From Diabrotica undecimpunctata (taxonomy: Eukaryota; Arthropoda; Insecta; Coleoptera; Chrysomelidae): a stretch of 64,000 nt of DNA. The DNA lies in assembly GCF_040954645.1 (NCBI RefSeq), contig NC_092803.1, positions 65,679,427 through 65,743,426 of the forward strand, written 5' to 3'. The position numbers and the translations under genes are program-made. Positions 1 through 64,000 of the stretch are shown one piece after another; positions within the stretch are counted from its first letter, which is position 1; every line of letters starts with the position of its first letter. The notes under the pieces were generated by a model that was not told the origin of the DNA, did no database searches, and saw only the letters and a list, made by a program, of their open reading frames with translations.

Positions 1-269
1 TAGAAATCTTTACTTAAACCGAATTTTGAAGACATTTAGCTGTAACTGATACTTATATAAAATTGTCGAACATGTGAAAATATATGGCTACAATAATAAT
101 AGTAACTACAAGTAAAATATCAACAAACGCTTGAATCAGGTACCGAAATGATATACATAACAATATATTAATAAAAGAATATATGAAGAATGGGAGATCT
201 TGGCACTACAGAATCTTAGGTAAAACATATAGGTAGATGATGTTTTTGGATGTTTTTGATTGGAAATCC
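1..269. other. No gene seen
   Basis: AT-rich sequence with no coding or repeat signal I can support. Confidence 0.5.
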
Positions 270-400
270 CAAATGGAGAAGGAAATCGAGATCACTACAC
301 GGTTGGACAAGAAGGCGAACTATCACGCAATTATATATTACTGACTGAAGAAGAGACGTAGAACACAGAAGATGGAAATATGTAGCTAAACACTAAAGTG
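270..400 (+). pseudogene. LINE C-terminal tail remnant
   Basis: A short stretch reads as the basic C-terminal tail of a non-LTR retrotransposon polymerase. It has a W-rich, R-rich run and then ITD(stop)RRDVEHRRWKYVAKH, where the stop falls where related tails have tryptophan (TGG to TGA). No catalytic domain is present. From about 400 to 560 I see nothing. Assignment rests on resemblance to the GWRR-DR-W tails of LINEs elsewhere in this window, so it is tentative. Confidence 0.3.
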
Positions 401-559
401 GGAAAATAACTGAAGAAGGAAGCAAAACACTCACAAGTATTATGTAGCTTCAGGGACACAATAGGCTGTAAGTGAAACAAAGGCTAAAGGCAACAGTCGG
501 CTGGAGAGATACATAACTCAATTACTCAACGTGAATCCGTTGAAACCACTATGCAACAG

Positions 560-688
560 TCTGCTGCGTTTTTTATTAACAAAACCAAAGGCAAGGACAA
601 AGGTTTAGCCCTTCTTGGCTTATTTATGAAGAGATTTGGGAACCTTTCTGTAAAACGATTTTGAATAGTAGGGTTTTTGAGTTAGACC
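560..688 (-). pseudogene. Jockey-like LINE, C-terminal end
   Basis: On the minus strand this continues the reading of the jockey-like RT that stops at 2514. The text N-P-Y-Y-S-K-S-F-Y-R follows the 'YLRVAYAVKI' end on the other side of the hAT insertion, as in the extreme C-terminus of jockey-type RTs. The 8-bp GTTAGACC at 681-688 is the left copy of the hAT target duplication. The piece is degraded and encodes nothing functional. Confidence 0.4.
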
Positions 689-2505
689 TAGTGCCAAGAC
701 CAAGACCAGTCTTGGTCTTGTTCTTGCGTTTTCGCAAGACCAAGACCAAGACCGCCTAATTTTAGCAAGACCAAGACCAAGACTGACCCTGCAAGATTTA
801 TGCAAGAACAAGACTAAGCTTGCGAGACTCTTGCGTCTTGCAGTTAGGACAGAGTGTCGTTTTAGCGAGTATTGTAGTTCGGGTATATGCTTAAAGACTC
901 TATGAGACTATATGTAATAAAAATTTGAAAAACTGGACTTGTGCGCATTACGAACAATACCATAAACATACATCAAAATCATCAATCAAAATATTCATTA
1001 AAAACAACACATTTGACACGTGCTCAGAGGTCATAATTACAATGTAAAAATAAAATATTTTGTACATTCTTTTCCAGCATACGACTTCTTCGCTCTGAAA
1101 TTAATTGTCCAGTTTTTGAGAATAGCTGCCCTCTAATCATAAAATAATATCTTGCATTGCTACGCCGACAGTAATATCGTATCGAAATTTTTTAAAAATA
1201 TGTCACCTTAGCTAATAAAAAATATAACACTTATTATTACGGACACCCACTTAATAATTCAATTTTTTTCCCATTATAATTTAGTTAGGAGAAATCTAAA
1301 TAAACAAATCTTATCGGCCTAAGACATTGTTACTGCTGAGTGTGCGATGAGATCATTCGGCTAAACCAAATTTGCTGAAAGAGCGCGACTAATATTCAAA
1401 AGTTTATTAATAACAGATAATGTCACTTACCGTGTAAACAAAATACCGAAATATTTAGAATAACGAAGTAACAATATATAATTCTCGGTTTGTTATTAGA
1501 TACTTAGGGTATTGAATAGTAACGGACATTTATAGTAGTAGTTACTTTTTCGACATTACTAAACTTTATTTGACAAGTTTACAGTTTGACATGGGGGACA
1601 AAGATTCAAATAGTTTTAGTCGGAGTAGTGAGCGTTGGAATTATAGATCTAAAAGACCTAAAAGCAAATTTGATGAGTTTTTCGAAATAATTCATGCATC
1701 CCAAATTGCTTTGTTTAAATTGTGCCTACATAGAAAGGTTAAAATGAAAATGAAAAACCGAAACACTTCAGGTTTAAGGAAGCATCTAATATCTTTTCAC
1801 AAAAAAGAATTACAAATATTTCTTCCTGAAAAACCAAAATTCTGGTTCCTAAAAAAATGTTTCTACTACTTTATTTTGGTAAATGAATGTATTTATTAAG
1901 TAGATATCTCCTTAATTTAAAATAACTTCTTTTGATTATCATTGCTTTCTTACCTATTCTTTATTTTTTCAAGTTAGTTTTTTATATAAAAGTAGAGCTA
2001 AGATTGTTAATAACATTTATGTTGCTTTAATAAGTGGATTATAGTTTGTTATCTTATCACCTAAAGAATATGTGCCCTTGATACCTGTATGTGGATTTTT
2101 GTCACGTACCAATCTTTTTTAAGATTTCCATTTCATATATGGTGGAGGTCCATCAATACCTTTCTAGACAGAAAATATTCTTTAAAATACAGTCAAGTTT
2201 ATGTCATTAATTTGGTTTTTTTGTGTTTTAACCATGTTTGATTGACTTTCGTGGGGCATGGTAGATAGCTGGGTTAGTTAGAGCATAGGCACGGATCGCT
2301 TAGATCGTGGCTTCAAACTCCCCTAGTAACGTTTAATAAATAGCAATAGGCTAATGGGTAACTGCAAGACTTGCAAGACTCTTGCTGCAAAACCAAGACC
2401 AAGACCGGGAGTGCAATACTAAGACCAAGACCAAGACAAGGTGTACTGGCGCAAGACCAAGACCAAGACTAAGTCTCGTCTTGTTCTTGCATTTGGGCAA
2501 CACTA
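689..2505. mobile_element. hAT-type DNA transposon, degenerate
   Basis: A 1817-bp element bounded by an exact 8-bp duplication GTTAGACC (681-688 and 2506-2513), the size typical of hAT elements. The termini are short inverted repeats: left TAGTGCC, right reading TAGTGTTGCC on the minus strand. Both ends carry dense arrays of CAAGAC/GTCTTG hexamers in both orientations (about 695-840 and 2365-2490), which look like subterminal transposase-binding repeats and can fold back. Inside is one short BED-finger-like frame and otherwise AT-rich filler. No DDE catalytic region is visible, so the copy is non-autonomous. It is inserted in the C-terminal part of a minus-strand jockey-like LINE. Confidence 0.8.
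1570..1899 (+). pseudogene. BED-type zinc-finger remnant inside the hAT element
   Basis: An open stretch of about 109 codons. Residues 50-80 read KLC...KVKMKMKNRNTSGLRKHLISFHKKE, which resembles the second half of a BED zinc finger, the DNA-binding module at the N-terminus of hAT transposases. The spacing of the final H-x4-H is right, but the first cysteine of the usual C-x2-C pair is replaced (LFKLC), so zinc binding is probably lost. The frame ends about 30 residues later in low-complexity sequence without the RNase-H-like catalytic domain. No independent promoter or function can be claimed. Confidence 0.45.
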
Positions 2506-2513
2506 GTTAGACC

Positions 2514-4020
2514 TGATTTTTACGGCGTATGCTACACGCAAATAAAGTCTTCCGTCTTTAAGGGATGGTTCAACAACTTCACAATAAATACTTTCGATTG
2601 GTGTTGTGCGAAAAGCTCCAGATATTATACGTAAAGAGAGATTGTGAAGACTGTCAAGTTTTTTAGCAGTTTCTTGATGGCTGTAGAATACACAGTAGAT
2701 CCATAATCTAATTTTGATCTGATTAATGTTCTGTGTAACATTAAAAATGTTTGGCGACCCGCACTCTATTCTTTATTGGCCAGAGTTTTTAGAAGATTTT
2801 ATCGCTTATGACAAGATAAGATCAAATTTGTTATATGAAGTTTCCAGCTTAGAGTTTCTTTAAATGTCATGCCAAAGAACTTTATTGACGTTACACGTTT
2901 TAGGTTCTCATCACATAGTCTTAGGTTGCAGCTGTTTGTGACATTTGGAGTCAGGATGAAACGAGTTTTTCAGTGATAAACCTGCTTTTTGTGACTAAGT
3001 TCTAAGTGTTGTATAAAGTTCTGTGTGACAAAATATATTTTGTATATTTTTACCTTTGCAAAAAACTACAAGATCATACGCGTAGACTCCTGTCTTTATA
3101 GGCGATTTTAGGTTTTAGAGAATATCATTGATTGCCACTATGAAGAGGGTAGGACGTATAACCGAGCCTTGAGTTTTTTTTTGTTGTCTTCTTTGCTATA
3201 GCATGTTGTTTTGTGTATTCAATTTTATTTTCAACAGCTCTGTAGCGATTGTATTTGTTAAAAGCTGTTTTGCTAGATGCGACTGCTATTTTGCATTCAT
3301 GATTCCACCATGGGACAGGGTGGCGTTTTAAGCATGTAGTCTTTTCTATTGCTCTTTCTGCTACTTTTGTGATAATGGTAACAAGAACAAATTCCATTTT
3401 GGAGTAAATGTCTGCCCACATTGGTTTTTGTTATTATAAATAAAAAATGGATAGTGATCACTGTTGTATAAGAAGGGAGCATATCATAGGTGAGCTGTGG
3501 GGTCAAACCTGGTTCACAAATCGTAAGGTCTATGCATGAAGATTCACAGTTCAAATATCTCTTCCAGCAGTCTTCCGCTTGTATTTATAGCGCCCTATAG
3601 AGCCCCATAAAAAGTTGTGGGCATTAAAATCGCCCAAAATAAGTCTGGGTTGGGGAATTTATTGTAAGAGTTCAGTTAATACTTCTGAGTCTACTTGCAT
3701 TGATGAAGGTAGGTATAAGTTGCAAACGTAGATATTTGGACTTAGAGTTAAGTTTAATGCAAATTGATTCTAGATTAGTGTGGAGAAAAATGACTGTGGT
3801 TTCAATTGACTTTTTTACAAAGATAGCTACTCCGCCGCTGGCTTTTTCTTGGCTAGTTCGATTTTTGCAGTAATTTTTAAATTGGTTTAAAGCTTGTATT
3901 TTTTCATTTTTGAAATTTGTTTCCTAGAGACAAATTATATCTGGATTGTATCTGGCCAGAATTATTTGGAGCATCGGAAGGTTATTGTAAAAACCGTTAA
4001 TGTTCCATTGCAAAATTGAA
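2514..4020 (-). pseudogene. Jockey-like LINE: endonuclease plus RT, broken
   Basis: Reading the minus strand from 4020 down gives an APE-type endonuclease start (LQWNINGFYNNLPML), then GDFNAHNFLWGS near 3640-3600, then SCIDLTI near 3540, and the linker VPWWNHECKIAVASSK near 3310. RT signals follow: a degraded YADD box (VYAYDLVVF, second position changed) near 3085, and the thumb LDSLHNLSLRIISGAFRTTPIE near 2640-2560. Several frameshifts and a loss between the linker and the RT palm near 3170 make it dead. The hAT element at 689-2505 cuts off its last residues, which resume at 688. This order of endonuclease, WWN linker and RT is characteristic of jockey-type elements. Confidence 0.7.
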
Positions 4021-4029
4021 TGTCTGCTG

Positions 4030-5575
4030 CTTTGAATTAAAGGTTACAAGCGAAATCGAGTTGGCCGATTTATAAGTAATATGCTAGGATGGGAATTTAC
4101 AGCTTATTAAAGCTCACTCATGGATCCCTACTGGAAGGCATTAATACGTTACAAAATGGAAATAATAGTAGTAGTAGTAAGATCAGTATGGTTTCTCATA
4201 TAATTATAAGATATTTACCCACATAAAGGTCCAAACATATGACAGTCCGAACCTGTCGGAAGACGAACAGTAGATAAAAATTTAAAACAGTTTCTGCCAC
4301 TACGATCCTGTGTGAGTTATCGCTCTTTTTGTTTTACTTGTGTCTGTCGTCTGTTTAGAAAACGGTGTTTTCAATTCCCTCATCACGCTCTGATACTCTT
4401 TTCGCGTTCAGGCACCGGATAACGATATCTTAATTTTTATACATGGATGTTTTATATATGGGAACCTTCGATAAAACTGTAAACCGGAAAATGGTTAGAT
4501 GTGCGATACAGTTTCGACATTGGCGGTATTTATAATGGGGTAAAAATGAAATGAAAATGGTGAATCCCTTTGTAGATTTAATAAAAAAAAATGTTCTCAT
4601 TCTCATCGAAAATTGCGGCATATTATTCGATGAATTTACACCAGTTTCGGATTAAGTAAATAAGCAACCATACAACTGATCAACCAAAAAACAATATTTA
4701 GGTTATGTTTTTGGTGGGTAGGGTGGGATATTATATTGTTAATTTTGTGAAAATATGTTCGTGCTGTTTTACTGGAAATGCCAGAACGTGATTTAGATGA
4801 AGCTATTCTAATTTGTAACCTACAGAAGTAATTTATTACGAAAAAAAAATGGTGATTCTTTAAAATTGGTAACGTCTGTATGTGTGTGCGATGTATAGGA
4901 ATTAGCGAATCAAAATTAAGACTTGCAATAAAAAATGAGAATAGCGAACTGCTGGAAAGCGATCATCACAAAACTCACCCGTCAGTCAAAAGAACGATAT
5001 ATGGATAGGACGGATATTTGAAATTCGTTATACCAATACTTATGCGCAATACGCATCAAATGCGTGCAAATAAGGAAGCCCTCTTGCAGTACTGCCCATC
5101 CAAAGGTCGATCCAATACACAAAACTGTATGCTAGTCAAAAAAGCAGATCCATTTTAAATTATAAACTACTACTTTAACGTTTTTGTTTTCCAATCAGCA
5201 CCTGAACCATCGTTCGCTAGATCATTCACACATTCAGAGTGAAGTGGATACGATTCGTCCGCGTGGCCCGCTTGACCATCTGAACGATTTTAGTTAGAAT
5301 TTAGTTTTATGTTGTCCTACATAACATAGGTATCAAATTTAAAAAAAGTGGATAACAGCGCAAGCGCTTTGTGAAAGAAGTTCTGTTGTACACAAGAGAA
5401 TTGAGTTTCTCAGGAAATATACAAATTTATATAATAAGGGGCACCTTTTATATATTTAGACGAATCATAGATATTTTCTAAGGGTGTAACCAAGAGAATA
5501 TGGCAAGATAACGTAAAATCGATGAAGCATATTTGTGGAGAATGGAAGCGAAATATATTTCTGTGATTATGTGAT
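4030..5575. other. No gene seen
   Basis: AT-rich, with a short (AGT)n run near 4167-4181. The small open frames here have no recognisable domain. Confidence 0.5.
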
Positions 5576-5579
5576 AAAA

Positions 5580-5827
5580 AAAGTGATTATCATGACAATA
5601 TAAACACGGAAATGTTTGTAGCATGGTTGCGTGAAAAACTTCTTCTCGGATTAAGTGTATCCATCGTATTTGTTTTAAACAATGTGCCTTACCATTCCAA
5701 AATATTAAACAAAAGTCCAACAAATTCGTGGAATGTAGATACAATTAAAGAATGGTTGACAAATGAATCCATACCGATTGCACAGTATGTATTAAATCTA
5801 ACGTTCCGTTACTTAATTAATCAATAA
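5580..5827 (+). pseudogene. DDE transposase C-terminal fragment
   Basis: The text S-D-Y-H-D-N-I-N followed by EMFVAWLREKLL and IVFVLNNVPYHSK resembles the second catalytic block of Tc1/mariner/IS630-type DDE transposases, where the usual reading is a strand ending in D-N-A-x-Y-H-S. Here the catalytic aspartate is asparagine (LNNVPYHS). It continues SPTNSWNVDTIKEWL, a common follow-on in this family. The frame is blocked upstream by stops at 5570-5580, so the first aspartate and helix-turn-helix are missing. It is a dead fragment, related to the longer remnant at 27262-28140. Confidence 0.5.
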
Positions 5828-5829
5828 AA

Positions 5830-8510
5830 CGTTTATAATCATAATTTAAACATAAATAAATAGTAGTTTATAATTACTAATAGTTAGGCAATCCATATTA
5901 CCTATCTACTTAGAAACTCGGAAATTATTATTATCTAGGAAGAAACTCAGGAATTTTTAATATTTATAGAATGTGCTGCGCCGATTCGACTTAAAAGATA
6001 TGTCACGATGCGTCACGATGAATTATATCGAAACTTCTGAACCAATCGCAATCATCGTTGATGTAACAGGTTGGCGGTGCCACTTACGTGATCCATCCTG
6101 TAAAAATATATTTTTAATTTTTAAGAATATTGGTTTAAGTTTGGAGGAGATATTATTTTGGTTTAGTTTTGATCGTTATTTTCTATATCGTATATTTATT
6201 TATTAGGATTTCATCCGTAATTGGTCTGGTAAAACCATTTTGATAAAATCCATTGTAAACATCTTTAAAATGATTTTTATTGTCACATTTCCTACAGTTT
6301 TATTGAGAAATATTTTGTATATTTTAAATATATTCAGAATATATTATTTTCTATTAATTATATTCTTATTTTTGATTCCGAAAACTGTATAATTATTATA
6401 ATTTATCGCAGCAAATTCACTAAGACTTTTTCAGTACCAAGTCAATTTTTTGTGCCAACCTTTTGGTTTTGTTTCTCTTCCCTTTTTCCTTACACAATGA
6501 TAACGGAAAATATTAGGAGCTAAATTTTTTTAGCCAAACGCCCTACCACCTACACATAACATGTATCAGAAGTCACACGGGAGAGGAATTCCCGTTTAAG
6601 TTGGAGTTTAAGTTTGCAAGAGAAAGCATTATAATACAACAAACCGGCATATCTATGTTTCTTGAACCTTAAGAATGCATTTGACTGAGTAAAATTAAAG
6701 GACGTTATCCACTTATAGCGCCACTGTAAGGTTTGTTGATAAATTTTGTTAATACTATTTGTAATAACTGTTGATGTGAAGTAATACTAAATATCTAATG
6801 TTTGTCTCTAAACCAGGAGTTGTAGAATTATTTCCTTTAAAAAGATTTTCACCCTTTAATATTTTTTAGGAAAGAAAAGCCTTTCTTTCTATCCAGCAAG
6901 AAGATTCTTTTAAACGGCGTCCAATTTAAATTGTTTAGTTTAGGAACAACGTTTAGTGTTTGATGCTCAGGAAATCTCTGTAAGTATTTTTTTGGTTTCT
7001 TCCTTTGTAGTTACACCTTCCAGTTCCTCAAATAAAGATACTTACGACCCAGCTCTCTAACCAAAACAAGAGTGGCCGTTCGCAAACGTTTTGGTTTGTT
7101 TGCTTACCCTATCTCCAGCCTAGTAATTGCTTAGTCCCCACTTTCAACCCCCTACAAGTGATACCCAATATGGTAGGCAAATTAAATCGTTACAATTTCT
7201 ATATGTTTTCATAATAACTTCTAGTTAACTGTCTTTTACGGGCATGCAAATTGGCCGAATCCTTAAGAAGTGTCAAACGGCATTAGCAAATTTTCCGGCA
7301 AATGGGAGAATTCTCCGGCAAATGGGCAAATTCTCTGGCATAGCCTGCTAGACAAGCTGCGTTAAGTCGCACACATTTTGTGTTGTGTTACTAGATTCCA
7401 AATATGAAAACAAATAAGTATTTAGATCGATATCACTGGCGAAAATGATTACAAGTATAGGAGTGAAAGAAGAATTAACTTCTTACTGTTCCACTCCTGT
7501 AGGTGATAGGATATCATTAAGGCTATTCGAGTTAAGGCTTTGTTTACAGCTGTTCTAAACAGTTCGTTTGTGGTGTAACCAAACCACTCTCTTAAATTTC
7601 CCATCCAGAACGTCCAGAATCTTCTGTTGCTCAGATTTCTTCGTCCTTCAACCTTTCACTGCATTATAATATTTTGTAGGAATTTATACTTTTGTACGCG
7701 TATTAGATGAACCAAGTATTCCAATTTAATTTAAAAAAAAACTCAATGCTTTTTATATTGTTTGCTTTTATACTGTTTTATATTGCTATTTGAGAGTCCA
7801 TGCTTCCACGCCTGAGAACAAGGTACTAACACATATAGGGATACATATCACGATTATTAAACAGTTTCTTCATGTTTATCAAAATGGAGAATTAACTAAA
7901 AAATATTTTAAAATAGTAATAATACCTAATTTTGTTATCGATTTGTATATCTGTCTTCGCAATTATTCGATGAATCGTAGAGAATATGTTAATATGCTAC
8001 TGCGATGATGGTTTTAGAGTGACTATAAATTATGAAGTGATTTATTTAATTCTAATCACGTGTATCAATCATAGAAATATCGAGTAGGGGAGTAACATTT
8101 ATTTTATTACATCTTTCTAGATACTAGATATTTTCGAACATCGTAACTTCAAGGAATGGTAAAGATTGATCTTATCTTAACTACGAAACTTCATTCGTTC
8201 GAACTACCTCGCTAAGAATCAACAAATTCCGAACTTTTCTCCCCGACTCGAGAAGTTCTTTTCTATTTCTCTCTGTGATGTTTCTTTTCTCCCGCGGCGT
8301 ATGGTCTAAATGGAATTAGATTACCAACATAAAGCGCGTTATTATCTTAAAAAACTTCCTCTTCTTCCTAATTTGGCTCGTTTCGTAATGGTAACAGTCC
8401 AGGCGAGCTGGATAGAGGCGGTGGCTGATTTTTAATTGATGGAAGGTACACACTTTCACCTTTACTTTGCCTGGGGATAGCTGACGGCGAGATTAGAGAT
8501 GAACGTGCGG
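5830..8510. other. No gene seen
   Basis: AT-rich sequence without supported genes. A roughly 23-bp unit containing CCGGCAAATGGG is repeated two to three times in tandem around 7288-7345. Open frames at about 5973-6206 and 7790-8008 show no domain or homology I can name. Confidence 0.5.
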
Positions 8511-8515
8511 ATGGG

Positions 8516-8707
8516 TATAAATAGGCATAATATTATCATCTGTGGGTTATTATACGTCAGCGTTTGGTCAGATTCGTGAGTATTGAGTTGAATGTATATA
8601 AAACATATATACTAGCAAAAATAAATAATGTGATTATATAAGTAAACCTAGTGATATGTAGTGAGCACTATACAGACAGACACTACACAAACAGAAAACA
8701 CAATAAA
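8516..8707 (+). promoter_or_regulatory. TATA box and AATAAA pair, possibly a solo LTR core
   Basis: TATAAATA at 8516-8523 lies about 35 bases before arthropod initiator-like TCAG motifs (8557 and 8568). AATAAA follows at 8702-8707. A promoter and a polyadenylation signal less than 200 bp apart with no coding sequence between is the usual layout of an LTR's U3-R-U5. I could not find matching TG...CA ends with a TSD, so a solo LTR is only a suggestion. Confidence 0.3.
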
Positions 8708-9299
8708 CTTTGTAATGTAATTTATTCATATGTCTATTTACATTTCCTCACTTTCAAAAAATGCGACTTGTAAGGCCGGGAATAGTAAATATTTGATAAT
8801 TTACAATAAAAATTTGCACTCTCTTGTTTATTAATTATTTTACTAGCATCCCGTTCGACATTGATCTAAATTCAAATCGAACGCCTGTAAAACAATTTAT
8901 TTTTAATTTATAAGATTTCTTAAGATTCTGTGTTTCCTTACATCAGAAGTTATTTCTATTAAATTTATTTATTTATTCCGCAGTTAAAATTTGTCTTCTC
9001 TATAAATCTGGCTAGAAAAACCTTTTTTTCATCTTCGAGTTCCATTTTCATTCTTGTCCAACACACGATATAGTAAAAGGTCTTCAAAAAAGAGGTTACG
9101 AATCTATTCAAGGAGACAAAACACTGAAATAAGAAACTAAAAAGACTCTTGAAATGTACGAAGGAATTAAAAAGCTGATGAGAAAAAAAGAAAATAAGAA
9201 GGATATGACAACAAACTAGAGCAACAAACTTTTCAACATAAAAAAATCTAATTATTGCTAGTTAGTAACTTCAAAGCAAAGTTCAGCAAAGAGAAATTA

Positions 9300-9752
9300 A
9301 AAAAATAAAAAGTGAATCAATTAATGCATATCTAAGACATCTGGCAGATGATAGCAACACTGAATACTCCCTAAGGAAGGCTACTAAAAGATTTAAGAGG
9401 TCGATAATCCATTCAACTTCAGTCTCCACCAGTCCAAAAATAACAAAAGAAGAAGTTATTTATGTAGTAAAAGTTCACAAAAACAGAAAAGCCACCGGTC
9501 CAGACAATATCAATGTCGAAATACTTAAACTAATTGCAGTCAACGAAAGTAAAAGCCTTGACTTAATAACAGCAATATTCAATAAGATATATGACACAGG
9601 TAAAATACCATCAGTCTGGCTAAAATCAACATTCGTAACATTACCAAAAAAGTCCAATGCCTCACACTGCGATGACTATCTAATATTAAGCATGATGTCT
9701 CATGCCCTTAAAACTTTTCTCAGAATCATTCATACACGAATTTACAAGAAGT
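9300..9752 (+). pseudogene. LINE RT N-terminal fragment (copy A)
   Basis: Reads as the first part of a LINE reverse transcriptase: KNRKATGPDNINVEILKL, then a helix with IYDTGKIPSVWLKSTFVTLPKK, then LSMMSHALKTFLRIIHTRIYKKCE. These are the finger motifs shared with the copies at 19452-21172 and 49582-50997. It stops abruptly at about 9752, where the sequence switches to the endonuclease domain of a second copy. Frames are broken upstream. Confidence 0.6.
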
Positions 9753-12169
9753 GTGAATTTCGAATCGATCATCGGTCCATATGGCTTAGGAACCAGGAAC
9801 GAACGAGGTACACGTTTTGTTGAATTTTGCCAAGACAACAACCTGGTGGTTCTTAACACATGGTTTAAATTACGTAAAGACGTCTATATACGTGGAGGTT
9901 TCCACAAGATTGCGAAGGAAATATTGTGAGGAACCAAATCGACTACATTACAAATAACAAAAGGTTCCGTAATGGTATTCTAAATGTAAAAACGTACCCA
10001 AGCTCTGACATAAATTCAGACCACAATCCTCTAGTCGCAACTATATGATTAAAACTTAAAAGAGTAGACAAGGCTAAACCCAGTCAGAGAATAGCATGGA
10101 GTAGTGCTGACCAAGGACAGCAACAGAAGTATGAAGACATGGTAAACACGCAGTTAGAGTCTAAGACAATACCAGTAAACAGAAGACAATAAATGAAAAC
10201 ATTGAAGACATTTGGGAGAAAATTAAAAATACTGTCTGGGAGGCAGCAGACCAAAGTATACAGAAAGAAAACGGTAAACATAGAAAACCATGGATGGCAA
10301 ACGAAATATTACAAATTATGGAGAGGAGCCGGATGGTAAAAAACAAAAACCTACCAAGATATAAAGAACTCAACAGGGAAATTAAGAAAAAAATTAATGT
10401 AGCTAAGGAAGAGTGGATGAAAGAAAAATGTAAAGAGGTAGAAGATTTGCAAATGAACAATAAAGATAGAGAACTATACAGAAAGGTTAAAGAAGTAGCT
10501 GGAATATGGAAACTCAAACACTTATCTATTGTAACAAACAAGAAAAACCAAATGTGATTAGACCCTAAAAAACAGAAAGAACTATGGGAGCAATATCTTA
10601 AAGATTTGTTTGGTGATCAGAGAACAGAAGAGCCCCCACAAATAGATACAGATGAAAAATTTAACATTCTTAAAGAAGAAGTATTGCAGCCAATAAAAGA
10701 AGCAAAGAACAACAAGGCATCCGGCGAAGACCTCTAATAACAGCCGAACATTTTAAACACCCAAGTGATAATGCTGTCAGGAAATTTACGTACCTCTGCA
10801 ACATTATATATGAACATGGCATAATACCGCATGACTGGCTAACATCCACATATACAGCTCTTCCTAAAAAACAAAAAGCAAGAAAATGTGAAGACCATCG
10901 AACTGTATCCCTAATGAGTCATGCCGCGAAGATTTTTATGCGAATAATTTATAACCGAATTCAAAATAAGTGTGAAGAATACCTAAGTCGTTCTCAATAT
11001 GGTTTTAGAAAGGGTACAGGCACTAGAGAAACAATTATGGAATTGAAACTGATGGCATAAAGGTATCTTGAGGTTCCAAAACGGCTGTATGTGTGCTTTG
11101 TCGATTATAGAAAGGCCTTCGACCGCATCAAACACGAAAAATTGATTGAGGTGCTAAAAGAAGTAGGGTTGGACGGACACGACATAGCTATCATAAGTAA
11201 TACATACTGGAACCACACAGGATGCGTTCGAACAGAGAACGGAAACACCAAGTATATCAACATAGAACGAGGAGTGCGTCAAGGGTGCATTTTATCCCCC
11301 CTATTATTTCATGTATATGCCGAACATATAATTAGAGCTTCTCTTGAACATCGCCCTGAAGATGCCAGAGCCAATGGAATCATCATTAACAATATAAGAT
11401 ATGCCGATGACACCGTAGTATTAGCAGAAACAGAAGACCAACTAAAAATATTGATGAACATATTATCAGAAGAAAGTCACAGGCTGGGCTTGGACATTAA
11501 CTTTTCCAAAACCAAAATTATAGTATTCCACAAAAACCCCCATGAACAAGTTACACCTAACATACAAATAAATGATATCACCCTTCACAGTTCCCAAAGC
11601 TTCATATACCTGGGCAGAGAACTAAATAGTCAACTAGACCACTCAAAAGAAATTAGAAGACGCATTGAAATAGCAAGATCTGGTTTCATGAATATGCGTA
11701 AAATGCTCTGCAACCCCAAGCTATCAGTCTCAATAAGATTGATAAGTGTGCTCTCTATTACTATATGGAAATTAAAGACCTGGACATTAAAACAGTATGA
11801 CGTCAACAAATTAAATTCATTTGAAATGTGGATGTACCGCCGAATGCTAAGAATAAGCTGGACCAGCAGAACTACGAATGAAGAACTACTGAGAGCAATG
11901 AAAACGCCCTCATCTGGTTAATACTATCAATATTAGAAAGACGTCATATCTAGGACACATAATACGCCATAAAGAATTTGAGCAGCATAGGGAATTGATG
12001 CAAAGCAAAATTCGAGGAAAGCGAAATGTAAGAAGACAAAGAATGTAGTGGCTTAAGAAATTGACATGGTGGTTTGAATGCGGTAGTGCAGAACTATTTA
12101 GAGCGGCAGTCAACAGGGTCCGCATAACCGTGATGACTTCCAACCTTCGATAGAAGACGGACTTAAAGA
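9753..12169 (+). pseudogene. LINE with endonuclease and RT (copy B), frameshifted
   Basis: The longest LINE copy of this family in the window. It begins inside the endonuclease (IIGPYGLGTRNERGTRF; the catalytic SDHNPL motif near 10015). It passes a charged linker (10290-10560) and enters the RT with AKNNKASG, WLTSTYTALPKK, SQYGFRKGTGTRE, FVDYRKAFDRIKH (first catalytic Asp), GVRQGCILSPLLF and NIRYADDTVVLAE (catalytic YADD intact). It ends with a thumb and basic tail, GHIIRH...RGKR. One open frame runs 11091-11921. Stops and frameshifts near 10556, 10735, 11058 and 11920 inactivate it. The 5' end is truncated and the 3' end is A/G-rich (AAAGAAGA) at about 12169, followed directly by jockey sequence. 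Confidence 0.75.
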
Positions 12170-12170
12170 A

Positions 12171-13240
12171 GACACATCTGATAGATATTTTGAAGTTAAA
12201 CAAGAGCATGTAATAACAAAAGAGATCAAAGCGGTGGTCCCTCAGGTAAGTGTATTAAGATCGGTCCTTTACTTATTATACACTAGTTTGATACTTGAGC
12301 TAGAAAGAATACCATAACTACTTTTGCTATGATGATACTGTCATTCTAGCAGGAAATACCAGTAATCCTAATTATACTAATTATCAATTAACAGACTCCA
12401 TGATTAAACGGAGAATTGGAATTGGAAAATCAAATTAACCGAAACTCAATCAATTCATATAAATTTTAGAATAGCCTTAAGATGCTCGATTGTTTTGGAA
12501 GAAACTGCACGATAAGATGAAAATGGAGGAGCTAGAAAAGAGTTATAAAAGAATAATTGGTTGATGGGGAGAAACTCTGCACTATCCATCTCCTTCTTCT
12601 AGTTCCATGACCGTTACCGATCGTTGGATATCATGTTGGCTACCATATTCGCTATCGTGACTTTATTGATAGCAGCTCTAAATAATGATGTAGTCGATTT
12701 TCCGTACCATTGTCTTAGATTTTTCAGCCATGATGTTCTTCTTCTTCCAGGACCACGTTTGCCTTGGATCTTTCCCTGAATGACCAGGTGTAAAAATTCA
12801 TATTTTTCAGGGTGTCTCATAATGTGACCGAAGTATTCCAGCTTGCGTCTCACCAATATGTCATTCGAACGCGAAGGTAATACTACGATCGTGGCTCCAA
12901 AGTACGTTCCTCATTCTTACAAAAGTGGCTCGGGCTATCCATATCTACACTACCCATACATAATAAATTAATGCTATACAAAAAAAGACACGGACATGGA
13001 AATGAAAGACGTTAACAAAATTATCAAGAACGTGGTAGGAAATCATGAACAGCGACTCCAAGAACATATAAACGTCAAGTCAATCCAGCTCCTCGGTAAC
13101 ACAGTTTTAAAAAGGGAGACTGAAAATTACAAGGAAAAGACTTAAGTTTAACGCAGTGTTAGTATTAAAAGCAGAGCAAGTGTTGTGTTTAGATAGGTTG
13201 CATGTTAATCTATTTGCGTTAATTATTAAAAAAAAAATAA
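12171..13240 (+). pseudogene. Jockey-type LINE RT, split by a LINE insertion
   Basis: The left part reads SDRYFEVKQEHVITKEIKA, then VPQVSVLRSVLYLLYT (normally GVPQGSVLGP), then CYDDTVILAGN (a degraded FADD box), WRIKL-like text and WLMGRNSALSI up to 12589. After a minus-strand LINE insertion, reading resumes in frame as LSISTLPIHNKLMLYK. The extreme C-terminus reads EQRLQEHINVKSIQLL. An A-rich tail and AATAAA close it near 13225-13240. RTs with this NSALS...NKLLLYK thumb are jockey-type. Mutated palm motifs and a missing thumb segment make it dead. Confidence 0.6.
12590..12934 (-). mobile_element. Short LINE insertion inside the jockey element
   Basis: A minus-strand LINE end with the C-terminal block LEYFGHIMRHPEKYEFLH, IQGKIQGKRGPGRRRTSWLKN and LFRAAINKVTIANMVANM. 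Upstream of it a thumb scrap RATFVRMRNVLWSHD is joined after an internal deletion. The 3' end is the GAAGAAGG tail typical of this family, at 12590. The 8-bp CTATCCAT at 12582-12589 and again at 12935-12942 is a target duplication, and the jockey reading frame continues across it. Its sense strand is opposite to its host element. Confidence 0.7.
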
Positions 13241-13249
13241 AGCACTGAT

Positions 13250-14445
13250 CCAAACTAAAATCTGCTGTAATGTAAATACATATATAAATAGTCTATTTGT
13301 TGGTCATCAATTGATATAAATATATTCTTGATTGTCTTTTTATGCTCATTTTTATTTATTTATAATTAGTAACTTTTCTTGAATCTGCGTCCTCAAAACG
13401 GTTATGTAAATGATGCCGGATGTGAGACGATGAAGGATCTGAGAGGAAAAAGTAAACAATGGCTTCCACATTTATGGTAAGTGACAGATGCGACGATTTG
13501 CAAAAAATTCTAAATTAAAACCTAACTGAAGTTCGTAAGTTATTTTCACTTAAAGAAAAGATAAAATCTTTTCTCAATCCACAATAAACGATGATAGATT
13601 TGACTCCTTAGAAGCACAAAAGATGCAAGCGATTTGTGTCATGTATCAAAGGGGCAGCAAATTCTTTTCCTTTTGCTTCATCCTTTCCTATTTTCAAAAT
13701 GAAAAATGGGGTTTTATGTCGCAAAGCCTACTTATTTTCCATCGGCTGCAGCGACTATCTCGTTTTGCATGGACGTCCGTATAGGAGATAAAAAAGGAAT
13801 TGAACTTTGCGGGATTATCAAGATTATCATACTTGTTATTTTAGTTACATTCCGATGTAATTGCTCTAAATATAGTGCTCTATCACTGTATATTTGATAG
13901 CCACTTCTGTACGTTTAGTATTGCTCGGAAGGTGGGTAACATATTAACACTTAACTAAAAATAAAGACTAGAACTTAGTGACAAAACTGAACTATATACA
14001 ACACTGTATATAGAGGGGATATAAGATATCGCAAGATACAGAAAGCCTTATATAAAATTAGATCTTGGTTTAACATAAACATGTTATAGTTTCGTATTTT
14101 CCACGAATTTAAATTTATCGGCAAACAGACTACAAAATTTAAAATCATTAGACAGCGACCAATTTGAAAAAACCAAACGTAATAGAGATCGTAAATCAAC
14201 CGGAATGCGCGCCATATCGCCTACTAAAGTAATTGTACACTGAGAGAACTGATATATGGCTAAATTTATGCGAAAACCCGGTTAACGCACTGCAAGATTA
14301 CAAATCTCAGTAAAACGTTGACATTTCAGTGTTTAGGACGATAAAATTATTGAATTCGGCGCTCAAAGGCTAGTTTTAACAAAAATGACAACTATTTAAA
14401 TTTTCATTTAAAAACTAACTATACTAACTAAAATATATTTATTTA
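13250..14445. other. No gene seen
   Basis: AT-rich; I see no supported gene, repeat or RNA. Confidence 0.5.
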
Positions 14446-14449
14446 GTTT

Positions 14450-15590
14450 GAAAGAATGATGGAAAGATCCCTAGCGACTGGAAAACCGGGATTATATGCC
14501 CAATCTATAAAAAAAGGGGACAAACTGAAATGCGAAAATTATCGCGGCATAACCCTCTTGTGCACAGCGTACAAAGTTTGTACTGATATACTAAATAAAC
14601 GACTCCAACAACTAACTGAAAATATTGTCGGAGGATATCAAACCGGTGTCTGACAAGGAAGATCTACAACTGATCAGCTATTCACAGTGAAACAAATTCG
14701 AAACAAATCGTGGGAATACGACATTGACGTCCACAACATATTCATAAATTTTAAAGAGACCAAAGATATAATTAATAGACAAAAGTGATATCAAATATTG
14801 TATAGCTTCAACATCCCCCAAACATACATCTGACTAGTAAAAGCAACAATAGACTCGTCAACACTAACTATCAGAGTACAAAATGAGCTCACTGAGAACT
14901 TTTCAGAAGTCAAAGGATTAAAACAGGGCTGGCAAGGAGAAGGGCTGGCACCGACACTATTCAACCTGACTCTTGAATATGTGATAAGACAGCTTTTAAA
15001 GGAAGAGGTAATCTCCTAACAAATAAATCAATACATATTGCCACCTATGCCAATGACATTAGCAATATGTCTAGCAAAACAGAAAATGCGGCAGAAATAT
15101 ATTCACAAATGAAAACATGGGCAGAAGAGATCGGACAAGAAGTAAATATTCAAAAAGACAAAAAAACTAACTCAGGCAAGAACTAGGGGAAACAGACGCA
15201 CAGTTGAATTAGAGGATGATATTGAAACTAGAAATTTTCACATATCTGAGAGTTACATTAAACACGGATGGAACAGAAGAACCAGAAATTCAAAGAATAG
15301 TAAAGGGAAACAAAGCTTACTTTTCACTCGCCCATGTGTTGCCCTCCAAAAACACACACTGGATATCAAAAATCAGGGTCTACAAGACTATTACCAATAG
15401 TATGTTATGGATGCGCAACGTTGGTGATGACAGAAGACGTAAACCGAAAGCTGGAAGTGGAACGAAAAGTCCTAAGGAAGATATTTGGACCTGTTAAGGA
15501 AAAGGGAGTATGGAAATCCAGGTATAACCATGAACTATACCAACTGTTCAAAGAGGCACCGATCTCAGAATTCGTTAAACTTCATAGAAT
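14450..15590 (+). pseudogene. LINE RT remnant (copy C), related to 24449-26248
   Basis: A degraded copy of the same LINE as at 24449-26248. RT motifs run in order: [11 protein letters not shown], then YQTG(V) (normally GF) near 14640, a degraded I-F-I-N-F-K-E (normally FIDFKQA) near 14745, GLAPTLFNLTLEY near 14950, and a palm box reading YANDI (normally YADDI) near 15050. The thumb has LNTDGTEEPEI and KNTHW. Compared with the other copy it carries many stops and indels. It begins abruptly at the AATGATG shared by both copies and ends abruptly near 15590, where the related copy continues to its basic tail. Confidence 0.7.
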
Positions 15591-15594
15591 TATG

Positions 15595-16390
15595 ACAAAA
15601 AAAACATCAATAAAACTCACGAAATTTTTTAAGAACCATTTCTTGACACTTGCCTAAAGCTACACACCAAGAGGAAAACATCTTAATTTTCTTATTTTTA
15701 CCTTATTACCTGTTCTCGGTACCATCTATCTATCTATCTATCTATCATTTCCCCTTTTTCTAATAATTTGACTATATCGAAGGCGTAATTAAATTAAATT
15801 AACAAAAAACAAATGAGTGAATAATCTTCATTTTTCATATGACTACGCCCCTGATCAATTCTCTTCCTAACCTCTGTGGCCCGCGATCCGTGATCGTTTA
15901 TATTTATTGATTGATCGTAAGGAACCGTTTCGATAAAACACCGCACGCTGTTAAGGTACTTTCGCATTAATTTACGTAGTTTACAGTTTGCTTAGTAGTT
16001 TCCCTCTAATATCCATCTATCTTTGTATACATATATTGTTATAGGTTCCCATCTACACTGGCTGAAAGCCAAGGACCGGTATAGAGATGGACTATAGCGA
16101 CTCAGTGAACCAGTGAGTTGGATTGAAATTGCATGGATGCAAACATTCAAATAACACTAGAAGACATTTTATTACTGCACTCTTAAATTGTCACATTGGC
16201 CTGCACAGTACTGCATTTGAACAAATTCTCTGGGTAGGGTGTAGCTCGAACCATGACCTAGGAGACGTAATCACAACAAAGTGGCATGGCTATTGATTTA
16301 TATAGGGATAAAATATATAACATACCAAGTAAGAAAAGCGTATACAAAGGTGAAAAAACCTTTCTAAATTTACACAATTCGGAATATCTG
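15595..16390. other. No gene seen; TCTA microsatellite
   Basis: A (TCTA)n tract of about six units lies at 15724-15746. The rest shows no gene. Confidence 0.6.
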
Positions 16391-16394
16391 TTTT

Positions 16395-18110
16395 GAACAG
16401 AGTTTTCTTCTTCCTCAGCTTTTAACTTTATAGAAGTTGCTGTTCCTTACTCTTCTTCGCCATTCATTTCTCTCCATCACCTTCTTCACCTAAACTTTTC
16501 TCTATCAAGCCACACAGTCCTTCCATCTTCTTTCGATTTTCCTCTACCTCTCTTTCCGTCATTAACTAACAGCTATATCCATCGACCCACATATTTTTTA
16601 ATTCTATGTCTGACGTGACCAAACCATTGCCCCTGTAGTCACCCCGGCTCTTTCCCTAATCACGTTGTTCCTTATCCTGTCCCTTGTAGTCTTACCCAAA
16701 ATCCACCCTATGAGTTTTATTTCAGCTACCTACAACCTTTTTTACTGAATCTTCTTTTTTTCCCCGATTTTTCGATCGCAGAGTCCCCGCTCATTCGCTT
16801 CCAGTTCAACCACTCAGCCTGCATTCTGTGGACAATTTCTCGATCTAGTGTCCCATTTTCCGTTATGCAGGAGCATAAGGTATTTAAATTCTCCTACTCG
16901 TTCCAACATTTATTTCCCAACATTTCTTTGCTCTCCTCTACAAACACCATATCAGTAAAGAGCATTGACCAAGGAGCCTTCTCCCTTACCTTCTCTATAA
17001 ACAAGTAGCAACTCAGTGAAGAACTTCGATGCAAACCAACATCACTAGAAAACTTTCGGTCAAACCGACACTATTCCTTACTTTGATGTACGGTCACTCA
17101 CACATATCCTTCAAGAGCCTTACGTACTTCTCAGAAACCCATTTCTCTCATATATCTCCATAGCTCTTCTCTATTAACTGTGTTGTACGCCGAACTGTAC
17201 GTTGTACGAAAAGTTGTAAGATCTATAAATCCCAAATATAGCTATCTTTTCTTCATATTTTTCTGCCATATTTTTCTATCAACTGTCTCAAAGCAAACAA
17301 GGCATCAGTTGTCCTCTTTCCTGGCATAAACCCAAACTGTTCTTCTCATATCGATGTCTCACCCCTTAACCTTCGCTCTAAAGTTCTCTCCCAAATTTTC
17401 ATTATGTGCGGCATAACGTTATCTCTCTATTGTTCTTACATTCCTGAATGCCTCTTTTATCTTTATACAACAATACCATCACACTATTAGCATGAATTAG
17501 TATCCTTTCTTCCTCATATATCGTAATCATTTGCCACAAAACATCAACCCCTTCCTCTCCTAGAGCCTCCCAAACCCCCACAGCATTCCATCAGATCCTA
17601 CTGCCTTACCATTCTTCATTTTATTTAACGTCTCAACGACCTTCTCTCGTTATTTCAACATCGGTTATTAACACTCTTCCATCCGTACTATTAATCTGCC
17701 GCATGTGAGTTAAGTCATTTGATGACTCTTGCTTTAGCATTGCTGTATAAACTTTTCATCCCCTCGGGTGTTTACAGCTCTTCATACAGCTGTGCAGACG
17801 ATATTTCCTTAGTAGTAGCTACAGCGCGCTTTGATTCCCTCTTTGGTGTCTTGGATAAACCCGTATCTTCCTCTCTTTTAGACCTGGCATGCCTCTTTCT
17901 TCTCCCTATCCCTTTGTTGCACTTCATCGCTCCACCACCAAGATTCTTTGTCTCTAATAGGCCCTTTACCAGTTGTTTTTTCTAGCACTTCACCTCTCAA
18001 TGATACCACAACTTTACTGATGGCAACTCTTCCAGCACTCTCAGCTCTGTGTTTTGAACACCGTACTGAATGCAAAAAAAGACAAAATGCAACTCTCCAG
18101 GAAAATACCA
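16395..18110 (-). pseudogene. LINE (endonuclease-RT linker and RT), minus strand, broken
   Basis: Reading down from 18110: a linker with KESWWWSDEVQQRDREKKEA near 17955-17900, an RT finger NKMKNGKAVGSDG near 17625, a Y-K-D-K-x-I-Q-E-C-K-N block near 17460, GFMPGKRTTDALFALRQLIE-like text near 17310, and a basic tail ending MERNEWRRRVRNSNFYK near 16450. The 3' end carries a GAGGAAGAAGAAA tail at about 16400. Frame changes are frequent, so it is long dead. The WWW linker and GKAVGSDG finger distinguish it from the other LINE families here; I do not assign a clade. Confidence 0.65.
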
Positions 18111-18114
18111 AACT

Positions 18115-19440
18115 TTTCATGCCGAACTTTCAACCGAAAATTGAAGAAACAATAAAACTCATATGTACTACATTATACTGTAAAAAAGCGACTCAGGATA
18201 TCTAAGTTACGCAATTCGTAGACGAACATCTCTAGACCTGCCAACTCACGAACAGGACTCGACAAGATCGCTTAGTTTCCAATAACGTTTCAGCTTTCTT
18301 GATGTTTCTCGTATGCTGATGACGAACTGGGTTGGTGGAGGAGAGATATTTTAAGTGGGGATTGCAAGGTAAAACACTAATTCGATTTGTTGTGTGTTTC
18401 TCGGTCGGTCGGCGTTTCGTAAATTATAAATTACAAGAAGTGGTTGCAACTTGAAAATGTGGATAACCATTATATAATTTATTATAAGAAGTGTTTTTAT
18501 GGTTAAACGTGCTTTCTACAGTGTTATATGGTGTACAACGTATTTGTATTGTGGTGTTATCGAATGCTGAGAAAATCGTAGCTCAGCCATAAAATTATTG
18601 AAGTTCCCCAAAAGAATGCAAAAAAAAGGAAGATCTTATGAACTCAGTTAAAAAAAAATAAGTAGGTATTTCGGATTGTGATATTGCAGAATCAAAAATG
18701 TAACGTATATAACTGATTGCCGACGGAAAGATCAAAAGTATAAGAGTAATTCGGAAGACAATGAAATTCCTGGCATAAATATTATTGGACCAGTAAACCA
18801 TCAATAGAGTTGTTTAAATCAGCATACAATTGGCTAATGTAGTTACTAGCGGCCTAATGAATACGGAACCCTAAGATTGTTTTCATCCATTGAATTTTTA
18901 AAACTTTAAGTTTCCACAACGTTTATTGCTTTCTTTTTTTATCTTTCACTTCAACCAAGAATAAATTTGTAAAAAAATTCTGGGACATATAGTTAATGAA
19001 CGAAATATTATTTTTCGTTTTGTTTTCATTTTGGTGGACGAATTTTGTAGACGTTTCGACAAAATCTAATTTGCTACGTGGCTGATACGTTAAGATGTCG
19101 TGATTAACTGATAGTCAGCATTGCCCGTATTTATCCATTGCTTCAACGGACTATGCAGCGGTGCAGGAACTGATTAGCTAGCTGTATAATACACTGTTGG
19201 CCTTTCTTATTCACTTATTTACTATCAGTCGTCTACTTTGTCTAAATAAACACGAATACGCTCTCAGCTCTCAACCTTTACCTATCTTGGAAAGGATTAC
19301 TTATCATTCAAATAACCAAGACTAGAAAAAAAAAATACCAACTAAACTTAACTCGAGAAAGAGCCAATTCTAGACCAATCAGAGCTCCACTGGTACACAC
19401 ACTGGTAAAAAAATAAATAAATGCGGATTTGCATCATATT
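18115..19440. other. No gene seen
   Basis: AT-rich; no supported gene. At 19424-19435 the string GGATTTGCATC also occurs at the 3' end of the LINE insertion that follows. Confidence 0.5.
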
Positions 19441-19451
19441 ATCAGTAAAAC

Positions 19452-21172
19452 CGTAATTTACATAAAAAGCTTAAGGAGACTGCTGGAATATACAGAAAAC
19501 GAAGACCAACTACCATAGTTAATCAGGATAACCAGATAGTGCTGGGTGAAAAGGAGAAAATTGATATATGGGAAAATTATATCCAGGAGCTCTTCCATGA
19601 CGAAAGACCCATGAGTGAAGTTTATACAGACGACCAGCTGACTGGCCCTTCAATCACCAAAGAGGAGATAGAAAAGGCAATATTAAATTCAAAAAACAAT
19701 AAGGCACCTGGACCAGATGAAATCCCGTCAGAAATACTCAAATTACTGGATGAAAGGGGAATTTCAGCACTACACAAAATATTTAACTTAATTTATGAAA
19801 CTGGCTGCTATCCTCAACAGTGGTTACGCTCTACCTTTATTTCCCTGCCCAAGAAAGTCAATGCAAAAAGATGTAAGGATCACAGACTCATTAGCCTGAT
19901 GAGTCACACTTTAAAGATATTCTTAAAAATACTACATCAAAGATTATACAAAAAATGTGAATGGGACATCAGTGACTCCCAGTTCGGGTTTAGGCAAGGT
20001 TTAGGAACACAAGAAGCAATAGTAGCAACACAGGTGCTGGTCCAAAATTGTTACAATCAGAAGAAGGATGTGTTCCTATGCTTTTTAGATTACCAAAAAG
20101 CGTTTGATCGTGTCCAACACCACAAGTTAATGCAGATCCTCAAGAAAGTTGATATAGACCAAAAAGACATAAGATGCATTGAAAACTTGTACTAGCATCA
20201 AACGGCACAGTTAAAAATAGACAATTCTATATCCAAACCCATACATATAAGAAGGGGCGTTCGACAGGGATGTGTGCTTTCCCCTCTTTTATTTAACATT
20301 TATTAGGAAGCCATATTTCAAGAGTCTTTGAAGGATGCAATGATGGGAATCAAAGTGAATGGAGTATTGATCAACAACATACGATATGCTGATGATGGTG
20401 TCTTAATTTGTGACAACATAGTCGATCTTCAACAACTTGTCACTATAATCGGAGAATACAGTAAGCGAATGGGATTAGAGATTAATACCAAAAAAACCAA
20501 ATTTATGATCATCTCCAGAAACTTGAAAACTCCACCATAACACTGAATACTAAGTCCATTGAAAGAGTGAGTAAATTTAAATACCTGGGATTGTGGCTTT
20601 TTGAAGACTGGGCATCGGACAGGGAAGTAAAATGTCGCATTGAGCAAGCTCGACAAGCTTTCGTAGAATTCAAGAAGGTACTGCCTTGTTCAGAATTCGA
20701 TCTTCAACTGAGACTAAGGTTTACTAAGTGCTACGTGTGGTCAGTGCTGCTATATGGCGTAGAGGGCTGGACACTCAAAACGAGGGATATAAACAGATTA
20801 GAAGCTTTCGAAATGTGGCTCTATCGCCGTATCCTAAAAATACCATGGACAGCAAAAATCACAAATATAGATGTCCTTAAAAGAATAAACCAAGAACGCC
20901 AACTTTTCGAAACCATCAAGAAAAGGAAAACGGCGTATCTAGGTCACATCATGCGAAATGAAAAATACCAGTTCCTCCAACTTATAATCGAGGGTAAAAT
21001 TAGACAAAAACAAGAGAGGAATGGGGCGCAAGAAAATGTCCTGGCTCCGAAACATAAGGCAATGGACAGGGATTAACGACATACAATCTCTGATACATAT
21101 TGCAAGAAATAGAGAATTAATGGAAAATGTGATCGCTAACATCCATTAGTGGATTTGCATCTGAAGAAGAAG
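19452..21172 (+). mobile_element. 5'-truncated LINE insertion (copy E) with 11-bp TSD
   Basis: The flanks ATCAGTAAAAC at 19441-19451 and 21173-21183 are identical. Inside, open frames at 19539-20195, 20328-20540 and 20567-21076 together give the RT of the copy-B family: NNKAPGPDEIPSEILKL, FRQGLGTQEAIVATQ, CFLDYQKAFDRVQHH (catalytic Asp), GVRQGCVLSPLLF, NIRYADDGVLICD (YADD intact), then KYLG, LLYGVEGWTL, FEMWLYRRILKIPW and YLGHIMRNEKYQFLQL. Two in-frame stops and two frameshifts are the main damage. The 3' end has a GAAGAAGAAG tail. No endonuclease is included. Confidence 0.8.
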
Positions 21173-21189
21173 ATCAGTAAAACACAACA

Positions 21190-22570
21190 CCCTAACACAT
21201 TGGCAAATAAGATTCTACCGAAGCATCTGTACCATAGGGAAAACTTCATTTAAAAGATTTAACACCCAGAAATACACGAAAACATTTTCTTCCATACGTG
21301 AAATACGAAGTAAATAATGTTGTACTTACGCAAACTTTGTCGTAAAGTGTTAAATAATTCACGTGAAGTAAAATGTCAGTTAAAACAATCACCAAACTGC
21401 CTTCCTGTTTACATTTAGAAATTGAAGCACTTGATAGTAGCAGTTTACTTAATGTTAGTGTCTTCCCTATAGTTATTAATATAAATATGCCTAAAAGACC
21501 ATGCAGTAACAAAGAACAGAGCTTTGTTGTAATTTATAGATTCATTTATCACTTTTATAAAAACGAAGTGAGTTTTGCAGATAAAACTGCTGAAAAAGAG
21601 TTATATAAATAATAAAAAAAGTACTTAGAAAGAATTGCAATCAAGTCATTAACACTTTAACTACATCAAGGGACGAGTTTATATATGTAAGTAGGTTAAT
21701 AAAGTCCGAACAACTTCTACATGTTACTATCTCACAGGTATAAAAAGCAATTAGCTGCCGCGAGGCCGGCAACGCCGCAGCGCAATGAACAACTAGTTTA
21801 CGGGGATACGTAAGTAACCAAACGGGCACAACAGAGAGCTACTGCTACTTCAACTATAGCATGCGGAGGCTGCAACGCTTGAGCTCGCTCGGGATTCACG
21901 AGATACATAATGTACAGCTGTAGAGAGGGTATCAAGCGTCGGAAGTAATGCAATAATAGCAGTGAGTGCGCTGGTGGCGGCACCGTAAATGTTGCATACG
22001 TTGGGAATTATCGGAGATTAAGTATTGTTTTACTTTTCGCAGCGAGTTAGTTATCGCGTGAATATTGATACGAAGAGGGTAAATAGTTTGAAACCGCAGT
22101 TAGGAAGTAAGGTGTTAAGTGTCGTTAAAAGTAAAAACTAACGATTAGTTTCTATTTTTTTACAGTTAGTTTCTAAAACTTTTATCAGTTAGTTTCATCG
22201 CTAGCAAATGTCCAGTGCTAGATCACTTTCTGAAATTAACTTGAGATCTTGATCGTTAATATTTTAATGAATAATTTTATTATTTTAGAGGAAAACTATA
22301 TTCGTTTACGATTTTATTATGCAAATTATTATGGGTTCCGGATTTTCTTTTTCTACATTTTTTAATTCATTACGAAGTACAAAGGATATTGAAAACGACC
22401 CTGCTGCCATTTTTAATTATGCCGTCATATCAGAGGGCTTTTGAATAGTTTTAAATAGGTGTTAGTTCATTTAGTACAGTTAGCATCCAATACAGTTCTG
22501 AAACCCTTACCTTGTGATATGTTTTTTACTAAAAATTTTACATATCGGAATAAACCAGAATCAACTGTTA
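21190..22570. other. No gene recognised
   Basis: Contains a locally GC-richer patch at about 21755-22000, unusual for the window. An open stretch at 21373-21612 (79 codons) has no domain I recognise. The patch might be a regulatory region, but nothing shows it. Confidence 0.4.
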
Positions 22571-22585
22571 TAAAAATTACATTTT

Positions 22586-23992
22586 ACTAATCGAAGATGG
22601 GGTGCTGACCCCAAAGTTGCATTGATGTTTTACAGAGCATACGTGCGATCTATTGTAGACTATGGTTGCATTCTGTATGGTGCCGCCAGTAACACACACT
22701 TATTAACTGTAGACCGCATTCAGTTTAAATGTCTAAGAATATGCTTGGGCACCATGAAGTCTACTCCTTGCCCTGTACTACTTGCTGAAAGTAATGAAAT
22801 ACCTCTTCAAAATCGTCGAGAAATTATGGCAATTAAACATATCCTGAAGCTAAGATTAAATAATAATAATCTACTTAGTCAACTGTATGAGTTATCTATT
22901 GAAAACCTCTCAAATAAATACTGGCGCATAAAAAATTCTCCTCCACTTGCTGATGCTTTCTTAGAAACTAATGAGTATCCTAATATCTATGGCAAAGAAA
23001 AAAGATTACCAATATATAAAGCTAATTTTCAGGTAACATTAAATAAACCAAAAGTCATTATACCAAAGTACACAGAATTCCCACAAATAAACTTTGTCTT
23101 ACTTAGATCCATATTGAGTGACCATAATGATCACGTAATAATGTATACAGATGGTTCCAAAAAAGAGGATGGTGCCACAGGTTGCGCAGTTTACATTCCA
23201 CATAAAAGCGAATCTTTGAAAATTAAACTTCCATCACATTGTTCAATATATACTGCTGAAGCGGTAGCTATCGAAAAAGCATTAGATTGGCTAGATTCAC
23301 ACAATTTAAATAAAGCAGTAATATTATCAGATTCATTATCGGTCATTAAAGGATTAAACTCAGATATGACTCAACATAAAAGAAATAATATTCTTTGTGC
23401 TATTAAAAATAAAATATATAGTAAAGATATTACAGTTATTTGGGTTAAAAGTCATATAGGTATCGAGGGAAATGAACTGGTTGATCAGCTTGCTAAAGAT
23501 GCGACCCTTGTTGGACTCTATATTCCCATATTTACATTGGAAGACTTACAACAACATTATTACAACAAAATTTTTATAAATTGGAAAGAAAAATGGAAAA
23601 ACATAGCAACGAATTCAAATAATCAATATTATACTATCCACCCTACCCTACCACAAGATGTTGACTATATTTTCAAATATGCAATGCCAAAGAAGTTGAC
23701 AGCCACAATTACTCGACTGAAAACTAATCACGGTGCATTCCCAGCTCACTTGGCTAAGTTAAATATTATCCCTTCTGGGGTATGCTCATGCGATAATATA
23801 TCACAATGTGACATCAACCATATTCTTTTTAAGTGCGATAAACATAGGTATGAAACAGATCAGCTGTATTCAAAACTATCAGAACTTAAAATTCAGACTC
23901 CCATAAACATCACCCATTTACTCTCTTTAGATAGTAGAGAAGTATACGAACTAATATGTAACTTTTTATTTAAAGTTGGTTACATTATTTAA
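22586..23992 (+). CDS. LINE polymerase C-terminal half: RT thumb, RNase H, Cys-His motif
   Basis: An uninterrupted frame of about 468 codons without its own start, because the element is 5' truncated; an internal ATG is at 22625. It begins with an RT thumb (YRAYVRSIVDYGCILYGAAS, QFKCLRICLG). An RNase HI domain follows at about 23135-23510 with all four carboxylates visible: YTDGS, IYTAEAVAIEKAL, LSDSLSV and ELVDQLAKDA, preceded by the VKSHIGIEGNE turn. Near 23783-23840 a C-x-C...H-x4-C arrangement (CSCDNIS...NHILFKC) matches the terminal Cys-His motif of I-type LINE polymerases. Lack of any stop over 1.4 kb suggests recent insertion. It cannot mobilise alone, since the endonuclease and RT palm are missing. 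Confidence 0.8.
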   Translation, partial: TNRRWGADPKVALMFYRAYVRSIVDYGCILYGAASNTHLLTVDRIQFKCLRICLGTMKSTPCPVLLAESNEIPLQNRREIMAIKHILKLRLNNNNLLSQLYELSIENLSNKYWRIKNSPPLADAFLETNEYPNIYGKEKRLPIYKANFQVTLNKPKVIIPKYTEFPQINFVLLRSILSDHNDHVIMYTDGSKKEDGATGCAVYIPHKSESLKIKLPSHCSIYTAEAVAIEKALDWLDSHNLNKAVILSDSLSVIKGLNSDMTQHKRNNILCAIKNKIYSKDITVIWVKSHIGIEGNELVDQLAKDATLVGLYIPIFTLEDLQQHYYNKIFINWKEKWKNIATNSNNQYYTIHPTLPQDVDYIFKYAMPKKLTATITRLKTNHGAFPAHLAKLNIIPSGVCSCDNISQCDINHILFKCDKHRYETDQLYSKLSELKIQTPINITHLLSLDSREVYELICNFLFKVGYII

Positions 23993-24072
23993 AAACTAAT
24001 ATCTTACATTACAATTCTGTGGCTAAAGGACTAGTTTCCAAGCCAACTCACCAAACACACACACACACACAC
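22586..24072 (+). mobile_element. 5'-truncated RNase H-bearing LINE with 14-bp TSD
   Basis: The exact repeat AAAAATTACATTTT occurs at 22572-22585 and 24073-24086, bounding a 1487-bp insertion. Coding sequence begins at the first base of the insertion, which fits truncation during target-primed reverse transcription. The 3' end is a short UTR followed by a (CA)n tail (24051-24072). The RT thumb followed by RNase H and a cysteine-histidine motif is the order found in I-type LINEs. Confidence 0.85.
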
Positions 24073-24448
24073 AAAAATTACATTTTTTCTTTGATAGGTA
24101 GAATTTAATAGAATTCAGATATGGAAACATATGAAATATAATGTAGCAAGATCTGTTTACCGATACTGAGATAAGTTATAGTAAGAATATAACAACACTA
24201 GTGGGTTAACATTAGTTCAGACACACACATCATCTATAATTATAGATAGTTCAAACACTTCTGACCATGGAGCTGCGCGAAGGCGGAGTCAAATTCACGT
24301 AAAGGCAGAAAGGTTCTATTGTAAGTGGATTTATACAGTGCATAGTACAATGCATTTCGCATGAAAGTGGGGACTAAACCACATTTCGTCTACTGCGCCG
24401 TGGTCAGGAGTGCTTGCACTATCTCTAACAAGAACACAATATACTACT

Positions 24449-26248
24449 GAAAATACGAAAACGGCAATATACAGAAAATGGAAGAAAATCTTCAAAGCAT
24501 CAACATAAGACAGGCGTACAGATATCTACGCAATTTAAGAGAAGGATACAAACCCCGAACAAATCTATGCAGAAATCAATAAGGGCAAATAACCAGTGAT
24601 CCAAAAGAAATAAAATCAGTCTGGAAAACCTATTTCCAAACTCTTTTAGGGACACAATAAAATGAAGAGCATATGGACATGCATCACAATGAGGGAGACA
24701 CCGAAAATATAGAACCCCCAACGATGGAAGAGGTAAAACAGGCAATACGAGCACAAAAGAACAATAAGGCTCCAGGTATTGACAACGTCCCCCCTGAGCT
24801 ATATAAATTAGGTGGCGGTCACCTAGTAGGACAAATGCATGTGCTCATGAACAAGATTTGGAATGATGAAAAGATCCCTAATGATTGGAAAACCGGGATT
24901 ATATGCCCAATCTATAAAAAGGGGATAAACTGAAATGCGAAAATTATCGCGGCATAACCCTCTTGTGCACGGCGTACAAAATTTTTACTGACATACTAAA
25001 CAAACGACAAACAACAACTAACTGAAAATATTGTCGGGGAATATCAAACCGGTTTCCGACAAGGAAGATCTACAATTGACCAACTATTTCACAGTGAAAC
25101 AATTTTTAAACAAATCGTGGGAATACGACATTGACGTCCACAACATATTCATAGATTTCAAACAAGCCTACGACTCAATTAATAGGAACAAGTTATATCA
25201 AATATTGCAGAGCTTTACTATCCCCCAAAAATACATCTGACTGGTAAAAACAACAATGGATTCGTCAATAGCAACTGTCAGTGTCCAAAATGAGCTCACT
25301 GAAAACTTTACGATAGTCCAAGGATTAAAGCAAGGAGACGGGCTGGCACCGACACTATTCAACCTGACCTTGGAATATGTGATAAGACAGCTGAATATAG
25401 GAAGAGGTAATCTCCTAACAAATAAATCAATACAGATTGCCGCCTATGCCAATGATATCAGCATCATGTCTCGCAGAACAGAAGAGGCGGCAGAAATATA
25501 TTCACAATTAAAATCAAAGGCAAAAGAGACCGGACTAGAAATAAATATTCAAAAGACAAACAAGTTAACACAGGCAAGAGCTAGGGGAAACAAAAGCACA
25601 GTTGAATTAGAGGACGATATTGAAACGGTAGAAAGTTTCACATATTTAGGAGTTGCATTAAACACGGATGGAACAGAAGAACCAGAAATCAAAAGAAGAA
25701 TAGAAAAGGGAAACAAAGCTTATTTTTCACTCGATCATGTGTTTCGCTCCAAAAACACACACTGGAGATCGAAAATCAGGGTCTACAAAACTCTTATCAG
25801 ACCAATAGTATGTTATGCATGCGAGACATGGATGATAGACAAAAAGAAAACTCGAAGTCTTCGAAAGAAAAGTCCTAAGAAAGATATTTGGACCTATTAA
25901 CGAAAACGGGATATGGAGATCCAGGTATAACCATAAACTCTACCAACTGTTCAAAGAGACACCGATCTCAGAATTCGTTAAACTTCAGAGACTTCGCTGG
26001 GCTGGTCATGTAGTAAGAATGAAGACAGAAAGATTGCCGAAAAGAGCCCTAGATAGTAAAATGCAGGGCGCAAGACCAAAAGGAAGGCCACGGAAAAGAT
26101 GGGAGGATGAAGTGGCAGTGGACGCGCAAAATTTGCTAGACGTTAGAACCTGTAGAAGATCGGCGCAGGATTGACAAGGTTGGAGGCATAGTTTGGAGGA
26201 GGCCAAGGCCCGATCTGGGCTGTAGCGCCATTGATGAGAGAGAGAGAG
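24449..26248 (+). mobile_element. 5'-truncated LINE insertion (copy F) with 13-bp TSD
   Basis: ACAATATACTACT at 24436-24448 and 26249-26261 bounds an 1800-bp insertion. Open frames at 24673-24933, 25031-25240 and 25256-25900 read as one RT broken by short indels: NNKAPGIDNVPPELYKL, FIDFKQAYDSINR (catalytic Asp), GLKQGDGLAPTLFNLTLEY, AAYANDISIMSR (YAND in place of YADD, so probably inactive), then TYLGVALNTDGTEEPEIKRRI, KTLIRPIVCYACETW, and a tail with LRWAGHVVRMKTERLPKRAL and GRPRKRWEDEV. The 3' end is a (GA)n run at 26235-26248. It is closely similar to the shorter, more decayed copy at 14450-15590. Confidence 0.85.
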
Positions 26249-26264
26249 ACAATATACTACTAAC

Positions 26265-27250
26265 ATTATGCACATAAAGATCAGAACTTGATATTAACAG
26301 AGGGTATAATAACACAATTTACGAATTTCAGTTCTAAAAGTGCAAACATGGCTGATGCCTCCAAGACCAAGGCCAAGTAAGAGTAACAACTGTCAAAATT
26401 TGTCTAATTTCACCCCAAATTGAAAATAACATTTTTAGATTATCAATTTTTTATAATTTTATTTCAGAATTTTTGAAAACGATTTGAGTATTGAATGCAA
26501 AAAAGAAAACAGAAGAAGGAAACAAATTAAACAAAAATGACTAATTTTGTATTGTATTGGAAAAACTATTTATTTAAAGAAAAATAAAGATTGGGATGAA
26601 AAAATAGACAGAATAAAAAATTTGCTCAAACAAATACCACCTTTACTCCAGACCAATTGATATTTTTACCACCACAAATGAGATTTTTTACCAAAATCCT
26701 TTAAATATGTATGCAGAATAATTTTGAATTCGGTTCGGGTAATGAACTTGCTTTTGTTCTTAAAAATGGAAAAAAAATTTAATTTCTCTTGCTTAATATT
26801 TATCGTCTAATAGTTTTAACTATAATATGCAAGTGTTTACTTTAAGTTTTAAAATGACTAGTTTACAATGAGTAATGCGATTGTTAAAATACCGGCAAGT
26901 GCTTATCTTTGAAGGGGTTGGGCCTACAAATTTTTCATTTAGTTGTCGTCTTTGCAACAAGGTTGTTTATAGAAGTGCATTGCAACAATTTTGAGTTGCG
27001 TTGAAATTTCGTTGTTTTGAGGTGGTCTTTATAATTGTAGTATTTTTTTCTTGTTTGTTTTTTGAAACTGTATATCTGTATAAATAGAAAATGTTTAGAC
27101 CATGGGTAAAATTGAATCACCTACAGTTTTTCGTCCATGGGAGTAAGAGAACCCAAGTAGTGGTAGAGAAAGTTCAATAGTCAACAATCATTTAAGTGAT
27201 ATAAAAAACAACGATACTAAGACTGGAACTGTAAAAAAGAGTTTACGACA
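26265..27250. other. No gene seen
   Basis: Strongly AT-rich; nothing I can support. Confidence 0.5.
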
Positions 27251-27261
27251 AAAGGATTGTT

Positions 27262-28140
27262 TTGAATGAACAATCCAAGAAAATTTATATGAACGTTTAC
27301 AAAACTTTGCAAAATGATCCTGAAGTTAGTTATAAAGGCAGTACCATAAGAAAAGCGGTCTTTCTAACAGGAATTCCGTATTTCCCTATGCGCGACATTG
27401 GGAAAAGTGGTGTTAAAAAGAGAAAAACAAGATTGGATGTTAGAAAACCTAAACATCTTATAATATCATGACTACTAATGTTTAAGCAGTTTGGTTTACG
27501 AGGAATACGAAAAATATTGCAATACCAACAATTGATATTGTATACATCAAGCTTGTTGCCACTGGAAGAACCTGCCATAAACGAGTTTATGCAGACGGCT
27601 GAAAAAACTTGGATTTAAATACAAAATCGTTGATAAACAAGTGGCTATTAGGGAAAATAAGAAGAAAGTATATTGACGTTTATATTATTTAGAAAAAATT
27701 CCAGAATATCGAGACCAAAAGCGAACAATTTATTATTTAGACGAGGCATGGTACGAAGCGCATGAAACCGTTAGCAAGGGTTGGACTGATGGATGGTTGC
27801 ACTTCGAATAAAGCTTCTAGAATGATTATTGTGCAGTGTGGATCTTCAAATGGTTAGGCGTCAAATGGGTTAAAGCGTTGCGGAAAAAAATAGAAAAATG
27901 TAGTATGTATATATTATAATCAGAATATAAATTCTAATATAAGTATTCAAAAAGTGGTTTAGGAATACATTACTTCCTAATGTAACACCTAGCAGTGTGA
28001 TAAATATGGACAAAGCCAGCAATTACCCAAGACTTGATAACCCAAGAACAAAAATTCCGAACAAATTGTCTTCAGAACAGGAAATACAAAAGTTCATCTC
28101 AGATACTGATTTGTTATTTTTAAGAGAACTATCATAAGAT
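27262..28140 (+). pseudogene. DDE transposase remnant (Tc1/mariner/IS630-like)
   Basis: An N-terminal open stretch (27262-27471) contains ...SYKGSTIRKAVFLTGIP, suggestive of a helix-turn-helix. After a gap come LGFKYKIVDKQVAIREN, then TIYYLDEAWYEAHETVSKGW near 27730 with the first catalytic Asp in YLDEAW. Then VQCGSSNG follows, and near 27950-28020 VFKKWFRNTLLPNV, then VINMDKASNYPRLDN with the second Asp. The third acidic residue is not identifiable. Several stops break it. It belongs to the same family as the fragment at 5580-5827, which has a matching second block but a changed aspartate. Confidence 0.55.
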
Positions 28141-28209
28141 AACTTATGACAAACAATATATACTGGCCACGATTGCAACAGAACATGGCCATACTGTTTT
28201 GAGGATATC

Positions 28210-29580
28210 ACGTTATTTTTTCTTTTTAAATCCATAGAACTTATTTGGGGACAAAACGAATTCGGAAAAAAATTTGACGCGAAACTGATCTTCTGCCGCA
28301 TGGAATAATTGTCCTGCGTTTGATATCTGAGTCCATTCACGAATGTTTTTTAACCAAGCAACCTGTTTTCTTTCTAAACCTCTACGGCCTTCTATTTTGC
28401 CTTTAAGGATCAGTTGTATTCTATATCGATTTCCCCTCACTATATGTACCAGATAAAATATTTTCCGGTGTTTAAGTCTTTAGAAATTCTTTATCGCTGT
28501 TGACCCTCCTTAGTAATTCCTCATTAATTTTTCTTGTGGTCTAAGGTATCTTCGGAATCCGTCTATGAATTCACATATTTCCAATGCTTCAATTCTGTTC
28601 ATACTTGATACTTTTAGTATCTACACTTCTGCTCCATACAAAAGTAGTACACACCAAATATAGCACTTAACCATTCTTAGACTTAAACTGAGATGATTAT
28701 TGCAAAGAAATGTCTTGATTTTCATCAAAGTAGTTTAAGTTATTGCTATTCTACATGTAACTTTTTCAACTTGAACTCATTTAGTTGAAGCTCTGCATCT
28801 GGATGTGGGCTACGACTAAAGACTAAAAACTTGGTTTTGTTTGAGTTTATTTTAATGCTCATTTTTTCTCATATTTTGTAAACACGATTAAGAAGAATTT
28901 GGAGACCTTCAATATTTTCTGACAAAATTACTGTATCATCTGCGTATTTAATTACATTAAGTAGTTCCACGTTGATTTTGATTCAATATGGCTGTCTCTC
29001 AAGTGCCTTTTTAAATAGCTGGTCCGATAGTGTAATTGTCTCCAATTTTTACGATAGCAGTTTGATTCCAGTACAAATTTTTAATGACACGAATATCTTT
29101 CGTCATCTATTCCTATATTTTTTAGCATCCGCATTAATTTTACATGCTGTACATTATAGAATGCTATCTCGAAGTCCACGAAGCACGTAAATACATCTTT
29201 TCTTTGATCACGGCATTTTTGCAATAGGATATTTAGCGCAAAAAGTACCTCCCTAGTTCCCATAGCATTTCTAAAAGCAAATTGGGTATCTTCGAGATCT
29301 TCTTCGCATTTGAGTCTAATTCTGGTTTAGGAGTATTCTTAGGAAAATCTTAAGAGTGTGGCTGATTAGGCTAATTAATCGATATGCTGAGCATTTTCTA
29401 GCATTGTGTTTTTTAAGTATTGTAACAAAGTTGGACTTAAGCCAGTCTGCGGGAATCACTTAAGTGTTATATATTGCATTAAAAAGTTTTACTGGTATTT
29501 TTGTTATCTATCAGCTTTAGCAACTAAGTTGGTGTATTACCTGGACCACAAGCTTTTCTAATTTTAGCGTAAACATATCA
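28210..29580 (-). pseudogene. LINE RT, minus strand, heavily broken
   Basis: Reading down from 29580: KIRKACGPGNTPT-QLLKLI, then LKSNFVTILKKHNARKCSAYRLISLISHTLKIFLRIL across frames, MGTREVLFALNILLQKCRDQ and TCFVDFEIAFYNVQHVKLM (first Asp retained) at 29263-29150, and the thumb and tail RYRIQLILKGKIEGRRGLERK near 28440-28370. It is the same family as copies B and E, with frames changing often, so it is an old insertion. The 3' end lies near 28210. Confidence 0.65.
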
Positions 29581-29584
29581 GAAA

Positions 29585-30890
29585 ATAAGCGAAAATAATA
29601 GCTATGGAAAGCTGTCTCTGACTCTATTTGAACAACATACCAACAGTTTTTCTTAAATGTTGAATTAGCATAACTTGTCAGCAGCATCCCTAGTTTCTGT
29701 ATTTGGTGTGGATCTTTTTAATTCTCGATAATTCTTATTTTTAATCAATTTTAGGCTAATGCAAAGCATCATGAATCTTTCGACTAATTTACAATTAATT
29801 ATTTTTGCTTGGTTTGTTTGTTTGGTATTTGATTTTTACGCTAGTGCTAAATTATTTGCTATAACCGTTCATGGATAGAACATTGATTATACGACCCAGG
29901 TGAGACTTGGGCAATTCACAGACGGGTCGTGCGTGAGAGCTATCACCAAGTATTACGCATGGTCATTACAACAATGATTAGGAAGCAAAAACCGCTACCG
30001 GAGTATATACCAATCGACATGGATAAGAAGCGTGGGTGATATGTAAGGAACTAGCTCTATTTATAGTGCCGTGCACTTCTCAAGATTAACGATTACATTA
30101 CTTTGACTATCTTAAGCATTCGTCTGTATATTTTATAAATTTGATCATCTCTATCTATTCTGATGTAGTTTTCCAGGTATTTGTAATTGTCTAGTGTTAT
30201 ATATTTTATATTTTCAGAGTTTTTTTTCTTTTGAGAAGAGATCTTTTAAAATTGCTTTCTCGAAGCCAATTTAAAAAAGAAACTTCTCGTATGCTGAAGA
30301 AGACGGTCTGTTATTGATAGTCTACCTGCACTACCATTATCTTTCTCTTTCCGACAACACGGCCTGTTTACAAGCGTCTCCTTGGTAACCGATCATCCCG
30401 GTAGTTGAGTCTCGGAGTGTGTTACAGGTTCGGATGTTCTAAATGCATGGACATAGAATATTAGTCGCAACTTACGTCATGCGTGATTTAGGGACAACGT
30501 CCCTTGTAGGTTTGAGTGTGGATGGTTTTTAATAAAATACAAAAAGCTAATTTATTCTAATACATTATATGAAGTATATAAGTAATTTTTGTATAGAGCT
30601 TCTAAGTATCTCTTTAAAATAAACATGCATTTTTCAATTCGAGTCTAACTATTCCTCTATACGTATTTCATGGTTTCCCAATCATCAAGAAGAACTTGTC
30701 AGATTCGAATTGAGAACAAACGAACCGCCCACCTATGACACAATGTACCAGAATACGGCTGGTAGCAACGTCTATTCGAAGAAACATAAAGTCAAAAGAC
30801 TTCTTATCGTAAACGTAAACTGCAAAATACATGATTGGGAAAACTGAAATACGTATAGGTGAATAGTGGAACTAAAATCGAAATATCCGT
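29585..30890. other. No gene supported
   Basis: AT-rich; a TDGS tetrapeptide reading near 29915 hints at an RNase H scrap but nothing supports it further. Confidence 0.4.
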
Positions 30891-30892
30891 CT

Positions 30893-30894
<2 letters not shown>

Positions 30895-30979
<85 letters not shown>
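30895..30979. repeat. (AT)n microsatellite
   Basis: An uninterrupted AT dinucleotide run of about 85 bp. The long Ile-Tyr frame read through it on the minus strand is a repeat artefact. Confidence 0.95.
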
Positions 30980-30980
<1 letters not shown>

Positions 30981-31439
30981 CATACATCATAATAATATAA
31001 CTATTATATTTAATGAGAGTAAACCGTAATGTTAATTAAACATAATTAATATTTCATATTTCCAACTCTGAAATATTTCCCAAAATACAAATTGTTCCTA
31101 TTTTTTATTTTATACTTGTATCGAATTTGAAATTCATTACTTTCTGATCAAGGCTGCTTTAAAAGACAAAAACAAATCATGTAACTAAATAAAAATGACA
31201 TACCTTTTGTCGAAGAATTTTATTAGTTAATGTTTATCCAGCTGTAAGTAGCCAGCTCGTGGCCAGCGTTGATGACATTTTCGGCATTCTGGAATAAAAA
31301 AGAATCATTAGCAATAAACAAAATTAAAATTTACCACTATAAACAAAAACTATAAGTTGGAGAAACTGATAAAAATACCGCTGATAGGGAACCTCTAAGG
31401 TACACTCTGGGCTAGTGCGTGGATTGCCGAAAAGTACTC

Positions 31440-31560
31440 GACAGACTGGCGGAAATAAAAGTGTCACATTCGTATGGGTTCCAGACCTTCGGGGATTACA
31501 AGGCAATGAATGAGCTGATGAACTTGTAGCCACAAAATACTTCGGTCCAGGGCGGCTCTA
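31440..31560 (+). pseudogene. LINE RNase H C-terminal scrap
   Basis: Reads V-T-F-V-W-V-P-D-L-R-G-L-Q-G-N-E-(stop)-A-D-E-L-V, a clear decayed copy of the VWVPGHxGIxGNExADxLA block that ends RNase HI domains of LINEs. A stop replaces the residue before the last catalytic Asp, and the histidine position is changed (GH to DL). The rest of the domain is not recognisable upstream. Confidence 0.55.
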
Positions 31561-31564
31561 GCAG

Positions 31565-32685
31565 CAACTTAACTTTTTTTGGGAGGTAAGAATCTCCAAG
31601 AGACCTCTGGGAATGTGACTCAGGTGTGTTGGATTCGGACGATTACGCATCACCGTAGCTGACCACCTAAACTACATTCATTTTACAAATTCCCATCTGT
31701 CAATAAACGCACGTGAAAGGCAAACAGGGTCGTACTGAGGTATATTATATGATTTTTAAAAATATTTACTTTTTAAACTATTAGTGTACGAATTTCTTGA
31801 AATTTAATCACTGTGAGCAAAATTTAATGTTCCATTGAAGGAAAATGTGCTAAAATAAAATATTCATTAACTGAGAGATACATAAGAAAGTAAACATTTT
31901 GAATAAAAAAGCAACACGCTACAATTTGAATTTAAACAGACTGGCAAGTTTGGATCTGTAACATGAGAATCCGTCTGGCTTAAGGCAATAAATTATATTT
32001 AATAGCCTCTTGACGAATGAGAGGACGACTATCAACACGTGCTTATGTTTACAGAAGGGAATTTGCTAAATGAATAAACTTTACCAACTAAACTCACCCC
32101 CCTTTCTCCAACCGACGGGCCTGGGACCGCCTTTAGCGAGCATTACCGTTTGACCCGTCAGCTTTGCTCATACTCATAACTCCCATGTCGCTCTCCGTAT
32201 GCGCTCCGTGATTGTCATAGCGTCCCAGTGGCGCCACCCCACCCACGCTTGCACCGGACTTGATTTGTAAGGTAACGATCCTTATGCATAGCGATGGGTA
32301 GGAAGAAGCGATCGCGTCGTTATTTCACCCATCTTGAAATAACAGAGAATGATCAGACAATCAGACAGCAGGTAGAAGCAACTCCACTCCCGAAGGTGGT
32401 CCATGCATCCCTCCATCCATACCAGCCCATTACGAAGTAATAGGCTACTCCAAAAGAAGACACACAACGTACACTAGATATAATTAGAAACAAAATAACA
32501 TATATGTAAATTGATTTCTGCAGTGTAGTAAAGTTCTTTGGGGGCTGTAAGTGGACTTCTCTGGTTAACATGAAGACATGAAAGTGTAAACCTAGTTAAG
32601 ATATTTACAACTTAACTTAAGTATATAGTTAAAATTTGAGATTAAGATTTAGAATTTAAAATTTCGCCGTTAGTAGTGGGAGCTG
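31565..32685. other. No gene recognised
   Basis: Includes a more GC-rich patch at about 32090-32270. No domain or RNA gene recognised. Confidence 0.4.
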
Positions 32686-32689
32686 TATA

Positions 32690-33730
32690 GTGGCTCATCA
32701 CACTGACGTCGACTGTCGTCGATTGTTGTGAAGTACTACATCTGGGATAAGGGCCTCGTCCAGGCAGCTTTGCCTGTTTCTCTTTACCATTGATCCTGCC
32801 TCATCTCCAAACTCCTTTTTCTCTCTTACATTCCCGAACCTAAAGCTCCGTTGCCACTTTAGTTACCTCGTTGCACCGTTGCCTCTCATTGGCCAGCATA
32901 TGCACCGGAGAGCTCCGGCCACTACCTGTAAGGTAATGGTTGATACGGTCCTGTACTCGCTGCATACCCTAATCAACGGTTTTCTTTGCGTCCTAAGAAG
33001 CATGTCTTTATGTTTCGCTTTGTTGAAGGCCTTATGCCATACTGGAGCTCCGTATAATAAGATGGACGTGATTAATTGTAGGATATCTAATCTTCTGTGT
33101 GACTCGGGACCTCCTATATTCGGCATTATCTTATTAAGGGTCGAGGTCCTCTCTTCCGCCTTCCGACATGCCTCTTGTATATGGTGTCCGAATACCATTT
33201 TGTCGTCTAGTATGATTCCTAAATATTTTATGGCCTTCTGGGGCCCTCTGAACCGAAAATTTACGTTTTTTCTATCCCGCGGTCCGCTTAAGATGATTAC
33301 TTCTGTCTTTTCTACTGCAAGTTTGTCATTTCTCTCTATCCATCTCGCAGTTTTTTCTGTTGCTTCATTTACTTTGTTTATAATGCCCCAATTTATTTCG
33401 TCTATAAGTAGAGCTTCTTTTAGGTCGTCTGCGTATGCAATTGCCCTTTCTCCTTGTGTTTTGTTTACTTCTAGTACCCCGTTGTTTGGAATATTCTATA
33501 GTGTAGATCCCAGGACTGACCTTTGGGGTACTCCAGCAGTCATTTTCATCTTATTTTTCTTCGATATGCATATGCTTATTTTCGATGAGACTCCAATTCG
33601 CTGAATTAAAGGCGTTTTTGATGTCCAATAAAACAAGAACTCACCTCTTTCTGCTTGTTTTCACCGCATCTCATAAGATCGCGGCGTCAACTGCTGATCG
33701 ACCTTTTCTAAAGCCGTATTGTTAAATCTA
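32690..33730 (-). pseudogene. R1-like LINE RT, minus strand
   Basis: Reading down from 33730: QYGFRKGRSAVDAAIL, LVLLDIKNAFNSANW (first catalytic Asp), then AIAYADDLKEALLIDE (YADD intact) near 33450-33400, WIERNDKLAVEKTEVIIL, KAIKYLGIILDDKMVFG near 33225, and the open thumb (33198-32863) with LNKIMPNIGGP, ILQLITSILLYGAPVW and EYRTVSTITLQVVAG. The tail WQRETGKAAWTRPLIPD lies near 32770. This thumb and WT-x-x-LIPD tail are typical of R1-type LINEs. It is 5' truncated and frameshifted between 33600 and 33500. Confidence 0.7.
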
Positions 33731-33734
33731 ACAG

Positions 33735-35155
33735 AAAATATTTTATGAAATCTTAAAGTCACTAAGAAAAGACTCACTAGAAACAACCAATATAACAAAA
33801 TAAAGAAAACGAAATATTAATAGACGGAACTGATAGAATGTATAGACATAGATAGAATGATAGAATGTATAGACGAATATTTTCAAAGTTTGCTTCATAT
33901 AGCTTTCATTAGGTATGGCCATAAAAATATATGATGCTATAAAAACAATCTAAAGTGTTGTATAGTAAGCAAATTCATGGAAAACATTAAGTATTGATTA
34001 CTAATGACCTAAAGACCAAATTCTTTCCAGTTTCTTCAAAATAATAATTAAATATATGAAAAAAGGCGAATGTATTTTTAAAATGTTGGTTTTATTTAAA
34101 AAAGCATGGTTGGAATGATAGAAACACTAAGTTTGCCAACTTCATTTAACGGGAGTAATAAATTCTGGCGTTTTCTCTCTCTTTCTCCGAGTAGTTCTGA
34201 CGATAATAAACATTGTGTTTCCGGCACGCCAACTTCTAATAATAGTACAAACGACTTCGTTGATTTATAGTAACAATAAATATTATATTTTGCTTTATAT
34301 GATAAAAAATATATTTACACTGTGTGATAGGTGTGAAAATATCCACGTTATGTTTTAATGAATTTGAAATTATTTCATATTTAATGATTATAAATTACAG
34401 ATCGTGAATTTTTAATAGGTTGTCATTAACACCTGACGATATACGATGCACACCTTTACAGCTTTTGTAGACGTCGGATAATGGATCCGGATGTTCAATA
34501 AAATTCTTGTACACTCGTCCAAATTAATGAAGAGGCGCGAGTTCTGGGTGCGCACTGGCAAAATTCGAAAACGTGTTGATTGGGAAAAAAAGTTTCATTA
34601 TCTCTGAATTCCCGTAGCAGTTACATTCATATAATTTGTCGGCTTCTCTTGTGCAGTGTTGCACAAGGATATAAATATGGAAATATGCGAAAACGGCAAA
34701 ATCTAAAATTATCAAACGTAAGAAGTAATGTTTTAAAATTTACAAAATTTACAAAAAATCAAGTAATTGCATTAATCAACTCAAACAAATACTAACACCT
34801 TTAAAGCGGAAACGACTAATTTGCAAAGAATGATTTACTACTGTGGATAATCCAAATGACTATTTGGATAACTGTTTCAAATATTTGAATCTGCTATACA
34901 AAAATGTCATCCATTTTGACCCGTTTAATTTTATTTATGATTTGTATACGGTTTTATTATTTTTGTTAATTAACTATTTAAAAGTAAATGTCACTCTCTT
35001 TTAATGCATTTTTCTTTCTTGTAGATAAAATTGTTTGAACGAGCTGTCAGATAAGAGTTTGCAACAATGTTCTGAATTTGCTAACAACGTGCATCTTCGT
35101 CTTGTACTTCCTGCGCACTTACAACTCTTCGTTATTTTAGGCTAGCTAGCACACA
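33735..35155. other. No gene seen
   Basis: AT-rich; no supported gene, repeat or RNA. Confidence 0.5.
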
Positions 35156-35159
35156 CTTT

Positions 35160-36130
35160 AGAGAGGCCTTGGACGAATCAGAAGATGGGATTGCTATAAA
35201 TGGCCAACTTATAAACAATATTAGATATGCAGATGATACAGTGTTGCTGACAGATAGTGCGCAGGGGCTTGAAAGGATGATTGATGACGTTGTAGAAGCA
35301 TGTAACAAATACGGCCTAAAACTAAATTACAAGAAGACAAAAATAATGATCATTGGTAAGAATACCAACATAAACGAGCAAATTACAATAGGCGATACAC
35401 CGTTAGAAAGAGTAAAAAAAATATGCTATTTGGGCTGTAATATTAAGGATACTTGGGATCACAGCTACGAACTAAAAACTCGTATTGAAAAAGCCAGAAG
35501 CTCTTTTAACAGCCTTAGGAAGATTCTCTGCAACTTATCTTTAAGTATCAATATAATAATAATAATAGTCTCCCGTTTTTATACCGCTCGCGGCTTTGGG
35601 AGTATAGCATGGTAGTCTGCTATATCTAGGGCCTACGGTATACAAGGAAGGTAACATGGCCAGTGCTACGCTTCAACCGCCTATTATTCGCCTAAGTATC
35701 AATATACGCATAAGAATTCTTAAATGTTACGTCTTTAGTGGCCTCCTATATGAAGTAGAAAGCTGGAGCCTTACAGAAGATGCCATAAAACGATTAGAGG
35801 CATTTGAAATGTGGTGCTACCGACGTATGTTGAGGGTCTCATATATACACTACACTATAAGTAATATAACTATTCTCCAGAGGCTAAGAAAAGACAAAGA
35901 AATTATTAACACCATAAAAAACAGAAAATTGGCTTACTTCAGCCACATCATGCGTAATGATAAATACCGACTTCTACAGTTGATTCTACAAGGCAAGATT
36001 GAGGGTAAGAAAGGCCCTGGACGTAGACGTATATCCTGGCTGGCCAGATCTATTTCGAGCTGCTGTGAATAGAATAAGATGGGTCAATGTGGTCGCCGAC
36101 ATCTCTAGAAGATAGGCACATTTAGAAGAA
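35160..36130 (+). pseudogene. 5'-truncated LINE RT, interrupted by a SINE-like insertion
   Basis: Starts inside the RT at REALDESEDGIAING, with NNIRYADDTVLLTD (YADD intact), YGLKLNYKKTKIMIIGKN, KKICYLGCNIKD and RKILCNLSLSIN. After a 137-bp insertion it continues in register as LSINIRIRILKCYVFSGLLYEVE, FEMWCYRRMLRVS, LAYFSHIMRNDKYRLLQLI and GKKGPGRRRISWL. The 3' end has a GAAGAAGAAG tail at about 36130. Apart from the insertion and a late frame break near 36050 the coding sequence is well kept. It belongs to the copy B/E family. Confidence 0.75.
35556..35692 (-). mobile_element. SINE-like 137-bp insertion with 14-bp TSD
   Basis: TAAGTATCAATATA at 35542-35555 and 35693-35706 brackets 137 bp that splits a LINE reading frame; joining the flanks restores the family sequence LSLSINIRIRI. 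On the minus strand the insert is GC-richer at its start and ends in an (ATT)n tail next to the TSD, as a short interspersed element would. I do not find clear A and B boxes, so a tRNA-derived head is not shown. Alternatives are a truncated LINE 3' end or another short retroelement. Confidence 0.65.
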
Positions 36131-36139
36131 GAAGCATAC

Positions 36140-36310
36140 ACATCGGATTGTTTTTGGCTTCAGACATTATCGGGATTGACAGAATGTAATTACATTGGGA
36201 GGAAATAATTAGGGCATGGAACAAGAAACCACGGGAGGATATTGACTACCTAATCTAGAAACAAGCCCAGGCGTTCCAAGAGTGTATTGCCCACCGATGT
36301 GCATCAATAT
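36140..36310 (+). pseudogene. Possible Tc1/mariner C-terminal scrap
   Basis: One frame reads LHWEEIIRAWNKKPREDIDYLI(stop)KQAQAFQECIAHRC, which resembles the stretch after the catalytic glutamate in Tc1/mariner transposases. The glutamate itself is not clear. Weak evidence. Confidence 0.25.
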
Positions 36311-36469
36311 ATTATTAATTGTACCCCTGTACATTGTTTCAATCATATTGAACTTTTGATCGTTTATTTATTTTGGTACTGTGTATAATTGTACAAAATA
36401 TTTTCAAAATATAATAATTTACAAGAGGTTTCTTCGGATTTCTATTTTTATGTCACTTAGTATGACTTA

Positions 36470-36510
36470 GTTTTGATTTCTACTTCGAAAATCTTTCTCA
36501 AAATACAAAT
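36470..36510 (-). repeat. Hairpin motif shared with 37971 and 48464
   Basis: On the minus strand reads GATTTTCGAAGTAGAAATC, a small stem-loop. It is a variant of the hairpin found downstream of the Penelope-like endonuclease at 48464-48482, with a similar TTTTGAGAA lead-in. Probably the 3' end of a related element whose body is lost. Confidence 0.45.
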
Positions 36511-36619
36511 TAAAAAAAAATATTTTGTTTTGTTACTTTTGTACGAAAGCATTATGTAATGAATATAAAGGTAAATTAACATAGAAAATCAAAATTAATA
36601 CTTCCTCCTCTGAGTTGTA

Positions 36620-37560
36620 TTACACATCTCTTAAGTGTTTATTAAGTTTCTAACTAATTTCTGAGGATTCGCTTCCTACTCTTAATCTAATGCAGTTTTT
36701 AGCTCCGCCACTGTCGCTGATGCTGGATTAAGTTTAAGGAACCCTGCGTTTAAGTTCATTCCATAGGTACTCGATGGGATTAATATTCGGACTCAATGGA
36801 GGCCAGTTATATTAGTGTTGGTCGGGTAAGCTTTCGTAATCCGCGCTGTGTAACATGGAGCGTTATCATGCATTAGTATGAAGTCATGGCCTATGTAGCC
36901 GGCGTGAGGAACAACACGGTCTTGGAGAATATCCGTAATGTAACGATCCGGTGTTAAACCCCCTCCTCGACCCCTACCAAGCACGAACACAAGCTCTGTT
37001 TTTCCTTCTAAAGATATACCACCCCAAAGCATACACGAACCACCTCCACAGCTCACTGTTTCAGCAGCACTGAAGCACTAGAAGCACTTCAGTTTGTACA
37101 GCACTGGACAAAGTTCTCCGGGCCTCCGATAGACGCGTCGTCTTCTGTCATAGTTATACTACAAGCATATTCGAGTCTCATCAGAGAATAAAACTCTGCT
37201 CCATTGGCCAAGGTCCCAATTAACGTGTTCTCGGGAAAACTGAAGTCGAACTTGTTTCTGACTTGCGTTTAATTTGGGCCCTGTGTTAGCTCATCTGGGA
37301 GTCAAAGTGGCAGCCTTAAGTCTTCTCCTAACTGTCCACTGAGTGACGGTGATACATCGTTTACATTCCTCAAGGATTGTTGAAGCTTAACTTCTGTCGC
37401 GTGCCGATTCCGCCAGACAGTCATGACAATGAATCGACCGTCTCTCTCTGTCGTTACACGTCGCCGACCCGAACCTGGTCGTGGACTGTAGCTACCGGTC
37501 AGTACCTGTCTACTGGTATCGACTATAAGCCCAAGCCCTTGAGACTGCAGACTGAATCAT
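36620..37560 (-). pseudogene. Tc1-like transposase, minus strand, broken
   Basis: Reading down from 37500: SGRRRVTTERDGRFIV near 37460, VWRNRHATEVKLQQSL near 37400, WSRVLFSDETRI near 37180 (first catalytic Asp), an open stretch 37056-36793 with CMLWGGIS, TELVFVLG, LTPDRYITDIL and FILMHDNAPCYTARI (second Asp), then WPPLSPNINPIEYLWNEL near 36800-36750 (catalytic Glu). All three residues of a DDE triad are identifiable, with the last after a frameshift. Order and motifs fit the Tc1/mariner superfamily. Terminal inverted repeats were not found by eye. Confidence 0.75.
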
Positions 37561-37970
37561 AAGTAGGCGACCGGCAACATTCCTCTGATTATACCTGGTT
37601 CTATTCACTGGTGAAGTGATGAAGTATGTTTGTAAAATATTCACTTATTAACTTTGAAGTGTACACACATGTCAACGTTTCAAAAGCGACTGACACGACC
37701 ACCGGCAAATTCATAGAAGTCTAAATTGTGTAGAACATGCCCGTTACAATGTTTGCTGCACTCTCTGTGCCATAGAGAAGTAGGCAAATTTTACAACACG
37801 TTGCCAATTTGCATAAAATAATTATTTTTTGGAAGCTCTGTAATAGACAATATTTTTGCATTAGTTGTTTTAATTCAACGTAACACAACATAAAATTACT
37901 AAGCATAAACTACAAATCATGGAGTGAGTCGATTTTTTTTGGTCTCAAATGTATTTTATTATGTATTTTG

Positions 37971-38010
37971 AGAATTCCGAAGTAGAAATCGAAACGTCAA
38001 AATAAGCTTA
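37971..38010 (+). repeat. Hairpin motif, degraded copy
   Basis: TTTTGAGAATTCCGAAGTAG is followed by AAATCGAAACGTC, a copy of the 48464 motif with a weakened stem. The trailing GAAACGTC is conserved. Confidence 0.45.
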
Positions 38011-39730
38011 TTTTCAACCGAAATTTAAATCTCCGCTAATAAATGGATAATATTCAGCCCTTCCAGAATCAAGCTAATTTGCCAAAAACAAAGAAAAATA
38101 AATGCACAAAACAAGCGTACTAAAGTAATCACTCTCTCAATTATTATTGTACTCTTTTCACCATTTTTATTACTCGAAACAAGTCCTTAATTTCACCATT
38201 TCCACTCCGGGATTACGTTCCAGAGAAATATTTTAGAAAAAAAAACCAGTAAAGCAACGCGGCAAATGTGATGTAATCGAATCAATTGCCGATGTAAAAA
38301 TTTCGCCGAATAAACGTAATGTTTACATTTCCCTTTTTATTGAGATGCCAGTTCCGATGATCGATTTTTGCTTAATGTTAGAGGTGTTGTAGTAGGATCC
38401 AAACAGTGATCCGAAATTCCTGAAAAAGAACGACCCGAACTGGTCAATTTTAAACAGTAAATGTTGATTAAGCTTGATGTAGGTTTGCATGTAGATATGT
38501 GTATATTTTGTGTTTGTGCGTGGGTGTATGCGTGAATGTGTGTCACGTTCAATCAACAAGTCAACAGTTAATAACAAAGCTGCAGCTCCTATGTCATATT
38601 CGCAGTTGCTCCACGAGTGTTTATTTAGTTATAACTTATACACAACTACCATATACACCCATAGGACGGTTTCCATTAGCCATTGTGAAGTGACATGTCA
38701 GGGATGAGAACTTTCACACGTCGTCTGTACTAAGCGGAGTATTAGAAAGCTCCTGCTCAGTTGAAAACTCCCCCCGATACAGCTTTAGGCAGGCACAGAA
38801 ACAAATCAATTACTTAACAATGTAACTCACTTTGAAAATCGTCGTTACAATAACGATACACCTCTATCAAACACGATCCTCGAACGGAAACACTAATAGT
38901 TTTTCTCATTTTCCTGCGAGAAAATCTCTCTTCGGTTAATACAAAGGTCCATAAACATGTTTTGAAATATGGATCGATCGGAAAAGAAAACAATGTGGAT
39001 GTTTGAACAACGAAACGGGGTGGATTCTATCAGTGAATGGTATATTAATGAACTTGCCACGAAAGCACATGCGAACTACGGTAAACAAAAAAAAATACAT
39101 ATGTGTAGTTGATGAGTTTATCTAAAACATACAGTTAGATATTGAAAATCTAATTTAGATATATTGCTGTGTTGATTTAAAAATAATTTATTTATTTAAA
39201 ATTGTTAAAAAGCCGGTATTTGAAAATAAAAATAAAATAGTTTTTTATTTTGTTGAGTTCAACAATTGTAAGTTAATTTTTTGTAAAATAAGACAGTTAT
39301 TAATAATAACGGAAAGTTGCGTATGTACTATAGAAGAATGCTACTATGATAATCAATAAATATATGTATATACCTACACAAATTTTGCGAGCAACTTATT
39401 GGCAACAAAATCTGGCTTTACGAAAAGTTTTGGAATAAGACTCAGATCCAGTGATAGTTACATGAGAAATGGAAAACTAAAAAAATAATAGCTACCGATG
39501 CATATTTTCAGAGAATATATAAAACAACTAGATCCAACTCAACAAAAGAAATACCCTCTATGGAAGGCTATTTTAAAATAAAAAAACACAATACTACATA
39601 TCACCTACAAGAAAAGAAGGGCGAAAAAAGAGCTATTCCAGCTTGAAATATCAGAAAAAAGCTTACAATAAAATTTAAAGCAAAAAATATAGTCAGATTC
39701 CATATCAATCTCAAAGAAGCTCCAAGTTAC
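38011..39730. other. No gene seen
   Basis: AT-rich, with a GT-rich run near 38490-38545. No supported gene. Confidence 0.5.
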
Positions 39731-39734
39731 GACC

Positions 39735-40585
39735 TTCATCATCAGCCGTTTTCAGCACTGCTGGACATAGGCCTCCCGTAAATAATTCCAATGCATTCTA
39801 TCTTGAGCACCGTGAATCCAGTTGTCCTGAATGCGCTTGATGTCATCTGACCACCTTGTTGGAGGACGTCCTTGATTACGATAAGCATCGTGTCTAGGTT
39901 TCCATTCCAGAATTTTCTTCGTCCACCTTCCATCTTTTAATCTGCCCAGTTCCATTTCAATGTTGTAATCCTTTGAACTGCGTCAGTAACACCAGTTTTT
40001 CTTATAATTATTGTATATGATGCTCTGTCTCTGAGGGATATATTCAACATTGACCTCTCCATCGCTCTCTGTGCCACTTATATTTTATTGATTACTTTTC
40101 TGGTAAGGGTCAATGTTTCTGCTCCATACATTAGAAGTGGGAGTACACATTGATCAAAGACCTTAATTTTCAAGCACATGGGAATATCTATTCTCCTGTT
40201 TAGCTCCGTTGTTTGATTATCTCTTCCTAATTTAATCTCGTGGCCCAGATATTTATAGCTATACACCTGTTCAATTTGCGTGCCGTTAGTTGAGATGTTT
40301 TTCGCCAGTACTAGGTTGGTCATATATTATGTTTTGAAGAAATTAATTTTAAGTCCAACTCGTGTACACGAGCTCTGAAGGTCTTGAAGAAACTGGCAGG
40401 CATGATCTACCCGGTCTGCAATAAGGACTATGTCGTCTGCAAATCTCAAGTTGTTCAGAAATTCTCCATTTATGTTGACTCCAATATTCTCCCAATTATT
40501 GTTTCTCATAGGACTTTGCAACAATGCGGTGAATAGCTTAGGAGAGATGGTATCTCCTTGCCTAATACCCCTCTCGAAGGGAAAT
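39735..40585 (-). pseudogene. RTE-like LINE RT, minus strand
   Basis: Reading down from 40585: RGIRQGDTISPKLFTALLQ, then an open stretch with FLNNLRFADDIVLIADRV (FADD intact) and VGLKINFFKT at 40524-40327, then YSYKYLGHEIKLGRDNQ, ELNRRI, FDQCVLPLLMYGAETL at 40323-40078, and a tail GRPPTRWSDDIKRI, AQDRMHWNYLREAYVQQ at 39955-39750. It ends in TGATGATGAAG, a microsatellite-like 3' end as in RTE-type elements. It is 5' truncated and broken between the three stretches. It is distinct from the other LINE families here. Confidence 0.75.
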
Positions 40586-40589
40586 GTAT

Positions 40590-41650
40590 TTGTGTTGCAA
40601 TATTACATTCTAACTGCAACTGTAGCGCTATTTTACGTTTAATATAATGGCTCCACTCTGTCTTCGAACACTGCTATTACTGACGAATACGAGTGAATTT
40701 TAAAAAGCAGAATTATTTAAAATATATAAATAGCGACAAATAAAAGGTAATTGATTTAATTTTTACCATTTGATTGATGAATATTTAAATCACCAAGAGA
40801 GTATTGAACCGGTATCGGACCGGTACTGAATCGAGAGTGAAACGAAATATATACACTCGAAGAATCTGCATAATAATTTTTACCTACATACATGTCGAGT
40901 TATAGAAATATCGATATATTTAATTGTTTATCAACTACACTTAAATCGGTGACCCACTTCCTCAATGTAATATATTAATTTTACTAAGTATGTTTACTAT
41001 CATTAATATAAAATATTAATACCAAATATGGTTAAATGTAATATTACAAACAGTTTCTAAAAAACTAACAATAAAGGTTTTCTTACTGTATAATATCTAC
41101 AATATTACTGACTTTTTTAATAACTTTTTTAAGAGTCTTAAAATTGTCGAAAGAAAAAGAGAAAAACGCAGAATACTTCATTTAAAAATTAGATGGCTCA
41201 TAGGGCAAACACTTACCTACTTCAATGTGCGAACTTTAGTGGACTTGTGTTTTGGGCTACACTCCAGTCAGAAATTATTCAAAAGCGGCTATATATTCAG
41301 CACAAGTGAATTTGCGTTTTTGAACTGGAATTATCGCGTAAATCAAGTCTGCCAATGGATGCTACGATGTAATAAAGGATCTCGCAGCTCGCTGACACTC
41401 ATTCATGGATAACTACAGAAAGGCACTTCTGGACGCTAGAAAACCGGTGTAGAGATGCACTCCTTATATATATTATTTTTAATGCATTTAAAGAGAATTA
41501 ATAAAAAAAAGGGACAAAACCGCACAGTTAAGAATAAGTTAAGCGAAATAAGACAACGCATATACTTATGTAGTTGTAAAGTTTAAAATATTCGTCAAAT
41601 GTTAAGAATCTTGCTAGTGTTTGAATTTTGCTGGTATTTAACCCTGTATA
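40590..41650. other. No gene seen
   Basis: AT-rich; nothing supported. Confidence 0.5.
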
Positions 41651-41960
41651 GTTTAACGTTATAGTCGCTTTAGTCCAGTCGTCAGATAGTTGACCGCTAA
41701 AAATCATACGAACAAGCTGAATTTTGCTGAGAATATTAATTTTGGGACCCCAAAAATGATGCAAAAAAATTTACCACATTTACCCCCGGGATTCCTCCTA
41801 AAACCCCCCTTGTAGGTGGGTAAAACGCAAAAAATCGATTTATCAAGAATCTGTACGTCGTGGAAAAAAGTTTCAAATAAAAAATGTAGCTGAGATAATT
41901 TTAAACAAATATTTTTATAATGAAAAAGACAGTCAAGATTTGATTTCAAGTACAAAGTGT

Positions 41961-42020
41961 CTATGTATCTGTTTATACGTATTTCGCCCTAATAGGGCTC
42001 ATCAGAACAGCTATTCATAG
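41961..42020 (-). ncRNA. Hammerhead ribozyme, complete core
   Basis: On the minus strand, all conserved core nucleotides are present: CTGATGA, then a 5-bp stem II (GCCCT, loop ATT, AGGGC), then GAAA. Stem III is ATAC paired with GTAT with no loop, placing a cleavable ATA triplet just before stem I. Stem I is two-part: CTGTT (42010-42006) pairs with AACAG, and beyond internal loops CTATG (42020-42016) pairs with CATAG (41965-41961). An internal loop in stem I facing the stem II loop is typical of natural hammerheads. The very short stem III suggests activity as a dimer. Cleavage would fall after the A at about 41975. It lies about 40 bases from one end of the 588-bp insertion. Confidence 0.85.
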
Positions 42021-42218
42021 GCGTTCTCAACGTGAAAAATAAATCTTTTCTGTCTTTAAGAAGCAACACTAAAATGGCTTCGATATGGACGCAATAGCGA
42101 CATCTGATAATAAATCCGTAAAATAGTTTCGAAACACAATTCAGATTTCTGCCTTAATCTGAGCCTTCTAAACATTGCAAGGCAAAACAGACGTTGATAA
42201 AGATGTTAATAGAGACAT

Positions 42219-42281
42219 ATGAGCCCTATTATACGCGAAATACCTATAAACAGATACATAGACACTTTGTACGTGAAATCA
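42219..42281 (+). ncRNA. Broken second hammerhead copy
   Basis: The inverted copy of the ribozyme module. The 3' half (GAAATACC...TAAACAG) is retained, but CTGATGA is cut to ATGA, the left strand of stem I is replaced by the 107-bp module, and stem II no longer pairs well (GCCCTATTATACGC). It is not expected to cleave. Confidence 0.7.
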
Positions 42282-43684
42282 AATCTTGACTGTCTTTTTC
42301 ATTTTATTCGGATCTACTCTGTACGAGTACAAGAAACCAATTCGCTAAGGATTTCTGCTTACTTGAGGAGACATGTCGTGGAATGCAAATTTTAGATTCC
42401 CCATGTCTCTATTAACATCTTTATCAACGTCTGTTTTGCCTTGCAATTTTTAGAAGGCTCAGATTAAGGCAGAAATCTGAATTGTGTTTCGAAACTATTT
42501 TACGGATTTAAATATTTTTATAATCACTTTTTGTATAGAATGAATCGTTCTCTTAGAAACAACGCTTTAGGCGACCGTCGAGAATGACATTTACGCGCGC
42601 GAAATCAATGTTTAATAAAATTTGTATCAGCTTGGCGGTAAAAATTTTATATCTTTTGATCCAAGTGACCTATCGACAAAAATCAAGATGCGTTTTAAAA
42701 ATAAAGAGTGCAGCTTTCATATGCAGTTTTTGTATTTTGCCGCAAATAAACTCAGTTTTTAGAAAAATGTTTGAATAAATGTGGTCCGAATTTTGCCATT
42801 TTTTACGAATCTCGTTAGATCAATCAAATTGATCACTTTCATTGACCAGTCGTAGCAAAGTTTGCATTTTTAGAGATCAATCTTTAAAACCTATGACACG
42901 AAATTTTAATTTTGAGTTGTGGCAACAGATATAAGGCATTTGAAATATGAATAAAAAACGCAGAATTTAATGTTTTACATTTCAAACGTATCATCCAAGT
43001 AGACGATTTGGGGTATAGTTTATAAAAGTTCGGTTCTTTTGAACACCGTACTAGTTTTATTGAAAAAAAAGTTTTAACGGATTTGTTGCCAAAACTGAAA
43101 ACTAAAATTTCGTGCTATAGGTTTTGAAGGTTAGGCTTTAGTAATCGAAACTTTTATTTATTTAACACCTTTATAAAATCTAAGTTTACTTGCGGCAAAA
43201 TATAAGAATTGCATACGAACGATAAACTCTTTACCTTTAAAACGCATATTGATTTTTGTCGATAGGACACTTGGATCAAAAGATATCGAACTTTTACCGT
43301 CGAGCTCATACAAATTTTATTGAACATTGATTTCGTGCACGTAACTGATATTCAAAATCGACGGTCGCTTCAAGCGTCGTTTCTGAGAGAACGGTTCATT
43401 CTACACAAAAAGTGATAATAAACATGTTTGTTTAAAATTACCTAAGCTACATTTTTTATTTGAAAATTTTTTTCTACGGAGTACAGATCGTTGGTAAATC
43501 GATTTTTTTGCGTGTGTACCCCATAGGAAGCCCGGTAGTAAAAGTGGTAAACTTTGTTGCATTTTTTTTAAGATCCCAAAATTAATATTTTCGGCCAAAT
43601 TCAGTTGTTTGTATGATTTTTAGAGATTGAGTGGCATGTTCATCTCTGACGACTGGAGTATAACCTTTTTGCAGATGTGGGATT

Positions 43685-44830
43685 TATGGAGTCAGTGACT
43701 TTTCAAATTTTATTTATAATGGTGTCCTGAACATTCCTACCAATTTTTAGCTCTATGCGAATTTTTGTAACCTCACCACTATTTTCTGGGATAACTGACC
43801 GTGTTAACATTTTGAGTTTTCGATTTTTGTTATAAAACATATTCAATAACATATTTTAAAATAAATAATTGATTCCCATTTATGTCTGAAAATTTATTTA
43901 GTTTCTAAACAACTCGCTAACCTTTGACGAGCAATTTATTATGGAGGACAATAATAAAAAATTACACGAAATATGCATAATGAATGACACAAGTGATGTG
44001 AAGGGAACACAGAAAAGCTAAATTAATAGGTTTAAACAGTACGGGAAAAGACGCAAAGAAAATAACAGAGAAAAAGTTTTTACAGCAAGTTCATTAACTC
44101 TATAAAACTTTTTGTAGCATTTCGTATTTTTAAAAGCAGTGATTATATTTTAAAGTATATAGTAAATAGTAAACAACATAATTTTAGAGTATATAATTTT
44201 CATTGGTAATTCCAGCGTGTGGTCGTTGACCTGTTGCCTTTGGAAACCAGAATATTTTGCGTTTTTAACAATCATCGCATTTATCGTAACAACTAATGTC
44301 TCTGCCAAACTTGTTTACTGAAACGACAGAAATCACAAATATATCCTGAAAGACTGGTTTTACCAAATATGTCCATCGTCACTTCGGGATTCCAAAACAA
44401 ACGTAACATAGACCAGACATATATAATATTATAATTGGATTTATCAAAACTTGACCTGCTAAAATACATTCTAGATTTAGACGGAAATTAGTGGTTAGTG
44501 AGACAATATTATAAACAGAAAAAATGGAGTAGTATTAATTTAATCGAGAAACATGTTTGTCGTCGGATATTCGAAATTGAGCTATCCTTTAATTAACTTC
44601 CACTCACCACACAGAACTAGCGACCATAACCGAGCATGAACCAGACCCTCCACCATCACACGGTATCACGACTCTCGGTGTGGAACAAACTACCTTATAA
44701 ATCGTAACGTAAATCTGAGATACGCCGAAATCAATAATTTATGGACACACTCTAATATACAGTAACGGTTGCATAGAAGAACAACGATCACCACATACCA
44801 ATATATTCAAAATCAATGATTCGCCAACTA
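43685..44830. other. No gene seen
   Basis: AT-rich; no supported gene. Confidence 0.5.
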
Positions 44831-44834
44831 TTTC

Positions 44835-44957
44835 TCATAATCATTAGAGGTATACCACGAAGAAGACCACGAAAACGATGGAATAACAAGGACAATGGAC
44901 TGGAGGCACATTGAAAAACAGACAGAGTCATTTCTATATAAAAAGAAGAAGAAGATT
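44835..44957 (+). pseudogene. LINE C-terminal tail scrap
   Basis: Reads RGIPRRRPRKRWNNKD and ends in a GAAGAAGAAGA tail, like the basic tails and 3' ends of LINE copies elsewhere in the window. Too short to assign a family. Confidence 0.4.
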
Positions 44958-45439
44958 AGTATAGACTTAACTTAGTTGAACCTCAATCTTCCAAAGCTTA
45001 TTTCTTCATCCGATTCTACTTTCTGCAACTTGGTACCAGTTGACCAAGCCGATATTTCTGGCATTCCTATCCACATAATTCCACTATCTCTGCTTGGTAT
45101 ACCTCTTCGTTCAGTTCCACTGGTTTTCGTCACAAAAATCTTACAGAATAGCTTTTATTGTTCTAGCTAAATATTCTGCCCACTGCAGCGATTTTTATAG
45201 CAGTAATTATCTTTTTGTTTTTAGCAGTTTATTTGTACTTGTATAGCTTGAGGTTATATCAATGACGCCAGCGTTATGAGGCTTTGTATTTTTCGGAGGA
45301 CTTCTGGAAGACTTTCTGGGGCAGTTTGTTTTTATCTATACCCCATGTTTCAAATCAATAATATATTAAAACTAGAAATTAAAGTTTTTCATACCACGAT
45401 CTTTATTTTTCTTCGCTATCTTACAAAGTGTAGCTTATA

Positions 45440-45850
45440 TCTACTTTGATTACGTGCAACAATATCCACGTCATGTGAATACTCCAATATTTGAGCCAGT
45501 CTATTAAATCATCATCAGCAGCTATTCCATCCATCGTCGGATGTAAGCCTTCTTTAGGTTTGTGCATTGACTTCTGTTCGTTGTTTTTTGCATTCATTCG
45601 TGACCAGCCGTTCGCCTGTTGACTTGTTTGACTTTCATTCTTCCTATGTGACGTGCTCAGTTCGTCAGATGGCAATCTTTTGGATTACATCTGTTACTTT
45701 TGATCGTTTTCTTATTTTCAATTAGATATGCGGATTATCTGTTCCATAGCTCTCTGTTACTTAAAGTTTCTGGACTATGTTGTTGTTAAAAGCCCATGTT
45801 AAAGTTCCGTATGTCAGAGTCGGCAATACATACTTGTCAAAAGTTTTTGA
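45440..45850 (-). pseudogene. RTE-like LINE thumb remnant, minus strand
   Basis: DKYVLPTLTYGTLTWAFNN (45850-45780) resembles the thumb of RTE-type RTs (usually F-D-Q-x-V-L-P-x-x-T-Y-G-A-E-T-W). Decayed downstream text reads VTESYGTD, SKRLPSDELSTS and so on. The open 84-codon stretch below it (45675-45421) has no clear domain. Old and tentative. Confidence 0.4.
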
Positions 45851-45859
45851 CTTTAACGT

Positions 45860-46705
45860 ATTTATTGTCGTATATATAAATCATCGATCGAGAATTTCGG
45901 ACATAAGGCATTCGCATTTATATTTGAATTATATTAGATCTGAATTTATACATTGGTCCTTCGAGCCAGATAACAAATAGAACAACAAATCTTCAACAAC
46001 AAACTTCCACAACAAATAGAAAATGTTCAAATACATATAAAACAATGTGTGATTAAACACTCTTAATTAGCTACTATACCTCTGTTCTTGTCTCTGAAAA
46101 GATTTAGTTTGGGTTTAAATTATTCTCTTCCGAAACTATATTTTCTTGGGCTAAGATTTGCTGTATATTTTATGGTTTCTTTACATACATCCCATCCCCG
46201 GCTTATTGTCGGCTCACGCATTCTATTATGTCATTTATTTCTTACTGACATCTACCGTTTGTCTTCCTTTCCAGGGACGCATCCAGTATTTCCCCAGTTT
46301 GCTAAACCACATGTTCATTGCACGTAACATTCTTGTGCAAATGACACCCTACTATTACGATGAAAAAAGGAAATTAACCAAATCTCTAAATACTACATCT
46401 GCAGAAATTTTACAAAACAACCAATCTTACCGTTGGAAAATACACTCAACTGAAGCAGATAATACAATAAAAAATAAGCAAAAGAAATAAACCACAAGCT
46501 ATGTTTGTACAAAGACAAAATAAAGACATATTTTGCTAAAATGAATGAAGTTCTTTAACACATTGCAGGAATAATAAAATAATAATAAATACATTATGAA
46601 AATCTCCAATGTGACCCATTCCACATATCAAATGAAAAAAGAATGGCATAAAGTTAGAAACGTAATAATTATAAAACATAGAATATCGTAACATTCTCAA
46701 GAAAT
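45860..46705. other. No gene recognised
   Basis: Open stretches at 46088-46490 have no recognisable domain. Confidence 0.4.
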
Positions 46706-46711
46706 GTTTGA

Positions 46712-46808
46712 GGTCACACTGATAGGTGGGTATGTTGTGTCGTCGCAACTTTTCATTTGTACCAATGACAAGTTGCGGCGACACGCACACCCACCCATTA
46801 GTGTGATC
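46712..46808. repeat. Long hairpin, about 39-bp arms
   Basis: The left arm (46712-46751) GGTCACACTGATAGGTGGGT... pairs with the right arm (46770-46808) ...ACCCACCCATTAGTGTGATC around an 18-base loop. About seven positions differ and several of these would still form G-U pairs in RNA. It could be a tiny fold-back element or a structured transcript. Confidence 0.7.
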
Positions 46809-46809
46809 T

Positions 46810-47630
46810 AGACTTTATCTAAACTATATAAAAGCTATAAACTTAGTGTAATTTTATATTCAAGTTTATAAAGTTGGCTTATCACACAGTACCAAATCCT
46901 GTACCAAACTAAGAAATGCTGCATCATGCCTCTTATGTAGTGCGGAGCACCCAGAGAATTGTCGGAGATACTCAACAATAAACATAAATTTACAAAAACA
47001 AACTCAATAAAAATATCTTGGGTTTAATTAAATTTTACAGCTACTAGTCATAATGACTATATAACTAAAACTATTGACGGAAACCCTTTTGTGAAATAAG
47101 AAATTTCATAAACCCCTTCATAAAAACCATAACCCAAAGAGATTTGTCATAAGTAGACTCATATTGTCTGCTGTTTATAAAACAATAAAGAAGATATTTA
47201 TACCGAAAAATAAAAATAGTACAGAGATTTTTCATCTCCACGTTATAAATACATACTTCAACACTAGAAGCAGGTATAAATTATGAGCCAAGCTCGTTGG
47301 TAAACACATTATTTTCGTTGTAAAGTTTTTTTATAACACTGTAAATAAAATACATTCTTTGCGTTAGTCCAGTATATATAATTTATATTTCAAGGGAACT
47401 AGTTCAAAGCATGTTAATCTTTATAGAAAACTTCTTTACTCAAAAATACGCAGTATTGCCACAAACCGTAGAACTTGAACAAACAGAGGTGGTCCTTCTC
47501 CCCACTGTCAACTACTGAGTGCCAAAACAACAACGTAAACATCAAAAAAGTAATTATCAAATGATTATGATAGAACACGAAATACCTGCTCCAAAAAAAA
47601 ATCTACTCAAAAAAGGTTTTGACAAAAAAT
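46810..47630. other. No gene seen
   Basis: AT-rich; nothing supported. Confidence 0.5.
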
Positions 47631-47639
47631 GACTACCTA

Positions 47640-48490
47640 TTGTCATTTATAAACAAGGTATTTCACAAGATTGAAGAAAGGAAACAACCCAACACCACAG
47701 GCAATTCAGAAACACTCACAAGGGAGTTAAAGATGACCATATATAAATGGCTTATCAGAAAAAATAGGAAATAAATAAACATCAACAAACAAAATACAAC
47801 AACACTCAAAACGACCAACACAATGAGATATATCCTGTCTAAAACCAAACGCAAAAACACACAAGAAAGATCAAAGAACTGCATCTGTAAAATACCCTTG
47901 AATGCAACAATTTCTATGTGAAACCGCAAGATCACTACGTGTCAGAATAAACGAACATGAAACATACATCAAGAACAGAGACTTCGACAAATCTCAGATA
48001 TACAAATATGCCTGGGATCACGAGCACAGACAACAATGGAACGAAGCATCAATAATCATGAAAGAAACAGACATGAAAAAGAGAAAATTCAAAGAAGGAT
48101 CTTTTATACTAGTTAATGAAGAAAATCGTGCAGCATACCCATCAGCAGAATGCAGCAGGCTTTGGATGCCAATACTAAAAGAAGAAGTCAATAACAAGAA
48201 CATACCAACAATATATACACAAACATTTAATCTAAGTAAACACACATTATACAAACAAATAATACAAAAAACACACAAAACAGTCAGAATTTGGTATTCT
48301 GAGTGTAAAAACACCACCCTCAGATTTTTTTCAACTAAAATCAGAGCAGCCTACACAATCAAGGCTAAGTAAGTTAACCATTAATTTTGAGAAAACATAA
48401 TCTACTAAAAACTTGTTGATTATACATTTTCGCAGAATTTAAAAAAAATCTTTTTTTGAAAACGATTTCCGGAGTGGAAATCGAAACGTC
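47640..48490 (+). mobile_element. Penelope-like element, 3' end
   Basis: An upstream degraded stretch (INKVFHKIEERKQ, KNCICKIPLECNNFY) leads into the GIY-YIG endonuclease frame. About 90 bases after its stop lies the stem-loop GATTTCC-GGAGT-GGAAATC (48464-48482) followed by GAAACGTC. An RT with a C-terminal GIY-YIG endonuclease defines Penelope-like elements; here only the very end of any RT could remain. Variants of the same 3' hairpin at 36470-36510 and 37971-38010 suggest further scattered ends. Confidence 0.6.
47902..48372 (+). pseudogene. GIY-YIG endonuclease domain of a Penelope-like element
   Basis: An open frame of 156 codons. The family pattern is Y-I-G-E-T-x-R-S-L-x-x-R-x-x-E-H. 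Here it is read as F-Y-V-G-E-T-A-R-S-L-R-V-R-I-N-E-H only if a one-base frameshift at about 47900 is allowed; the open frame itself starts QQFLCETARSLRVRINEH. It continues with SQIYKYAWDHEHR, EASIIMKETDMKKRKFKEGSFI and SRLWMPIL, which match the rest of the domain: the conserved H, and the final Glu of the K-x-K-E-x-x-x-I helix. The ATG at 47902 is not a meaningful start. It is likely inactive, given the frameshift through the GIY strand. Confidence 0.65.
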
Positions 48491-48756
48491 CAACGTTAGT
48501 TAAAAATGCAATTTTTAATTCAATAAATCGTGGTTTAATCCCATATAAACAATATTTTTTCAGTTGCAGAACCTTTTTAAACGTAAATAATGTAATATGC
48601 TTTCTGTATTTTTGAATTTTAAATAAGATTTTTAAAATTGAATAAAGTAATTTTATTTTTTATTTATTATTTTTATGGATTTTTTAGATTTTAATAGAAT
48701 TGAAAAAGTTTACATGTTGTATAACGGACTCGCCTCTTGGCGTAAATTAACTATGG

Positions 48757-48791
<35 letters not shown>

Positions 48792-48793
48792 TT
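48757..48793. repeat. (TTTA)n microsatellite
   Basis: About nine TTTA units in a row. Surrounding sequence from 48500 to 49045 shows no gene. Confidence 0.9.
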
Positions 48794-49058
48794 AGTTAAT
48801 AATGTTTTATTTTTTATTGTTTTTAATTTAAAAATGTTTAGAATAAATATACCACGACCAGAAACGAATTGAAGGAAAGTAGTATATCCATTTGAAGACC
48901 TCTATTTTGTGGCACTACTTCAGTGACGCCGCATGCCGTGTCGTAGGGCTACTTCCCGCAAAGTAATGCAACCTCAGATTCGCTTCAAAAAAAATCACAG
49001 ACCATTTTGAGCTAAATTCAGCTAGATACTAATAATCATCCACCTAAATACTTTATTT

Positions 49059-49275
49059 CTGACTATGGCATAGTCAGAAAAGTTTTTGACCGAAGAGGGC
49101 CGATCGGACAACGAAGAAGAGGAAGACCGAGACTTAGGTACCAAGACAACCTAGAAAATGATTTGAAGTCTATCGGAATTAGAGCATGAAGAAGAGTTGC
49201 CAGAGACACGGGCGAATGGAGGATTGTTCTGAAGAAGGCTTTGGCTTATAAAGAGCTGTAACGCCACTGATGATG
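49059..49275 (+). mobile_element. 217-bp LINE end with 13-bp TSD
   Basis: AAATACTTTATTT at 49046-49058 and 49276-49288 flanks a severely 5'-truncated LINE. It encodes only the basic C-terminal tail (KVFDRRGPIGQRRRGRPRLRYQDNL, then VARDTGEWRIVLKKAL) and ends in a CACTGATGATG tail. Its first 19 bases, CTGACTATGGCATAGTCAG, form a perfect 9-bp palindrome around one base. Confidence 0.75.
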
Positions 49276-49581
49276 AAATACTTTATTTTATTCGTGATGG
49301 CAATGACGGTGTTGTACTACGGGTGGTTGGTCTGGGCTGACTAACCAACCTTTCGAGTTTTCAATCAATAGTTTGTTTTTTTCAATTTTGGTATGTTCAA
49401 AAAATTACTTTGCCAAGACTGTTCACGCCGTATAATTTTGGCGTCTATCATACATGCATGTTTCTCGGCCTTGGTTTTTTACTGTGTCCAGATTCAGATT
49501 CTAGTTTTACAATCAATTCTAGTGGAGAGACCGTAAGGTCGTGATCTTCGATCATGATTTTTTATCTACTATCTACTATCT

Positions 49582-50997
49582 ACATAGAGGTTCTAACAAT
49601 GTTGAGTGAAGACAATACGGACGCCTTGGTAGATCTTTTTAATGACATTTATGGGTCCGGTCAAATATCACAGGATTGGCTTCAATCAACCTTTATACCA
49701 ATCCCAAAAAAGCCAAACGCTAATAGTTGCGACCAATTCCGAATGATCAACTTATTGAGCCAGGTCGTTAAACTCTTCTTAAAGATAATTCACACAAGAA
49801 TATACAACAGATGTGAAAGAGACATTAGCCCCACACAGTTTGGTTTCAGACAAGGATTTGGCACAAGAGAAGGACTTTATAGCTGAACTGTCCTACTTCA
49901 GAAATGCAGAGATCAGCAAAAATATGTCTCCCTATGCTTTATAGATTACCAGAAAGCATTCGATTGTGTTAATCATTCAGAATTAGTAAAATTGTTCCAG
50001 GAACGTTCGATAGATGAGAATGACTTTAAAATCATAAATAATCTTTATATGAATCAAGTGGCATCTGTGAGAGTAGGACTGGAATCTACATCATATTTAT
50101 CAATCGAAAAAGGTGTACGACAGGGTTGTGTTCTGTCACCCCTCCTTTTTAATCTTTACTCTGAAACGATTTTCAATAGAGCCTTAAGTGACACTGAAGA
50201 TGGAATCAAAATCAAAGGACAGACTATTAGTAATCTTCGCTATGCTGATAATACAGTCATAATAACTGATAGCCAGGAAGCGCTACACCGACTAATAGAT
50301 AGAATAAACACTGAAGGAGAAGGGCTTGGAGATTAATATAGACAAGACGAAGGTAATGGTGGTAAGCAGAACACGAACTATGCAATTAAATATAAGAGTA
50401 AACAATAAGATATCTCGGTAGTTAGATAACTGAAGATTTAGATCCAGACATAGAGATACGTAGCAGGATTGAGCAAGCCAGAACAGCATTTACTAATATA
50501 AGGACCCTGCTAAGCAACAGCAGCCTTAACTTAACGCTTCGACATAGCTTTGTAAAATGTTACATTTACTCCGTACTGCTATATGGTGTCGAAACCTGGA
50601 CCATAAAGGCCAATGTGATGAACTGATTGGAGGTCTTTGAAATATGGATATTTAAAAGACTACTTAAAATTCCCTGGACAGGTCACACAACAAATGTCGA
50701 AGTATTAAATCGAATGGGCAGAGAACGAGAATTGCTGCCAATAATAAAAAGAAGAAAAACTCCTTTATCTGGGTCATATATTTCGAAATTCCAAGTACCA
50801 ATTCTTAAAGCTTATTCTGGAAGGGAAGATAGAAGGAAAACGGGGCATCGGAAGAAAGAAATACTCATGGCTTAAAAACATAAGGGATTGGACAAACCTC
50901 GATGCCCATGCACTCTTTAGAGCCACACAAGACTGAGAGGAATATATCAGAATTGTCGCCAACATCCACTAATTCTATAGGGCACCATAAGAAGAAG
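49582..50997 (+). mobile_element. 5'-truncated LINE insertion with 11-bp TSD
   Basis: ATCTACTATCT occurs at 49571-49581 (inside a short ATCTACT repeat, so the left edge may be 7 bases earlier) and at 50998-51008. Frames at 49554-49886, 49992-50336 and 50627-50875 give the copy B/E family RT: WLQSTFIPIPKK, TQFGFRQGFGTREG, CFIDYQKAFDCVNH (first Asp), GVRQGCVLSPLLFNLYSE, and NLRYADNTVIITD. The second catalytic Asp of YADD is Asn, so the enzyme would be inactive. Frameshifts lie near 49885, 50325 and 50600. It ends in a GAAGAAGA tail. Confidence 0.8.
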
Positions 50998-51011
50998 ATC
51001 TACTATCTGAT

Positions 51012-51047
51012 CTTGATAAAGCAACTGGAGCAGTTGCTTCCATCAAG
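51012..51047. repeat. Short perfect-core hairpin
   Basis: CTTGAT...AAGCAACTG, a 3-base loop GAG, then CAGTTGCTT...ATCAAG: two stem segments separated by two or three unpaired bases. It follows directly on the LINE insertion's right TSD. Confidence 0.6.
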
Positions 51048-51049
51048 TC

Positions 51050-52855
51050 CTCGTAGACACATCATCTCAGGACCAGCAACTTCACGTGGAGTCATACGTC
51101 GCCATGTTACCAAATCTACTGGTAACTTTAACATCATAATATTTACCACCATATAATGTAAACTAAATTAAAACAAAACAATTTTTAACGGGTTTTTACC
51201 CACATATTTAGTGGCTCAATACATGTATACCCACTGATGATGGAAGTGATATAGCCCGATTGGGTTTTTAAATTATATACCTTTTATAAAGGATTTTTAA
51301 TAAAAACAATATCTGTCACTGAAAGATTCGATTCGTAACGATTGTCAAAATTTAATAAAAGTCATAAATCTCATCCGATTAATAACAATATTGAATTATC
51401 TGTTTAAATTTTTATATTAATTGTCGTTTTAAAATATTTTCATATAACTACAATTATTATTTTGAAACATATTATTTAGTTTACATAATAATGAAATTTA
51501 CTATCAAATGATATTATTTATATTTGATTATTAATATTTGGTCTGAATTTAACAGGTTTGTCATCATAAGTAAACAAAGTATACTTTGTTAATACGTTAA
51601 CAGGTGGCGATAGGAGCAAACATAATAATTTATTGAATTTGTTTAAAATATAAAAAATAAATAAATAATAAAATTACCTTACTTAATTTTAAATATATTA
51701 TTTAAATTTCAAAAATACAGAAAACATAGTAAGAAGCTCAGCGCTAGTCTACAGTGCCGCCTACTGTTCCACTTTTTTTAATAAAACTTGTTATTTTTAA
51801 TATAATATATAATAATATAATATAATTTCATATCAATACATCGTTGGATTTTTCTGATTATGAGTTCGACTATTAGTGACGTAGTAGAGTGTGATAAAAA
51901 GAGTTATTAGTAAAACATATTCATATTTAGACAGTCACAGCGGAAGAGTTCATTTGTGTACCTAACGAGGGGATGGCCGTAGGTATACAAAATGTCAAAA
52001 CTGACCATAATTTTTTATTTTGATTTTTGAAATGTTTCATAATTTTTTATACAGGAAACGTAAAAAAGATCTTACTAACGAATGCGATAAAGCATGTGAA
52101 AACCTTAAAAAAGATACTAAAACAAAAACTGATGCTGAATAGAAATTTGATTAAAAATACAAAATTTCAAATTTCTACGTCTTCTGCCAAGATTTAAATG
52201 CATTTTTTATCAACAGATGGTTAAAACATGCAGCATACTGTAGTCCTTATGAAATTATCCGACTTCATGTACATGTTTTAAATTAAAAGGACCAGTTGAC
52301 CGGGCTATAATTTCCGGTCGAACTGTAACATCGTTTTTTATGTTCTTTTGTTCCAACATATTTAGCGGAATGTTGTGGTCTTTTTCTTTTTTCAAACGGA
52401 ACAACACAATACGTCTTTGCTTTCAAGCTAAAAGACCATAATTTTCGTCAGAAACCGCTGAAAAGCATTAGGAATGCTCGTAATACGATGAAAAGAAAAA
52501 TCATTAAATCTTTGTTAAACATCTATGTGTATATTTCAGGGTTTTACGATTCCTTGAATGTTCCAATTTAGTTTTAAATATGACCCTAGTTTATCAGAAT
52601 TGTGTTTTTTTCGGCTAATTACTTGGTCGTTTTCGTTGGATACAGTAATGGATTAAAAATTAAAAACAATAATTATGCAGTCTAGACAAAGTACGAGTAC
52701 GTTATTATTCATCCTCCTTAAATAACAAAAATATAAAAAATCTAATTTTCTTCTTTTTACTAGGTTGTATCCTTATATCTTTTAAAGTGACGGTGACAGA
52801 ATGTTCTCCGCAATTAATTTTTTATACTAATTTTTCCCTACTAGTTTTTCCAGTA
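51050..52855. other. No gene seen
   Basis: AT-rich. Near 51226-51260 a CTGATGATGG...CCCGATTGGG string resembles element 3' ends, but no boundaries were found. Confidence 0.4.
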
Positions 52856-52859
52856 CTAA

Positions 52860-53074
52860 ATAAAACGACCGTGGACTTGGTTACCCAATCGTACTGCTTT
52901 GTTTACTTTGAAGCAATCTGCTTGCAAATGTCTCAGTATACGTATTCCATCTACCACCGATCTATTTCTTCTAAAACCAATTGGTTTTGTCAAGAAGAAT
53001 TTATGGTGGAACAAAACAGAAGGTGTTTGAGTAAGAAGGACCAATGATAAATTATTAACATACCGAGAATCCAA
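52860..53074 (-). pseudogene. Possible LINE RT finger scrap
   Basis: An open minus-strand stretch reading TKPIGFRRNRSVVDGIRILRHL, similar to the Q-F-G-F-R-x-x-R-S-x-x-D-A-I motif before the first catalytic Asp in LINE RTs. Nothing else of the RT is visible. Tentative. Confidence 0.35.
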
Positions 53075-53283
53075 AATTACACATATGTATTACAACGCCA
53101 AGGATAAGATAGATAAAAGATGTGCAGACCTAAGACTTTTTTCCTCTGTATTTTTAGTTTTTTATCTCTTCGTTTTCGGGCATTACCTCTTCGTAACCAC
53201 CTTCCACTACATCTGTTTCTTCTTGTTCTCGTATCCCGTGAAATTGCTTAATAGTTATTTAACAAACAAGTGTATTAATAAGC

Positions 53284-53353
53284 GCGATTAACAATTGAGA
53301 TATTTTAATGCGTGAGCGAAGCGAGCGCGTTAATGTTCGAGATTGTTAATCGC
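53284..53353. repeat. Hairpin with 12-bp perfect outer stem
   Basis: GCGATTAACAAT and ATTGTTAATCGC form the outer stem. An imperfect inner stem and the loop GCGTGAGCGAAGCGAGCGCG follow. Distinctly GC-rich at the centre against an AT-rich background. Confidence 0.6.
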
Positions 53354-53382
53354 CATTTTAATTCACGAGTTCGTTACAAAAC

Positions 53383-53813
53383 TTTTCCGTCGACCGTACT
53401 TTTCAGAAATAAAGATATCTTAGTTTAAATATTTATTTACTTAACGATAAACAATAATTTTTTTCAGCTGTCATTGACTTTATTCAAAGTTTCTTTAGTG
53501 GTAGTTTTATTATAGTAAACATTAATATTCGAAATGGTACAATTACTGAAATTAAAGGAAGATATTGATAAATGATTATCTGCTGTATAGCATTTTGACA
53601 AATTTATATTTAAGTCTTCTTGGTATATGTTTGGTTGCCTACACTACAGGTCACTGCCAATCACAGAGCGTTTAATTAATTTATGCAAGCAATGTATGTT
53701 GTGTTGCCTATAATGAAATCGTTCATTAATAGAAAATCATTCATTAATAGGGGTCATTAATCAATGATTTTGAGGGTGTTAAAATTGATCATAAATGGAC
53801 GGTCGACGGAAAA
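53383..53813. mobile_element. MITE-like element with 17-bp inverted ends
   Basis: The left end TTTTCCGTCGACCGTAC (53383-53399) and right end GGACGGTCGACGGAAAA (53797-53813) match at 16 of 17 inverted positions and include the palindrome GTCGAC. The 431-bp unit has no coding capacity. I could not define a TSD, so the boundaries are provisional. Confidence 0.5.
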
Positions 53814-54369
53814 ATATCTTTTCTAGTCAATATCTCCAATTAAATTTCCAGCTTTTCTTTTTTAGTTTAATTTCAAGCTTTCGTGAAGTTGTTTTTTAAA
53901 TTTGTTTTCGATATCTTGTAATTTTGCTTATAATAAAGCCTTGTTGCTATCCTACATATTTCTCATCTTAAAGTCTTATACATCTATAGTAGTCCCCAGA
54001 TTTCTGCCTGGAAGTCAGACACTCTAACTCCTGGTCCTTAAGTTTTATATTTTTCTTTATTTTTAGTAGGAGACACGGGTGATGAAGTCAATGCCCGCGT
54101 GCCACGGAGTCAACGACGGAGTCTTAGAAGAGGTACGCGAGGAATTGTTGAAAAAATAAGTAAATAATTAAATTTTTTCATCTAACTAAAAATTCCTCTT
54201 TTATTATACGCCACAGATTCGCGCTGTAAAGCAGCAGCTATAATCTTGTCCAGACAGATTGGTCACCAGAAGCTATGGATGCGATGGATACTAGCCATCG
54301 TTTTGTCGATAATATTGTCGTGTCATATGATATGCTGTTTGAAATATACCGTTTTTAATTTATTTCTTC

Positions 54370-54720
54370 GATATATCGTCTAAAACCATTCGTGAATTTA
54401 ACACTAAGTGGGAGAAACAATTCTTATTCACTCCCAAGTCTTGCTGTTTGATATGTGAAAATTGTGCGGCAGTGCCAAAAAAATTTAATCTGAAGCGTCA
54501 TTACAGGCAAGTTCATGGCGATTTCATCAACAATTATCCTGTCGGCTTACGCCTACGAACTGAATTCACCGCCAAGAAAAAAAGCTTTAGCTGGGAAATA
54601 TTCTTTGTTCCAAAAAAGAAATGATGAAATGGAAAAATTGTTCATTTATTGCAGTATTCGATGGCTATCCAAAAGGCTGACAAGATTTTCTTGTCAGCCT
54701 TTCTGACAGATTCTAACAGA
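54370..54720 (+). pseudogene. BED/C2H2 zinc-finger fragment of a hAT-like transposase
   Basis: Reads EFNTKWEKQFLFT, then CCLICENCAAVPKKFNLKRHYRQVH, a C-x2-C ... H-x4-H finger in the context found in hAT-derived proteins of the ZBED/GTF2IRD2-like group. This is followed after a frameshift near 54515 by a stretch with LAGKYSLFQKRNDEMEKL. No catalytic domain is present downstream. A domesticated gene is unlikely because the frame breaks within 100 codons of the finger. Confidence 0.5.
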
Positions 54721-54929
54721 TTCCTTAAGAAAATTCCAAGTTTCAACGTCCAAATTAACCATATCAACAATAAACATATCTCCCCGTACTACATGTACTA
54801 CTAATAAATCCTAAATTTGTATCTACATAATAAATATTTTTTGTTATTTCACACAAATTTCTCCTATTGAAGTTTGTGTTAGAAAATTTTAGGTGGCATG
54901 AATAACTTCTCATAACCAGATAGTGTATC

Positions 54930-56580
54930 AAGAAAGGTTGGCCACTCCTTTAGTAGAAAAACGATTTGACACATGGAAGCTAAAAGGTTACAAAAAATTT
55001 ATGGAAGAAAAATAAGAACAACCGGAGATTTAAGCGATGCCCTCAAAAGATCGAAAAACGGTAAAGCAGCATGACCTGGAGACATCCCAATTGAGTTGGT
55101 AAAGTACGGACGAAAAATATTACATGAGATGTTTGTTCAACTATTTAACAAATGCTTAAAAGGACAAAATATCCCTGATAATTGGAATGTTGGATACATC
55201 AGCTCAATTTTCAAGAAAGGGGATAAACGCAAATGCTCTAATTGTAGGGGAATAACTGTTATCAGCTCAGTGGGGAGGTTGTACGGTCAAATAATAAAAG
55301 AAAGAATAGAATCAGAATACGAAGACATAGAAGAACAAAATGGATTTCGTGCAGGAAGATCGTGCACTGATGGTATATTCGTTCTGCAGCAGGTAATCGA
55401 AAAACGGAAGGCAAGGAATCTATCTACCCACCTATTGTTTGTAGATTTAGAGAAGGCATACAATACGATACCTTTGAAAAAACTGTTTCAAATATTGACG
55501 AAAGTAGGTCTCAGTAGAGAGTATGTGGATGCTGTCGCAAATATATACAAAACTGCAAGAAGTGTCGTTAAAGAAGGACAAAAGGGCTTAAAAAAGGATG
55601 TTGTCTATCTCCGACCTTATTTAAAATATATATTCAATAATCGCTAGAGCAGTGGAGGAAACAAATATCCGGAATGGAAATAGACATAGGCGGTGGTAAA
55701 TGTCTAACAACTTTATTTTTCGCAAATGGTCAGGTAGTCGTAGCGAATGATGAGGAAGATATGGACTACATGTTTAGAAAACTAAAGAAAGAATATGAAA
55801 AATGGGGCCTCAATATGAATATGTCAAAGACAGAGTATCTTAAAATAGGAGATGACGAAGAAGATCCAGAGCTAGAAATTAGAAACACAAAAACATGCAA
55901 TGAATATAAATATCTCGGAACTATAATACATATCTAAAGAAGGCAATATCTCGGAACTATAATACATATCTAAAGAAGGCACTACCAAAAGAAACATCGA
56001 AAACAGAACGCAGCAGGGAAAAAAAAGCGGTAAACATTCTAAACTCTCTACTATGGTCTAAAAATATTAGACAAGAAATGAAATTGAGAATCTATCGAAC
56101 CTTGGTAAAGCCTATTATGACTTATGGGGCAGAAGTTTGGCAGATCACGAAAAAAGATATAAAAAGAATAGAAGTAGTAGAAACGGATTTTCTAAGGAGA
56201 GCGTGTGGTGTATCCAAAAAAGATCATATCAGGAATAAAGATATTAGAAGAAAGACAAATACTGTATATTCCAGTGTAGACAGAATTGAAATGAGACAAC
56301 TAGTGTGGTATGGTCACGTGAAGCGAATGAATGAAGATAGAGGTACAAAGAAAGCTTTAAATTACATACCACAACAAAGAAGAAGAAGGGGAAGGCCTTC
56401 AGTTGCCTGGGAAGAAAATGTACGGCACATAATGAAAGATAGAGCCATCAAAGAAGACGAGTGGATGGACAGCAAACGATGGCGGTCGAAATGCGAGAAA
56501 CGGCAGAGGCTGTATGAACCTCACTTATATATTATATAATTATTATATTATATAATTTGTATAATTCATCATTAGTACTC
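54930..56580 (+). pseudogene. LINE RT with altered palm box
   Basis: Three frames, 55096-55647, 55674-55937 and 56078-56539, make up a long RT. It begins DALKRSKNGKAA(stop)PGDIPIELVKYG and continues IPDNWNVGYISSIFKKGDK, CRGITVISSVGRLYG, EQNGFRAGRSCTDGIFVLQQ and LLFVDLEKAYNTIP (first Asp). The palm box reads LFFANGQVVVAND, where FADD would be expected, so both catalytic aspartates are gone. A thumb (EYKYLGTII, TLVKPIMTYGAEVW) and basic tail (LVWYGHVKRM, RRRGRPSVAWEENV) follow. A 36-bp tandem duplication (55910-55981) lies in the thumb. It ends near an AT-rich microsatellite. Confidence 0.7.
55910..55981. repeat. 36-bp tandem duplication in the LINE
   Basis: Two adjacent copies of a 36-bp unit beginning with ATATCTCGGAACT. 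The repeat adds 12 codons but carries an in-frame TAA in each copy. Confidence 0.85.
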
Positions 56581-56599
56581 CTTATTCAAACATAATCTG

Positions 56600-56601
<2 letters not shown>

Positions 56602-56672
<71 letters not shown>
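56602..56672. repeat. (TA)n microsatellite
   Basis: A TA dinucleotide run of about 71 bp, ending 6 bases before the LTR retrotransposon. Confidence 0.95.
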
Positions 56673-56678
<6 letters not shown>

Positions 56679-57211
56679 TGTGACGATTAGGGTTTATAGA
56701 AAATAATTTATAAGTTATATACTACATAATATTAGATATTTGGTTGTTTTAAATAAGTTATATACTAGAGAATTTAATAAAAATATATTTATGTGAGGGC
56801 ATTTTTAATAAATTAGCATAATAATTGTAAAAAGTTGTATTTTAATATTGTAAATATATATAAGTGAGCCATGTGCTTAGGCAACCAAAAATACTCTCGG
56901 AGATTGACAGATATTTATACTCTGAAGTGACGTTTAAGAATATTTACAAATATAAAGTGGGCTATAATAATATATTGTTTGAAATGTGTATTTTATTAAA
57001 TTAGAATGTTAAGTTACTAATTTAATTATATATTCTGATCTGAAAAGCCTAAATGTAAACAAAATTATTAATAGAAAAGAATGGAATTCTCTGGATCTCC
57101 GGAGATGGCCATGTTTGCGAAATGGTTTGTTCCAGAAAATTCAGACAAGTAGTTAATAGAACTGAATAGAACATGATATCTTACGAGATGGTTCTAGAAA
57201 TCCAAAAAACA

Positions 57212-57219
57212 TATAAATA
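57212..57219 (+). promoter_or_regulatory. LTR TATA box
   Basis: TATAAATA within the 5' LTR, about 530 bases into it; transcription would start near 57240-57250. It fits a U3/R boundary. Confidence 0.6.
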
Positions 57220-57999
57220 CCCGTGATTTGGATTCAAGATGGCAGTTTTGGCAGTTTTTGGAAGTTTTTAGTCAGAAGTCAGGCCAGTTTATTATGAAAG
57301 TTATTAGACACATTTAGTGAAGTAAATTGTTCAGAATTTTCAAGAAGTCAGTCAGAAAAGTTTAGTAAGAAATATGAAAGATTATTTGGAGTCAGAGAAT
57401 CAGGTACAAATAGTCAAATTGTTTAATATAGTGAGTTAAATGAAGATTAAAAATTATGCATATAATTAATGCACATTTATAATTATACACAAATAATTAT
57501 TGAAGATTATAAAAGTATATTGGAAGAAATTAAATTATATTGTGGTTGGAGATTAGTATAAATCAACTTATAATAATTGGATATTGGTATATTGAAAAGA
57601 AGAATAAATATAAATGCTGTTTGCTGGTTTGGTTGGTGGTGTATAAATGATGGTGAAGAAAACTATATCTTAAATTGGTAGAAGCTGATAATTGGAAAAA
57701 GTAATTTCAAAAAAAAAAAAAAACAAGGATAACTGAAGTACGAAGACATTCAGTGGTGATTAGAATCTATATACTTAGTGGAAAACAGTTCATTTAGGCA
57801 TTCAGTGAAAGAAAGGTACAAAATTTTGTTAATATAATTTAGTTAGTGTCATAACAATTTCAATTTTGAAGATAGTTTGTTTAAATTTTAGATTGTCTAT
57901 AGAATTTAATTAGTTTTATAAGAATATCAGTTTAAAGATAGTTTATTTTAAATTTACATTGACTAGGTTAGATATATATGTGTGTTTCATAATAGTTAT

Positions 58000-58005
58000 A
58001 ATAAA
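58000..58005 (+). terminator. LTR polyadenylation signal
   Basis: AATAAA near the end of the LTR, downstream of the TATA box. The equivalent in the 3' LTR, outside the window, would end the transcript. Confidence 0.5.
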
Positions 58006-58125
58006 GATAATTTAAAAAAGTACTTACAAGCTAATTCTTTGAGAACCGCGATAAAAACCCTATATATTATATTATTAAAAATACTCATTGCTCATCATTC
58101 AAACAAAAAACACATCATAACAATT

Positions 58126-58145
58126 TGGCGCCCAACGTGGGGCTC
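58126..58145 (+). promoter_or_regulatory. Primer binding site, tRNA-Lys(CUU)
   Basis: TGGCGCCCAACGTGGGGCTC lies three bases after the LTR. It is complementary over 20 bases to the 3' end of insect tRNA-Lys(CUU) including its CCA, as I recall that tRNA. It would prime minus-strand DNA synthesis. Confidence 0.85.
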
Positions 58146-58265
58146 TCTATTTAAAAGAATTAGTTTGGGAAGATAAGTGCTCTCATATAATTAAATTAAT
58201 TATCAGTAGAAAGGAAAAATAATAGATTTTATTATTAATTATATTTGAACAAGTAAAGTCTCAAA

Positions 58266-59963
58266 ATGTCTCAAGGAAAGAAAGGTACAAGAAGCAAAAA
58301 GAATGAAGAAGATGTGGAAGTAGAAACACAACCTATACAAGAGGAGAGTTTAGTTCAAGTTCCACAAGATACTGCAGAAATGAATCCAGAAAGAGAGGAA
58401 AATGTCAATATGGCAGCTTTGATGTCATTAATGATGCAGATGAACAAGACAATAGAAGAGAATTCAAAAGAAATCAAAGAAGACATAAAAAAATTGGAAG
58501 AGAATTCAAAAGAAGTCAAAGAAGACATAAAAAAATTGGAAGAGAATTCAAAAGAAGTCAAAGAAGACATGAAAAAAATAGAACAAAAAATGGAACAGAA
58601 TTTACAAGAAGTCAAAGAAGACATGAAAAAAATGGAACAGAAATTGGAAGAGAATTATAGAAAATTAGAAAAGAAAATAGAAGATAATAATAATAAAATT
58701 GTAAAACAAATGGAAAAACAAATGGATAAAAAACTTGAAGCTGCAGAGAAAAAAGTAGCAAATGAAATAAAAAGTATACGGAATGACTACAAGAAAAGGA
58801 TAGACAATGAGAGGACAGAAGTAAAGAGGATTATTCAAGATAATAAAATAGATATAGAACAGAAAATAGAGTTACAGAAATGTAACTTAGAAGTAAAAAT
58901 TAACGAAGACAGGAGAAACACAGAAGAAAAATTAGACGATATACAACAAAATATCCAAATAAATAGTAATCAAATAAGAAATGTGGAACAGAGAATAGAT
59001 GATATTTCACAAATGAGAGACATAGGGAGACCTTACTTAAATTTAACAAATGAGACTGGGATTAAATTCTCTGGTAATATAAAAAATTTGCATCCTAGAG
59101 TATACATAAATAGTTTAAAACATAAATTAAGATTTGTGAATAATATTAATGATATTAAAGATTATATTAGAATGACATTAAATGACAATGCAGCAACTTG
59201 GTTTGCTAGTATTGAGAATGATTTAGATAATTTTCAAACATTTGAAAATAAATTTTTAAATTATTATTGGGGTGAATTAGAGCAAGCCAAGTTTAGAGAA
59301 ATTCTATATTTTGGAAAGTATAATCAAAATTTAAAATCAAATATGGTAGATTATGCATTGAAATTGATAACAGTTGCAAAATATTTAGAACCACCACTTA
59401 GAGAGGATGAAACAGTCTTAAATGTATCTAGACATTTTGATGCTGATGTTGTGCAAACCGTAACTGTACAAAATATTCAAACAATAGATAGTTTTATTAA
59501 TTTTATTCAAAGAATACAAAGAGGCAATATGACAAGTAATAATAATAACAGAAAAAACAATAGTAACTTTCAATATAATAGAAATGATAATCAACAATAT
59601 AGACAATCATATAATAATTATAGATATGTTGATAGTTTACAAAATTTTAATAATAATAATAGTAATCAAAATAGACAGAATTTTAATAACAATACTAGTT
59701 ATAATAGACAACATTTTAATAACAGTACTAATAATAATAAACAAGATTTTAACAATAGAAGAAATACAGAGCGACCTAACTATAACAGACAGGTAAATTG
59801 TGTTCGAAGGAATAGAAGCTGCGAAGACAGGGAACGAAATAGTACAAGGCAAGAAAATGTGAGTAGAAGTCATAGTAGGGAAAGACATAGGACATCAGAT
59901 CCAAGTGGTCAGATACAATCTGACAATTCTAATAATCAAAATTTTGTGCAGTTAACTTTCTGA
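58266..59963 (+). CDS. gag: Gag of the LTR retrotransposon
   Basis: A 565-codon frame starting at an ATG in a CAAAATG context, the first in-frame start after the primer site. Residues 1-60 are acidic and polar. Residues about 60-230 are almost wholly charged with heptad-like spacing (ENSKEVKEDIKKLE and variants), predicting a long coiled coil. From about 265 to 420 is a capsid-like region (GNIKNLHPRVYINSLKHKL, NDNAATWFASIEN, FENKFLNYYWGELEQ) as in Ty3/gypsy capsids. The C-terminal 145 residues are Asn-rich and then Arg-rich, and would bind RNA; no C-x2-C-x4-H-x4-C knuckle is present. It ends 28 bases into the overlapping pol frame. Confidence 0.9.
   Translation: MSQGKKGTRSKKNEEDVEVETQPIQEESLVQVPQDTAEMNPEREENVNMAALMSLMMQMNKTIEENSKEIKEDIKKLEENSKEVKEDIKKLEENSKEVKEDMKKIEQKMEQNLQEVKEDMKKMEQKLEENYRKLEKKIEDNNNKIVKQMEKQMDKKLEAAEKKVANEIKSIRNDYKKRIDNERTEVKRIIQDNKIDIEQKIELQKCNLEVKINEDRRNTEEKLDDIQQNIQINSNQIRNVEQRIDDISQMRDIGRPYLNLTNETGIKFSGNIKNLHPRVYINSLKHKLRFVNNINDIKDYIRMTLNDNAATWFASIENDLDNFQTFENKFLNYYWGELEQAKFREILYFGKYNQNLKSNMVDYALKLITVAKYLEPPLREDETVLNVSRHFDADVVQTVTVQNIQTIDSFINFIQRIQRGNMTSNNNNRKNNSNFQYNRNDNQQYRQSYNNYRYVDSLQNFNNNNSNQNRQNFNNNTSYNRQHFNNSTNNNKQDFNNRRNTERPNYNRQVNCVRRNRSCEDRERNSTRQENVSRSHSRERHRTSDPSGQIQSDNSNNQNFVQLTF
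58455..58580 (+). repeat. Three 42-bp tandem repeats in gag
   Basis: Three consecutive 42-bp units (58455, 58497, 58539) encode 14-residue repeats E-E-N-S-K-E-x-K-E-D-x-K-K-x, two heptads each. They extend the coiled coil. More diverged units follow to about 58670. Confidence 0.9.
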
Positions 59964-62900
59964 ATTACAAGTTAGGCCATTGCTATTATGAAAAACCTTC
60001 TGAATTTATTTCTTTAGATGAAGATAAAATTATTGAATCTATTAATTTAATTTATATAAATGCTTTGGCCAAAAATAAAATGATTAAGATTATGATAGAT
60101 ACTGGTTCAGAAAGTACTTTAGTCTCGGAGAATTTTATTTTTAATACATTAAAACTATCAGATATAATAAAGATTCCAAAAATTAAAATTATTGGTGCAA
60201 ATAATAAGAAGTTGGGTGAAATTGATAAACTAGCCAATTTTAAAATTAATATTCTTAATAAAGAAATTAATATGCAAGGATTTATTGTCAAGGATTTATG
60301 TGTTGATATATTAATGGGAAATGATGAATTGGAAAAGAAGAAAGTAAAGATAGATTTTGAAGAAAAAATGGTAACTTTGGAAGGGCAAATAATTAAATTT
60401 ATGCAGAAAGATGAGGTAGAAGAAGGAATAAGAGTTGATAGGATATTATTAAAAGAAAATAATGATGTTTATGAAGAAGAAATGTATTTTGATGATAGGG
60501 AAATGTCCCAAAAGAATGTAAAGAATAATTATTGTAGTGAATATTTAAGGAATGGAAATTTTAAGCAGATGGATGCCTACGAGGCGGAGTGCGTAAAATT
60601 GGAAGCAAGGAATAATGAGTACATATTGAAGAATAATGTTATTTGTAAAGAAGAAGATATGATGAAAGTTTTAAATTGCCCTGAAGAATATAAATCAATA
60701 GTCATTTCCATATTGCAGCAACACAAGGGACTTGTCAATAAAGAAAATAGAATTGCACAGAATTATATCCATAGTATAAGAGTTAAGGAGGAAAAAGATT
60801 TTAAAACAAAATCATACCCAATACCATATAAATACAGAGAAGAAGTAAACAAAACAATTAATAAGATGTTAGAAGATGGGATCATTGAGAAGGCAGACAC
60901 ACGTTTTATTAACCCCATAGTAGTAGTACGAAAAAGATCAGGTGAAATCAGGTTATGTTTGGATGCAAGAAATATTAACAAGATTACTGAAAAGCAATTT
61001 GAAGCACCAATGAGTATAGATGGAATATTAGGAAGAATTACAGGAATGTCATTTTTCACTAAAATCGATTTACAGCATAGTTTCTGGTTAATACCTCTAG
61101 AAAGAAAAAGTAGACAGTATACAGGATTTCAGATAGATGGAGTAGTATATCAATTCAAAGTAGTACCATTTGGACTTCAATCATCTTGCAGTGCTCTATG
61201 TAGATGTCTTCATGATATTTTGGATCAATATGAACATTTTGTAATTCACTACATTGATGATATATTAATTTTTTCTAAAACGGCTGAAGATCATGAGAAA
61301 CACCTAAAAATTATAATAAATAGATTAGACAAAGTTGGACTAAAAATAAATCAAGAAAAATGTACATTTTTTCAAAAAGAAGTCATATATCTAGGTTATA
61401 AACTTAACACTAAGGGAATCGAAATGGATCCAGAACGGACACAAGTCATTCAGGAATATAAAACACCACACAATTTAAGAACTTTAAGAGGATTTATTGG
61501 AATAATTAATTATTATAAAAGGATGATACCAGATCTAAGTATAAAAGAAATTCCATTACTTGAACTACTGAGAAAAGGTGTGAAATGGAGATGGGATCAG
61601 AGAAGAGAACTAGCATTCCAAGAGATTAAAAACATTTTTCTGTCAAATTTGAAAATATACTATCCTGACTACACACAGCCATTCATATTGAGAACAGATG
61701 CATCAATAGAGAGATTATCAGGGGTATTATTACAAATACATGATGGGGTCGAATACCCAATACAATTCATTTCAAGAATTACAAAGCCACATGAAAAGGG
61801 TTACTCAGTTTCAGAATTAGAACTAGCAAGTATAATACACTGTGTCACAAAATTAAGATTTTATTTGTTGGGTAATGAATTTACTATAGAAACAGATCAC
61901 CAAGCTTTAACGTCTATATTAAATAACAAATATGGAAACAGTAGAATACATCGGTGGAGTCTAATACTTAGTGAATACTGCTTTGAAATCAAATACATTT
62001 CTGGAAAATCCAATATAGTGGCAGATGCTTTATCAAGGTTAGAAAATACACCACAAAAAGGGCAGCGAACAATAAAAATTGGATTAAATCAATTAGTAGA
62101 AAGTACTGGATTATATTCTAAAGAAGAAATTATAAGAGATCAGATCAATTTGAGTGAAAAACAAAAAGTCCTTAGGAAAGATGGGGTATATTATAAAATA
62201 ATAAATGGCATAGAAGTATATGTAATAACTAGAACTTTAGCAAAGAAAATATTGAAAAATTTACATAACAATTATATGCATATTGGTTCAAGAAAGCTAT
62301 GGATGCTATTTAGGGACAATTATTTTGCAAAGAATGACATAAGTATAGCAAAGGAAATTACTACCCAATGCCCAATATGTCAACTAAACAAAGAAAAGAA
62401 TTTCAAAAACCAGAACACATATAAATCTAATGTTGTATATGAAAAACTAAATACAGTTTCCATGGATTTTATTTCAAATTTAGTTCTCAGTCCAACAGGA
62501 AAAAAGCATATACTAGTGATAGTTGATTTATATACCAAATTTATTAAACTATATCCCTGCTCTAGAACAAATGTTAAAACATTAAAATTATATATTAATC
62601 AATTTTTCGAAGAAATAGGACCGTTTAGAAATTGCATAATAGATAATGCTACATATTTTAACAACCAAAAATTTCGGACATTTTGTGAGAAAAAGGGAAT
62701 CAACATTCATTTTACAAGTATCAGACATCCTCAGGCAAATCCTGCAGAAAGATATATTAAAGAAGTTATAAAATATTTAAGGATACTGTGCCAAAATCAA
62801 CACGAAACTTGGCAGCAACATATACCACAAGTAGAGTATTTTTTAAATAATACACATAATTTGAATACAGAGGAAGTACCAGAATATTTAATGTTTGGCC

Positions 62901-63253
62901 ATATAGGAAACAGAAAGTGGATTAGTGAATATAATCAGGATATGTTAGAACAAGTAATGCAGAAAGTGAATAACCGAATTAGTAGGAAAGCTGAAAAATA
63001 TATCAGAAGACAAAATCGAAATATAAAAAAACCAATCACATTTCAAAAAGGAGACCTAGTGTTAATTCGTTCACTTAGAAAAAGTAATGTTAAAGAAAAC
63101 CGTTGTAAGAAATTACAACCAATGTTTGAAGGTCCATATACAATTGAAAATCAGAATGGACTAAATAGTTATGTGTTAATAGATGCAGAGAACAGACTAA
63201 GAGGCATATTTCATATCAACGACATTTTTCAATATCATGAAGAGATTGAATAA
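59936..63253 (+). CDS. pol: Pol: protease, RT, RNase H, integrase
   Basis: Open from 59936 in the -1 frame relative to gag, so it is expected to be made as a Gag-Pol fusion; an independent ATG start is less likely. Counting from 60065, the protease has DTGS at residue 12. The RT has LCLDARNINK near 295, PFGLQS, and YIDD near 396. RNase H carries RTDAS (about 543), SELELAS, ETDHQAL and VADALSR. Integrase has H-x4-H and C-x2-C (CPIC near 769), then D801, D860 and E895 with 34 residues between the last two and an HPQANPAERY context. A GPYTI motif near 1023 is the GPY/F module. No stop or frameshift inside. Confidence 0.93.
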   Translation, partial: SKFCAVNFLNYKLGHCYYEKPSEFISLDEDKIIESINLIYINALAKNKMIKIMIDTGSESTLVSENFIFNTLKLSDIIKIPKIKIIGANNKKLGEIDKLANFKINILNKEINMQGFIVKDLCVDILMGNDELEKKKVKIDFEEKMVTLEGQIIKFMQKDEVEEGIRVDRILLKENNDVYEEEMYFDDREMSQKNVKNNYCSEYLRNGNFKQMDAYEAECVKLEARNNEYILKNNVICKEEDMMKVLNCPEEYKSIVISILQQHKGLVNKENRIAQNYIHSIRVKEEKDFKTKSYPIPYKYREEVNKTINKMLEDGIIEKADTRFINPIVVVRKRSGEIRLCLDARNINKITEKQFEAPMSIDGILGRITGMSFFTKIDLQHSFWLIPLERKSRQYTGFQIDGVVYQFKVVPFGLQSSCSALCRCLHDILDQYEHFVIHYIDDILIFSKTAEDHEKHLKIIINRLDKVGLKINQEKCTFFQKEVIYLGYKLNTKGIEMDPERTQVIQEYKTPHNLRTLRGFIGIINYYKRMIPDLSIKEIPLLELLRKGVKWRWDQRRELAFQEIKNIFLSNLKIYYPDYTQPFILRTDASIERLSGVLLQIHDGVEYPIQFISRITKPHEKGYSVSELELASIIHCVTKLRFYLLGNEFTIETDHQALTSILNNKYGNSRIHRWSLILSEYCFEIKYISGKSNIVADALSRLENTPQKGQRTIKIGLNQLVESTGLYSKEEIIRDQINLSEKQKVLRKDGVYYKIINGIEVYVITRTLAKKILKNLHNNYMHIGSRKLWMLFRDNYFAKNDISIAKEITTQCPICQLNKEKNFKNQNTYKSNVVYEKLNTVSMDFISNLVLSPTGKKHILVIVDLYTKFIKLYPCSRTNVKTLKLYINQFFEEIGPFRNCIIDNATYFNNQKFRTFCEKKGINIHFTSIRHPQANPAERYIKEVIKYLRILCQNQHETWQQHIPQVEYFLNNTHNLNTEEVPEYLMFGHIGNRKWISEYNQDMLEQVMQKVNNRISRKAEKYIRRQNRNIKKPITFQKGDLVLIRSLRKSNVKENRCKKLQPMFEGPYTIENQNGLNSYVLIDAENRLRGIFHINDIFQYHEEIE
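59939..59945 (+). promoter_or_regulatory. Candidate -1 frameshift heptamer
   Basis: A-AAT-TTT in the gag frame fits the X-XXY-YYZ slippery pattern. It lies inside the 28-base window (59936-59963) between the last upstream stop of the pol frame and the gag stop, so a -1 slip here would join the two genes. A downstream structure is not evident by eye. Confidence 0.6.
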
Positions 63254-63839
63254 TGATTTCTATACCTTTAACACAAATATAATAACACTAATAACTTACT
63301 GATGTGTCCATTTTGTTCAATAGACTTGATTTGTTAAATGGTAGATGGTAGATTTCATTATTTTGAATCAATTTGACATCGTACTTGTTGAATTTTGTAT
63401 ATATGGAAATTAATTTGTACCCTAAAAATCATAATTTGGGGTTAGACACAAAATTCGATACTATAATTGCTATAAAAATGTCTTTCTAATATAATAAAGT
63501 GAAAAAACTTACCAATTTATATTGATGAAAGTTATTTTGAATGGAAATAATTCCTAGATTTTGTCTATAAATAAACAGAACACAATATCCATTATATTTT
63601 TAATTAAGGTTATATTTTATTCTCTCCATTTGACATGACAGTTTGACCATAGAATAGCCGAACTGTGCTCCGTTGTTCTCTGCTTTGACATAGACAGCGA
63701 ACAGGGATGTATTTAACACACTTTAAATAATAAAAAAAAATTGAATTATTAATTTATTAAATTTAATAAGGTATGAGAAAATTAATATTTAAAAAAATAA
63801 TAAGTAAATTATTTATTTTAAATATTATTTTTGGGGTAT
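63254..63839 (+). other. 3' untranslated part of the LTR element
   Basis: No envelope or other frame. A convincing polypurine tract next to the 3' LTR is missing; the nearest candidates are GGGG at 63833-63836 and an A-run near 63731-63739. Confidence 0.7.
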
Positions 63840-64000
63840 TGTGACGATTAGGGTTTATAGAAAATAATTTATAAGTTATATACTACATAATATTAGATAT
63901 TTGGTTGTTTTAAATAAGTTATATACTAGAGAATTTAATAAAAATATATTTATGTGAGGGCATTTTTAATAAATTAGCATAATAATTGTAAAAAGTTGTA
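63840..64000 (+). repeat. 3' LTR, cut by the window end
   Basis: 161 bp identical to 56679-56839. Confidence 0.92.

What the first reader, a model, noticed from the sequence alone, without database searches (positions are those of the whole stretch)
41961..42020. Complete hammerhead ribozyme in an animal mobile element
All core nucleotides (CTGATGA, GAAA), a 5-bp stem II, a two-part stem I with internal loop and a loopless 4-bp stem III fit together on the minus strand within 60 bases. Hammerheads in Penelope-like elements and retrozymes are known as a class; this insect-type copy with an ATA cleavage triplet and near-palindromic stem III may be undescribed.
Basis: partly seen in the sequence, partly recalled or inferred. 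Interest (0 to 1): 0.9.

Follow-up and report, generated by a model that had tools for sequence, protein, structure and literature searches.

The report
Hammerhead ribozyme in inverted insect retroelement
A complete self-cutting RNA motif (a hammerhead ribozyme) sits in a young 588-base mobile-element insertion in what is probably a beetle genome; it looks like a new example of a known kind, in an unusually scrambled insertion.

Summary
The motif is there. One full type I hammerhead lies at 42020-41961, minus strand: intact core, 5-bp stem II, two-part stem I, AUA site, predicted cut after 41974. A full-fold descriptor finds it once in the window and in 0 of 8,745 dinucleotide shuffles. A covariance model from 20 viral-contig hammerheads scores it 34.4 bits, E about 1e-9; the next place has 11 bits. 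Rfam's gathering cut-offs miss it, but also miss 12 of 12 viral loci carrying the pattern. Correction: a loopless 4-bp stem III cannot close on itself; AUACGUAU is an exact palindrome giving 8 bp between two copies. The motif lies in a 588-bp insertion with identical 15-bp target-site duplications; the other arm of an older palindromic element keeps the empty site. Inside are two opposed units with the same 3' tail; one ribozyme is intact. The layout fits a pseudo-LTR remnant moved by a Penelope-like element better than a tandem retrozyme, but the source genome could not be searched, there is no coding region, and cleavage is untested. Aedes hammerheads with palindromic stem III in interspersed repeats are already in print (PMC3088659).

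The parts
41961..42020 (-). Type I hammerhead ribozyme (outer stem I to outer stem I)
   Evidence: Sequence; descriptor scan and shuffles; covariance model; fold
41999..42005 (-). Core CUGAUGA; contains AUG at 42002-42000
41986..41998 (-). Stem II GCCCU/AGGGC, loop AUU
   Evidence: pair probabilities 0.81-1.0 in the 60-nt RNA
41975..41982 (-). Palindromic stem III segment AUACGUAU (8 bp possible in a dimer, at most 2 bp with loop in a monomer)
41973..41974 (-). Predicted cleavage site, 3' of A17 (41974) in triplet AUA; 29 nt counted from the A of the AUG
   Evidence: cleavage itself not tested
41922..42509 (-). 588-bp retroelement insertion carrying the ribozyme (GC 0.352)
42510..42524 (-). 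Target-site duplication copy 1, ATTATAAAAATATTT
41907..41921 (-). Target-site duplication copy 2, identical
41922..42002 (-). Unit M2, 3' part (C'): from the AUG through the ribozyme's 3' half to the tail ..GACTGTCTTTTTC, adjoining the target site
42003..42111 (-). Unit M2, upstream part (E), ending in the 5' strand of stem I; no detectable similarity to X
   Evidence: 228 of 500 shuffles score as high
42219..42303 (+). Inverted copy C: degenerate hammerhead half with the same tail; AUG frame open to the tail. Five differences from C' in 85 aligned columns
   Evidence: no R1 hit here
42112..42218 (+). X', upstream part of the inverted unit P (X'-C); 99% identical to X (107 of 108 with one flanking base)
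42403..42509 (-). X, first segment of the insertion
42304..42402 (-). B, spacer between X and the inverted unit
41697..43623 (.). Older palindromic element (about 1.3 kb without the insert) whose left arm received the insertion; right arm around 43415-43437 shows the empty site

Best explanation
A genomic type I hammerhead ribozyme in a short non-autonomous retroelement, most likely a pseudo-LTR-type remnant mobilised by a Penelope-like element. Proposed working: a minus-sense transcript folds stems I and II around the core and cuts itself after A41974, probably well only when two copies (in tandem RNA or in trans) pair their AUACGUAU palindromes into an 8-bp stem III. In the life cycle this would trim longer or tandem transcripts into units whose 5' ends lie just inside the AUG-containing segment. 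Reverse transcription started at a fixed internal 'tail' site and, with template or strand switching, left two opposed units in an AT-rich target, making a 15-bp duplication. Shown by sequence: the core and stems, the insertion boundaries, the duplications, the empty site, the shared tail. Inferred: cleavage, dimer requirement, trimming role, Penelope machinery, order of events.
For: Fold and covariance score far beyond chance. With the same model the 12 complete-fold viral loci left out of it score 32.5-58.6 bits (12 of 12 found), so 34.4 lies at the low end of that range. Insertion with identical 15-bp duplications and an empty site with no gap at the join. Both units end at the same tail letters. 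[quoted passage not shown] pLTR plus tail covering the first 12-22 codons, inverted pLTRs, duplications of 8-10 bp, some copies with none (PMC3846280, passages read). Here the insert ends 81 nt (27 codons) after the start of the AUG.
Against: No reverse transcriptase or endonuclease frame in the insert. The two units share nothing detectable upstream of the AUG, which a simple pair of pLTRs should. The inverted unit's tail points inward, not to the target site. The frame after the AUG in the ribozyme unit stops after 9 codons. In the one Penelope-like element studied in vitro, the hammerhead cut only when the element's protein was added, catalytic mutants did not affect insertion, and RNA-seq showed no ends at the cut site (PMC11167929), which speaks against a necessary trimming role. 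The Aedes hammerhead tested in PMC3088659 showed no cleavage under their conditions. The possible Penelope endonuclease remnant 5.9 kb away (47902-48372) is recognised from recall only: no Pfam, homologue or PDB match. In most longer RNA contexts tested stem I pairs have probability of about 0.11-0.14 in ViennaRNA, which ignores tertiary contacts, and the two-copy hammerhead structure is not the best co-fold (-28.5 against -34.9 kcal/mol). No second copy by exact patterns in the two collections scanned.
Confidence: 0.6

Rival explanations
1. A rearranged monomer of an animal non-LTR retrozyme: a small repeat with a type I hammerhead that makes circular RNAs and is moved in trans.
For: Type I ribozyme with two-part stem I, GC below 50% (0.352), duplication longer than 4 bp, no coding region; insects are named among hosts of such repeats (PMC7229834, sections 13 and 14 read).
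Against: No direct tandem copies: only inverted repeats in the insert and its surroundings, apart from one AT-rich 25-nt pair; the units of about 190-200 nt end at a fixed tail and are not bounded by two direct hammerheads.
Confidence: 0.22
2. A short interspersed or foldback element that picked up a hammerhead; the inverted arms reflect a DNA-transposon or snap-back origin rather than Penelope machinery.
For: Two pairs of inverted arms, 108 bp and about 88 bp; the insert lies in another palindromic element.
Against: The arms are interleaved (X, C, X', C'), not terminal; the ends of the insert are not inverted copies of each other; two units share a 3' tail, as retro-copies would.
Confidence: 0.12
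3. A hammerhead-like string without function: a chance match or a decayed fossil.
For: Rfam gathering negative; stem III cannot form in a monomer as drawn; the inverted copy is broken.
Against: 0 of 8,745 shuffles give the fold; E 9.9e-10; X and X' 107 of 108 identical and the duplications 15 of 15, so the insertion is young.
Confidence: 0.06

Closest known systems
Hammerheads of Penelope-like elements (PAc of Anolis, PMC11167929, main text read; review PMC7761336, passages read)
   Same: Type I, weak or absent stem III, AUG beside or within the core, cut 26-29 nt after the AUG, AT-rich target; inverted units as in the pLTRs of PMC3846280
   Different: No RT/EN coding region here; stem I has an extra internal loop and outer helix; upstream sequences of the two units unrelated
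Repeat-associated Aedes aegypti hammerheads with palindromic stem III (PMC3088659, abstract and passages read)
   Same: Insect, interspersed repeat, stem III/loop III palindrome allowing a dimer
   Different: Their sequences were not compared; no inverted composite insertion in the passages read
Animal non-LTR retrozymes (PMC7229834, outline and sections 13, 14 read)
   Same: Type I hammerhead, GC below 50%, duplication longer than 4 bp, non-coding, a few hundred bp
   Different: No direct tandem repeats here
Dolichopoda pDo500 satellite hammerhead (PMC2837043, passages read)
   Same: Insect hammerhead; single and double (dimer) forms proposed
   Different: A repeat of about 500 bp in a satellite; here a single dispersed insertion

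Membership tests
Hammerhead ribozyme, type I | Core CUGAUGA and GAAA, stem II, NUH cleavage triplet, stem I open to the outside (definition recalled) | tested here: met
Hammerhead ribozyme, type I | Stable stem III in the monomer | tested here: not met
   Probability 0.0 in the monomer; 8 bp possible in a dimer. A weak helix III is common in this type (PMC7761336 passages), so it is not treated as defining
Hammerhead ribozyme, type I | Self-cleavage | not testable with these tools
   Needs in vitro transcription
Hammerhead ribozyme, type I | Rfam gathering score | tested here: not met
   but no hammerhead hit either in 12 of 12 viral loci carrying the pattern, 11 of them with the complete fold
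Penelope-like element | RT (and GIY-YIG EN) coding region | tested here: not met
   No frame of 150 aa or more overlaps the 588-bp insert. A Penelope-like element proper is therefore not claimed, only a non-autonomous remnant
Penelope-like element | pLTR with tail: hammerhead at the ORF start and a fixed 3' end a few dozen codons inside it | tested here: inconclusive
   Same tail in both units, 81-82 nt from the AUG; frame open in P, closed in M2; upstream parts unrelated
Penelope-like element | Target-site duplication at an AT-rich site | tested here: met
   15 bp, ATTATAAAAATATTT
Animal non-LTR retrozyme | Direct tandem repeats of 150-450 bp each with a type I hammerhead | tested here: not met
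   No such direct repeat in 39000-46000; one intact hammerhead in the window
Animal non-LTR retrozyme | GC below 50% and duplications longer than 4 bp | tested here: met
   GC 0.352; 15 bp
Animal non-LTR retrozyme | Circular RNA of unit length | not testable with these tools
   Needs RNA

The most novel reading that the evidence does not exclude
The inverted unit is part of the working of the element: a built-in switch. In the 385-nt minus transcript that lacks X (42306-41922), the inverted copy C pairs with the ribozyme and the pair probabilities of both ribozyme stems fall to 0.0; in the full 588-nt transcript X pairs with X' instead and stem II is free again (0.78-0.97), though stem I stays at 0.11-0.14 as in the unit alone. 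Self-cleavage would then depend on where transcription starts. If the arrangement recurs in other copies, this would be a ribozyme retroelement with an antisense off-switch.
Probability: 0.05. Interest if true: 0.7.

Novelty: new member of a known kind. Interest (0 to 1): 0.35.

Why it matters
The role of the minimal hammerheads in Penelope-like elements is called a mystery in the review read in part (PMC7761336). A young, precisely bounded insertion with an intact ribozyme, a broken sister unit, identical duplications and the empty site in the same window is a clean case for asking how reverse transcription starts and switches templates in such elements, and whether the ribozyme matters for insertion. 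It also shows that Rfam's gathering cut-offs can overlook complete-looking hammerheads.

Tried and rejected
Rfam as the judge of reality: set aside after it listed no hammerhead in 12 of 12 viral loci carrying the pattern. X and E as diverged copies of one upstream region: rejected, 228 of 500 shuffles score as high. P as an active hammerhead on the plus strand: rejected, no R1 hit there, core and stem II broken. P as a spliced form of X-B-E-C': dropped, as no GT..AG boundary lies at its junction (by eye). P as an independent nested insertion: no duplication seen around it (by eye). B against E and C in both orientations: nothing clear (best, B against reverse-complement C, 8 of 300 shuffles as high, uncorrected for four tests). 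Penelope endonuclease remnant at 47902-48372: no support from Pfam, homologue search or PDB, kept only as a lead. Differences between C and C' as a sign of selection: too few to say. The paper search returned 20 listed papers none of which held the term hammerhead ribozyme. Papers not held: (Lunse et al. 2017, Cervera and de la Pena 2014, Arkhipova et al. 2017), so known here only through the reference list and text of PMC7761336; one search returned an unrelated paper because I recalled a wrong DOI, and the DOI was also misremembered.

Full report
Observation. The minus strand at 42020-41961 reads CUAUG AAUAG CUGUU CUGAUGA GCCCU AUU AGGGC GAA AUACGUAU A AACAG AUA CAUAG. It has the conserved core letters of a hammerhead (consensus recalled), a 5-bp stem II beginning with G-C, a two-part stem I (5 + 5 bp around an internal loop) and the triplet AUA, with the predicted cut after 41974. 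A descriptor asking for the core, stem II of at least 4 bp, GAAA, stem III of at least 3 bp, UH and stem I of at least 4 bp finds this one place in the window, also when two core mismatches are allowed, and nothing in 8,745 dinucleotide-preserving shuffles, both strands, scanned without core mismatches. The descriptor was written after seeing the motif and allows a loopless stem III, so it is lenient, not independent. The bare pattern alone would not be remarkable: 22 of 100 shuffles hold it.

Covariance test. A pattern scan of IMG/VR gave 57 matches in 51 loci; 53 of 57 complete the whole hammerhead fold, and 32 of these are distinct. I call these viral-contig hammerheads; that the contigs are phages was not checked. 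Six of the 32 (L015, L026, L033, L034, L043, L048) were left out for long stem III loops; 26 were aligned; six more (L001, L003, L006, L022, L027, L038) were dropped because MAFFT misplaced their 3' ends; 20 were kept. In these 20, 97.7% of cells pair, with 81 double-sided changes against a shuffled mean of 24.8; as they had been chosen for completing the fold, these counts lean that way. The model R1 scores the window's motif 34.4 bits, E 9.9e-10, the next place 11.0 bits; the outermost of the model's six stem I pairs is not formed. On 16 loci not in the model, the 12 with a complete fold score 32.5-58.6 and the pattern matches of the 4 without score 17.5-43.0. Caveat: the scan pattern fixed the core, part of stem II and a CG in stem III, letters that the window's motif also has; stem I and the 3' half of stem III were not in the pattern. 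Rfam's gathering thresholds find no hammerhead in the window, and none in the 12 of 51 viral loci given to it (11 of the 12 have the complete fold), so its silence says little. At E<=10 Rfam shows Hammerhead_3 at 20.5 bits, E 0.2, in the 1.1-kb search and no hammerhead in the full-window search.

Stem III. A 4-bp helix without a loop cannot form within one molecule. The eight letters AUACGUAU are an exact palindrome, so two copies can make 8 bp. In ViennaRNA the 60-nt monomer forms stems I and II (0.81-1.0) and not stem III; a two-copy hammerhead structure evaluates to -28.5 kcal/mol against -34.9 for the best co-fold, so the dimer is feasible but not the predicted minimum. With 6 more bases on each side stems I and II have 0.52-0.71; in five of the six longer RNAs stem II persists (0.78-0.97) while stem I falls to 0.11-0.14; in the sixth, 42306-41922, both are 0.0. 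PMC3088659 (passages) describes palindromic stem III/loop III and possible dimers for Aedes and others, and that the tested Aedes and Nematostella RNAs did not cleave; PMC7761336 (passages) describes weak helix III in animal type I motifs.

Surroundings. The ribozyme lies in an insertion of 588 bp (41922-42509), flanked by identical 15-bp copies of ATTATAAAAATATTT, which interrupts the left arm of an older palindromic element. The uninterrupted right arm aligns with no gap at the join. Arms X/X' inside the insertion are 107 of 108 identical, so the insertion is young unless gene conversion has levelled them.

Inner structure, minus sense: X (42509-42403), spacer B, then an inverted unit P (plus strand, X' followed by C), then unit M2 (E followed by C', with the ribozyme). 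C and C' differ at 5 of 85 aligned columns (93% over 88) and both end in ..GACTGTCTTTTTCATT, where in M2 the ATT belongs to the duplication. Their similarity begins at the AUG of CUG-AUG, and the parts upstream (X against E) show no similarity. P's core and stem II are broken and R1 does not find it. P's frame from the AUG is open to the tail (about 27 codons, weak evidence at this length); M2's frame stops after 9 codons. As C/C' differ more than X/X', the two units probably came from different source copies.

Interpretation. Penelope-like elements have a hammerhead at the ORF start, a fixed internal start of reverse transcription inside the ORF, AT-rich ATT targets and extension of both strands (PMC11167929, main text read), and inverted pLTRs with tails and target-site duplications (PMC3846280, passages read). 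The cut 29 nt from the AUG, the common 3' end 81-82 nt from it, the ATT-starting AT-rich duplication and the opposed units match that pattern. Against it: no coding region, unrelated upstream parts, and the inverted unit's tail pointing inward. Against the trimming role: the same paper reports that the Anolis hammerhead cut only with protein present, that catalytic mutants did not change insertion in vitro, and that no reads ended at the cut site. Animal retrozymes (PMC7229834, sections 13 and 14 read) fit in GC and duplication length but occur as direct tandem repeats, which are absent here. I therefore call it a hammerhead by sequence and fold with high confidence, and a Penelope-mobilised non-autonomous remnant with moderate confidence; it is not filed as a Penelope-like element proper.

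Host. Five of nine long frames scanned match the reverse-transcriptase family RVT_1. The 1062-aa Ty3-type polymerase at 60065-63253 has 479 relatives at E<=0.001, of which 120 were listed; the organisms named in that list are Henosepilachna, Photinus and the assembly of a Wolbachia of Psylliodes (beetles or beetle-associated, from recall), and Cuerna and Cordylochernes (other arthropods). A beetle is likely, not proven.

Novelty. Hammerheads in insect repeats and in Penelope-like elements are known. Searches combining hammerhead with insect, Penelope, dimer, retrozyme, inverted repeat and beetle and one for Penelope-like with pLTR and inverted listed no title or abstract opening that points to this element; seven of the listed or cited papers were opened, none whole, and key papers are not held. 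A new member of a known kind, in an unusual composite.

Limits. The source genome could not be searched, so copy number, covariation among copies and a full-length relative remain unknown.

Noticed in passing
L006 (hits at 11643, 12066, 12598, 13132); L016, L029, L041, L047, L050 (pairs 639 nt apart); L028 (646 nt apart); L026, L038, L043, L049: Several viral contigs carry two to four hammerhead hits, from about 420 nt to 2.5 kb apart. In L041, the only one looked at, small frames lie between the pair. The 639-nt pairs are near-identical sequences. Multiple arrangements are already known in bacteria (PMC3088659 passages).
   Followed up: partly
window 41697-43623: An older foldback-like palindromic element, arms 78-90% complementary, about 1.3 kb without the insert; family not identified.
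   Followed up: partly
window 47902-48372 (+): A 156-aa frame that from recall resembles the C-terminal part of a Penelope GIY-YIG endonuclease, followed near 48462-48490 by CGATTTCCGGAGTGGAAATCGAAACGTC, a hairpin ahead of GAAAC; no database support for the protein.
   Followed up: partly
window 42219-42509 against 41922-42002: Competing pairings X/X' and C/C' decide in silico whether the ribozyme's 3' half is free.
   Followed up: partly
window 58266-63253: A Ty3-type retrotransposon with two long open frames (565 and 1062 aa).
   Followed up: no
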